Source of the DNA: a virus
Direction: 5' to 3' (one strand)
Length of the DNA: 40,879 nucleotides
IMG/VR virus record: IMGVR_UViG_3300032236_001175
Location: 1 to 40,879 of that record
The translations under genes were made by a program, and so were the position numbers. Under the pieces are notes generated by a model, which had not been told where the DNA came from, did no database searches, and saw only the letters and a program-made list of their open reading frames with translations. Below are positions 1 to 40,879 of the stretch, piece after piece (the first letter of the stretch is position 1; each line of letters begins with the position of its first letter).

Positions 1-172
1 CTGTCAAAAAGTTGGGCGCGGCGGATTTTTGGGAAACTTTTTCGGCATTTCCGCAGCGTGATGCGCGGAAACGTCCAGTCCCTTCGCCGGTAAGCTGGAC
101 GCGCAAAGCCAGGGAGCACGCCGCGTCACGGCCGTTCCCTGGCTTTCATCATTCGAGGAATGGCTTCGGCGC
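1..172. other. Left terminus, candidate cos/packaging region
   Basis: This untranslated stretch lies upstream of the small terminase gene. Two perfect hairpins are visible: CGTCCAG (72-78) pairs with CTGGACG (95-101), and AAAGCCAGGGA (105-115) pairs with TCCCTGGCTTT (136-146). GGCGCGGC at 15-22 is the inverse complement of GCCGCGCC at 40870-40877, so joining the two ends of the window makes a dyad with a 16-base spacer. In HK97-type phages cos lies between the HNH gene and terS, which is where this falls. Terminase recognition is inference; the second hairpin could also be a transcription terminator. Confidence 0.5.
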
Positions 173-646
173 ATGGCTGACACGATCGAGATCGCAGATG
201 CGCCGGCATGGCTCACCGACGAGGGCCGCGCGGTGTGGCAGCTCGCGGCGCCATCGCTGCGCCAGGCGGGCATGCTCCTGCCATCGCACGAGACGGCCTT
301 CGCCCGCTACTGCGATCACGTGGCGCGCTGGCGCAAGCTGCGCGACAAGGTCGAGGCCACGGGCGAGACTTACGAGACGGCATCGAAGCACGGCAAGCTT
401 CAGCGCATCAACCCGGATTTGAACGCCATGCTACAGATCGAAGGCAAGATCGAGGCGCTCGAAGATCGCTTTGCATTAACGCCGCTGATGCACTGGAAGC
501 TGCGCGAGATCCGCCAGCGCGTCGACGGCAGCAGCCCGGCACCGATCGGCTTCACGCTGCCACTTGACGACGCCGACGACGAAAATGGCGCGAACACCGC
601 CGCCGCCAATCCCTCGGCGGCTTCTCCCTTCGGGATTCTTAACTGA
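173..646 (+). CDS. terS: Terminase small subunit (P27-like)
   Basis: This is a 157-residue protein of the size and charge pattern of the P27-family small terminase subunit, which binds phage DNA near cos and hands it to the large subunit. The N-terminal half carries a helical segment with Trp and Arg residues (AVWQLAAPSLRQAGM, then YCDHVARWRKLRD), followed by a dimerisation-type helix and an acidic, Ala-rich tail. The start at 173 is the first ATG of the frame without an earlier stop, with GAGGAA about 12 bases upstream. Its stop overlaps the next ATG (ATGA), and terL follows after one small gene, the normal HK97 order. The family call rests on position and general likeness. Confidence 0.85.
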   Translation: MADTIEIADAPAWLTDEGRAVWQLAAPSLRQAGMLLPSHETAFARYCDHVARWRKLRDKVEATGETYETASKHGKLQRINPDLNAMLQIEGKIEALEDRFALTPLMHWKLREIRQRVDGSSPAPIGFTLPLDDADDENGANTAAANPSAASPFGILN

Positions 647-846
647 TGATAGCCAATGTTGATTTCATAGAGATCTTCGCGGCGCAGGCGTTGCTAAATC
701 GCAAGCCCGGCGACCGTAGGACGTTTGCCGATTTCGTTAGTGCTGGCCGTTCTGCCATCGACACGGCGAAAGCGTCTGGCGCCTCGCAACGCGAAGCGGC
801 TGACTGTTTCCTCGCTGCATTCGGGATTACTTCTCGCACAAAATGA
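646..846 (+). CDS. Small hypothetical protein between terS and terL
   Basis: A 66-residue protein that I do not recognise. It is tied into the packaging operon by ATGA overlaps at both ends: its ATG overlaps the terS stop and its own stop overlaps the terL ATG, so translational coupling is likely. The sequence is soluble and predicted helical, with an Ala/Ser-rich C-terminal half resembling a small helix-turn-helix region (GASQREAADCFLAAFGI). It might be a packaging accessory or a DNA-binding protein; this is inference only. Confidence 0.7.
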   Translation: MIANVDFIEIFAAQALLNRKPGDRRTFADFVSAGRSAIDTAKASGASQREAADCFLAAFGITSRTK

Positions 847-2540
847 CCTCACTCGCGCGCATGCCCGACACTTCGCCCGACCTTGCGAGAATGCCGGCGC
901 ATGTGCTGCGCGTGGTCGCGCTCACTCCGGGTGCCTGGTACGACCAGAAGCGCGCCGACGCGGCCGTGGCCTTTTTCGCAAAATACCTGCGCGGCGTCGA
1001 AGGTATCTTTTACGGCAAGCCGTTGCGGCTGGCGGCCTGGCAGGAATTCGACATCATTCGGCCGCTGTTCGGCTTCCGCAGGCCCGACGGCACGCGCCTC
1101 TTCCGCAAGGCGCGCCTCTGGGTGGCACGCAAAAACGGCAAGACGACGCTGGCGGCCGGCGTCGGCCTCCTCGTGATGGCGGGCGACAATGAGCCAGGCG
1201 CACAAATTTACTCGATCGCGACCAACGAGGATCAGGCCACGCTCGTCTTTCGCATCGCGAAGGGCATGCTCGGCCTTTCGCCCGCGCTGCAGGAACGGCT
1301 CGAAATCTTCGCGAAGAAGATCGTGCGCACCGACCATCTCGGCGGCGAGTGGGTGCCGCTCACCGCAAAGCCGAAGGGCAAGCACGGCCTCAACACGCAT
1401 CTGAAGATCGGCGACGAGCTGCACGAATGGAGCGGCGGCGACCTCGATCAGTTTGTGCGGCAATCCATGGCGGCCCGCGCGCAACCGCTTGAATTTGACA
1501 CATCGACGGCCGGCGAGCGCCGCGGCTATGGTTGGGAAGAGTACGAGCAAGACGCGAAATACCTCGAAGGATCGCTCGAAGATCCCGAAAGACTGATCGC
1601 GCACTACGCGGCGCCTGCCGATGCCGACTGGCGCGACGAGGCGGTGTGGCGCGAGGCAAATCCGAATTGGGGCATTAGCGTGCGGCCCGAATTCATCGCC
1701 TCGGAATGCCGCAAGGCGCTCGACAATCCGAGCAAGGAAAACCATTTCAAGCGCTATCACCTGAACATCTGGACCGAGCAGGCGGTGCGCTGGCTGCAAA
1801 TCCATCGCTGGGTGCAATGCTGCGACCAGGCGCAGCCGGATGCCTGGAAAACCATCCTCGACGAGTGCCGCGGGCGGCCTTGCTACATCGGAATCGACAT
1901 CAGCTCGAACCAAGACCTTTCGGCGGTGCAATATGTCTTTCCCCCTGCGGGTGGCGATCCCCATACGCGAGTGGCCTGCCGACTTTACGTCCCGGCCGAT
2001 AATATCGATCTCAGAGTCAAGCGAGATCGTGTTCCTTACGACAAATGGGCAGCGAGTGGCGCGCTTGCGGCGACTGAGGGCAACACGATCGACCAAGAGC
2101 GCATTTTCGAGGACATCGTGCGCGACGCCGCGCCCTTCGCGGTGCGCCGCGTCGGCATCGACAAATGGAACACGGGCTGGCTCGGGCCGAAGCTCGTCGC
2201 GCATTTCGGCGAGGACATCCGAAAGAAACCGCGCGTGATGATCGTGCAGCAAGGCTATGCTTCGATGTCGCCGGGCGCGAAGGAGCTGGAACGCCTCGTC
2301 GTCGCCGGCATGCTCGACCATGGCGGTCACCCGGTTCTCAAATGGATGGCGAGCAACGTCGCCGTGTCGATCGGAAAGCAGGGCGACATCGTGCCGATCA
2401 AGGACAAGTCGACCGACCGCATCGACGGCATCGTCGCGACCATTATCGCGCTCACGCTGGCCATGGCCGACGCCGTGCCGGAAGGGCCGAGCATCTACGA
2501 ACCGTCGCACCCGGACTATCGCGGGCTTATCAGGCTTTAG
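843..2540 (+). CDS. terL: Terminase large subunit, HK97/Terminase_1 type
   Basis: ATP-driven packaging motor and DNA-cutting nuclease. At 565 residues it has the usual length of the HK97-like family. A Walker A-like motif (ARKNGKTT, residues about 95-102) lies in the N-terminal ATPase, and GDELHEW fits the Walker B/coupling region. The C-terminal nuclease (RuvC-like fold) starts at YIGIDISSNQDLSAV, which supplies a first metal-binding Asp, and ends near STDRIDGIVATIIALTLA. The start overlaps the upstream gene by ATGA. An antisense frame of similar length on the other strand reflects GC-rich codon usage and has no support. Confidence 0.96.
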   Translation: MTSLARMPDTSPDLARMPAHVLRVVALTPGAWYDQKRADAAVAFFAKYLRGVEGIFYGKPLRLAAWQEFDIIRPLFGFRRPDGTRLFRKARLWVARKNGKTTLAAGVGLLVMAGDNEPGAQIYSIATNEDQATLVFRIAKGMLGLSPALQERLEIFAKKIVRTDHLGGEWVPLTAKPKGKHGLNTHLKIGDELHEWSGGDLDQFVRQSMAARAQPLEFDTSTAGERRGYGWEEYEQDAKYLEGSLEDPERLIAHYAAPADADWRDEAVWREANPNWGISVRPEFIASECRKALDNPSKENHFKRYHLNIWTEQAVRWLQIHRWVQCCDQAQPDAWKTILDECRGRPCYIGIDISSNQDLSAVQYVFPPAGGDPHTRVACRLYVPADNIDLRVKRDRVPYDKWAASGALAATEGNTIDQERIFEDIVRDAAPFAVRRVGIDKWNTGWLGPKLVAHFGEDIRKKPRVMIVQQGYASMSPGAKELERLVVAGMLDHGGHPVLKWMASNVAVSIGKQGDIVPIKDKSTDRIDGIVATIIALTLAMADAVPEGPSIYEPSHPDYRGLIRL

Positions 2541-2673
2541 GTTTACAAGCATAGCCGAAGAGGAGCGCCGCGCGCTCGGGGCATAGGTTAGCAATAGCCG
2601 AGACAGCCCAATGCCTCGCTAGGACGAAACCCTAGCTAAACAGCGGCAACTTACTTCGGACGGAAAGAACGCC

Positions 2674-2904
2674 ATGACCTTCTCATCGCGCCTCAAAAGC
2701 CAAAAACCGGCGATTTCGGCGGCCCATGGCGGTGCCAGGCGCGATCCAGAAGTCGAGCGCTTGCTGCAAATCTGCCAGCTGCACGGCGATCTCGACGCGC
2801 TTTGTGACCGCGCTCTCTCGATGCCGCCCAGCGATGAGCGCGATCTTGTGCTGGCGGAAACCCGCGAAATCAAGAAACTGATCGGCGAGCTTCGGAATGG
2901 CTAG
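2674..2904 (+). CDS. Small hypothetical protein before the portal gene
   Basis: A 76-residue, mostly helical soluble protein with no motif that I recognise. The start is supported by GGAAAG about 7 bases upstream, and the 3' end overlaps the portal start by 8 bases, so it belongs to the head operon. The 133-base gap before it contains a small hairpin (GCTAGG 2618-2623 with CCTAGC 2631-2636). Small helical genes in this position are common between terL and portal in HK97-like phages; the function is unknown. Confidence 0.7.
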   Translation: MTFSSRLKSQKPAISAAHGGARRDPEVERLLQICQLHGDLDALCDRALSMPPSDERDLVLAETREIKKLIGELRNG

Positions 2905-4288
2905 AACCAAGACGGCAAACGCGCTTGTGCCCTACCAGGCGCCGCGCGCCGAAGGCACGCTCTCGCGCTGGGCGAAAGGCCTGGCGGCCGGCGTCGCGCG
3001 CGCCGTTCGTCCGCAAGCCGCACTCGACATCCGCGATCCCGTCTGGCAGTCCGTCTTGCAAAATGGCGGCTTCGGCGGAACGCCCTTCCTGCCGAGCGAG
3101 GCAGGCGTCACCGTCACGCCCGACATGGCGATGACCGTCGCAACCGTCTGGGGATGCGTCAGCCTCATCGCCGAGACGATCGCCATGCTCCCGCTGCGCC
3201 TTTACGAGCGCGAGGGCGACTATGAGACGATCGCCGAGGGCCATCCCGTCGACGACATCCTCTTCCGCCGGCCGAACAGCGTGCAGACGCCGACCGAATG
3301 GAAGCGCTTGATGGCGGCGAGCGTCGCCATGCGCGGCAACGGCTTTTCCGTTGTCAACCGCTGGCGCGGCGCCGTGCGTTCCGTTGTGCCGCTGATATCG
3401 GGCCGCATGGCCGTGCGCCAGCTCACCGACATCACGGCGCAATATCAATACACCCATTACGAAGGCACCTATCAAGAGTTCTACACCGGCGACAGCGAGA
3501 TCATGCACTTTCGCGGGCTCTCGACCGACGGCGTGCGCGGCCTTTCGCCCATCGCGGCGGCGCGCAATCAGCTCGGCCTCGCGCTGCAACAGGAAAATCA
3601 CGCGAGCAAGCTTTTCACGCAAGGCGCGCAGCCGATGGGCGTCTTGAAGACGCAACGGCCGATGACGAAAGAGGGCGTGCAGCTCCTTCGCGACCAGTTC
3701 GACGAGACATTTGCCGGCGTCGGCAATTCACACCGCACCATCGTGCTCGAAGAGGGCATGGACTGGTCAAAAGTTTCGATGAACGCCGAGGAGACGCAAT
3801 TCCTCCAGTCGCGCAAGTTCAGCCGCACCGAAATCGCCATGTTCTACCGCATCCCGCCGCACATGATCGGCGACGTGGAAAAGTCGACATCGTGGGGCAG
3901 CGGCATCGAGCAGCAAGGCATCGGCTTTCTCACCTTCACCCTGCAGCCATGGCTCACGAATTTCTGCGAAACCATCAATCGCGACCTGCTTTCCGCCGCC
4001 GAGCAGACGCGCTACTTTGCGCAATTCGACACCTCGCCGCTCACGCGCGGCGACCTGGCCAGCCGCTCATCGGCGCTGATTAACTTGAAAAATGCTGGAT
4101 TCATAACCGCAAACGAAGGCCGCAAAGACCTCAACATGAATCCATCGAAGGAGCCCGGCGCCGATCGGCTCCTCGTGAGCACGAACACCGTCTATCTCGA
4201 TAGCCCGCAAGTGCGCGAAGGCATCAACCGCACCGCGCAGGAAATCGCAACGAAGATCCCGCCGAAAGACCAGCCCGCGAAAGTCTGA
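2897..4288 (+). CDS. HK97-family portal protein
   Basis: The portal forms the dodecameric ring at one capsid vertex through which DNA is pumped and to which the tail connectors attach. The 463 residues match the HK97 portal family (Phage_portal, PF04860). Family-type segments include TVWGCVSLIAETIAMLPLRLY near residues 80-100 and RKFSRTEIAMFYRIPPHMIGDVEKSTSWGSGIEQQ around 305-340, the latter being the most conserved part of the family. The next gene, the protease, follows after two bases. Confidence 0.96.
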   Translation: MARTKTANALVPYQAPRAEGTLSRWAKGLAAGVARAVRPQAALDIRDPVWQSVLQNGGFGGTPFLPSEAGVTVTPDMAMTVATVWGCVSLIAETIAMLPLRLYEREGDYETIAEGHPVDDILFRRPNSVQTPTEWKRLMAASVAMRGNGFSVVNRWRGAVRSVVPLISGRMAVRQLTDITAQYQYTHYEGTYQEFYTGDSEIMHFRGLSTDGVRGLSPIAAARNQLGLALQQENHASKLFTQGAQPMGVLKTQRPMTKEGVQLLRDQFDETFAGVGNSHRTIVLEEGMDWSKVSMNAEETQFLQSRKFSRTEIAMFYRIPPHMIGDVEKSTSWGSGIEQQGIGFLTFTLQPWLTNFCETINRDLLSAAEQTRYFAQFDTSPLTRGDLASRSSALINLKNAGFITANEGRKDLNMNPSKEPGADRLLVSTNTVYLDSPQVREGINRTAQEIATKIPPKDQPAKV

Positions 4289-4290
4289 CC

Positions 4291-5079
4291 ATGCCCCAAA
4301 AATTGAGCCTGCCCAACCGGCCGCCAGCGCGCCGGGCCGAAACGCCGCGCGCCTTTGTCGAAACCGCGAGCACCGCGATCGACATCTATGGCGACATTGG
4401 CTTCTGGGGCATCACCGCGGCTGACATGCTCGCCAAGCTACGCGCGATCCCGGCCGACGGCGAGATTCAGCTCCGCATCAACTCGGGCGGCGGCGATGTC
4501 TTCGAGGCGATCGCGATTTATAACGACCTGATGGCGCACCCGGCGAAGGTGACAGCCACCATCACCGGCGTCGCGGCCTCGGCGGCGTCCCTCATCTGCA
4601 TGGCGGCCGACGAAATCGCCATGATGCCCGCCTCGAAGCTCATGATCCACAACGCGTGGTGCATGGGTCAGGGCAACGCCGACTATTTCGAAGGCCTCGT
4701 CGCGGATCTCCGCTCGATCGACGCCTCGATGGCGCAGGCCTACGCCGCGCGCTGCGGCAAGCCGGTCGATGAACTCGCCGCGATGATGGCGGCCACGACC
4801 TGGCTCGGCTGCGACGAGGCTGTGGCCATGGGCCTCGCCGATCGCGTCGAGGGCGCGATGAAAACGCCACCAGCCGAGCCCGACGGCGACGAGGATCAAC
4901 CCGGCCCTGGCGATGGCGACGGCGACGAGGGCGCAACCCCTCGCCGCGCGCAAGTCGCGCACGAGCACCCGCATTTTGTACAGCGTGAACCTCTGTCAGT
5001 TGAAATGGTGGCCATGCTCGAAAAGCTGGCCGATAAATCGAAAGGAATCGGCCATGCCCGAAACACGGCCAACTGCTGA
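4291..5079 (+). CDS. ClpP-like head maturation protease
   Basis: Processes the scaffold or delta domain during capsid maturation. ClpP-type features are clear: the strand-turn INSGGGDVFEAIAIY (64-78), the nucleophile region GVAASAAS with Ser97 at the ClpP active-site position, and MIHNAW with His120. About 60 C-terminal residues form an acidic, Gly/Pro-rich extension that a plain ClpP lacks; in phages this region is often a scaffold or capsid-targeting tail. The last 26 bases overlap the start of the capsid gene, so coupled expression is likely. Confidence 0.94.
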   Translation: MPQKLSLPNRPPARRAETPRAFVETASTAIDIYGDIGFWGITAADMLAKLRAIPADGEIQLRINSGGGDVFEAIAIYNDLMAHPAKVTATITGVAASAASLICMAADEIAMMPASKLMIHNAWCMGQGNADYFEGLVADLRSIDASMAQAYAARCGKPVDELAAMMAATTWLGCDEAVAMGLADRVEGAMKTPPAEPDGDEDQPGPGDGDGDEGATPRRAQVAHEHPHFVQREPLSVEMVAMLEKLADKSKGIGHARNTANC

Positions 5080-6439
5080 AATGATCGAGGAAAGCGTCGC
5101 ACGCCGCGCCGCAATCCGATCCGAACGGGGCTTTAACGACAGCGATGCCAGCTTGCGCGAGCGCGCAAATGCGGCGCTTGCCGCGCTTGAACGCAACACT
5201 TATGCGGCTCGAACAGACAATGAGGCGCCCGAAACGCAGCGCGAACGCGCTCGGGGCGCCGTCGATCCCGTGCTGCAGGCTCGCCTCGACGCGCAGGATC
5301 GCGACTTTGCCGAGATCAACCGCGAACTGCGCACCGTTCGCAACGCGCTATTGCTCCGCAATGGCAGTACCGACACCGAAGCCGATGAGCGCCGCGCGCT
5401 TCCCGAATACCAGGCCTATCGCGCCACGATGCGCAACTGGATTCGCGGCAAGGCTAACGACGACGCCATGCAAGCCGCAATCCGGCCCGCATTCCAGGCG
5501 AAGGCCATCACCTCGGACGATCCGAGCGGCGGCTTCCTCGTGCCATTCGAACTCGAAAAGCAGATCGAGCGCGTGCTGCAGACCGTTTGCGCGATGCGCG
5601 GCCTGGCCACCGTGCGCGGCATGACGACGGCGGTTTACAAAAAGCCGTTCAACGTCGGCGGCGCAACCGGCGGCTGGGTAATGGAGCGTGACACCAGGCC
5701 CGAAACCGTCACGCCAAAGCTTGTTATGATGGAGTTTCCGGCGTTCGAATATTACGCCATGCCAGCGGCCTCGCAGACCATGTTTGACGATGCCGACTTT
5801 AACGTCGAGGGTTGGCTCGCCGAAGAGGTTGCTATCATCGCAACCGAAAACGAGGGCGATGCCTTCATCAACGGTGACGGCGTCGTGAAGCCGCGCGGCT
5901 TCCTGAATTACACCATTGCCGCGAATTCCGGCTACCCGACGAAAGACACGACAACGCCAAGCACCTTCGCGCAAATAGGCTATATGCCAACCGGCGTCGC
6001 GGCGGCGCTTTCCGACAGCACGCACAACGGCGAAGACGCGCTCCTCGACCTGTATCACGCGCTTCGGCCCGGCTATCGCAATGATCCGAGCGTCGCCTGG
6101 CTGATGAGCGACTCCACGCTGGCCCTTGTGCGCAAGTTCAAGGACAGCTACGGCCAGTATTTGCTTGCGCAGCCCATGGGCACGGCCGACCAGCCCGCAC
6201 GGCTCCTCGGCAAGCCGGTCGAGATTGACGAAAATATGCCGACCGTCGCGGCGAACAGCTATTCCATCGCCTTCGCGGCCTGGAAGCGCGCCTACCTCGT
6301 CGCCGACCGCGTTGGCATGCGTCTGCTTCGCGACCCGTACAGCTCAAAGCCTTATATCCTGTTCTACAATACTCGCCGCGTCGGTGGCGGCGTGCAGAAC
6401 TTCGAGGCTGTCAAGCTTTTGAAGACGGCCGCATCTTAA
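5054..6439 (+). CDS. Major capsid protein, HK97 fold
   Basis: Forms the icosahedral shell. The 461 residues comprise a charged, coiled-coil N-terminal part (about 1-115), typical of the HK97 delta/scaffold domain cleaved by the upstream protease, followed by the capsid domain from about residue 135 (SDDPSGGFLVPFELEKQIE). Other family segments are FPAFEYYAMPAASQTMFDD, VAIIATENEGDAFINGDG, and AWKRAYLVADRVGMRLLRDPYSSKP. The start at 5054 is chosen for its AAAGGAA ribosome site. ATG 5081 is an in-frame alternative just after the protease stop. Confidence 0.96.
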   Translation: MPETRPTAEMIEESVARRAAIRSERGFNDSDASLRERANAALAALERNTYAARTDNEAPETQRERARGAVDPVLQARLDAQDRDFAEINRELRTVRNALLLRNGSTDTEADERRALPEYQAYRATMRNWIRGKANDDAMQAAIRPAFQAKAITSDDPSGGFLVPFELEKQIERVLQTVCAMRGLATVRGMTTAVYKKPFNVGGATGGWVMERDTRPETVTPKLVMMEFPAFEYYAMPAASQTMFDDADFNVEGWLAEEVAIIATENEGDAFINGDGVVKPRGFLNYTIAANSGYPTKDTTTPSTFAQIGYMPTGVAAALSDSTHNGEDALLDLYHALRPGYRNDPSVAWLMSDSTLALVRKFKDSYGQYLLAQPMGTADQPARLLGKPVEIDENMPTVAANSYSIAFAAWKRAYLVADRVGMRLLRDPYSSKPYILFYNTRRVGGGVQNFEAVKLLKTAAS

Positions 6440-6468
6440 GCCCTGGCGCGGCGCCCAACGCGCCAGCC

Positions 6469-6520
6469 AAGCCAGCCGGAAGCTCCTCCCCCATCTCAGC
6501 CGCTCCGGCTGGCTTCTCCC
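6469..6520 (+). terminator. Hairpin terminator after the capsid gene
   Basis: AAGCCAGCCGGA (6469-6480) pairs perfectly with TCCGGCTGGCTT (6504-6515) around a 23-base loop, followed by CTCCCTTTT. A stem at this place would lower transcription after the capsid gene so that the shell protein is made in excess. The long loop and weak T run make this a partial rather than a strong terminator. Confidence 0.6.
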
Positions 6521-6548
6521 TTTTCAACCGCTTTCGCGAGGACACACC

Positions 6549-7013
6549 ATGCCCAATATGAAGGACATCTTCGCCACCATTGGCGCAAAAACCATTTTGG
6601 CGCCGTTAACGCGCACCGCGACCGCAAACGGCACCGTGATCGACCTGCAGGGCTATAAATCTTGCTTGCTTCTGATCGGCACCGGCGTCGGCGGCATCAC
6701 CTTCGACGGCACGAATAATATCACATGGGAATTGCAGGACTCGCCCGACAACTCGACCTTCACTGATGTCGACATTACGAAGGTTGTTGGCCTCTCCGAC
6801 GCATCGCTGACAAGCGGCGTTGTCCGCAAGTTTTCGGCGGCGCATGCCGCGGCTTCGCTCGACGTCGTCTGCTACACGGGCGGACAGCGCTATATCAAAC
6901 TAATCGCCAACTTCAACGGCACGCACGGCACTGGCACGCTGACGCAAGCAATCGCGCTTGTCAGTGACTCGGCCTTCCAGCCCGTGAACGCGCAATATGC
7001 GGTCGCGAATTAG
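6549..7013 (+). CDS. Putative capsid decoration/structural protein
   Basis: A 154-residue protein rich in Thr, Gly and Ala, with alternating strand-like segments (VIDLQGYKSCLLLIGTG, ITWELQDSPDNSTFTDV, YIKLIANFNG). This is the profile of a small beta-sandwich structural protein. Its place directly after the capsid gene and before the connector genes is where head decoration or fibre-like proteins are encoded in HK97-like phages. The call is by position and fold impression; I do not recognise a specific family. Confidence 0.6.
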   Translation: MPNMKDIFATIGAKTILAPLTRTATANGTVIDLQGYKSCLLLIGTGVGGITFDGTNNITWELQDSPDNSTFTDVDITKVVGLSDASLTSGVVRKFSAAHAAASLDVVCYTGGQRYIKLIANFNGTHGTGTLTQAIALVSDSAFQPVNAQYAVAN

Positions 7014-7029
7014 TCTCAGTTCGGCGTAA

Positions 7030-7057
7030 GCGGCCAGGTTATCCCCTGCCTGGCCGC
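7030..7057 (+). terminator. Hairpin between decoration and connector genes
   Basis: GCGGCCAGG (7030-7038) pairs perfectly with CCTGGCCGC (7049-7057) around a 10-base loop. No T run follows, so it may be an mRNA processing or stability element rather than a true terminator. Confidence 0.4.
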
Positions 7058-7076
7058 GCAATTCCGAGGGCCTGCC

Positions 7077-7727
7077 ATGTATCTCGCTCGCACAGTCGCA
7101 CCGACGGGCCAAATCCTGACCCTCGACGAGGTGAAGGCGCAGCTTCGCATTCCGTTTACGGATGAAGATGCGCTGCTCGTCGACTATGTCGCGCTTGCGA
7201 CCGAATATCTGGAAGGCTTCAACGGCCGCGCCGGTTATCTCGGCCGCGCGCTTCTCACGCAAACCTTCGAGCTGAGGCTCGCCGAATTCCCGGCCTATGC
7301 GGAGGCCGCGGCCGTCTACCCGAACGGCTACTCGCCGTCGTTCAGTGTGGCGCCGGCGATCGTGCTTCCGATGCCACCGCTTCAAAGCGTGACATCGATC
7401 CAATATCTCGACAGCACGCGCACGCTGCAGACCATGGACCCGGCGACATACATCGTAGACACCGAGACGCTGCAGGGCCGCATCACGCTGCCGCAAAGCC
7501 AGGCGTGGCCGACCGACGTGGCGGTCGAGCGCGACGCCGTGCGCATCACCTTCGTGGCGGGCTACGGCGACACGGCTTCGAGCCTTCCATCTGGCATCAA
7601 GCAGGCCGCGAAGCTGCTCATCGGCATGTATTACCTCAACCGCGAAGGCGGCGCGGACACGAAAGGCGCGGGCTTCGGCTTTGCGCTCGACGCGCTTCTC
7701 TCGCAACATCGCATCCCGGGATTCTGA
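7077..7727 (+). CDS. Head-tail connector, gp6/phiE125 gp8-like
   Basis: Adaptor ring that docks below the portal. The 216 residues begin with the family's helical N-terminus (LTLDEVKAQLRIPFTDEDALLVDYVALATEYLEGF). A beta-rich middle with PPLQSVTSIQYLDSTRTLQTMDPATYIVD follows, then a C-terminal helix IKQAAKLLIGMYYLNRE. This arrangement is typical of the phiE125 gp8/HK97 gp6-like connector family. It is the first gene of a tightly packed set of neck genes. Confidence 0.85.
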   Translation: MYLARTVAPTGQILTLDEVKAQLRIPFTDEDALLVDYVALATEYLEGFNGRAGYLGRALLTQTFELRLAEFPAYAEAAAVYPNGYSPSFSVAPAIVLPMPPLQSVTSIQYLDSTRTLQTMDPATYIVDTETLQGRITLPQSQAWPTDVAVERDAVRITFVAGYGDTASSLPSGIKQAAKLLIGMYYLNREGGADTKGAGFGFALDALLSQHRIPGF

Positions 7728-7729
7728 CC

Positions 7730-8071
7730 ATGGGCGCAGGCGACTTCAATCAGCCAATCACCTTCGAGCAGCCGGTCTATACGCCCGACGGCATGGGCGG
7801 CTCGACGCTCACATGGACAGCAATCGGCAATCGCACCTTCGCGAGCATTCAGCCCGTGATCGGCGCAGGCGAGCGCGAGGCCGAGGGCGCACTGCGCGCG
7901 ACAAGCACTTACGCAGTCAAGCTCTTCCGCCGCGAGGACATCGACGAAAGTATGCGCATTCGCTGGAAGCAAAACACGGCCGAGCTCATCCTCAATATTC
8001 GCAATGTGCGCCGCGGCGCGCCGCGCGAGCTGACCATGACCATCATCGCCGAAAGCGGCGTCACGCAATGA
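7730..8071 (+). CDS. Head closure / head-tail adaptor
   Basis: A 113-residue protein with the beta-rich pattern of the SPP1 gp16-like head-tail joining family: FNQPITFEQPVYTPDGMGGSTLTWTAIG, then TYAVKLFRREDIDESMRIRWK and a C-terminal strand RELTMTIIAES. It closes the portal channel and links it to the tail. The ATG at 7730 is two bases after the preceding stop; although the frame is open further upstream, the family homology starts here. Its stop overlaps the next ATG. Confidence 0.82.
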   Translation: MGAGDFNQPITFEQPVYTPDGMGGSTLTWTAIGNRTFASIQPVIGAGEREAEGALRATSTYAVKLFRREDIDESMRIRWKQNTAELILNIRNVRRGAPRELTMTIIAESGVTQ

Positions 8072-8526
8072 GCCAGGTCGCGCGCGGTAAACAGGATCGG
8101 TTCAGAGATGCGAAGACGCGCGCGCTCCTCGCCGTCGAAACGGCCGCAGAGCAGGCAGCGAAGACCGTACAGGCCGAGATCGTTGCCCGCGTGCCCGTTC
8201 GCACTGGAAAGGCGAAAGCATGGCTGGCGAGCGACGAGGCGCTCGGCAAGCTGCATAAGGCTGGCGCCTGGCGCTTCGGCCTCATCACGCCGGAACTTCG
8301 CCGGAATGCGCATTATCTAATTTTCGTCGAATACGGCACGAAGGGCTACATACGCGGCCAGATGCGAAGCTACACGACGAAGGGCGGCAAAGTGCGCGCG
8401 AAGAAGGTATCAAAGCCCATTCCAGCGCGCCCGGCGCATCCCTTCTTCCGGCCCGGGCTCGACGCCGCGCGCGGCAAGGTCAAGACGATAATCACGCAAG
8501 CGGCAAAAGACGCGCTGAAAGACTGA
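8068..8526 (+). CDS. HK97 gp10-like neck/tail protein
   Basis: 152 residues with the typical gp10 plan: a basic N-terminal helix (AVETAAEQAAKTVQAEIVARVPVRTGKAKAWL), in which RVPVRTGKAK matches the family's conserved turn, then YLIFVEYGTKGYIRGQM and the C-terminal RPAHPFFRPGLDAARGKV. The proteins of this family sit at the head-tail interface. The start is set by the ATGA overlap with the preceding gene; the frame is open upstream but without family similarity. Confidence 0.87.
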   Translation: MSQVARGKQDRFRDAKTRALLAVETAAEQAAKTVQAEIVARVPVRTGKAKAWLASDEALGKLHKAGAWRFGLITPELRRNAHYLIFVEYGTKGYIRGQMRSYTTKGGKVRAKKVSKPIPARPAHPFFRPGLDAARGKVKTIITQAAKDALKD

Positions 8527-8527
8527 T

Positions 8528-8923
8528 ATGGCCCTCCACGAGCTTGAAGTGCATCAAGCGGTCTATACTGCGCTGACGGCGGCGCTTGCGCCTGTGGCGG
8601 TCTATGACATCGCGCCGGAAAATGCCGACTTTCCCTTCGTCGACATGTCGTCGCAGCAGGCGCTTCCGATCACGCATGGCACGCCGCTCGTCGGAGACTT
8701 CGCCGAACATCACCTTTATCTCACGGTGTGGAGCAACTATCGAGGGCAAGCCGAGGTGCTCGGCATCAACGCGAAGATCCACGCCGCGCTTCATAATCAG
8801 CAACTCATGCTTAGCGCGGGAAACGCCGTGCTTTGCCAGATTCAGTCGGCCGAAAGCCGGCTCGATGCCGACGGGCTCACGCATCAGGGCGCCGTCATTG
8901 TCCGCTTGCTCGTCGCCAATTAG
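8528..8923 (+). CDS. Tail completion/terminator protein (DUF3168)
   Basis: 131 residues starting one base after the preceding stop. The layout matches the DUF3168 (gp17-like) tail completion family: an N-terminal helix HQAVYTALTAALAPVAVYDIAP, a strand with FPFVDMSSQQALPI, HLYLTVWSNYRGQAEVLGINAKIHAAL, and a last strand GAVIVRLLVAN. The protein caps the tail tube and joins it to the neck. Confidence 0.85.
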   Translation: MALHELEVHQAVYTALTAALAPVAVYDIAPENADFPFVDMSSQQALPITHGTPLVGDFAEHHLYLTVWSNYRGQAEVLGINAKIHAALHNQQLMLSAGNAVLCQIQSAESRLDADGLTHQGAVIVRLLVAN

Positions 8924-8935
8924 GAGGCCTTCGCC

Positions 8936-9376
8936 ATGGCAGGAACACCAACGAAAAACGCCGGAATCGTCATGTCGATCGGGGCCGCGCCTGGCGCGCC
9001 CGTCAGCGTGCCCATCAGCGGCTTGACCGACATTCCGGAATTCGGAAACGAGCGCAAGGCGATCGACGTGACCGACCTTTCCAACAAGTGGCATCGCTAC
9101 ATGAAAGGCCTGAAAGACGGCGGCAAGCTCTCGCTCGCGGGCCAGTTTCGCGGCGACGATCTCGGCCAGCGCATGCTCATGCAGGCGACAAATACCGAGG
9201 CGAGCTGGTTTTTCCGCGTGGTGCTTCCCGATACCAAGGGCACGAACGGCTCGACCTATGACTTCCTGGCGCAGGTGCTTGCGTTCAAAGTCGTGCCCGG
9301 CAAGATCGACGGCATTGTCGAATTCAAGTGCGACTTGCAAATCGATCAGTCCGTCACGCTGACAGCGGCGGCATAG
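8936..9376 (+). CDS. Major tail tube protein
   Basis: 146 residues with features of the siphoviral tail tube family shared with GTA: VSVPISGLTDIPEFGNERKAIDVTDLSNKWHRYMKGLKDGGKLSLAGQF near the N-terminus and a C-terminal IVEFKCDLQIDQSVTLTA strand pair. Hexamers of this protein stack to form the tube. GGAGG lies about 8 bases before the start. It lies between the tail terminator and the chaperone genes, as expected. Confidence 0.9.
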   Translation: MAGTPTKNAGIVMSIGAAPGAPVSVPISGLTDIPEFGNERKAIDVTDLSNKWHRYMKGLKDGGKLSLAGQFRGDDLGQRMLMQATNTEASWFFRVVLPDTKGTNGSTYDFLAQVLAFKVVPGKIDGIVEFKCDLQIDQSVTLTAAA

Positions 9377-9377
9377 C

Positions 9378-9809
9378 ATGACGGCTTTGCCCGAACGCCA
9401 TGGCGCGCACGCCGAGCAGATCGAGCTAGGCGGCCGAGTTTATCACATTCGCCGCACCTTCGACCTGATGGTGCGCATCGAGGAACGCGCGGGACCGCTG
9501 ATGGCGATCCTCCGCGCGATCAACGACGGCCAGCGCGATATCGCGACGCTTCCCGTTGCGCGGCTCGCCGAGGTTTACATCGCCATTCTCGACGGTGAAA
9601 ACGTGCCGCGCCACGAAATCGAGGATCATATTCTTGCCGTCGGTCCTATGCGCGCGATGCAGCCCGTCGCGAGGCTCATCCTCAATCTTTTCGTCGGTGA
9701 CGAACGCTTTCAAAAGCGCATCAAAGCCGCGACCGAAGGCGGTGCTGCGGACCCTCAGACGGCCGCTTCATCCCCTGGTCCGACCTTTTTGGAGCGGCAA
9801 GCCGACTAG
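9378..9809 (+). CDS. Tail assembly chaperone, first frame (GTA gp10-like)
   Basis: A 143-residue protein corresponding in position and pattern to the GTA family tail chaperone (DUF3356-like): an N-terminal beta hairpin (AEQIELGGRVYHIRRTFDLMVRIEERAGPLMAIL) followed by helices. Chaperones of this kind coat the tape measure during tail assembly. The last 35 or so codons overlap a -1 frame that encodes the second chaperone domain, so this ORF may give both a short and a frameshifted long product. The Ala/Pro-rich last 20 residues look unconstrained. Confidence 0.8.
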   Translation: MTALPERHGAHAEQIELGGRVYHIRRTFDLMVRIEERAGPLMAILRAINDGQRDIATLPVARLAEVYIAILDGENVPRHEIEDHILAVGPMRAMQPVARLILNLFVGDERFQKRIKAATEGGAADPQTAASSPGPTFLERQAD

Positions 9810-9976
9810 GCTGGACACCAAGCGAGTTCTGGAATTCGACCTTCTATGAACTCACGGCCTGGCTGCAGGCTCGATACCCCGAAACGCCGGAAGCGCCACG
9901 GGAAACAGACGAACAGAAACACATACGCATCGCGGCCATGCTCGAAACCATGCCCGGCGTGCGCAAAATCGCTTAA
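9701..9976 (+). CDS. Second tail chaperone domain in the -1 frame, no start codon
   Basis: In the frame one base back from the preceding gene there is an open stretch from 9701 to TAA 9974-9976. It encodes FIPWSDLFGAASRLG, then WTPSEFWNSTFYELTAWLQ, then a charged helix ending near ETMPGVRKIA. This is the recognisable core of the small GTA chaperone family (TIGR02216/DUF2376-like, with the LGxxPxEFW...TxxEL pattern). The stretch has no ATG, GTG or TTG before the domain, and its upstream in-frame stop is TGA 9698-9700, inside the first chaperone gene. Expression by -1 frameshift is therefore likely, as in lambda gpG-gpGT. I see no perfect X-XXY-YYZ slip site; the window for the slip is about 9701-9765. 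Confidence 0.72.
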   Translation, partial: RTLSKAHQSRDRRRCCGPSDGRFIPWSDLFGAASRLGWTPSEFWNSTFYELTAWLQARYPETPEAPRETDEQKHIRIAAMLETMPGVRKIA

Positions 9977-9993
9977 CCGCAAAGGAGACGGCC

Positions 9994-10371
9994 ATGGCCA
10001 CCTATTCGACGCAGCAAGCCAGCCTTACGGCCGGCACCACGCCGACCTATAACAGCGCGAACACGTCGGGCGATCTTGTCGCCGTCGGCACGTCCGAGCG
10101 CGATTATCTCCACGTTAAGAACGCGGCGGCGAGCCCGGTCACGCTCACGATCGCGCCGCAGGTAACAAGCGTCTATCAGGATGGCGTCGGGCAGATCACA
10201 CCACCAACGCTTAGCATCAGCATTCCCGCAACAACTGGCGAAAAGATCATTGGCCCGGTCCCCTCGGCCTATATCAACAGCGCGGGCCAGGTGGCGCTCA
10301 CATGGTCGAGCGCGACGAGCGTGACCTTCGCCGCGATCACCCTTCCGGCCGTCAGCCGCGGCTATATGTGA
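9994..10371 (+). CDS. Small beta-rich structural protein
   Basis: 125 residues, nearly all strand-forming Thr, Ser, Val and Ala (DYLHVKNAAASPVTLTIAP, ISIPATTGEKIIGPVPSAYI, QVALTWSSATSVTFAAITLP). This pattern is common in small jelly-roll-like virion proteins found among tail or head genes. A strong AAAGGAG precedes the start. Its place between the chaperones and the tape measure gene suggests a tail or decoration role; the exact role is unknown. Confidence 0.65.
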   Translation: MATYSTQQASLTAGTTPTYNSANTSGDLVAVGTSERDYLHVKNAAASPVTLTIAPQVTSVYQDGVGQITPPTLSISIPATTGEKIIGPVPSAYINSAGQVALTWSSATSVTFAAITLPAVSRGYM

Positions 10372-10565
10372 TGAGCGACGCGCCACTGCACCGTCAGAAA
10401 ACGGCGGTGCTGCGCGCGTATGAAATCCTCGCTGAGATCTATCCCGCGCGCATCGCAGCCAAAAAGGCCACGGAAGACGGCGCGCGCGTGCATCTCGAAG
10501 CGCTCGAATCCGCAATGCGGACCCTGGATAAACTCGACACTGGATCCTATAGGCCGACAAAATGA
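10371..10565 (+). CDS. Small hypothetical tail-region protein
   Basis: 64 residues, helical and charged (KTAVLRAYEILAEIYPARIAAKKATEDG, then LEALESAMRTLDKLD). It is coupled by overlaps on both sides: its ATG overlaps the preceding TGA, and its TGA overlaps the tape measure ATG. I do not recognise it. Its position suggests a tail assembly helper. Confidence 0.7.
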   Translation: MSDAPLHRQKTAVLRAYEILAEIYPARIAAKKATEDGARVHLEALESAMRTLDKLDTGSYRPTK

Positions 10566-12520
10566 GCAACGCCGACTTGACGGCCATCATCGACGGCGAC
10601 ACGAAGGGCCTCGTAACGGCGCTTGGTGACGCCACCGACAAGCTCAACGTCTTCCAGGGGACCGCGACATCGTCGCTCAAAAAGGTCGACGATGATTTCG
10701 CGTCACTGGCGTCGAGCATCAAGGAAACCATGGGCGAGGTGAAAACGGCGCTCACCTTCGCCGCGCCCTTCGCCGCGCTTAGCCTGCTTCATGACCAGCT
10801 CGAAGCCGGCATCAAGGATTGGACGAAAATCGGCGACGCGGCCGACAAGGCGGCGCTCTCGACCGACTTTTTTCAGACGCTCACCTTCAAGGCCGCGGAA
10901 GCGCATATCGAAACTGACAAGCTCGCCGATGGGCTTAACAAGTTCGCGCAGCAACTCGCCGAGATCAAGCACGGCCATGGCGATTTCTATGACTGGCTGA
11001 AGGACAATGACGGCACGCTCTTAAAGGCGCTGCAGGGCGTCAAAACCGTCGACGATGGCGTCAAGGCGTTGTCCGATGCCATGGGCAAATCCGACAATGT
11101 CGTCGAAAAGTCGCGGCTTTCCATCCAGGCCTTCGGAAAAGATCATCGCGACCTTTATCGCGTGCTTGGCGACGGCGCCGATGCACTCTCAAAGGCGGCA
11201 GAGGAGGCGCGGCGCTATGGCGTGATCGTCGATGAAAGCGTCATTCGGAAGGCGCAGGAATCGAAAGACGGCGTTTCGGCTGTTTCCAATGTGCTTATGA
11301 CCGAATTCCGGACGGCGCTTCTCAATATCGCGCCGCTTCTGCAGGATGTCGGTCGAATGGCTGTGGCAATGGCAACGGGCATGCGCGAGCTGCGCGACGC
11401 GGTTTCCTCCTCGGCCTCGGCAATGAGCGATGCGGGCCTCGACGCGCAGCTTAAGAGCCATACGAAGAATCTCGCCGATCTGGAAGCGCAGCTTGAACGG
11501 CTGCAAAGCGGCAAGGGTGCGGGCGGCTTCTTGCCAAGCTGGCTTGGCGGCCCATCAACTGATGACGATAAAATAACGGAGACGCTGAAAAAAAAGCAGG
11601 AAGAGCTTGCCTTTATCAAGCAGTTTCAGGATGAGATCGACAAGCGCAAAAAGGAAAGCGCCGATCGCAGCAAGGCTTTGACAGACGACTTTTTTTCTAA
11701 CAATGGCGAGGAAAAGGACAAAGACAAGGCCTCAAAGCTCCTCGAAGGCCAGCGCGCCATGGATGAGCTTATGAAGAAATACTATACCGACACGCACCAA
11801 TATTATCAGGCGATCGAGGCCGACGCGCAAAAGGAAAAGGACCGCTTCAAGCAGCTTCTCGAAGAGAAGAAGATCACCGCACAGCAATATCAAATTGCCA
11901 TGGTGCTTATCGCGAAGGATGAGGCCACAAAGATCGAAGAGGCCTACGATCACACGCGCGAGCACATTAAGCAGGCCATGAGCACACTCTCGTCGGAATT
12001 TGAGAAGATTTTCCAGCAATGGCAGAGCGGACAGAAAGTCACGCTGGCCTCGATCGAGAAAGACCTCGCGCAGACGATCGAGCGCATGGTGCTGAAGGCG
12101 GCCGTGCTTGAGCCGCTATTTGGAACTGGCAAAACGGGGCCCGGCGAATTCGGCCTCGTCGGCGACACGGCGAAAAGCGTCATGGGCGGCGGTTTCAGTT
12201 TGAGCAGCATCTTCGGCAAGCTCTTCCATGATGGCGGCGTCGTGGGCTCTGGCGGCGCGGGCCGCATGGTTTCGCCGAGCACCTTCGCGGGTGCGGTTCG
12301 ATACCACGAAGGCGGCATCGCCGGCCTTCTGCCGGGCGAGGTGCCCGCCATCCTGCAGCAAGGCGAAACCGTGATCCCGAAAGGGCAAAGTGCGCTCGGC
12401 GGGGGCCATACCTTCAATATCAACATTCAGACACCGAATCCCGGCGCGTTCAAGGAAAGCCAGGGCCAGATCGCGGCCATGCTTTCGCGCGCGGTGGCGC
12501 AGGGAAACCGTAACCTATGA
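10562..12520 (+). CDS. Tail tape measure protein
   Basis: 652 residues, long, helical and Lys/Asp/Glu-rich, with coiled-coil stretches (about 290-330 and 395-470). Its length sets the length of the tail; about 1.5 angstroms per residue would give roughly 100 nm. Weakly hydrophobic segments at about 60-80 and a Gly-rich region near 545-610 precede a lambda-type C-terminal segment (GGHTFNINIQTPNPGAFKES, then AAMLSRAVAQG). It follows the chaperone genes, and its stop overlaps the next ATG. Confidence 0.93.
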   Translation: MSNADLTAIIDGDTKGLVTALGDATDKLNVFQGTATSSLKKVDDDFASLASSIKETMGEVKTALTFAAPFAALSLLHDQLEAGIKDWTKIGDAADKAALSTDFFQTLTFKAAEAHIETDKLADGLNKFAQQLAEIKHGHGDFYDWLKDNDGTLLKALQGVKTVDDGVKALSDAMGKSDNVVEKSRLSIQAFGKDHRDLYRVLGDGADALSKAAEEARRYGVIVDESVIRKAQESKDGVSAVSNVLMTEFRTALLNIAPLLQDVGRMAVAMATGMRELRDAVSSSASAMSDAGLDAQLKSHTKNLADLEAQLERLQSGKGAGGFLPSWLGGPSTDDDKITETLKKKQEELAFIKQFQDEIDKRKKESADRSKALTDDFFSNNGEEKDKDKASKLLEGQRAMDELMKKYYTDTHQYYQAIEADAQKEKDRFKQLLEEKKITAQQYQIAMVLIAKDEATKIEEAYDHTREHIKQAMSTLSSEFEKIFQQWQSGQKVTLASIEKDLAQTIERMVLKAAVLEPLFGTGKTGPGEFGLVGDTAKSVMGGGFSLSSIFGKLFHDGGVVGSGGAGRMVSPSTFAGAVRYHEGGIAGLLPGEVPAILQQGETVIPKGQSALGGGHTFNINIQTPNPGAFKESQGQIAAMLSRAVAQGNRNL

Positions 12521-13152
12521 CGACGCCCGCTTTTCACGAGGTGCGCTTTCCCGTCGGCATCTCGCTCGGCGCGACGGGGGGGCCGGAACGGCGCACGCAA
12601 GTTGTGACGCTCGGATCCGGTTTCGAAGAGCGCAATCAGCAATGGGCCAACTCGCGGCGCAGCTATCAAGCGGGATATGGCGTCAAGACCGTCGACGATC
12701 TCTATGCCGTGCTCGCCTTCTTCGAGGAGCGCCGCGCCAAACTGACGGCCTTTCGCTGGAAAGATTGGTCCGACTTCAAAAGCTGCTCGCCTTTGGCCGT
12801 GCCAGAAGCCACCGACCAGGGACTTGGCACGGGCGATGGCGCGACGCATACTTTCCAGCTCATCAAGACCTATGGCGGAAGCTTTTCGCCCTGGGTGCGC
12901 ACCATCAAAAAACCCGTCGCTGGCACGGTGCGCGTCGCCGTGGCTGGCACTGAGCTGCTCACCGGCTGGACCGTCGACACGACGACGGGCGTCATCACCA
13001 TAACGGCCGCGCCCAGCGCTGGCCAAGCCGTCTCAGCCGGATTCGAATTCGACACGCCCGCGCGCTTCGACACGGACTCGCTTCTGGTCAACCTCGAACA
13101 ATTCAACCTCGGCGCCATCCAGCACATTCCTATCATCGAGGTGCTGCTATGA
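12517..13152 (+). CDS. Distal tail protein, GTA-type (DUF2460)
   Basis: 211 residues matching the DUF2460 family, known from the GTA baseplate as the distal tail protein. The family N-terminus is present (FHEVRFPVGISLGATGGPERRTQVVTLGSG, EERNQQWANSRRSYQAGYGVKT). The middle segment LYAVLAFFEERRAKLTAFRWKDWSDFKS is also highly typical. It forms the ring between tail tube and hub. The start overlaps the tape measure stop (ATGA). Confidence 0.93.
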   Translation: MTTPAFHEVRFPVGISLGATGGPERRTQVVTLGSGFEERNQQWANSRRSYQAGYGVKTVDDLYAVLAFFEERRAKLTAFRWKDWSDFKSCSPLAVPEATDQGLGTGDGATHTFQLIKTYGGSFSPWVRTIKKPVAGTVRVAVAGTELLTGWTVDTTTGVITITAAPSAGQAVSAGFEFDTPARFDTDSLLVNLEQFNLGAIQHIPIIEVLL

Positions 13153-14018
13153 GACAAATCCCGACGGCGCTGCAGACGCATCTCAACACGGGCGCGACGA
13201 CGTTGTGCTGGGCCTGGCGTATCACGCGCAGCGATGGCGCGAAGTTCGGCTTCACCGATCACGATGTCGATATCGCCTTCGATGGGACAACCTTCTACGC
13301 CGCGACCGGATTCACCGCGAGCCAGATCAAGGAAAGCGTCGGGCTCAACGTCGACAATCTCGACGCCGATGCGGCCTTCCAATCGGCCGCACTCACCGAA
13401 TCCGATCTTGCCGCCGGGCTCTACGATAACGCCACCGTCGAGCTTTGGCGCGTCAACTGGACCGACACGAGCCAGCTCGTACTCGTGCGCAAGGGCACGC
13501 TCGGCCAGGTCAAGCGCAAAGAGCAGGCCTTCACGGCCGAACTACGCGGGCTCGCGCAACGTCTGCAAGAAAATACGGGCCGCACTTATGGCTTTCTCTG
13601 CGATGCTCAGCTCGGCGACGCGCGGTGCGGCTTTACGCTTTGGACGGCAAGCGGCGCGGTGGCTGGCGCGATCGATGGGCATAGCTTCACAACGTCGAGC
13701 CTTGGCGCTTACGCAGATGGCGTTTTTACAAATGGACTTCTGACATGGATGACGGGCACGAATGCGGGCGCGAAAATGGAAGTGCAGCGCTATGCAGGCG
13801 GAGAGATAGCGCTCTGGCATAACATGCCTTACCCGATCGCGCCGGGCGACACTTTCACCGTGTCGCCGGGCTGCGACAAGCTCGCGGCCACATGCAACGG
13901 CTGGTATAACAACATTGTCAATTTCCGAGGATTCAACCGAATCCCCGGCGACGACATTCTCAGCCGCTACGTTAATGCGGCCGATGCGAGGCTCGATGGC
14001 ACGTCCATGTTTAGCTGA
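13149..14018 (+). CDS. Baseplate hub protein, GTA-type (DUF2163)
   Basis: 289 residues matching DUF2163/phage_BR0599, the hub protein in GTA-like tails. Features are the N-terminal TTLCWAWRITRSDGAKFGFTDHDVDIAFDG, a domain with GFLCDAQLGDARCGF, and the C-terminal signature CNGWYNNIVNFRGFNRIPGDD. Paired cysteines in the signature regions may bind a metal cluster, as reported for the GTA hub; that is inference here. It overlaps the preceding gene by ATGA and is followed closely by the peptidase gene. Confidence 0.93.
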   Translation: MRQIPTALQTHLNTGATTLCWAWRITRSDGAKFGFTDHDVDIAFDGTTFYAATGFTASQIKESVGLNVDNLDADAAFQSAALTESDLAAGLYDNATVELWRVNWTDTSQLVLVRKGTLGQVKRKEQAFTAELRGLAQRLQENTGRTYGFLCDAQLGDARCGFTLWTASGAVAGAIDGHSFTTSSLGAYADGVFTNGLLTWMTGTNAGAKMEVQRYAGGEIALWHNMPYPIAPGDTFTVSPGCDKLAATCNGWYNNIVNFRGFNRIPGDDILSRYVNAADARLDGTSMFS

Positions 14019-14022
14019 TCGC

Positions 14023-14466
14023 ATGGTGGGCATCGACACCGCGCTGCAAAACAGAATCGTCGCCGAGGCGCGAAGCTGGATCGGCACGCCCTACCATCAT
14101 CAGGCGGCGACGAAGGGCGCGGGCTGCGATTGCCTCGGCCTCGTGCGAGGCATCTATGCCGAGGTGATGGGCAAGCCGAGTGAGGATCCTCCGCCCTATT
14201 CGCAGGACTGGGGCGACGCCACTGGCGAAGAGACGCTCCTCCTCGCGGCGGCGCGTCATCTGCATCTTGTGCCGCGCTTGGATGTGCGGCCCGGCGACGT
14301 GCTTGTTTTTCGCATGCGTGAAGGCCGCGTCGCCAAGCATTGCGCGATCTTATCGGCACCCGGCTGGATGATCCACGCTTGCGAAGCCGCGCCCGTCTGC
14401 GAGGTGCCCCTCGGCCCATGGCGGCACAAGCTTGCGGCCGTGTTCCGTTTTCCGGAGATGGCATAA
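14023..14466 (+). CDS. NlpC/P60 tail-tip cell wall peptidase
   Basis: 147 residues with the NlpC/P60 catalytic pattern: the nucleophile Cys in GCDCLGLVRGIY, the His in KHCAILSA, and the upstream RSWIGTPYHHQ. In GTA-like tails this peptidase (TIGR02219 type) sits at the tail tip and is thought to open peptidoglycan during DNA entry. ATG 14023 is the best start, just after the hub gene stop; the upstream extension of the frame lies inside the hub gene and has no family similarity. The ribosome site is weak, so reinitiation from the hub gene is plausible. Confidence 0.92.
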   Translation: MVGIDTALQNRIVAEARSWIGTPYHHQAATKGAGCDCLGLVRGIYAEVMGKPSEDPPPYSQDWGDATGEETLLLAAARHLHLVPRLDVRPGDVLVFRMREGRVAKHCAILSAPGWMIHACEAAPVCEVPLGPWRHKLAAVFRFPEMA

Positions 14467-17400
14467 ATGGCAACGCTCGCGCTTTCCTATGTCGGCGGCA
14501 TGGTCGGTAACGCGATCCTGCCGGGCATCGGGGGCCTCGTCGGCCGTGGCGTCGGCGCGCTGGCGGGCGCCTATATTGACTCCAAGCTCTTCAACACGAG
14601 TGGGTCACAGCAACAGGCGCAAGTCGATCCGTCGCTTTACAAGGTCACGACCTCGACCGAAGGAAAACCGATATCGCGTCTCTATGGCCGCGCCAGGGTC
14701 GGCTGCGAAATCATTTGGTCGACCTATTTTCTGCGCGTGCCTGGGCAGACATCGAGCGGCGGCAAAGGCAATATGTTCCGTATGCCATCGTCGGCATCGT
14801 CATCGTCGACGACTCAGGATCGATATTTTGCGAATTGGGCGATCGCGCTTTGCGAGGGGCCTATCTCCGGCATCGGGCGTGTCTGGGCCGACGGCAAGGC
14901 GATCGACATCTCGGCCTACACCTATCGGCTTTACACTGGCACGGAAAGCCAGCTACCAGATTCGCTCATCGTGGCGAAGGAAGGCGCCGCGAACACATCG
15001 GCTTATCGCGGACTTGCCTATATCGTGTTCGAGAACATGGACTTGACGGCTTTCGGCAGCCGCTTGCCGCAGATCACGGTCGAGGTGTTTCGCGCCGTCG
15101 ACAGCCTCGAAAACAACGTGCACGCCGTGACCATGATCCCGGCTGCCGGCGAATTCGCCTATGAAACCACCAAAATCGCACGCTGGGATGGACCTTTCGT
15201 CTGGGATTACCAGAACGTCCACACGCAATCCGGCAAGACCGACATCCTAACCTCGCTCGATCAGCTTCAGTCGCAACTTCCGGCCGTGTCGGCGATCTCG
15301 CTTTTCGTGGCATGGTTTGGCTCGGATTTGCGCGCAGCTTACTGCACGATCGCGCCACGCGTCGAGAACAGCACGAAGGACGCGGGGCCGCCTGACTGGT
15401 CCGTCAACGGCATCACGCGAAGCAGCGCGCAAGTCATTTCCTATGTCAATGGCGCCCCGGCCTATGGCGGCACGCCAAGCGATCATTCGGTGGTTTCGGC
15501 CATTCAGGAAATGCACACGCGCGGCTTCGCCGTGGCCTTTACGCCGTTCATGCTGATGGACATTCCGGCCGGAAACACGTTGCAAGATCCCTACACCGGA
15601 GCGAGCGCTCAGGCGGTCTATCCCTGGCGCGGGCGCATCACGAAACAATATTCGACGGCCGACAAGACATCGGCGATCGCGACTGAAGTCGCATCTTTCG
15701 TGGCGCAATACCGCAATTTCGTGCTGTTCTATGCGGGCCTGTGCGCGACCGCGGGCGGCGTCGAGGTTTTCACCATCGGCACCGAGCTGCGCGGACTAAC
15801 CTGGCTTCGCTCGGCGGCTGGCACCTATCCTTTCGTAACCGCCCTGCAAACGCTCGCGGCCGACGTGAAAGCCCTTCTTCCATCGGCAAAACTCACTTAT
15901 TCCGCCGACTGGACGGAATGGTTTGGTCATCATCCGACGGACGGATCGAACGACGTTTACTTCCATCTCGACCCGCTCTGGGCCGACAGCCACATCGACG
16001 CAATCGGTATCGACAATTACTGGCCGACCGGAGACTGGCGCGACGGCACCGCGCACGCCGATTATATCGCGGGCTGGCGCGACCCGCGCGACGCGAATTA
16101 CATCACGGCAAACATTCAGGGCGGCGAGGGTTACGACTGGTATTATGCGAGCGACGCAGCCCGCGCCGCGCAGACGCGCACGGCGATCACCGACGGCTAT
16201 GGAAAGCCTTGGGTATTCCGCTACAAGGATATCCGCAATTGGTGGCTAAATTCGCACTATAACCGGCCCGGCGGCGTCGAAAGCGGTTCGCCAACGGCCT
16301 GGACTCCACAGTCAAAGCCCTTCTGGTTCATGGAGTTGGGTTGCCCGGCGATCGATCGCGGATCGAACCAGCCGAACGTCTTCTATGATCCAAAGTCGAG
16401 CGAAAGCGCCCTCCCCTATTTCAGCCGAGGCAATCGCGACGATTCCATGCAGCGCAGTTGCCTCCATGCGTTTCTTTCCTTCTATGCCGATGCGGGCAAC
16501 AATCCGACATCGGGCGTCTATAGCGGCTCAATGGTCGACCAGTCCCGCATATTTCTCTATACCTGGGATGCGCGGCCCTTTCCGGCTTTCCCGAACGCCT
16601 CGACGATCTGGTCGGATACCGCGAATTACCAATATGGCCACTGGATCGAAGGCCGCATGGGCGGTGCGCCGTCGAGCGCCGTGCTGGCGAAGATCCTCGA
16701 TGATGCTGGTTTCACGGATTATGATACTACCGGCGTGACGGCGACGCTCGCGGGCTATCTCGTCGAGCAGGTTACATCGCCACGCACCATCATCGAGCCC
16801 CTGCAGGCGGCATTCTTCTTTGATGCCGTCGAAAGCAATGGCAAGATTGTGTTTAGCCAGCGCGGGCTCGGCGGATCGCTCGCCACGCTCGACCGCACGA
16901 ACATGGTCGAGACAAGCGCCGGCGCCGCGCGCTATGAGATAGATCGCGGGCAGGACGCCGAGATCCCGGCCGTGGTCAAGGTGACGTATAGCAACCCAGA
17001 CAACGACTATCAGCAAGGCTCGGCCGATGCGCGACGCATGTTCGGCGGCTCGCATTATGTCGCCGAGGCCAGTCTACCAATCGTGATCAGCTTCGACCAG
17101 GCGGCTGCGACGGCCGCGACCTGGCTGCACGAGGCCTGGTCGCAGCGCGAGACGCTGACGATGACGCTTCCGCCTTCGCAGCTCGCGCTTGAGGCGGGCG
17201 ACATGGTCACGGTCGACGCTGGAGGCATCGTGCGCGCCTATCGCATCACCGATGTCACATTAGGCGAAGCGCTGCAGATGACGGCCGTTTCGATCGAGCC
17301 GCACATCTATGGCGGCTATGACCCGCCAATGGCGCCGAAGACCTACGCGCTACCAGCCGTCTTTGGGCCAGCCGTGGCGGCCTTCCTCGATCTGCCCCTC

Positions 17401-18300
17401 ATAACCGGCGCAGAAAACCCTTATGCGGGCCGTTTGGCCGCCTGTGCGTCTCCTTGGCCCGGCGGCGTCGCCTTCTATCGCTCGCCATCGACAAGTGGTT
17501 ACACGCTAAACGTCGCAGCTGTGGCGTGCGCGGCGATCGGCGTTACGCAATGGGGCTTTTATGCCGGGCCGACGGGCCGCTTCGACAATGGCAACGTGCT
17601 CGGCGTGAAAATGTACACGGGGCAGCTCACGAGCGTTGATGATATCGCGTTGCTGAATGGCGCGAACATGGCGGCCATCCAGACGAGCGCGGGCATTTGG
17701 GAAATCATACAATTTGGCACGGCCACGCTGACCGCGCCAGGATATTACACGCTTTCGCATCTTTTGCGCGGCCAGTATGGCACAGAAGCCGCAATGCTCA
17801 ACCCGACACCGTCGGGCGCGCAATTCGTGATCCTCGATGCCGCGATCGTCGAGACAATCATGACGGCGGCCGATCGCAACCTTGCCTACAATTGGAAATT
17901 CGGCCCGGCCAGCTTCGACATCGGCGACACAAGTTACACGACCGTGACGCAGGCCTTCACCGGCGTTGGGCTAAGGCCTTATGCGCCCTGCCATATTACC
18001 GGCTCGCGCGATGGGTCCGGCAACCTCACACTGGCCTGGATACGCCGCGACCGCGACCCCGCGGCCGATAGCTGGGATTCGCTCGATATCCCCATGTCGG
18101 AAGTAAGCGAAAGCTATCAGATCGACATTGTAAGCGGCAGCACCGTCAAACGCACGCTGACGGCGATCTCGCCGACGGCAACCTACACGGCGGCGCAGCA
18201 AGTGACCGACTTTGGCGCAACGCAATCGAGCGTCGCCGTGCGCGTCTATCAGATATCGCAAACCTTCGGGAGCGGATCGCCCAGCGCCGCCACGGTTTAA
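14467..18300 (+). CDS. GTA-like TIM-barrel baseplate megatron / host-specificity protein
   Basis: At 1277 residues this is the largest protein in the window. It corresponds to the GTA megatron, the central tail-fibre/baseplate component. The N-terminus has the family's Gly-rich region (LALSYVGGMVGNAILPGIGGLVGRGVGALAG). A central glycoside-hydrolase-like TIM barrel (about 230-700) carries GLCATAGGVEVFTIGTELRGL, YSADWTEWFG and FHLDPLWADSHIDAIGIDNY. A C-terminal phage-tail-3 type segment follows (ITDVTLGEALQMTAVSIEPHIYGG). The gene starts directly after the peptidase stop with GGAGAT upstream. The barrel may bind or cleave surface glycans. Confidence 0.95.
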   Translation: MATLALSYVGGMVGNAILPGIGGLVGRGVGALAGAYIDSKLFNTSGSQQQAQVDPSLYKVTTSTEGKPISRLYGRARVGCEIIWSTYFLRVPGQTSSGGKGNMFRMPSSASSSSTTQDRYFANWAIALCEGPISGIGRVWADGKAIDISAYTYRLYTGTESQLPDSLIVAKEGAANTSAYRGLAYIVFENMDLTAFGSRLPQITVEVFRAVDSLENNVHAVTMIPAAGEFAYETTKIARWDGPFVWDYQNVHTQSGKTDILTSLDQLQSQLPAVSAISLFVAWFGSDLRAAYCTIAPRVENSTKDAGPPDWSVNGITRSSAQVISYVNGAPAYGGTPSDHSVVSAIQEMHTRGFAVAFTPFMLMDIPAGNTLQDPYTGASAQAVYPWRGRITKQYSTADKTSAIATEVASFVAQYRNFVLFYAGLCATAGGVEVFTIGTELRGLTWLRSAAGTYPFVTALQTLAADVKALLPSAKLTYSADWTEWFGHHPTDGSNDVYFHLDPLWADSHIDAIGIDNYWPTGDWRDGTAHADYIAGWRDPRDANYITANIQGGEGYDWYYASDAARAAQTRTAITDGYGKPWVFRYKDIRNWWLNSHYNRPGGVESGSPTAWTPQSKPFWFMELGCPAIDRGSNQPNVFYDPKSSESALPYFSRGNRDDSMQRSCLHAFLSFYADAGNNPTSGVYSGSMVDQSRIFLYTWDARPFPAFPNASTIWSDTANYQYGHWIEGRMGGAPSSAVLAKILDDAGFTDYDTTGVTATLAGYLVEQVTSPRTIIEPLQAAFFFDAVESNGKIVFSQRGLGGSLATLDRTNMVETSAGAARYEIDRGQDAEIPAVVKVTYSNPDNDYQQGSADARRMFGGSHYVAEASLPIVISFDQAAATAATWLHEAWSQRETLTMTLPPSQLALEAGDMVTVDAGGIVRAYRITDVTLGEALQMTAVSIEPHIYGGYDPPMAPKTYALPAVFGPAVAAFLDLPLITGAENPYAGRLAACASPWPGGVAFYRSPSTSGYTLNVAAVACAAIGVTQWGFYAGPTGRFDNGNVLGVKMYTGQLTSVDDIALLNGANMAAIQTSAGIWEIIQFGTATLTAPGYYTLSHLLRGQYGTEAAMLNPTPSGAQFVILDAAIVETIMTAADRNLAYNWKFGPASFDIGDTSYTTVTQAFTGVGLRPYAPCHITGSRDGSGNLTLAWIRRDRDPAADSWDSLDIPMSEVSESYQIDIVSGSTVKRTLTAISPTATYTAAQQVTDFGATQSSVAVRVYQISQTFGSGSPSAATV

Positions 18301-18308
18301 GCAATACA

Positions 18309-18336
18309 TGCAAAAAAGAAGGCCTTCTTTTTTGCA
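18309..18336. terminator. Perfect 28-bp palindrome, likely strong terminator
   Basis: TGCAAAAAAGAAGG (18309-18322) is followed at once by its exact inverse complement (18323-18336). As RNA this folds into a stem with a small GGCC loop and an A/U-rich base, giving a U-rich 3' side in either direction. It stands after the megatron gene and before the accessory fibre genes, and may end the long structural transcript. Confidence 0.75.
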
Positions 18337-18388
18337 AATGTTGCGAACGATTTAACCGTATCAAACCCGCTTTTGTAACGGATTAATC

Positions 18389-19090
18389 ATGTCAAATACC
18401 GCGAATCTCATTCTGCCCTATCTCGACGCGGCGCAGGCGCAGAAGCACGTCACGCACAATGCATCGCTGACCGTGCTCGACGCCGTGACGCAGCTCGCCG
18501 TCATCGCGCGCACGGTCACCGCGCCGCCTAGCTCGCCATCGGATGGCGACCGCTATCTCGTCGCTGCGGGCGCGACGGGCGCCTGGGCGGGATGGGATGG
18601 CAACATCGCGGCCTATCAGTCGGGCGCGTGGGCGAAATACACGCCGCGCGAAGGCTGGCTCGCCTGGGTGGCGGCCGAAACGCTCGCGCTCGAATACACC
18701 GGGGGCACCTGGCAGAACGCGGCCGGCGCGCGCTCGCCACATGGGGCTTGCAGAACGCCGCGAATCCTTGAAGAGCTACTTACGCTAAGCGGATCGTCAG
18801 TAACTTCGGTGAATTCCATTCCGAACGGCTCGATCTGCTCCGGCGTTTCAGAACGCGTCATCACCGGAATAACGGGCGCAACCTCTTTCAGCGTCGGCGT
18901 CGCGGGCAATACCACACAATTCGGAAATCTTCTCGGCATCGCGGCCGGCTCGACGAATTTCGGCATCATCGGGCCGACGGCCTTTTATGCGAACACGGCC
19001 GTGGTGTTGACCGCGATCGGGGGCGCCTTCACCGGCGGCCAGGTGCGCCTCGCCATCCATATCGACCAGATCACGCCACCGCAAAGCTAA
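18389..19090 (+). CDS. DUF2793-containing tail protein
   Basis: 233 residues whose first 110 match DUF2793, found downstream of tail genes in many alphaproteobacterial phages and GTA-like elements: ANLILPYLDAAQAQKHVTHN, VTAPPSSPSDGDRYLVAAGATGAW, and WDGNIAAYQSGAWAKYTPREGWLAWV. The C-terminal part (from about 125) is beta-rich and less familiar, with Gly, Thr and Ser repeats suggesting a fibre or spike tip. It likely links the variable fibre to the tail. GGA lies 8 bases before the ATG. Confidence 0.85.
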   Translation: MSNTANLILPYLDAAQAQKHVTHNASLTVLDAVTQLAVIARTVTAPPSSPSDGDRYLVAAGATGAWAGWDGNIAAYQSGAWAKYTPREGWLAWVAAETLALEYTGGTWQNAAGARSPHGACRTPRILEELLTLSGSSVTSVNSIPNGSICSGVSERVITGITGATSFSVGVAGNTTQFGNLLGIAAGSTNFGIIGPTAFYANTAVVLTAIGGAFTGGQVRLAIHIDQITPPQS

Positions 19091-19104
19091 TCGGAGAAGC
19101 AACC

Positions 19105-20394
19105 ATGGCTGTGCAATCAATCGGGGCGCATACCGTTGATCTATCCGTCGCCAGCGACGCGAACGGTGTGCGCATTGTTAATTCAAACGGAACCGACGCG
19201 CTTGTCCCCGTCTTTACCGGCGACACCGGATCCGGCGGCACGGCAGGGCTTATACCAGCGCCACCAGCTGGGAGTGCAGCGGCTGGGCTAGTGCTTGGCG
19301 CAAATGGTTCTTATGTTCCTGCGCCAGTATTTAGCCTGCAAAACTATAAGCCCACGAGCTTGCAGCGTTGGCGCATGGCTAAAAACAACGCGCGCCTCGG
19401 TATAGCGAATGCCGCCGTTGCGTGCGTGGGAGACAGCACGACATTTGGTGTAGGGGCAGACGCGACAACAGCGAATTGGCGAAAAAATAGTCCTATCGCA
19501 AAGCTTAACGCTTTGATCGGCAGTTCTTCGCGTGCGATATTTGGCACGGGAAATTCTGACGGTAACGCAGGCCAAACATCTGATAATCGCATCTCTGTGA
19601 CGGGAGATTGGACTTACGGCGCCGCTACAGGTAATGCACTTGTCGGCCTATATTTTATGGTATCCAACTCCATTGGTTCAGTGTTTTCTTTTGCTGTTGA
19701 TGGCAGCACTGACACGGCGGACATATACTATGTACCATTTAATGGGAGCATGACAGTAAATGTGGACGGTGGGGCGACAATAGCGACAACGCCGGCCAAT
19801 TCAGCTTATAGTTTGCAAAAATTAACGGCGACCTATGCCGCCGGAACGCACACAATAAATGTTGTAAACAACGACGCGACACATTCGGCGCGGCTATTCG
19901 GGGTAAACGCCTACAGCAACGCAACGAAGAGTATCCACTGTTTCAATTGGGGCGGAAGAGGCCAAACAACAACAAACTGGATTAATACACAGTCACCCTA
20001 TTCATGCTTGACTGCTATTCAGTATTTTCAGCCTATCCTTACGATAATTAATTTAGGCATAAATGATTGGGGGGCGGGTGCTATACCTGTTGCCACTACG
20101 ATTACGAATTTACAGGCGTTGATAAATGGCATTACTTCGTTTTCTGACATAATTCTTGTAACACCCCAGCAAACACACAGCAGCGCTGTGTCAATCGCGA
20201 CGCAGACGCCATACATAAATGCTATAAAAGCGCTTGGAGTTTCAAACAATATCCCTGTCTTAGATTTTTGGACGCGAAACCCGTGGAATACATCGTTCAC
20301 GTCCGATGACTACCATCCGAACGCCCAAGGATATTACGATCTAGCCGACGCTTATTTTTCCGCGATGTTCGCTGATGGGAAATCAGCGTTTTAA
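19105..20394 (+). CDS. Tail fibre with SGNH/GDSL esterase domain
   Basis: 429 residues. About 95 N-terminal residues are Gly/Ala/Pro-rich, as in a fibre attachment region. The SGNH hydrolase domain follows: block I VACVGDSTTFG (Asp110, Ser111), block III INLGINDW (Asn-Asp), and block V DDYHPNAQGYYD (Asp401 and His404). Such domains deacetylate or de-esterify surface polysaccharide, here most likely the host receptor glycan. From about 19.3 to 20.4 kb base use is clearly richer in A and T than in the neighbours, with many AAT, ATA and TTA codons, which suggests recent acquisition. The substrate is unknown. Confidence 0.85.
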   Translation: MAVQSIGAHTVDLSVASDANGVRIVNSNGTDALVPVFTGDTGSGGTAGLIPAPPAGSAAAGLVLGANGSYVPAPVFSLQNYKPTSLQRWRMAKNNARLGIANAAVACVGDSTTFGVGADATTANWRKNSPIAKLNALIGSSSRAIFGTGNSDGNAGQTSDNRISVTGDWTYGAATGNALVGLYFMVSNSIGSVFSFAVDGSTDTADIYYVPFNGSMTVNVDGGATIATTPANSAYSLQKLTATYAAGTHTINVVNNDATHSARLFGVNAYSNATKSIHCFNWGGRGQTTTNWINTQSPYSCLTAIQYFQPILTIINLGINDWGAGAIPVATTITNLQALINGITSFSDIILVTPQQTHSSAVSIATQTPYINAIKALGVSNNIPVLDFWTRNPWNTSFTSDDYHPNAQGYYDLADAYFSAMFADGKSAF

Positions 20395-20456
20395 TGGCTA
20401 GATCGATCTTTGCGGTATCCGAACGCGCGTCTTTGCCTAAACCGTAGGAAAAAATC

Positions 20457-21692
20457 ATGGCCATCGCCATCACTGGCTCGCAACTGCGCGAGCTTTTCCC
20501 GCATGCGCTCGACGGCTATGTGCAGGCAATCGCGCAGGGCGCCCGGTTCTTCGACCAGTATGGCGTGACGACGGCATTGCGCCTGGCGCACTTCCTGGCG
20601 CAATGCGCGGCAGAGACGGACGGCTTCATTATCACCGAGGAGTCTGGAAACTACTCGGCGCAACGGCTCCTCGAAGTCTTCCCGCGCTACTTCAAACCCG
20701 CGCAGGCCCGCGCCTATGCGCATAAGCCCGCGCTCATCTTCTCGCGCACCTATGGCGGGCGCATGGGCAACGGCGGCGAGATCACGCGCGACGGCTGGAC
20801 TTATCGCGGGCGCGGCATGATCCAGCTCACCGGGCGCGAGAATTACGCCAGGCGTAGCGCGATCGCGGGCGTGGACCTGGTAAAGGATCCGGACAAGGCG
20901 GCGGATTGCTTTGTGTCGCTGAAGATCGCGCTGCAGGAATGGATCGACCTTGGGCTGAACGAATGGGCCGACAAGGGCCCGACGCACGAGGCGGTGCTCG
21001 CCTGCGCGCGCGGCATCAATTGCGGTTCACCGACGAAGCAGGAGCAGCCAAACGGCCTCGACGCCCGCCGCGAGGCCTTCGACAAGATCTGGCGCGCGAT
21101 CGGCGACGAGCACCATGTGACGGTTTCGCCCGCGGCCGATGGCTTCCTCACCGAAGGCGAAACCGGCGCGGCGGTGCGCGACATGCAGGCCAAGCTCGCG
21201 AGCCTCGGCTATTACGTCGGCATGATCGATGGCGTCTTCGGCCCGGCGACGAAGGCGGCCGTCGCGACGTTTCAGGATACCGAGAAGACCGGCGGCTCGC
21301 GTGGCGTCTGGATTTGCGGCGAGTACAACGTCGCGGCAGAGCGCGCCAAGCCGATCGAAAAGTCCGTGCGGCAGGCCGTGAACGTGACGGCGCTCGCAAA
21401 CCTCGGCGACGCGCACATCGAGCACGCCAGCAAAGGCAAGCGCCTCGCCGGCGTCGGGCTCGCGCTCACGGCCATCGGCCAGGGCGCGACCATGATCGAC
21501 GTGAACGACCTTCCGAACATCGCGCAAGGCGCCCGCGCCATCGTTGAGCCCGTGCTCGATACATTGCGTTGGGGCCTCGGCCAGAATGGCTTCGTCGTCG
21601 CGGGCCTCGGCTTTGCGGCGATATACATCCTCTTTCACAAGGCGCAGGCGGCCCGCGTCGCCGATGTGCGCGACGGAAAGGCCACGCCTTAA
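20457..21692 (+). CDS. Endolysin: GH19 domain, peptidoglycan-binding domain, C-terminal membrane segment
   Basis: 411 residues. The GH19 (chitinase class I-like) lysozyme domain spans about 1-215: HFLAQCAAETDGF with the likely catalytic Glu, EESGNYSAQRLLEVFPRYF, and the signature RTYGGRMGNGGE...YRGRGMIQLTGRENY. A peptidoglycan-binding repeat follows (about 230-285: LTEGETGAAVRDMQAKLASLG, DGVFGPATKAAVATFQ). The C-terminal 130 residues are unusual and include one hydrophobic segment (GFVVAGLGFAAIYILFH, about 379-395), so the enzyme may sit on the inner membrane. No N-terminal signal is seen. It begins the lysis cluster. Confidence 0.92.
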   Translation: MAIAITGSQLRELFPHALDGYVQAIAQGARFFDQYGVTTALRLAHFLAQCAAETDGFIITEESGNYSAQRLLEVFPRYFKPAQARAYAHKPALIFSRTYGGRMGNGGEITRDGWTYRGRGMIQLTGRENYARRSAIAGVDLVKDPDKAADCFVSLKIALQEWIDLGLNEWADKGPTHEAVLACARGINCGSPTKQEQPNGLDARREAFDKIWRAIGDEHHVTVSPAADGFLTEGETGAAVRDMQAKLASLGYYVGMIDGVFGPATKAAVATFQDTEKTGGSRGVWICGEYNVAAERAKPIEKSVRQAVNVTALANLGDAHIEHASKGKRLAGVGLALTAIGQGATMIDVNDLPNIAQGARAIVEPVLDTLRWGLGQNGFVVAGLGFAAIYILFHKAQAARVADVRDGKATP

Positions 21693-21790
21693 CTGAGCGC
21701 TTCAAGTAATAATAACATTTTCTGTCATTTTCTTCTTGCCAGCAGTGACTTATTCTATCACTAATACTGCATTGAGAAAGGAGAAAACAG

Positions 21791-21994
21791 ATGGAAAAGA
21801 CTTGGAACTTCGACGAAAACAAACTGATCGCATCGGCAAAAGCTCTCGGCATCAAGATCACGCGGGCAGAACTCGGAAGCGATATTTGCCAATGCTGGGC
21901 CGATCGTGTGCTTTACGCACAGAAAGCCTTCGACGACGGCGACATGGCGGAATGCCAGGCGGCAATCGAAGATGCGAACATTTACGCGATATAA
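21791..21994 (+). CDS. Small hypothetical protein in lysis region
   Basis: 67 residues, soluble, helical and acidic with two nearby Cys (DICQCWADRV). I do not recognise it. A strong AAAGGAG ribosome site precedes the start and a strong terminator follows directly, so it may be a separate small transcription unit. The 98-base gap upstream is AT-rich (runs of ATAATAATAA and TTTTCTT) and may hold a promoter, but I cannot define the boxes. Confidence 0.72.
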   Translation: MEKTWNFDENKLIASAKALGIKITRAELGSDICQCWADRVLYAQKAFDDGDMAECQAAIEDANIYAI

Positions 21995-22000
21995 GGAAAC

Positions 22001-22026
22001 AGGGGCCCGAAAGGGCCCTTCTTTTT
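22001..22026 (+). terminator. Rho-independent terminator
   Basis: AGGGGCCC (22001-22008), a GAAA tetraloop, then GGGCCCTT (22013-22020) and CTTTTT. The 8-bp stem has one G-T wobble. This is a textbook intrinsic terminator placed between the 67-residue gene and the spanin genes. Confidence 0.85.
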
Positions 22027-22040
22027 GAGCAGAGGCGGCC

Positions 22041-22427
22041 ATGATCTTCGCGGCGATCCCCTATCTTGTGATACAGGCGCGGGCGGCCATCATTGGCGCG
22101 CTCGCCGATCCGCTCTTGCGCTCGCTTGTCATGGCCTTCGCGCTGATGATGGGCTTTTACGCGTTGAAGGCCTATTGGCAGGCGGGCCTCGTGCCGCGCG
22201 CCGACATCGAAGCCGCGACGCAGACCGCGCAGACCGACGCAATCGCAACGCGCGCCGTCATCGAGCAACAGCATACAGTGTCCGAACAAGCCGACGCCGA
22301 GGCGCTTGCGCGCCAGGCGGCCGATATGGAGCGCGCCCGCGATGCGTGGAAAACGTCTGCCGATCCCGTTGTGCTTAGCGCTGGCAATGGCTGGCTGTGC
22401 CGAAAAGCCAACGGCGGTCGCTGTTGA
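22041..22427 (+). CDS. i-spanin (Rz-like)
   Basis: 128 residues with one N-terminal membrane segment (about 27-45, LVMAFALMMGFYALKAYW) followed by an Ala/Gln/Glu-rich helical part (about 55-108), the plan of an inner-membrane spanin. It would span the periplasm with the o-spanin encoded in an overlapping frame and fuse the membranes in the last step of lysis. The call rests on topology and on the overlapping lipoprotein gene, not on sequence likeness. Confidence 0.78.
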   Translation: MIFAAIPYLVIQARAAIIGALADPLLRSLVMAFALMMGFYALKAYWQAGLVPRADIEAATQTAQTDAIATRAVIEQQHTVSEQADAEALARQAADMERARDAWKTSADPVVLSAGNGWLCRKANGGRC

Positions 22428-22665
22428 TCTGGCGCCGCTGCGCTGCCCTGCCCTGCGCTCGGCCGACACCGCGCCCTTTGCGCGCAAGCCTATCCCCGCG
22501 CCCGCCGGCGACATGACGGCCTCGAAGCTCGAGGCCTGGATCGACGGCCGCGAGCTACAGCTCGTTGAGACGCAGCGCGCCGGCTCGCGCCTGGCTACCC
22601 TTTACACCGCTTGCGCAAAGCAGTCGCGCGTCACGCAGGTATCAACTGGAGACGACAGGAAATGA
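22342..22665 (+). CDS. o-spanin lipoprotein (Rz1-like)
   Basis: 107 residues from ATG 22342. The signal peptide RLPIPLCLALAMAGC ends in a lipobox with Cys19, so the mature protein is an outer-membrane lipoprotein, and the mature N-terminus is Pro-rich as usual for Rz1. The gene starts inside the i-spanin gene in another frame and overlaps it by 86 bases, the usual Rz/Rz1 arrangement. An in-frame ATG at 22306 exists but would put a charged stretch before the signal. Confidence 0.82.
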   Translation: MRGKRLPIPLCLALAMAGCAEKPTAVAVDLAPLRCPALRSADTAPFARKPIPAPAGDMTASKLEAWIDGRELQLVETQRAGSRLATLYTACAKQSRVTQVSTGDDRK

Positions 22666-22674
22666 GCGCGACGC

Positions 22675-22956
22675 ATGATCAATGGCAAGGAATTTATGGG
22701 AGCGGGCCGCGAGCAGTGGATCTTGCACACCTTGGAAAGCTGGCTGCGCATCGAGCATCGCATGACGCTGGCCGAGGGCTCGATCGACCATCTCGACCAT
22801 CGCCTCGGCCGTCTGGAGAAGGACAAGGCGGCGGTGCAGGAGGCGTGGTTCAAAATGCTGCGCGGTGCACTTGCGCTAATGGCGGCCTTCGTGACCACGC
22901 TCGCGCTGAATGGCGGCGGCATGCTGGAAACGGCGGCGCACTTCTTCAAGCGATAG
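22675..22956 (+). CDS. XhlA-like membrane protein, candidate holin
   Basis: 93 residues: an amphipathic helical N-terminal part with a coiled coil (about 30-58: RMTLAEGSIDHLDHRLGRLEKDK) and one membrane segment (about 62-80). This resembles XhlA-type holin-associated proteins. It follows the spanin genes, so a role in lysis is likely. ATG 22696, with AAGG just upstream, is an alternative start giving 86 residues; the ribosome site for 22675 is poorly spaced. Confidence 0.7.
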   Translation: MINGKEFMGAGREQWILHTLESWLRIEHRMTLAEGSIDHLDHRLGRLEKDKAAVQEAWFKMLRGALALMAAFVTTLALNGGGMLETAAHFFKR

Positions 22957-22973
22957 GCGGATTCGGCGATTTC

Positions 22974-23042
22974 ATGACGCTGATCGCCGTCGGCGTCGCG
23001 ATCTTTGGCGTTACGCTCGCCGCATTGAACCGGCTCGGCTAG
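22974..23042 (+). CDS. Possible 22-residue hydrophobic microprotein
   Basis: A very short frame encoding a single hydrophobic helix (MTLIAVGVAIFGVTLAAL and a basic tail), starting 17 bases after the candidate holin gene. It would be the right size for a membrane-active peptide helping the holin. There is no clear ribosome site, and a random hydrophobic frame cannot be excluded. Confidence 0.25.
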   Translation: MTLIAVGVAIFGVTLAALNRLG

Positions 23043-23050
23043 TGCGATGC

Positions 23051-23335
23051 TCACATGAGACTGGCGTTGTGTTCCATGCAAGCAGGACATGAACAGTCGG
23101 AGCGAACGCCCGCAATACGCCAAGAGCCGCACTGGCCTAGACGTGGAAGCCACTGTCCGGAATCAAGCGCCATTTGCTCCCATTTAGTACACGGAACAAA
23201 CTCGCGATCATAGATATCAAATTCGGCGCAGTGTTCTTTCAGTTCGCGGTCTAATCGTTCACATGCCTTGCATCGCATTCTGGTGCCATGTGTGTGACAT
23301 GTATGGACTTGGTCCGATCTTCCGAATCCAAACAT
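23051..23335 (-). CDS. Cys-rich small protein, leftward
   Basis: 94 residues with about eight cysteines and several histidines: HTCHTHGTRMRCKACERLDRELKEHCAEFD, then VPCTKWEQM, GQCGSWRI and SDCSCPACME. This suggests one or two zinc-binding knuckles. The start at 23335 has CGGGAG about 7 bases upstream; the frame is open further but without a ribosome site. It is the only leftward gene between the lysis genes and the rightward membrane operon, and its 5' end faces the 23.4-kb operator cluster, so it is probably under repressor control. Function unknown. Confidence 0.6.
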   Translation of the reverse strand: MFGFGRSDQVHTCHTHGTRMRCKACERLDRELKEHCAEFDIYDREFVPCTKWEQMALDSGQWLPRLGQCGSWRIAGVRSDCSCPACMEHNASLM

Positions 23336-23376
23336 GATTGACTCCCGGTGACAGATTATTGCGCATGTTCTTAATC

Positions 23377-23447
23377 TGACACATTGCATCGACTGACGCA
23401 ATAAGTCAGTTAGCGCTTGACAACCTGACGTATTGCGTCAGTAAATA
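23377..23447. promoter_or_regulatory. Divergent early promoter with repressor operators (third cluster)
   Basis: Two copies of the 15-bp operator motif: TGACGCAATAAGTCA (23394-23408) and TGACGTATTGCGTCA (23426-23440). A weaker half-match, TGACACATTGCATCG, lies at 23377-23391. A perfect -35 box TTGACA stands at 23417-23422, three bases before the second operator. A -10 candidate, TAAATA or the overlapping GTAAAT, lies at about 23441-23447. This would drive the rightward membrane operon and possibly the leftward Cys-rich gene. The motif also occurs at 29.4-29.5 and 30.3 kb. Confidence 0.75.
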
Positions 23448-23552
23448 AGGCATGCGCTTAACTATATTCCCCATCTCGCGCCAGTCCTTGGCGCCATCCT
23501 GGCCCTTCTCGCGGCCATGCCCCGCGCCTTTTTGCGTCGCGAGGGCCGATCG

Positions 23553-24200
23553 ATGACGACAGATCACGCGATCCTTCTGCGAGACATCACCACGAACATG
23601 AATAGCGCGCTAGCCGCGCTCGGCTTCGGTTTCATCATGGGCATCTTTGCCCTTCTGATACTCGTAAAGGCGGGCGTGAAGCCGGGCGCCGTTTCAATAT
23701 TGACCGTCGTGCTTGGTGTGGGGGCCCTATGCGTGTGCTTCGCGGCATGGGCGCAGAGCTGGCATTTTCATTTCAGACTCGACTGGAGTGTTGAAGTAAT
23801 CCGAATTCTCGGAATCGTGGCCGCTTGCGCTATCGCCGGAATAATCCTGCTAAGGATCGTAGAACGCGCGCCGCCAGCTGCTCTTTTTGCTTGCCTGGCG
23901 GCGCTGAGTGTTTGCGGTCTTTTGGGCGCGTTGGCAATATGGGCACCTCCTCATAATCTCTTGCTGCTCATCGTGGCGCTTCTGATCATCGCAATATTGG
24001 CGGCCTTGATGATCATCGCATGGGCGTCGGTGAAGATGACGGCCGACCGGCCAATCATCATCCAGCAAGCACCTGACAATCCGCAAATCGAAACCGCAGG
24101 GCGGCGCGAAATCAATCGCGGCCCATTGCTTGCCCTGCCGCGCGGCGCTCGCGCTCTGCAACTTTATCAACAGCGGAACCAATCATGCCAAAAACGATGA
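23553..24200 (+). CDS. Five-segment membrane protein
   Basis: 215 residues with five predicted membrane segments (SALAALGFGFIMGIFALLILV, AVSILTVVLGVGALCVCFAAW, VIRILGIVAACAIAGIILL, AALFACLAALSVCGLLGALAIW, NLLLLIVALLIIAILAALMII). A basic tail of about 50 residues follows, probably cytoplasmic. GAGGG 7 bases before ATG 23553 supports this start over 23517. It is the first gene of an early rightward operon under the 23.4-kb operators and ends with the membrane-bound ATPase, so it may help build a membrane site. Superinfection exclusion is the other usual role. No family recognised. Confidence 0.7.
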   Translation: MTTDHAILLRDITTNMNSALAALGFGFIMGIFALLILVKAGVKPGAVSILTVVLGVGALCVCFAAWAQSWHFHFRLDWSVEVIRILGIVAACAIAGIILLRIVERAPPAALFACLAALSVCGLLGALAIWAPPHNLLLLIVALLIIAILAALMIIAWASVKMTADRPIIIQQAPDNPQIETAGRREINRGPLLALPRGARALQLYQQRNQSCQKR

Positions 24201-24358
24201 CTTATGGCGTTTATCTCTATGCGGCCATTTGCGTCGCGATCGCTATCGGCCTGGAATTGTACAGCGCACCAACGACGGCGCGCGCGTTCCTGGCAATCGC
24301 CCGTGATATTCTGATCGCGCTCGGCGTGACCGTTATCTGGTCCGAATGGCGGCGGTGA
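24185..24358 (+). CDS. Small two-segment membrane protein
   Basis: 57 residues: MPKTMTYGVYLYAAICVAIA begins the first hydrophobic helix, and a second (FLAIARDILIALGVTVIW) follows before a short basic end. The gene starts inside the end of the preceding membrane gene (overlap of 16 bases) and the next gene starts three bases after its stop, which strengthens the call. It could be a holin-like or scaffold protein; function unknown. Confidence 0.6.
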   Translation: MPKTMTYGVYLYAAICVAIAIGLELYSAPTTARAFLAIARDILIALGVTVIWSEWRR

Positions 24359-24361
24359 CGC

Positions 24362-24586
24362 ATGTTCAAAGCTTTAATGCTCGGCCTTCACAAACGGATT
24401 GATCGCTGTGAGCGCGAGCGCCTCAAGCAGGCAAAGCTCAACCGCGAAACACGATTTCAGGAAGTGCGCGTTGAGACACGGAAGGCGGCTGGAAGGCTCG
24501 CGCGCACAAAGGCGCTCGCCGATATGCCTTTGCCAATGCGGAAAAGGCCGAAGACTTCAATGACGAAAAAGGGGAAGCAGAAATGA
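24362..24586 (+). CDS. Small basic helical protein
   Basis: 74 residues, strongly basic (Lys/Arg about one third) and helical: KRIDRCERERLKQAKLNRETR, then KAAGRLARTK, with a basic C-terminus KTSMTKKGKQK. It may bind nucleic acid or acidic membrane. It lies in the early membrane operon and its stop overlaps the next ATG (ATGA). No family recognised. Confidence 0.62.
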   Translation: MFKALMLGLHKRIDRCERERLKQAKLNRETRFQEVRVETRKAAGRLARTKALADMPLPMRKRPKTSMTKKGKQK

Positions 24587-24765
24587 GCGGCAAGCCGTCT
24601 TACACAGAAAAGCAGGCTGCGATCGCGGCGGCAAAGGTAGAAGTCGCGCAGGCCGAAGCCGCGCTCGCGGCGGCGAAACATAAGCTCGCGCAGGCCGAGG
24701 ATATGGGCCTCGGCTCATGGTCCAAGGCAATGCGCGATGCCGATCGCTCGGTTGGCCTTCGATAA
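24583..24765 (+). CDS. Small Ala-rich helical protein
   Basis: 60 residues with an Ala-rich coiled coil (KQAAIAAAKVEVAQAEAALA, about 10-42) and a Gly/Ser tail. It is coupled by overlap to the preceding gene and lies three bases before the ATPase gene. Possibly an adaptor for one of its operon partners; function unknown. Confidence 0.62.
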   Translation: MSGKPSYTEKQAAIAAAKVEVAQAEAALAAAKHKLAQAEDMGLGSWSKAMRDADRSVGLR

Positions 24766-24768
24766 CGC

Positions 24769-26406
24769 ATGAGCGAAGATGCTCGGCCCATTTTTAACTT
24801 TACGCTTGGTCCTGGCAATGTCCTGCCGGAACCGGCGCCCGTTATACCCCCGCCCGCACCTCTTCCACCGAAGCCGACGCGAGACGAGCGCACCGTCGCA
24901 TCGTTGCGCATTAAGAGCATTCGCTGGGGCTGGGGCCTGCCGGCGCTCCTCGCGGGCCTCGCCGTCTGCGCCTGGAATATGCGTTTCGCGGCGTCATGGT
25001 TTCAGGGCGAGGAGGCGGCCGGCGCGGCGGTAGCGGCGCTTGTTTTTACGGGCGCGCTTATCTCTGGCAGGCTCGTGCTCGTCTATCTCGGCGATCGGCG
25101 CGAGGATCTCGTCGAGCCCGTGCGGCTCATGTGGCGCGGCGCTATCGCCTTCGCGGCAATCACAGCAGGCGCTTCGATCTGGCTTTCGCATGCCGGTCTA
25201 CCGCAGTCGCTCGCCTCGAAGCGCGCCGAGCTTTCCGATCTTTATCAGAATGATTATAACGGCCCACGCGGCATGACTTCGCGAGCCTATGTGCGCGAGA
25301 TGCAAAGGCGTGCCGAGCGCATCGTCGATTTACAACATGATGTCAATGACGCGCGTTTCGGCCGCAAGCCCGTTTATTCCGACGCGCAGGTGATTTTGCT
25401 GCAGGCTGGCGCGTCGATCGGCGCGGCCGGCGTCTATGCGCTCCTCATCCTGTTTGCGGCCTATGGCCTCGTGACGGGGCTCGAAACCGAAGCGGCGCTC
25501 GTCGAGCCGAAGCCTGTTTTCGCGCCCGCGCAGATCCTCGAACCGTTGGCCGCGCCAGCCCTTCTCGGCCGCGCCGAGCGCCCGCTCTTCATCATGGCCG
25601 ACGATGTCGTCGAGGAGCCGCTGCGCTGGCTATGGCCCGACGTGATCGAGGAGGGCGAGATCGCCGTGCTGGGTGGCGCGCCTGGCGCTGGCAAGTCGAC
25701 CATTATCACCGACATGGCGGCCGTGACATCGACCGGCCGGGCATGGCCCGATGGATCGCCAGGAAAGCTCGGCTCATGCGTTCTCTTCGAGCTGGAGGAT
25801 CGCCGCGACCGCGTGACAAAACCCCGCCTGCGCGCCGCTGGCGCCAATATGGGCCGCATTGCCTTCGGCGAGCGTATCGACCTTTCGCAGGACATTGAGC
25901 AGCTCGACAACCAGGCGCGCGCCATGGCGGCGAGGGGAATGCCGCCGCTTCGCCTTGTCACCATCTCGCCGATGATCCGTTTTTTCGGCGACAAGGTGGT
26001 CACGAACCGAAACGCCGTGCGCACGCTGATCGAGCCGCTCACGCAATGGGCGCAGGCGCGCGATGTGGCGATCGTCGGTGTGACGCACCTCAAGAGCGGC
26101 GGCGCGTCCGACGACTATGTCGGTAGTAAAGCTTTCTATGAGGCTGCGCGCGCGTCATGGAGCGCAATCGTTAACGATGGCGATCCCGAGCCCGACGATC
26201 GAAAAAAGCAGCGCATCCTATACCCGGCGAAGGTGAGCCATGCGCCCGAGGAGGAGCGCTATTATCGGCTGAAAACCGTTGTCATGCCGGGCGGCCTCAC
26301 TGCTGCGCGCGTCGTCTGGGAAGCCGAAAGCGCCGGTAAATGGTCACCGGCGGTTGGTGGCAAGGCCAGCCGCAAGCGCGTCAACGGCAGTGCGCGCTTC
26401 CACTAG
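24769..26406 (+). CDS. RepA-like RecA-fold ATPase fused to a four-segment membrane anchor
   Basis: 545 residues. A Pro-rich N-terminal tail (about 1-45) is followed by membrane segments at about 54-72, 84-106 and 122-140. A charged helical loop (about 141-206, probably periplasmic) and a fourth segment (207-235) come next. The rest is a RecA-fold ATPase of the RepA/AAA_25 type: Walker A GGAPGAGKST (302-311), a FELEDRRDRV region, a DNA-binding type LVTISPMI, and VAIVGVTHLKSGGASDDYVGSKAF, typical of RepA-like hexameric helicases. The usual members are soluble replicative helicases, so the membrane part is the odd feature. It closes the early membrane operon. It could instead be an ATPase acting on other DNA, but helicase is the first choice. 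Confidence 0.85.
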   Translation: MSEDARPIFNFTLGPGNVLPEPAPVIPPPAPLPPKPTRDERTVASLRIKSIRWGWGLPALLAGLAVCAWNMRFAASWFQGEEAAGAAVAALVFTGALISGRLVLVYLGDRREDLVEPVRLMWRGAIAFAAITAGASIWLSHAGLPQSLASKRAELSDLYQNDYNGPRGMTSRAYVREMQRRAERIVDLQHDVNDARFGRKPVYSDAQVILLQAGASIGAAGVYALLILFAAYGLVTGLETEAALVEPKPVFAPAQILEPLAAPALLGRAERPLFIMADDVVEEPLRWLWPDVIEEGEIAVLGGAPGAGKSTIITDMAAVTSTGRAWPDGSPGKLGSCVLFELEDRRDRVTKPRLRAAGANMGRIAFGERIDLSQDIEQLDNQARAMAARGMPPLRLVTISPMIRFFGDKVVTNRNAVRTLIEPLTQWAQARDVAIVGVTHLKSGGASDDYVGSKAFYEAARASWSAIVNDGDPEPDDRKKQRILYPAKVSHAPEEERYYRLKTVVMPGGLTAARVVWEAESAGKWSPAVGGKASRKRVNGSARFH

Positions 26407-26430
26407 CCTTTCTTAGCGCAGCCGGCGCGC

Positions 26431-26514
26431 TCATTTCAGTTTCATTGCGCGGTAGCACATCCGGCGCGCGTCGCCGTCGATAAACGGAACGATCCAGAAA
26501 CGCAAAAGAATCAT
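26431..26514 (-). CDS. Possible 27-residue peptide
   Basis: A leftward short frame (MILLRFWIVPFIDGDARRMC and a basic end) preceded by a G-rich run that could act as a ribosome site. It lies downstream of attP and could be read from the integrase transcript. Weak support; a chance frame is quite possible. Confidence 0.2.
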   Translation of the reverse strand: MILLRFWIVPFIDGDARRMCYRAMKLK

Positions 26515-26603
26515 GTCCCCCCGTTTTCCCCCCGGTAATATCAGCCGCATCGGCCTTGTCGGTTCAGCCCATAGCGTAAGTTGCTGAATTTTCTGCAATG
26601 AAG

Positions 26604-26652
26604 TGGAGGCCACGCCCGGAATCGAACCGGGGTACGCGGATTTGCAGTCCGG
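26604..26652 (-). other. attP core: 3' part of a tRNA-Cys gene
   Basis: Read leftward, about 48 bases match the 3' part of a bacterial tRNA-Cys. They comprise the end of the anticodon stem and loop with GCA anticodon (CTGCAAA), a variable loop, a T arm with GGTTCGATTCC, an acceptor end CGTGGCC, the discriminator T and CCA. The 5' half is missing, so this is not a working gene. It lies 91 bases beyond the integrase stop. Tyrosine integrases often use tRNA 3' ends, and this copy would restore the host tRNA gene on integration. Confidence 0.9.
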
Positions 26653-26742
26653 ATTCATTGGCGTCTTTCGTGGTGACATAAGCCTTTGATAGATAAGGTT
26701 TTTGTTTGCAAAAAGAGTATGCCATCATTTTTCGTTGTCCCC

Positions 26743-27864
26743 TCATTTGTCCCCCGAAGCCTTCAATCTCGCGCGTTTTTCGGCGATCTGGATCACATTC
26801 TCGCGGCCCTTCTCAACCGCGCGGTGAAGGTCTTCGACCCTCAAAAATGCGTAGCAGCGTTCGGTGACAACGATCGAGCTATGGCCAAGCCACCGGCTCA
26901 CGATCTCCATGGACGTGCCATAATCCTGAAGAAGACGGCACCCGCAAGTTCGCCTTAGATCGTGCAGCGTCAGCCCTTCTATTCCGGCCTTTCGCGCCGC
27001 CTTCTTCAAGGCTTCCCATACCGTCGGCGTTTCCTTCGAATAGGCTGCGCCGTCGTATGTCGTGAATACGTTCAATCCCTTGCGCTCTGCGAACTTAAGA
27101 TAATCATAAGCGCGATCGACAAGAGGAACGACGCGGCTGGCGCCCTTCGTTCGCGTGCGCTTCTTCTCGACAATGATATGGCCGCGCGCCGGGATGATGT
27201 CTTCATTCGGAACATCGAGCTTAACGTGGCGCCAGCCGAGCGACATCAGCTCGCCGCGCCGCAGGCCCGTGTCGATGTCAAATGCGAAAAGCATGCGGAA
27301 CGTGTCGCCGGAATAACGAAGGAGCGAGTCTTCCTCGTCGCGGCTCAGATAACGCGTGCGGGCCTCCCCTTCTGTCAGGCCCATCTTGCCGCGCGCTTCG
27401 AGGAAGGGCCGCACTGGATTTGTATCGGCCCATTCCCAAAGCTGGGCCAGCACGAAAATCGACGACAAACACGACAGGTCGCGGCGCACGGTGGCAGTCG
27501 CCACATGCTGCCTGCGCTTCCGCTCGAAATCCATGAGTGACGATGCCGTGATCTTGGCAAGCGGCATGCCGCCGAAATGCGCGTGCAGATGTTCGATCGA
27601 GGCCGCGTATCGCTTGGCCGTCTTCTCCGCCAGCGTGCCGAAGCGCTCTTCCGCATAGCGCACCATGGCTTCATCAAACGTGCGAGCGGGCCTCTCCCCC
27701 CACTCTTCGGCCTTCAGGCCGTCGACCCACCGCTGGCCTCTCTCGCGGCCAACTGCCTTATCCGTAGTATCGAGGGATGTTTCGAACTCTTTGCCTTTGC
27801 GCCTCTTGCGCGCATACCAGACATTGCCGCGTTGAAAGAGCCGGAAATCGTCACCTTTGGACAT
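26743..27864 (-). CDS. int: Tyrosine-type integrase
   Basis: 373 residues. The N-terminal arm-binding and SAM-like core-binding domains (about 1-160) begin with FQRGNVWYARKRRKGKEF. The catalytic domain carries Arg202 (TGLRRGEL), His301-x-x-Arg304 (HDLRR), His328 (LGHSS) and Tyr338 (ERCYAF). It recombines attP with the host tRNA-Cys site. The attP core lies just past its stop. The first 151 bases overlap the excisionase gene. Transcription is leftward, probably from the operator-controlled promoter at 29.47 kb. Confidence 0.96.
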   Translation of the reverse strand: MSKGDDFRLFQRGNVWYARKRRKGKEFETSLDTTDKAVGRERGQRWVDGLKAEEWGERPARTFDEAMVRYAEERFGTLAEKTAKRYAASIEHLHAHFGGMPLAKITASSLMDFERKRRQHVATATVRRDLSCLSSIFVLAQLWEWADTNPVRPFLEARGKMGLTEGEARTRYLSRDEEDSLLRYSGDTFRMLFAFDIDTGLRRGELMSLGWRHVKLDVPNEDIIPARGHIIVEKKRTRTKGASRVVPLVDRAYDYLKFAERKGLNVFTTYDGAAYSKETPTVWEALKKAARKAGIEGLTLHDLRRTCGCRLLQDYGTSMEIVSRWLGHSSIVVTERCYAFLRVEDLHRAVEKGRENVIQIAEKRARLKASGDK

Positions 27865-28064
27865 TGCGCGCCGTTCGGTCTTGAGTTCCAGTAGTTGAGA
27901 AAACTACTCACGTTAATGCTCAAATGAGCCCTAGATCCAAGGCCGTTCTTCTTGGACTCGAAGGCGCCATCTTTTGCGAGCTTCTGCCAAAAGTCCACGG
28001 TAAAGCCGTAAACTTCGGAGAGTTCTCTCGTAGATACCCATTCTCTTTTGCCAAATGCGGACAT
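27714..28064 (-). CDS. xis: Excisionase-like helix-turn-helix protein
   Basis: 116 residues. The N-terminal part (REWVSTRELSEVYGFTVDFW, then QKLAKDGAFESKKNG and SRAHLSINVSSFLNYW) is a winged helix of the AlpA/excisionase kind, which directs integrase to excise. The C-terminal half reads through the start of int in another frame, an overlap of 151 bases, and is basic and less ordered. GGAG at 7 bases supports ATG 28064; ATG 28100, overlapping the upstream stop by ATGA, would add 12 residues. Confidence 0.75.
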   Translation of the reverse strand: MSAFGKREWVSTRELSEVYGFTVDFWQKLAKDGAFESKKNGLGSRAHLSINVSSFLNYWNSRPNGAQCPKVTISGSFNAAMSGMRARGAKAKSSKHPSILRIRQLAAREASGGSTA

Positions 28065-28096
28065 GTGCGGCTCCGGATAGGGGACATGGCGGCGCG

Positions 28097-28300
28097 TCAT
28101 CCGTTCCCGTCGGGTTCATCCGAAGGAAGCAGCGCGGCGCGGATGAGCTCGAAGAGAATTTCCTCAGCGAGATCCATATCGCCAGCGTCTTCGATGTGCG
28201 CACGAAGATATCGCGCACGCATCAGGGGGCTAGCCGGATGCTCGCGCTGCGCATCCAAGATGAGATTGATCGCGCTAAGTGCGGCATCTTCCTTCGTCAT
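28097..28300 (-). CDS. Small acidic helical protein
   Basis: 67 residues, acidic and helical (DAALSAINLILDAQREHPAS, then MDLAEEILFELIRAALL). It is in an overlapping leftward gene chain: its ATG overlaps the stop of the upstream gene and its own stop overlaps a possible xis start. No family recognised. Position suggests an early regulatory or accessory role. Confidence 0.68.
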   Translation of the reverse strand: MTKEDAALSAINLILDAQREHPASPLMRARYLRAHIEDAGDMDLAEEILFELIRAALLPSDEPDGNG

Positions 28301-28515
28301 TGTGCCGACTCCAGCCGATCGGCGTAAGCCTGCCCCATCGCAGCATAAAGATTTTGGCTCGATGAGCCGTTGCGCACGAGAAGTGCGGCCACTTGGTTAA
28401 TGAGGCAAAACGCAAATTCCTCAAGTGTCACGCCATAGCGGGCGGACTCGATGCGCATGGCTTCGAGATCGTCGGCGACGCCATCAAGCGCGGGATGAAA
28501 AACGGGCTTACTCAT
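28297..28515 (-). CDS. Small hypothetical protein in int operon
   Basis: 72 residues from ATG 28515, the ATGA overlap with the gene upstream; ATG 28527 would add four residues. The protein is soluble and helical (DDLEAMRIESARYGVTLEEFAFC, then AALLVRNGSSSQNLYAAMGQ). I do not recognise it. It is part of the tightly packed leftward operon. Confidence 0.68.
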   Translation of the reverse strand: MSKPVFHPALDGVADDLEAMRIESARYGVTLEEFAFCLINQVAALLVRNGSSSQNLYAAMGQAYADRLESAQ

Positions 28516-28748
28516 GGTCGCATCCAATCCGGTTTGGTTTTTCCAGGAATGATTTCTCCGGAGGCGATCCGCGCCTCAAGACGGCCGCGAAGCGAGATGA
28601 TCGCGGCCGCATCCTGGGCCATCGCGAAGAATTCTTCTGGCGGTATGTCTGCGCCCATACCGCGCCATGCGGCCTCGATATGTGTTTCGACGAGGCGCTG
28701 CTTCGACCAACGAGAATTTTGCGAGTGATTTTCGACTGCTTTTGGCAT
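28512..28748 (-). CDS. Small hypothetical protein in int operon
   Basis: 78 residues, helical, with three Trp (SRWSKQRLVETHIEAAWRGMG, EEFFAMAQDAAAIISLRGRLEARI). Starts two bases after the HD protein stop and overlaps the next gene. Function unknown. Confidence 0.68.
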   Translation of the reverse strand: MPKAVENHSQNSRWSKQRLVETHIEAAWRGMGADIPPEEFFAMAQDAAAIISLRGRLEARIASGEIIPGKTKPDWMRP

Positions 28749-28750
28749 GA

Positions 28751-29389
28751 CTACGCTCCGATATTGGTCGCGGCGGCTACGCTCAAATCATTGAACTTCT
28801 GAAGAAATTTTTCCTCGGCGCGTTGCCATGTCCATGGAACGATTGGCTTTTTGAGCGGCGGCTCGGTTAGCGTTGTCCATGTCCGCTCACTATCGGCGCA
28901 AATGTCGCGCACTTCCGTGGCGAGCACGGCCATGTCAGCCACCTGAATGAGATCGAGGAAATGCTGCGACGGCCTTTCCGGCAGACGAAGCGCGCGATGA
29001 ATGGTGCGCTGAATGACGGTTTCGATGTCCGCGCGCGCGTTGTAAACGTCGAATCCTTCGAAAACTTTCTTGCATGGCGTGATCTGGTCGCCGATATAGG
29101 CCTCGTGCGCATCATGAAGCAGCCCTAAAAGCTGAACCAATGGCGGGTGCTTTTTCAGGGCCTCGGCGACGTGAACCGAGTGCTGCGCAACCGAATAGAA
29201 ATATTCGCGCCGCGTCGCGCCTCCAAAACGTGTCGTCTTGGCGAGATGATTGGCGATATCTCGAATGTCGACCTGCCTATGATCTTGCTGAAGAAGATCA
29301 AACGCCTTTCCAGACGATAAAAGCATCCATGGCCGCGACTCCTTCGCAGGTTTCGAGGCAACCTCCATTGGTATAATGTCAGCCGTCAT
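28751..29389 (-). CDS. HD-domain phosphohydrolase, 5'-deoxynucleotidase-like
   Basis: 212 residues with HD-superfamily metal ligands: YSVAQHSVHVAEAL, GLLHDAHEAYIGD (the His-Asp pair) and the later VADMAVLATE with Asp. The spacing is like the YfbR/HDDC2 group of deoxynucleoside monophosphate 5'-nucleotidases, which would change nucleotide pools. ATG 29389 has GGGAAAA upstream and is preferred; ATG 29401 is four codons earlier. It is the first gene of the leftward operon and its leader contains the operator at 29409-29423. Confidence 0.85.
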   Translation of the reverse strand: MTADIIPMEVASKPAKESRPWMLLSSGKAFDLLQQDHRQVDIRDIANHLAKTTRFGGATRREYFYSVAQHSVHVAEALKKHPPLVQLLGLLHDAHEAYIGDQITPCKKVFEGFDVYNARADIETVIQRTIHRALRLPERPSQHFLDLIQVADMAVLATEVRDICADSERTWTTLTEPPLKKPIVPWTWQRAEEKFLQKFNDLSVAAATNIGA

Positions 29390-29408
29390 TAATTTTCCCA
29401 TCAAATGT

Positions 29409-29504
29409 TGACGCGGTGCGTCAGCTAAGGCGCTGCCTTCGTGTTCCCCTAAGATGACGCCGCACGTCAGTTTCCGTCAACAGAAAAATTGACGCGACGC
29501 GTCG
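29409..29504 (-). promoter_or_regulatory. Leftward early promoter with three repressor operators
   Basis: Three 15-bp operators: TGACGCGGTGCGTCA (29409-29423, perfect dyad), TGACGCCGCACGTCA (29455-29469) and TGACGCGACGCGTCG (29490-29504). Read leftward, a -35-like TTGACG (29480-29475) is followed after five bases by the middle operator. With a 17-base spacer the -10 would be TCATCT (29457-29452), a poor match. It drives the HD-to-int operon. The 192 bases between this operon and the repressor gene hold nothing else that I can support. Confidence 0.78.
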
Positions 29505-29581
29505 TTTTTGTGCGACAAGCGATAAGCTCTCGCACAGCAAGGGCGAAAATGCTGGGAAAAGCGCGCGTGCGTGTGATAGGA

Positions 29582-30226
29582 CTAGCGCAGAAAAGGAATG
29601 ATCTTTTGTTGTGGATTGCGTCTGGGGAACACTATCACGCCGAGAAGAGAGACGTTGTCGTGTTCGATATTGAGCGGCGGAAGGTTGCGTTTCCGCGAAT
29701 TCGTGGTGAGAAGATACGGCGGAAGCCATTGGCGCACAATGGTTTCCGCGCTCTTGCCGTCGGCGGAATAAAGATTCGCGATCACGACATCGCCGATCGC
29801 GAGGCCCGACATGGCTTCCTTGCCAATATCGATGACCACGGCGTCGCCCGGCATGAGGCCAATTTCTTCCAGGCGGCTATCGGCGATGCGATACCACGAT
29901 TGCGTCGGCTTCAGCGGAAAATGCGCCTCGAAACTGCCCTCCTCCGGCTGGAAGGGGGTGGCTTCCTCCGCAACGCCTCTATAATCGTCGGCGCCGTCGC
30001 CCGCGGCGGAAACAAACACAGCCGGATCGACGTTGAAAATCCTGGCAAAAATCATGCACTGCTCGGCCGTGATGTTCTGGTTGCCGCGCTCTATCTTCGA
30101 TACCGTTTCGGGATTTTTAATCCCGGCCATCGCGGCCAGCTCCTTTTGCGTGAGCGGTCGGCCGCCTTGGCCCTTATAGGACAGACGCAATCTTTTGAGC
30201 ATATCGGCCGGATTAAGCCGTTCCAT
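29582..30226 (-). CDS. Phage repressor: HTH plus LexA/S24-like domain
   Basis: 214 residues from ATG 30226. An XRE-type helix-turn-helix lies in the first 65 (LTQKELAAMAGIKNPETVSKIERG). The C-terminal half is S24/LexA-like (RIADSRLEEIGLMPGDAVVID, later DGKSAETIVRQWLPP). Aligned with LexA, the catalytic Ser position falls on Arg (ADSRLEEIG against GMSMKDIG) and the Lys position in TIVRQW is Arg, so self-cleavage appears lost. The usual Ala-Gly hinge could be AAGD near residue 75. In-frame ATG 30301 would add 25 residues but lies inside an operator-like dyad. It is the best candidate to bind all three operator clusters. Confidence 0.9.
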   Translation of the reverse strand: MERLNPADMLKRLRLSYKGQGGRPLTQKELAAMAGIKNPETVSKIERGNQNITAEQCMIFARIFNVDPAVFVSAAGDGADDYRGVAEEATPFQPEEGSFEAHFPLKPTQSWYRIADSRLEEIGLMPGDAVVIDIGKEAMSGLAIGDVVIANLYSADGKSAETIVRQWLPPYLLTTNSRKRNLPPLNIEHDNVSLLGVIVFPRRNPQQKIIPFLR

Positions 30227-30293
30227 TGCATCATTGTCCACATCTAAAACGTCACCTATGACAGAGCTATTCGATTTACAATGCGGGCGATAG

Positions 30294-30361
30294 AGACGCA
30301 TTCCGTCTAAAATGACGCGATGGGACTTGACGTTTCTGACGGGTTGCGTCAGTCTCTCGGC
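30294..30361 (+). promoter_or_regulatory. Cro-side promoter/operator region
   Basis: TGACGGGTTGCGTCA (30337-30351) is a full operator, placed four bases after TTGACG (30327-30332). A variant dyad, AGACGCATTCCGTCT, lies at 30294-30308, and a half-site TGACGC at 30313. A -10-like CAGTCT at about 30350-30355 predicts transcription starting near 30362, the ATG of the Cro-like gene. The repressor promoter must lie nearby on the other strand; I cannot define it. Confidence 0.72.
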
Positions 30362-30661
30362 ATGGACCTGGAATCGTATCGTACATCCGAAGATCTAACC
30401 TACCGCGAGTTGCGCGACCGGCTCGGCCTTAAGAATAAGGCCGGCCTTCCGCGCGATGAAAGCAATGTGCGCCGAATCGCTCGCGGGCTGGAATGGCCCG
30501 CCCCTGACACGCTGTCAACGATCATCGAGAAATGCCGCGGCGTTTCCCTGGCCGCGATGGCGGCGCGCTATCAAACGGCGCGCAAGGCGAAGATAGCTGA
30601 CGATCGTTCCAAGTTCGAGCAAGGCGCGGCGTCAAAACGCGAGTTGGAAGCCGCGCATTGA
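30362..30661 (+). CDS. Cro-like helix-turn-helix regulator
   Basis: 99 residues with a predicted helix-turn-helix (SEDLTYRELRDRLGLKNKAG, then DESNVRRIARGLEWPAPDTLSTIIEKC) and a basic tail. It is transcribed away from the repressor gene across shared operators, as Cro is. ATG 30362 is chosen because an upstream ATG (30320) would lie before the predicted transcription start and across the operator. No ribosome site is visible before 30362, so the mRNA may be leaderless. Confidence 0.72.
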   Translation: MDLESYRTSEDLTYRELRDRLGLKNKAGLPRDESNVRRIARGLEWPAPDTLSTIIEKCRGVSLAAMAARYQTARKAKIADDRSKFEQGAASKRELEAAH

Positions 30662-30899
30662 GTGCGAAAAACAAAAATTGCGTTTGGTGAATGCGTCAGT
30701 CGGCGAGCGCGCGACAACTACCCGCGAGGGCGGACGCGCAACCCTGGGGCCGTGTCTGACGGGATCGAAAGGTTTCGTAGGCCTCTGGCGCATTCTCCTA
30801 ACGCTTCGAGTAAGGCGGCACGATTCCGCTCAGTTGTACGCGTGGCCGCTTTGCCTGTGCGAGGCGCGGCGTTGTGACAACGGAAAAGGATAGAACCTT
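30662..30899 (+). other. Untranslated gap after the Cro-like gene
   Basis: 238 bases with no convincing gene. Two overlapping short frames are present, but their composition is unconvincing. A half-operator GCGTCA occurs near 30694. AAAAGGA at about 30884-30890 is the ribosome site of the next gene. The stretch may hold the barrel gene's own promoter; I cannot pick the boxes. Confidence 0.45.
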
Positions 30900-31556
30900 A
30901 TGCGCATCAGCATCGCAGCTCTTGCAATCAGCGCTGGCCTTGTCGGCCCTGCGATTGCGACAGACCTTTACAGCAATGGCGCGGCGCCCTCCGCTTTGCA
31001 GTCCGTCGCGGGCACCGTGGCGTCGGGCGCCTATGTGAGCGTCGGCGCGGGCGCTTCGCTCGCGAGCGCGCATGTGCCGCAGGCGGAAAGCGACTTCTCC
31101 CTGGCGGGGCCGGTCGGCGATATCCGCCTCGGCTGGGATTACAAGATCCCGAATGCGCCCTGGCTTATCGGCGTGCTGGCCGGCGTCTCCTTCGAAGAGG
31201 CGACGGGCAACGCTCAGGGCAACAAGATCGAGCAGGTGATCGGCTATGAAGGCGGCCTGCGCGCGGGCCGCGCGCTCAATGGCTCATCGCTGATTTATGG
31301 CCTGATCGCCTATCGCGGCAAGCATATCGGCATCATCGACACGAACTTTTCGACCGATCTTCAAGGCCTCGAAACGGGCCTCGGCGTCGAGATCGAGCTA
31401 CGCAACGGCGTCACGCTGGGCGGTGAGGTTGACTACACGATTTATCGCGACTGGCGCTTTGGCGGCAGCGATGGCGTGACCATCGGCGAAAACGAACTCA
31501 TGGCCATGGCGCGCCTCGGCTTCAAGCCCGCTGCGATCATCCCGGCCTTGAACTGA
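30900..31556 (+). CDS. Exported outer-membrane beta-barrel protein (moron)
   Basis: 218 residues with a clear signal peptide (MRISIAALAISAGLVGPAIA, cut before TDLYS). About eight amphipathic strands follow, with alternating Gly and aromatic residues (GDIRLGWDYKIPNAPWLIGVLAGVS, GLRAGRALNGSSLIYGLIAYRG, VTLGGEVDYTIYRDW, ELMAMARLGFKP), as in small Omp25/OmpA-type barrels of alphaproteobacteria. It does not end in the usual aromatic residue. A phage protein of this sort may change the host surface (receptor masking, conversion). It lies between Cro-like and primase genes and is followed by a terminator-like stem. Confidence 0.82.
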   Translation: MRISIAALAISAGLVGPAIATDLYSNGAAPSALQSVAGTVASGAYVSVGAGASLASAHVPQAESDFSLAGPVGDIRLGWDYKIPNAPWLIGVLAGVSFEEATGNAQGNKIEQVIGYEGGLRAGRALNGSSLIYGLIAYRGKHIGIIDTNFSTDLQGLETGLGVEIELRNGVTLGGEVDYTIYRDWRFGGSDGVTIGENELMAMARLGFKPAAIIPALN

Positions 31557-31569
31557 GTGCCTGCGAAGT

Positions 31570-31602
31570 CCCCTGGCATATTTCGCCAGGGGCAACCGTT
31601 TT
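31570..31602 (+). terminator. Terminator-like hairpin after the barrel gene
   Basis: CCCCTGGC (31570-31577) pairs with GCCAGGGG (31585-31592) around a 7-base loop, then CAACCGTTTT. It would partly separate the barrel gene from the replication genes that follow 25 bases later; these would need read-through or another promoter. Confidence 0.65.
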
Positions 31603-31626
31603 ACTGACTTTTCAAGACGATGAGCC

Positions 31627-32691
31627 ATGTTGCAGCCGATCGATAAAGACGCCGTCAAAGCCGCTTACCGCATCGAGGAAGTTGTCGAGCGCTATGGCGT
31701 GAAGCTGCGTCGGCAGGGCCGCGAATTCGTCGGGCTTTCGCCCTTCAAACACGAGCGCACGCCGAGCTTCACCGTTAGCCCGGTCAAACAAGGCTTTTAT
31801 TGCTTCTCAACCAATCAAGGCGGCGATGTCATCAAATTCGTGCAGCTCATGGAAGGCTGGGGTTTTCGTGACGCTCTTCGCGCTCTCGCAAGCAAGGCAG
31901 GCATCGCGGGCGACGCGCGCGCCGCCGAGCTGGCCGAAGCGCGCCGCATCGAGCAACAGCAAATCGAGGCCCGCGAGCGCTGCGAGAAGCGGCGCCGCAT
32001 CCTTCAAGCTATCGAAATTTGGAAGCAATGCGTGCCCGCTGAGGGTACTCTCGTCGAGCGCTATCTGCGCACCCGCTGCATCGATCTCGACGCCATCAAG
32101 CGTGCCTATGACTACAAGATCCCGGCGTCGCTGCGCTTTCATCCCACGCTCGAATATTATTATGCTGGCCATAGACATCAGGGGCCAGCGATGGTCGGCG
32201 CTCTCACCGATCAACGCCGTTGCTTCTCGGGCATCCATCGCACTTGGCTGGAAGCTTCGGGCGCGCGCAAGGCTGATGTCCCGAAGCCGAAGCTCACGCT
32301 GGGCAAGGTTTGGGGCTCGCTCGGCCTTATGTCCCCCATCGCTTCGCAGGCAATCGTCGGCGAGGGCTATGAGACGACTCTCAGTGTCATGTCTGAGATG
32401 GCGCGCTGCAATCAACGTGCATTCTTCGCATCTGGATTATCCCTCGGCAATATTTGCGGCGGTGGTCAATCGGCGATCCCTACGCCGGATCACGCCGGCG
32501 CTCTTATGCCTCGCGGCGTTGGGCGGCTTCTCATCCTTGGCGACGCCGATGGCAAAGATCCCGCGAAAACCCGCGCGATGCTCGACAACGCCGCGCTCAA
32601 ATTCCAGCAATTGCAGGGCATAGAGACGCGCATCGCGATGGCCGAGCCCGGCAAGGATTTCAACGACATGGTGAGGAGTAAGGCGCCATGA
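31627..32691 (+). CDS. DNA primase with degenerate CHC2 finger and Toprim domain
   Basis: 354 residues. The N-terminal 90 follow DnaG's CHC2 domain (GLSPFKHERTPSFTVSPVK, then GFYCFSTNQGGDVIKFVQ), but three of the four zinc ligands are replaced; a like loss is known in alphaproteobacterial DnaG. A linker of the DUF7146 kind leads to a Toprim domain with VGEGYETTLS (Glu), LLILGDADGKD (Asp-x-Asp) and GKDFNDMV. It would prime phage DNA synthesis with the D5 helicase downstream. The next gene starts within its stop. Confidence 0.9.
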   Translation: MLQPIDKDAVKAAYRIEEVVERYGVKLRRQGREFVGLSPFKHERTPSFTVSPVKQGFYCFSTNQGGDVIKFVQLMEGWGFRDALRALASKAGIAGDARAAELAEARRIEQQQIEARERCEKRRRILQAIEIWKQCVPAEGTLVERYLRTRCIDLDAIKRAYDYKIPASLRFHPTLEYYYAGHRHQGPAMVGALTDQRRCFSGIHRTWLEASGARKADVPKPKLTLGKVWGSLGLMSPIASQAIVGEGYETTLSVMSEMARCNQRAFFASGLSLGNICGGGQSAIPTPDHAGALMPRGVGRLLILGDADGKDPAKTRAMLDNAALKFQQLQGIETRIAMAEPGKDFNDMVRSKAP

Positions 32692-32933
32692 GTGCCCAGC
32701 GGGAGCCGACGCGCGACGACAAGATGGTCGGATTCAATCTTTTCATGATCCGAGAAAGCAAGAAAATACCGCGCGAAAAACTTTGCCAGCGGCTCGGCGT
32801 GAGTGTCTGGCAACTCTCGAAATATGAGAACGGCGACAACCGCATTTCGGTCGGCAGGCTCGTCGAGTGCGCGCGCGTTTTGAGAGTGCCGATCTCGCGC
32901 TTCTTCCGCGGCATCGAGGTGCACCATGGCTGA
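32688..32933 (+). CDS. XRE-family HTH regulator
   Basis: 81 residues with a full helix-turn-helix (FMIRESKKIPREKLCQRLGV, then SVWQLSKYENGDNRISVGRLVECARVL). It overlaps the primase stop and the start of the next gene. It could control later early genes or help replication start; its targets are unknown. Confidence 0.85.
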   Translation: MSAQREPTRDDKMVGFNLFMIRESKKIPREKLCQRLGVSVWQLSKYENGDNRISVGRLVECARVLRVPISRFFRGIEVHHG

Positions 32934-33276
32934 ATTCATCACGCCTGGGATGCTGAGCCGGCGCGCCGTCAATCATTCCGACGCCATTCGCGCGCGACGC
33001 ATTTTCGAGCGCGCATCGACGGCGATGCGCCTGGCGCGGCCTCAACCTTTCTCGACGCTTTCCGGTCGCATTGACACGGGCTGCGCCCTGTCATGGCTGC
33101 TCTCGCAGGCAGGCGTGCCGCGCCACCAGGCGGCGGAATTGCTGCGCGTGTCTGGACTCGGCTTCGCGGCATCACTTGCGAAAGTGCGCGAGGCGCGTCG
33201 CGATCCTACCGTGGCCGCATGGCTCGACGAGCTTGCGACGGCCATGCCGAGCTTTCGCGAGGGCGACGAACTATGA
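32926..33276 (+). CDS. Hypothetical protein, possible DNA-binding
   Basis: 116 residues, basic and helical (RRAVNHSDAIRARRIFERAS), with a possible helix-turn-helix in LLSQAGVPRHQAAELLRVSG. Overlaps genes on both sides, and its stop overlaps the next ATG. No family recognised. Confidence 0.68.
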   Translation: MAEFITPGMLSRRAVNHSDAIRARRIFERASTAMRLARPQPFSTLSGRIDTGCALSWLLSQAGVPRHQAAELLRVSGLGFAASLAKVREARRDPTVAAWLDELATAMPSFREGDEL

Positions 33277-33446
33277 CGGCGCTCGGCTGGATCATCGCGG
33301 TTTCGATCGTCGGGCACGCGGCCTTCTGGGCTTGGGCTTTCGGCGGCGCGCCGGATAAGGCGGCGGTTTATGCCGCTTGCGTCTTCTTCTGCATCGCCGC
33401 ATCGGCGCGGCTGGCGATCGCGATTGACCGGAGGCTGGCGGTATGA
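33273..33446 (+). CDS. Small two-segment membrane protein
   Basis: 57 residues with two hydrophobic helices (LGWIIAVSIVGHAAFWAWAF and AAVYAACVFFCIAASARLAI) and a basic end. ATG 33273 overlaps the preceding stop, and its own stop overlaps the methyltransferase ATG. The frame is open upstream inside the preceding gene, without support. It is one of several small membrane proteins among replication genes. Confidence 0.68.
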   Translation: MTALGWIIAVSIVGHAAFWAWAFGGAPDKAAVYAACVFFCIAASARLAIAIDRRLAV

Positions 33447-34117
33447 CAGGGCTGAACCGAGGCGACAAGCGCGCGCCGATCGTCGAGCGCGGCGACGATC
33501 TCTATGAGACGCCGTCGGAAGCGGTGCACGCGCTCCTGAAGCATGAGCGACTCCCGAATTATCTTTGGGAACCTGCCTGTGGACCCGGTTCGATCACGCG
33601 CGTGCTGCGCGGCGCTGGCAAGTTCGTGCACGCTACCGATCTGGTGAATTATCGCTGGGAAGATCATGGCGAAGAACCTGGGTTTGCCGAGCATGGCATC
33701 GACTTTCTGATGGCGCGCTCGGCCTACACGGCCGCGCCCATAGGAGCCATTGTCACAAACCCACCCTTCAAGCTCGCGAATGAATTTGTCGAGCACGCGC
33801 GCAAGCTCTGCCCAAAAGTGATCATGCTTCTGCGTCTAGCCTTCTATGAAAGTGAGCGGCGATCGAACATCCTCGACGCCGGAGACCTGGCGCGCGTGCT
33901 CGTCTTCCGCAAGCGTCTGCCGCAGATGCACCGTCATGGCTGGGAAGGCCCGAAAGCAAATAGCGGCATGTGCTTCGCCTGGTTCATCTGGGACGCCGAG
34001 CACAAGGGCGACACCGTCTTCAAGCGCATTTCGTGGGAGCCGATCGGCGGCGCGAAGCCTGCCGCGCCTCGCCGCAAACGCACGCTCGACACCGAAACAG
34101 CCAGCATAGGTCTATAA
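33443..34117 (+). CDS. DNA adenine N6-methyltransferase-like protein
   Basis: 224 residues with an N-terminal SAM-binding motif (LWEPACGPGSITRVL, about 41-55) and the amino-methyltransferase catalytic motif TNPPF (about 108-112). The order fits the gamma class of phage adenine methyltransferases. It probably modifies phage DNA to escape restriction or to time replication; the site is unknown. A basic C-terminus (AAPRRKRTLD) follows. It overlaps the previous gene by 4 bases. Confidence 0.82.
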   Translation: MTGLNRGDKRAPIVERGDDLYETPSEAVHALLKHERLPNYLWEPACGPGSITRVLRGAGKFVHATDLVNYRWEDHGEEPGFAEHGIDFLMARSAYTAAPIGAIVTNPPFKLANEFVEHARKLCPKVIMLLRLAFYESERRSNILDAGDLARVLVFRKRLPQMHRHGWEGPKANSGMCFAWFIWDAEHKGDTVFKRISWEPIGGAKPAAPRRKRTLDTETASIGL

Positions 34118-34390
34118 ATGCGGGAGCAATTGAACCATGAGCTTTATCGAATTGATCGAATTAGACGCGATCGGGCAAGGCGCGCCAACTGGATCGAAGC
34201 CCAAAAACTAGGACTTTTTGCGCTCGCCTGGGCTCTCGTCTTCGCGATCGCGGGAGAAGTCTTGCGCGTCTTCTGGCACGCCGACGCGGTACGCGATGCG
34301 CTTCCACTCTGCTGGTTTTTCATCGTGCTGGGCTGCTGTTTCGGGCGCGCTGGGTTGCGGCGCGAGCAAATGAAGGAACGCCTTTTATGA
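34118..34390 (+). CDS. Small membrane protein
   Basis: 90 residues: a strongly basic N-terminus (RIDRIRRDRARRANW) then two membrane segments (LGLFALAWALVFAIAGEVLRV and LPLCWFFIVLGCCFGRAGL). The loop between them is short, so both ends face the cytoplasm. It directly precedes and overlaps the larger membrane protein gene, suggesting the two products work together. No family recognised. Confidence 0.7.
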   Translation: MREQLNHELYRIDRIRRDRARRANWIEAQKLGLFALAWALVFAIAGEVLRVFWHADAVRDALPLCWFFIVLGCCFGRAGLRREQMKERLL

Positions 34391-35586
34391 TCGACATCGA
34401 CAAGGCATGGGAGACGGCAAAGGAGCGACCCGCCGACGCAATTGGCATTGCCGTCACGCTCTGCTTTGTCGTGGCCTCGACAATCGTCGGGCTCGTCTTT
34501 GCGTGGGACGAAAGCCAGTCGATGCCGCGCCCGCTCACGGCGGCCATGCTAGCAGCCATCCTTGGCGGCGAACTCTACAAGGCGCTTTATTTTCCGCTGA
34601 CATGGAAGCGCGGGCGCTGGTTCTATGCGCTGCTCGGCCTGCCGATTCTCGCCGTCTGCATCGCCTATTCGCTGACCGCGAATAACAAGACGATGGAACG
34701 CTATTTCGGCAAGCATGAGTTCGCCACTGTCATCGAGACGGCAGGCTACAAGACCGCGAAGGCCGATGTCGCGCGCATCGAAGAGCGCTACACCGACCCT
34801 GTGAAGCGGGCGCGGCCGGCCGGCACGGTGCGCGCCGATCTCGCCGGCGAGCAATCGACGCTCGGCATCGGCGACTGCTCAAAGATGTATTCCGAGATCC
34901 AGCGCACGAAGTGCCCGATCATTTCCGGCCTGAAGGCCGAGCTTGCCAACGCCGAGGAGCGCGACAAGCTCGACGCGCAGCTCGCGATCGCCCGCGCAAA
35001 GCTCGACGCTTATGAGGGCCAGGCGCCGAAAGCATCGGCCAGTCTCGGCCCGATCACGCCCGCGTTCGCCGCGCTCGGCCTCATCGTGACCACGCCGCAA
35101 GAGGCGCTCGCGGCCGTCTTCATTGCCCTGACGGAGCTGGGCAGCTTATTCGGCGGCGCCGTGTTCGTCAGCGGCGCAGGGTTTGCGCGACGCCAGCCCG
35201 CGCCTAGCATCTATGTGCCGCAAGGCTTGCAAGAGAATGCGCAGCCGCTCCTCTCGTCATCGATCGATCACGGCGACGATCGCGTGAATCAAGTGCGCGC
35301 CTTCTTCGAAACAGGCTGCGAGCAGCGCTCCGGCGCGGTGCTCAAGCAGACCGATGCGTGGAAAGCTTTCAATGTCTGGTGCCAGAACGCGAAGCAGCCA
35401 CGGCTCGTAAATGAACAGCATTTCAAGATGATAGCCTCGCATCGGCTCAGCGTGCCGAAGAAGCTTATGACCCATAATGGCGAGCGCGGCATGCACTATC
35501 TCAATTTGACGCTGAAAACAGCGCGCACGGGCGTGATGGGCAATGTTGTGCAGCTCACGCGCCTCGCGGCGGCAGGGCACGCATAG
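34387..35586 (+). CDS. Membrane-anchored protein with C-terminal D5-type winged helix
   Basis: 399 residues. Membrane segments lie at about 17-40, 48-69 and 78-98. A long, probably periplasmic helical loop (99-225) with Cys164 and Cys176 follows, then a fourth segment (about 236-264) and a cytoplasmic C-terminal part. Residues 297-375 (RVNQVRAFFETGCEQRSGAV, then QTDAWKAFNVWCQNAKQPRL, then HNGERGMHYLNLTL) have the pattern of the winged helix found at the end of D5/P4-type helicases. The topology equals that of the ATPase at 24.8 kb. I infer a DNA-binding anchor at the membrane. No family recognised for the membrane half. Confidence 0.78.
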   Translation: MIDIDKAWETAKERPADAIGIAVTLCFVVASTIVGLVFAWDESQSMPRPLTAAMLAAILGGELYKALYFPLTWKRGRWFYALLGLPILAVCIAYSLTANNKTMERYFGKHEFATVIETAGYKTAKADVARIEERYTDPVKRARPAGTVRADLAGEQSTLGIGDCSKMYSEIQRTKCPIISGLKAELANAEERDKLDAQLAIARAKLDAYEGQAPKASASLGPITPAFAALGLIVTTPQEALAAVFIALTELGSLFGGAVFVSGAGFARRQPAPSIYVPQGLQENAQPLLSSSIDHGDDRVNQVRAFFETGCEQRSGAVLKQTDAWKAFNVWCQNAKQPRLVNEQHFKMIASHRLSVPKKLMTHNGERGMHYLNLTLKTARTGVMGNVVQLTRLAAAGHA

Positions 35587-35673
35587 GCGACGCAGGGGAG
35601 CCGTACAGGATTTGCATGGGGTGTGATTTGGCTCGGTATGGGCCGCAGGCAGACAGAGAAGGGGAGACAGGGC

Positions 35674-36027
35674 ATGAACGACACGACGGCACCATCAGAG
35701 GCTGAAGGGCTCGAAAGCCTGCCACGCACGGCGCAGGGCTGGATACCCATTATGCTATTCGACAAGGCCTTCTTTCACGAGGGGCAGGGCTTTCTCGTGC
35801 AGCTTTCCGACGATGATGGAACGATGGAGTCGCCGTCTCACATCTGCGAGGCGCAATGGCTGGCGCAGGATATCGCCGGGCCGCTGACATTCGTCGGCAA
35901 TTGGCGCTATGTCGACGAGCTGCGCCACCTTGAGCCGGTCGCGTTTCAGCCATTACCAAGGGCTTCGTCATGGTCAGAGCTACTCAATAGCCGGGCGGCA
36001 CTCGACGAGGCGATGGTCGCAGCCTAG
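35674..36027 (+). CDS. Hypothetical protein before the helicase gene
   Basis: 117 residues; the middle (GWIPIMLFDKAFFHEGQGFL, then TFVGNWRYVDELRHLEPVAF) is beta-rich with several Trp and Phe. GGGGAG 7 bases upstream supports ATG 35674 over 35623. I do not recognise it. A terminator-like stem follows at once. Confidence 0.7.
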   Translation: MNDTTAPSEAEGLESLPRTAQGWIPIMLFDKAFFHEGQGFLVQLSDDDGTMESPSHICEAQWLAQDIAGPLTFVGNWRYVDELRHLEPVAFQPLPRASSWSELLNSRAALDEAMVAA

Positions 36028-36035
36028 AAAAACGA

Positions 36036-36077
36036 AAGCCCGGCGAGCGTGCGAAGCTTCGAGCCGGGCTTGCTTCC
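36036..36077 (+). terminator. Terminator hairpin
   Basis: AAGCCCGGC (36036-36044) pairs with GCCGGGCTT (36063-36071) around an 18-base loop, followed by GCTTCC. It ends the membrane/methyltransferase transcript. A second early promoter probably lies in the next 170 bases. Confidence 0.68.
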
Positions 36078-36246
36078 GTGTGAAGCGGCGTCTCTGACGG
36101 TGCGAACGTCAAGGCGCTTGCGGACGGGTTTGACATTTGTAGCGATCCACCTAGCGTCCGAGCCTGGAAAGCTTACCATACTGTAAACGCGTTTTCAATT
36201 ATCCTCGGCTTTTCCACAAGTTCGGGCGCGCATTTCCGCGTGACCG
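36078..36246 (+). promoter_or_regulatory. Leader region of the D5 helicase operon
   Basis: TGACGGTGCGAACGTCA (36095-36111) has the operator half-sites TGACG/CGTCA but a spacing two bases longer than the 15-bp motif. TTGACA follows at 36130-36135, without a good -10. A small dyad TTAC-N6-GTAA lies near 36173-36186. This is probably a promoter region, with the exact boxes unclear. Confidence 0.4.
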
Positions 36247-37728
36247 ATGGCAGAAGAACTTGACCTAGACAATCCGGTGCTGGCTGCGCTAGACGCGGCC
36301 GAAGCACCGGGCGCGCCGAAAGATTCCGAGCTTGCGAAGATCGAGCTGAACGATCTCGGCAATGCGCGGCGGCTGCTCGCGCGCTTCGGCAATGACATCG
36401 CGCACACCGACGAGCGCGGCTGGCTGGCCTGGGATGGCAAATGCTGGTCCGACAAGGATGGGCAGGCCTTCGCGCGCCGCTGCGCTCACAGGACATCCGA
36501 CGCGCTCTGGAAAGAGCTGGAAGCGATGTCGCTCGGCGAGGCGCGCAAAAAGGCCATGCGCAAGCATGCGAACCGCTCCGGCAACTCGGGAGCAATCTCT
36601 GCCATGTTGGCAGAGGCGGCGGCCTACTCGCGGCGCGTGAGCGAGGATTTCGACGCCGATCCGCATCTCTTGAACGTCGAGAACGGCACGCTTTGCCTCG
36701 ACGGCGAGGTGCGGCTCAAGGCGCATGATCGCTTCGACCGCATCACGCGGCTTTGCGAAGTAAATTACAACCCGCAAGCGCCCGCGCCGAAGCGCTGGAT
36801 CAAGTTTGTCGAGGAATGTCAGCCTGATGTCGGCGTGCAGTTGTTTTTGCAGCGCTGGCTCGGATATTGCCTTTCTGGAAGTATTCTGGAACAAAAGATT
36901 GCGATATTCGAAGGTCAAGGAAGTAACGGCAAGTCGACGATGATCGATGTCGTCGCTGCCATCCTCGGCAGCTATGCGGCCACCGCGCCGATCGAGACGT
37001 GGCTCTATAGCGAGCGCAAGTCGGGGAGCGGCCCGTCGCCCGACCTCGCGCGTCTGCCAGGTGTACGGCTCGTTCGTACATCTGAGCCGGAGGCGGGCGT
37101 GCGGCTCTCCGAAAGCGTCATCAAGCAATGGACGGGCGGCGAGCGCATCATCACGCGCAGGCTCAACCGCGACTTCTTCGAGTTCAAGCCCGTCGGCAAG
37201 CTCACCATGAGCTTGAACGTCAAGCCGTCGATCGTCGGCAAGGATTTCGGCATCAGGCGGCGCATCCTCATGGTGCCGTTCCGCGAGACGTTCGCGCGCC
37301 AGCCCGGCGTCGACTTCACGGCGATGCTGTTGGCCGAGCGCGAAGGCATCCTAAACTGGCTGCTCGATGGCTGGCGCCTCTACCGCGAGGACGGGCTCAA
37401 GGTGCCTTCGGCTGTTGAGGCGGCGACGGAAGCGTATTTTGCGGAAAATGACCCGATCGGGCAATTCGTGATCGAGGCATGCGAAACGCTCATAGCTGCG
37501 CCCGAAGTCTGCGAGCGCAAGTATATCTATTCATCGGGCGCAGACCTCTACGCGGCCTACAAGCTGTGGTCCGACGAAAACAATGCCGAGCCGAAGAAGC
37601 TGACGCCGTTCGGCAAGCGCCTCGGCGATCTCGGCTTCGAAATGAAGAAGATCGGTGCCAGCCGCAGGAAGATGCGGATCGGCATCAAGGTCAAACCTGA
37701 ATATCAACCGACCGGCGAGGCGGCATAA
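36247..37728 (+). CDS. D5/P4-type replicative helicase (primase C-terminal family)
   Basis: 493 residues, the superfamily 3 helicase of many phages and plasmids. The D5_N-like region (about 35-215) contains LLNVENGTLCLDG and KRWIKFVEECQPD. The helicase has Walker A GQGSNGKST (223-231), FVHLS-type SEPEAGVRLSESVIKQWTGG and LNVKPSIVGKDFGIRRRI. A C-terminal winged helix follows (SSGADLYAAYKLWSDENNAE, then FGKRLGDLGFEMKKIG). There is no N-terminal primase domain; the Toprim primase at 31.6 kb would supply it. Its stop overlaps the radical SAM start. Confidence 0.94.
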   Translation: MAEELDLDNPVLAALDAAEAPGAPKDSELAKIELNDLGNARRLLARFGNDIAHTDERGWLAWDGKCWSDKDGQAFARRCAHRTSDALWKELEAMSLGEARKKAMRKHANRSGNSGAISAMLAEAAAYSRRVSEDFDADPHLLNVENGTLCLDGEVRLKAHDRFDRITRLCEVNYNPQAPAPKRWIKFVEECQPDVGVQLFLQRWLGYCLSGSILEQKIAIFEGQGSNGKSTMIDVVAAILGSYAATAPIETWLYSERKSGSGPSPDLARLPGVRLVRTSEPEAGVRLSESVIKQWTGGERIITRRLNRDFFEFKPVGKLTMSLNVKPSIVGKDFGIRRRILMVPFRETFARQPGVDFTAMLLAEREGILNWLLDGWRLYREDGLKVPSAVEAATEAYFAENDPIGQFVIEACETLIAAPEVCERKYIYSSGADLYAAYKLWSDENNAEPKKLTPFGKRLGDLGFEMKKIGASRRKMRIGIKVKPEYQPTGEAA

Positions 37729-38555
37729 TGCGCTTGATCCGTGTTTTCCCTCGCAAAACGAAAGCCAGCCCGCGAGATGAACTCGCTTATTTCGGGCCTC
37801 CAGATATGTTCGCCGAGGCCGACGAAGTGCATGTATCTGTCACGTTTACGGCCGATAAGATCGCAGCCGAAAAACTGGCTTATCAATGGCAGCCCGTGGC
37901 GCCCGTCAGAATCGGCGGTGTTGCTTATGGCGATCGCGGCGAGGAGTTTGCGCCCGGTCGCTATATTCGCGAAGGATACATCTTTACGTCGAGGGGATGC
38001 CCGCGCCGGTGCTGGTTCTGCAGCGTATGGAAGCGCGATCCGACGCCGCGGCTTTTCCCGATCGTCGAGGGCTGGAATATCTTAGACGATAATTTGCTGG
38101 CCTGCCCGCGCCCGCATGTCGAGGCGGTTTTCGCCATGCTTCGCAAGCAAAAACGGCGCGTTGAGTTTACGGGCGGCCTCGAAGCTCTTTCTCTTCAAGA
38201 TTATCAAGTCGATTTGCTTGCGGCGCTCACTCCGCGCCCAAATATGTTCTTTGCTTATGATCCAGGCGACGATTTCGAAACGCTGAGATCGGCGGCGCGC
38301 CGCTTAATCAAGGCAGGCTTTACGCCCGCCTCGCATCGCATGCGCGTTTATGTCTTGATCGGCTACCCGAAGGACACGGTCGAGGCGGCTGAAACGAGGC
38401 TTCGCCAGATGGCATCTATCGGATTAACGCCGCACGCGATGCTCTGGCTGCCGGAAACGCCCGGCGCGGAGAAATGGCGACCGACTGAAGCCTGGCGCGG
38501 CTTTCAACGGTTATGGGCGCGGCCTGCGATCATCCACACGAGGATCGCCGCATGA
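37728..38555 (+). CDS. Radical SAM protein
   Basis: 275 residues with the radical SAM cluster motif C-x3-C-x2-C (Cys91, Cys95, Cys98 in SRGCPRRCWFCSVW), then FTGGLEAL, which fits the SAM-binding GGE-like strand, and barrel strands such as FFAYDPGDDFETL and MRVYVLIGYPKDTVEAA. The N-terminal 85 residues look like a short, degenerate cobalamin-domain fold. Phages carry radical SAM genes for base or cofactor chemistry, but I cannot name the reaction. It is coupled by overlap to the helicase gene upstream and to the winged-helix gene downstream, so a role in DNA modification is an open guess. Confidence 0.9.
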   Translation: MRLIRVFPRKTKASPRDELAYFGPPDMFAEADEVHVSVTFTADKIAAEKLAYQWQPVAPVRIGGVAYGDRGEEFAPGRYIREGYIFTSRGCPRRCWFCSVWKRDPTPRLFPIVEGWNILDDNLLACPRPHVEAVFAMLRKQKRRVEFTGGLEALSLQDYQVDLLAALTPRPNMFFAYDPGDDFETLRSAARRLIKAGFTPASHRMRVYVLIGYPKDTVEAAETRLRQMASIGLTPHAMLWLPETPGAEKWRPTEAWRGFQRLWARPAIIHTRIAA

Positions 38556-38929
38556 TGCCGCCCTTCGACACGCGCCGCAGGCTTCGGCCGCACATCGCCG
38601 CGTCGCGCTTCGTGACAGCCGCATGCGAGCCCGATGCCGCCGCCGCCGAGTTCTCGGCCGATCTCTTCGAGGCGTTTCGCCTTTGGTGCTGGGCGACGAA
38701 CACGCGGCCGATGAGCCAGACGGCGCTTGGCCGCGAGCTAGGCAAGCTCGGCTATGCGGTGAAACGCCGACACGGCGGACGGAAGGCGCGCGCAGGCCTG
38801 CGGCTGAGGGGATGCTGGGCGGAAATTGGGAAAAGCAGGCGCGTGTCGTCAGACCCGGCGCTCATGCCTTCTCATTGTGAGGCATGGACGGAAAACAAGC
38901 AAGAGGAAGAAGGCAATGCTCGAAAGTAA
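38552..38929 (+). CDS. Stand-alone winged-helix DNA-binding protein, D5 C-terminal type
   Basis: 125 residues. The core (AEFSADLFEAFRLWCWATNT, then SQTALGRELGKLGYAVKRRH, then GLRLRGCW) matches the winged helix at the C-terminus of D5 helicases, here without the helicase. It overlaps the radical SAM stop by ATGA. Its tail overlaps the start of the GapR-like gene by 14 bases. It may bind the phage origin or load the helicase; inference. Confidence 0.78.
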   Translation: MMPPFDTRRRLRPHIAASRFVTAACEPDAAAAEFSADLFEAFRLWCWATNTRPMSQTALGRELGKLGYAVKRRHGGRKARAGLRLRGCWAEIGKSRRVSSDPALMPSHCEAWTENKQEEEGNARK

Positions 38930-39368
38930 CCGCAATCAATTAAAGAGACTAATATCAAGAATAGAGAATGTTGAAGAAGAAAAACGTGCGCTCTCTAAAG
39001 ACATCAAAGAGCTATACGAGCAGGGCAAAAACCTCGGCTTCAACGTCAAGGCGATGAAGGCGCTCGTTAAGGAACGGCGGCAAGATCCCGATGAGAAGCG
39101 CGATCTCGACGCTATTCTCGACGAGTATCGCGAGGCGCTCGGCCAGCTTATCGACACGCCGCTCGGCGATGCGGCGCAGAAGCTTGCAAAGGACATCGCC
39201 GAGGGGGCACGCTTTCGATCGAGATCAACGGCGAAACCGTCGGCAAAGCAACGGCTCACTGAGCCGCGCAGACTGTTTCCTTTTTGCGACCAAAAACGGC
39301 CCACTGTTCACCGTCGTCGGATTTCTAAGGGTGAACAGTGGCCCGGTTTAGGAAACAGTCAGTTTTAA
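38916..39368 (+). CDS. GapR/DUF2312-like nucleoid protein, probable frameshift at C-terminus
   Basis: The first 78 or so residues (LKRLISRIENVEEEKRALSK, DIKELYEQGKNLGFNVKAMK, ALVKERRQDPDEKRDLDAIL) are clearly of the GapR (DUF2312) family, which binds overtwisted AT-rich DNA and aids replication. GapR is about 90 residues; here the frame runs to 150, with an Arg/Lys-rich tail of poor quality. At the G5 run 39203-39207 a shift of one base back gives LSIEINGETVGKATAH and a stop at 39260-39262, a far more natural end near 115 residues. A sequencing error, mutation or programmed slip could explain it. AGGAAG lies upstream of ATG 38916. Confidence 0.87.
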   Translation: MLESNRNQLKRLISRIENVEEEKRALSKDIKELYEQGKNLGFNVKAMKALVKERRQDPDEKRDLDAILDEYREALGQLIDTPLGDAAQKLAKDIAEGARFRSRSTAKPSAKQRLTEPRRLFPFCDQKRPTVHRRRISKGEQWPGLGNSQF

Positions 39369-39511
39369 AATTTTGTATTTAAGTTCAAAGCGTTAAGGGT
39401 AAAAGAAACAGTGAAACAGTCGACATGAGTTCCGCATATGAGAAAACAGGGGAACGAAGTGAGAACAAACGCGATTTATAAGGCCGATACGGCGCAGACT
39501 GTTTCACTGTC
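39266..39511. repeat. Nested inverted repeats around GACTGTTTC motifs
   Basis: GACTGTTTCC (39271-39280) faces GGAAACAGTC (39351-39360). Inside this, CCACTGTTCACC (39301-39312) faces GGTGAACAGTGG (39330-39341). ACAGTGAAACAGTC (39408-39421) faces GACTGTTTCACTGT (39497-39510), and GAAACAGT is directly repeated at 39405-39420. An AT-rich stretch (39361-39400) lies between. The repeats extend into the first codons of the next gene. Such clusters suit an origin of replication or the binding sites of a regulator. Confidence 0.8.
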
Positions 39512-40184
39512 TCCGAGCACGCCAAAACGTGCGCCGAAAGCCGTCGACACGCGATCGCCCGCGACCATGGTCGAACTGCTCATCTGGGCCTATGCGAAGC
39601 AGCGCGTGCGCGACGCCAGGGCCAGCGATGTGGCGAGCGGTCCGATCCCGTCGAGCTGGTCGACGACGGGCATCGTCTGCCGCGATCTAAGCTGTGGCGC
39701 CGTCATTCGCGGATCGGGCGGCGCTTATGTGCCGGTCGCGCATTCCGACGCGCATGTGATCGACGATTTCGTGCGCCGTCTGCCGGGCGATGAGCGCGGC
39801 CTCGTGATTCGCCATGCCGAGGCGCGGTCGGCGCCGGAATGGTCGCCATGCGTGCCGACGCTCGTCGCTGTGCCCGTGCTGCGCGGGCAATGGACGCTCG
39901 ACACCTTCCGCGACGGCAACGGCCACGCGAAGGCGGGCGCGGTGCGCACCATCGCGGGCAAGCGCGACAAGCCGGTCGCATGCCTGATCAATTTCGAGGG
40001 CTATCCGCGCGAGCGCGCCGAAGCTGCGCATAGCTATGCGCGCGCGGTTTACGAGGCTTGGCACTGTGCGGTGCGCATCCTATGGTCGGCGATGGTCGCC
40101 GAGGATTGCCTCGCACGCTGGTGTATCACCGGCGTCGGCGCAGAGCGCGAGCCATGGCAGGCGAGGAAAGGGGTTGTACTGTGA
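39438..40184 (+). CDS. Hypothetical protein before HNH gene
   Basis: 248 residues from ATG 39438; GTG 39459 is in frame, gives 241 residues and has the better ribosome site (AGGGGAA). The first 40 residues are basic and unstructured, and their codons contain part of the repeat cluster. A mixed fold follows, with SWSTTGIVCRDLSCGAVIRG and the helical CLINFEGYPRERAEAAHSYARAVYEAWHCAV. I do not recognise it. As the last sizeable gene before the packaging genes it could be a late regulator; inference. Confidence 0.72.
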   Translation: MRKQGNEVRTNAIYKADTAQTVSLSPSTPKRAPKAVDTRSPATMVELLIWAYAKQRVRDARASDVASGPIPSSWSTTGIVCRDLSCGAVIRGSGGAYVPVAHSDAHVIDDFVRRLPGDERGLVIRHAEARSAPEWSPCVPTLVAVPVLRGQWTLDTFRDGNGHAKAGAVRTIAGKRDKPVACLINFEGYPRERAEAAHSYARAVYEAWHCAVRILWSAMVAEDCLARWCITGVGAEREPWQARKGVVL

Positions 40185-40372
40185 GCGACAAGCCAAACGG
40201 CGGAAGAACGCCAGACGATTTGATGTACAGGATCAATTGTTTAATCCATGATCTCGACATGGCGCTGAAGTCGGCCAGACTTATTCGCGACGAACTGGTC
40301 GAGCAGCGGAAAGAGCGAAAGCGGGGCGAGCGTCACGCCGTGCAGAAGGGAAATCGCTTATCAACAGATTGA
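40181..40372 (+). CDS. Small hypothetical protein, GTG start
   Basis: 63 residues from GTG 40181, which overlaps the preceding stop (GTGA) and has AAAGGGG 7 bases upstream. The protein is helical and charged (DDLMYRINCLIHDLDMALKS, then LVEQRKERKRGERH). An ATG further upstream in this frame lies inside the previous gene and is unlikely. Function unknown. Confidence 0.65.
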   Translation: MSDKPNGGRTPDDLMYRINCLIHDLDMALKSARLIRDELVEQRKERKRGERHAVQKGNRLSTD

Positions 40373-40452
40373 ATAGGCCGCTTGCGCGTGCCGCGAATCC
40401 TTGACATAAGGTGATCAACTGGCGCGTAGAGTTCACACTAGGACCGAAGGCA

Positions 40453-40803
40453 ATGCCGAGCGCGCCCGCTACCTTTCAACCCTCCGAACAACCCCGGCAT
40501 GAACGCGAGCAGCACCGCAAGCGCGAGTTCGATCGTTATCGCGAGCACAGCACAGCGCGCGGCTATGGCTGGAAGTGGCGGAAGGCCCGTAAGACATTCC
40601 TGCTGCACCATCCGCTATGCGTCACATGCAATCGCGATGGCATAGTCATGCCAGCAACCCGCGTAGACCACATCAGGCCGCACAAGGGCGATCAAGTTCT
40701 GTTCTGGGACAAGACCAACTGGCAACCGCTCTGCGAAAGCCATCACAACGCCAAGACGGCGCGCGATGATTCAAACTTCGCGTCGCCAGCTCCAAAGAAT
40801 TAG
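40453..40803 (+). CDS. HNH endonuclease, packaging-associated
   Basis: 116 residues with a complete HNH fold: zinc ligands in CVTC, the DHI strand (RVDHIRPHKGD, with the conserved Asp-His), and NWQPLCESHHNAKT with the Asn and last His. In HK97-like phages an HNH gene next to terS is needed for terminase cutting at cos. ATG 40453 with GAAGG just upstream is preferred; GTG 40411 is an in-frame alternative. It is the last gene of the window and would sit just upstream of terS on a circular map. Confidence 0.92.
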   Translation: MPSAPATFQPSEQPRHEREQHRKREFDRYREHSTARGYGWKWRKARKTFLLHHPLCVTCNRDGIVMPATRVDHIRPHKGDQVLFWDKTNWQPLCESHHNAKTARDDSNFASPAPKN

Positions 40804-40879
40804 CAGGAGCCACCCTTCCCACCCTTTCAAAGCTTTTTCAGAACCCGCGCCGCAACCGCGCGCCCAGCAGCCGCGCCAC
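40804..40879. other. Right terminus, candidate cos arm
   Basis: This short untranslated end contains GCCGCGCC (40870-40877), the inverse complement of bases 15-22. No terminator or promoter is clear. It joins to base 1 if the genome is circular or cohesive-ended. Confidence 0.45.

Follow-up and report, generated by a model that had tools for sequence, protein, structure and literature searches.

Can a RepA-type ATPase be fixed to the bacterial inner membrane by its own N-terminus, and, if so, what would a phage use it for? The locus that raises this question lies in the IMG/VR record IMGVR_UViG_3300032236_001175, a whole viral record of 40,879 bases, referred to here as the window. The window phage is a temperate bacterial virus whose capsid and portal are of the HK97 type and whose tail resembles that of gene-transfer agents (megatron, 1617 bits). 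A sequence-only reading of one of its genes had proposed a RepA-like ATPase built onto a four-segment membrane anchor, which would place DNA unwinding or another ATP-driven DNA process at the inner membrane. The open reading frame is intact from ATG to stop, and GC content by codon position is similar in its N- and C-terminal halves, as expected for a single coding frame. Its parts are the following:

24769-26406, plus strand: membrane-anchored RepA/AAA_25-type ATPase, 545 aa (ORF translation, Pfam, AlphaFold model, structure comparison)
24916-25476, plus strand: predicted anchor with membrane segments at aa 50-68 (weak), 87-105, 120-138 (weak) and 217-235, and a hairpin at aa 148-196 (hydropathy, AlphaFold)
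25477-25575, plus strand: disordered linker, aa 237-269 (pLDDT <50)
25576-26331, plus strand: RecA/RepA-type ATPase domain, aa 270-521 (Pfam, AlphaFold model, VIA-align, profile)
25672-25701, plus strand: Walker A GGAPGAGKST, aa 302-311 (sequence, alignment)
25948-25971, plus strand: Walker B strand LRLVTISP, aa 394-401, with Ser400 for Asp (alignments)

The AAA_25 family (PF13481) matched residues 278-443 with 90.9 bits and E=1.1e-25, above the curated cut-off of 27, and the Walker A motif was found at residues 302-311, exactly where it had been read. The AlphaFold model of the ATPase domain has pLDDT values of ~83-97 across most of residues 281-440. Comparison of this model with the PDB by VIA-align placed three RSF1010 RepA entries on top (Z 21.0, 20.9 and 20.5; rmsd 3.1-3.3 over 216-218 residues; the entry 1g8y at Z 21.0, rmsd 3.1 and 216 residues), followed by DnaB at Z 19.3, and RepA was also the best solved sequence for a profile of 13 relatives (E=4.6e-12). 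In Foldseek the leading rows were largely RadA, Rad51 and Dmc1 and RepA appeared at rank 44, so that it is VIA-align and the profile search that favour RepA. For the modelled domain, the RepA/AAA_25 RecA fold that had been proposed for the C-terminal part is thus supported.

Hydropathy analysis of the N-terminus revealed two strong membrane segments, 87-105 (2.09) and 217-235 (2.14), and two weaker ones, 50-68 (1.25) and 120-138 (1.27). Of 3000 composition-preserving shuffles, 29 had two segments of at least 2.0 and 49 had four of at least 1.2 among residues 1-240. In the AlphaFold model the N-terminus is all helical (38-77, 81-110, 112-141, 148-161, 171-196, 205-236), with the helical hairpin 148-196 sitting between membrane segments 3 and 4. 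Both methods agree with the proposed order of three segments, a helical loop and a fourth segment, segments 1 and 3 being less certain than 2 and 4. The pLDDT of the N-terminus is only ~56-81 in the full-length model, which leaves the details of the anchor unsure; folded by itself it gave nearly the same helices at a pLDDT of 57, and this second model was left out of the fold search. By prediction, then, the RepA-type ATPase carries a membrane anchor. The loop modelled as periplasmic holds 11 Lys and Arg residues, and the orientation does not follow from charge counts; a cytoplasmic side was assumed for the ATPase, since it needs ATP from the cytoplasm. No close relatives of the N-terminus were found in IMG/VR (by short peptide patterns) or in phage and plasmid collections.

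A chance or local fusion could produce such an arrangement. A terminase-based search located a kin prophage, IMGVR_UViG_2883839403_000001 (TerL 80% identical), whose gene order matches that of the window phage along the entire genome and which has the lysis genes, primase (59%), D5 helicase (72%) and repressor (46%) in common with it. At the corresponding place, following the lysis genes and closing the record, it carries P0004 (514 aa), whose ATPase domain is 41% identical and whose gene is the only one of that accessory region common to the two phages. Hydrophobic segments at 9-27 and 119-137 stand either side of a charged loop with two Cys. P0004 thus begins with a predicted two-segment anchor; after it come a Pro-rich linker, the ATPase domain and, at the C-terminus, a domain of DNA-binding-like character (phrog_10342, E=1.6e-5). 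A NikA-like ribbon-helix-helix gene (L106:1901-2119, minus strand; 30.1 bits against a cut-off of 27) overlaps the start of P0004 and, together with the DNA-binding-like domain, points to DNA. The homologue search called for by the sequence-only reading thus yielded an anchored protein in a syntenic phage, which rules out a chance or local fusion artefact. The anchors of P0004 and of the window ATPase (P0001) show no detectable sequence similarity, which could reflect two separate acquisitions of an anchor or a replacement.

Several other features were seen in the kin phage and in further phages. An array of TTGTAT/ATACAA half-sites lies upstream of the NikA-like gene, and an SNase-type (PF00565) nuclease ORF adjoins P0004 at the extreme end of the kin record (L106:1-381, plus strand). 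In the kin-phage protein P0005 and in L028:5060-6262, three segments are followed by a coiled loop containing a pair of Cys, then by one more segment and a C-terminal domain. Kinship of the window anchor with these proteins was considered and rejected: P0001 and P0005 are without sequence similarity, and the likeness is therefore a mere resemblance in layout. Phage proteins with 3+1 membrane segments, a charged coiled Cys-pair loop and a C-terminal tail are L106:4055-5158 (plus strand), L028:5060-6262 itself (minus strand), where the tail resembles a winged helix, and relatives in L123 and L124; these are possibly membrane-anchored DNA-binding proteins.

A third relative (L110:217-1530) has no membrane segment, and in its phage only a few genes separate it from the terminase, which follows. 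It forms a clade with the window ATPase and P0004 (support 100/100; 36-41% identity), compared with 25-31% identity of the window ATPase domain to phage and plasmid matches. The more distant AAA_25 relatives collected have no anchor. In a genome-contig scan with two short patterns, the matches listed included only ATPase domains from Planctomycetota and Chloroflexota, without N-terminal membrane segments by hydropathy. Searches of IMG/VR and of species genomes used short peptide patterns and reached few relatives; two of the alignments that steered the patterns (A2, A6) contain an artificial second row for motif choice and served to give loci only.

The sequence-only reading overlooked a change at the catalytic site. 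In the AAA_25 family the catalytic set comprises the Walker A Lys, the motif 1a Glu, the Walker B Asp, the motif 3 His and an Arg finger (PMC8965321), and by alignment the window equivalents are Lys309, Glu343, Ser400, His440 and probably Arg461, the last a candidate assigned by its alignment column. All are retained except at Walker B, which reads VTISP and has Ser400 where RepA and AAA_25 carry Asp; the aspartate by which a RepA-like/AAA_25 domain is judged is absent from the window protein. Ser occupies this position in all three clade members, the window ATPase, P0004 and the L110 protein, and the remaining aligned relatives, as well as three found later, have Asp, with no anchor seen before the ATPase domain. 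The Walker B Asp is treated as strictly conserved in P-loop NTPases (PMC9599734). From its replacement throughout the clade slow hydrolysis would be expected, which would suit a switch or a tether better than a processive helicase; ATP binding and hydrolysis by the Ser form are putative.

These observations bear on the idea that the protein is a genuine 5'-3' helicase, bound to the inner membrane and unwinding phage DNA there. The RepA fold and the retained Walker A, motif 1a Glu, motif 3 His and finger-region arginine speak for it, but Walker B is Ser across the clade and Asp in the other relatives inspected, and a D5-type helicase and a DnaG-type primase are supplied by the phage itself (Pfam/profile), both conserved in the kin phage and located elsewhere than the ATPase gene, which lies outside the replication module. 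Unwinding at the membrane, as originally suggested, is consequently the least probable of the functions considered here. Given the separate helicase and primase and the altered Walker B, the window ATPase is also unlikely to be the phage's replicative helicase.

Between the lysis genes and an attP-like tRNA fragment lies a compact five-gene operon, which the ATPase gene closes:

23517-24200, plus strand: first gene of the operon, 227 aa, 4-6 membrane segments, no family (Pfam, hydropathy)
24185-24358, plus strand: 57-aa protein with a clear membrane segment and a second, weaker one, overlapping the preceding gene
24362-24586, plus strand: 74-aa basic protein, 24 K+R and 7 D+E
24583-24765, plus strand: 60-aa Ala-rich protein, probably helical, ending 3 bases before the ATPase start
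26607-26662, minus strand: 3' portion of a tRNA-Cys-like gene, probably the attP core (20 bits, below the Rfam gathering score)
26743-27864, minus strand: tyrosine integrase (profile search)

The tRNA-Cys-like fragment lies between the operon and the integrase, the position expected of attP, from which we infer that the operon would stand at one end of the prophage. Palindromic sites accompany the operon and the repressor gene:

23394-23408, no strand assigned: operator-like palindrome TGACGCAATAAGTCA upstream of the operon
23426-23440, no strand assigned: operator-like palindrome TGACGTATTGCGTCA, just downstream of a TTGACA box (23417-23422)
29582-30301, minus strand: CI-like repressor (HTH_3), with palindromes alongside at 29409, 29455, 29490, 30294 and 30337

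The consensus is TGACG-N5-CGTCA, of which the window holds four exact copies against 0.075 expected, one upstream of the operon 23517-26406 and three around the CI-like repressor gene; near copies occur in the same two places, with few elsewhere. The clusters span 23394-23440 on the operon side, and 29409-29504 and 30294-30351 around the repressor gene. Judged by sequence, the palindromes are likely repressor operators, and as they are common to the operon promoter region and the repressor gene, the operon would be under repressor control. In the kin phage TGACG-N5-CGTCA sites are absent and other repeats stand upstream of P0004, so that this control is not conserved. Two further genes were noted in passing: an HD-domain, YfbR-like protein adjoining the repressor (28751-29404, minus strand; 52% conserved in the kin phage) and, among the early phage genes, a protein that begins like a signal peptide and has an outer-membrane beta-barrel match slightly below cut-off (PF13505; 30900-31556, plus strand).

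Position and operon composition are what superinfection exclusion, or another anti-phage function, would lead one to expect. The gene would then be cargo of the lysogenic-conversion type, its membrane part sensing or sitting at the site of phage DNA entry and its ATPase blocking or processing the DNA. It lies between lysis genes and the attP-like site, beside the prophage end in both phages, shares its operon with a multi-spanning membrane protein, is the sole gene of the accessory region common to both phages, and encodes an ATPase probably not needed for replication. However, PADLOC defence models gave no significant match to the ATPase, only generic P-loop hits (best E=0.0023), and repressor-type operators would silence the operon in the lysogen, the state in which exclusion would help most, although exclusion during the lytic phase is possible. 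We consider this function rather unlikely, and place it second after the reading preferred below.

The same position, downstream of the lysis genes and on their strand, could also suit ATP-dependent signalling without DNA, in which the extracytoplasmic hairpin would sense the envelope and the RecA domain relay the signal in a KaiC-like manner, for instance in lysis timing. The loop helices between segments 3 and 4 and VIA-align scores to KaiC close to those of other RecA folds are in keeping with such a role, but the closest fold is that of RepA, and the kin protein has a DNA-binding-like domain and a ribbon-helix-helix partner. Signalling therefore appears improbable, and ranks third, ahead of the helicase.

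We tentatively favour an accessory inner-membrane ATPase that acts in the lytic cycle as a membrane-bound DNA clamp or gate, a reading to which we give somewhat less than an even chance. It draws on the predicted fold and anchor segments and on the observed conserved position, Ser substitution and operator-like sites; orientation, oligomeric state, DNA binding, the tethering role and timing are what we infer. Four, or at least two, membrane helices and the helical hairpin, probably periplasmic, would anchor the protein in the inner membrane, and the flexible linker would hold a cytoplasmic RepA-type RecA domain, giving the general layout of FtsK/VirD4 with an ATPase of the RepA/DnaB class. Once the repressor releases the operon, the ATPase may assemble at the membrane as a ring or filament, bind DNA while ATP is bound, and hold or gate at the membrane either the phage's own replicating genome or incoming DNA. 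The Ser400 form would hydrolyze ATP slowly and, instead of unwinding processively, serve as a switch or tether.

How does such a protein compare with known systems? FtsK/SpoIIIE and the VirD4/TraD coupling proteins are membrane-anchored DNA ATPases and phage phi29 has p1 and p16.7, so that to see no precedent for such an arrangement is too strong. We know of no ATPase domain in p1 or p16.7. They too are phage proteins, and they link phage DNA replication to the membrane (PMC4974454). RSF1010 RepA, a hexameric replicative helicase, and AAA_25 proteins share with the window protein the RecA-type fold, as its best structural match, and the Walker A, Glu, His and Arg motifs, whereas RepA has no membrane anchor and keeps the Walker B Asp. 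Phage prim-pol/AAA_25 replication proteins (such as Microbacterium phage primase/helicase; Lactococcus phage F13 gp46, PMC8965321) have a homologous ATPase domain, but with primase or prim-pol N-termini and, where checked, without anchor and with the Walker B Asp kept. With FtsK/SpoIIIE the window protein shares, in layout only, N-terminal membrane segments, a flexible linker and a RecA-like ATPase, to which the kin protein adds its C-terminal DNA-binding-like domain; VirD4/TraD/TrwB proteins resemble it in two membrane segments with a loop, a RecA-like ATPase and, as in the kin phage, a ribbon-helix-helix partner. Both, however, are of a different ATPase class. No Pfam match to FtsK_SpoIIIE or T4SS-DNA_transf was found for the window ATPase up to E=1, so that it is not a member of those families, and no conjugation genes were found near it.

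Among open-licence papers no membrane-anchored RepA/AAA_25 ATPase was found described, and what seems new is an FtsK/VirD4-like layout on a RepA/AAA_25-class ATPase in a phage. Membrane-bound bacterial DNA motors are known mostly from the FtsK/HerA class; if a second class of RecA-type ATPases is fixed to the membrane in phages, there would be another route for handling DNA there, and a defined protein with which to ask whether a phage's genome is tethered, or its rivals are blocked, at the membrane. The Walker B Ser across a clade of this divergence makes clamp versus motor biochemically testable. In its most far-reaching and distinctly doubtful form, the proposal is that of a RepA-class counterpart of FtsK/VirD4, independent of the FtsK/HerA class: an anchored, phage-encoded ring ATPase gating or moving DNA at the inner membrane, a motor which the conserved Walker B Ser would turn into an ATP-controlled clamp.
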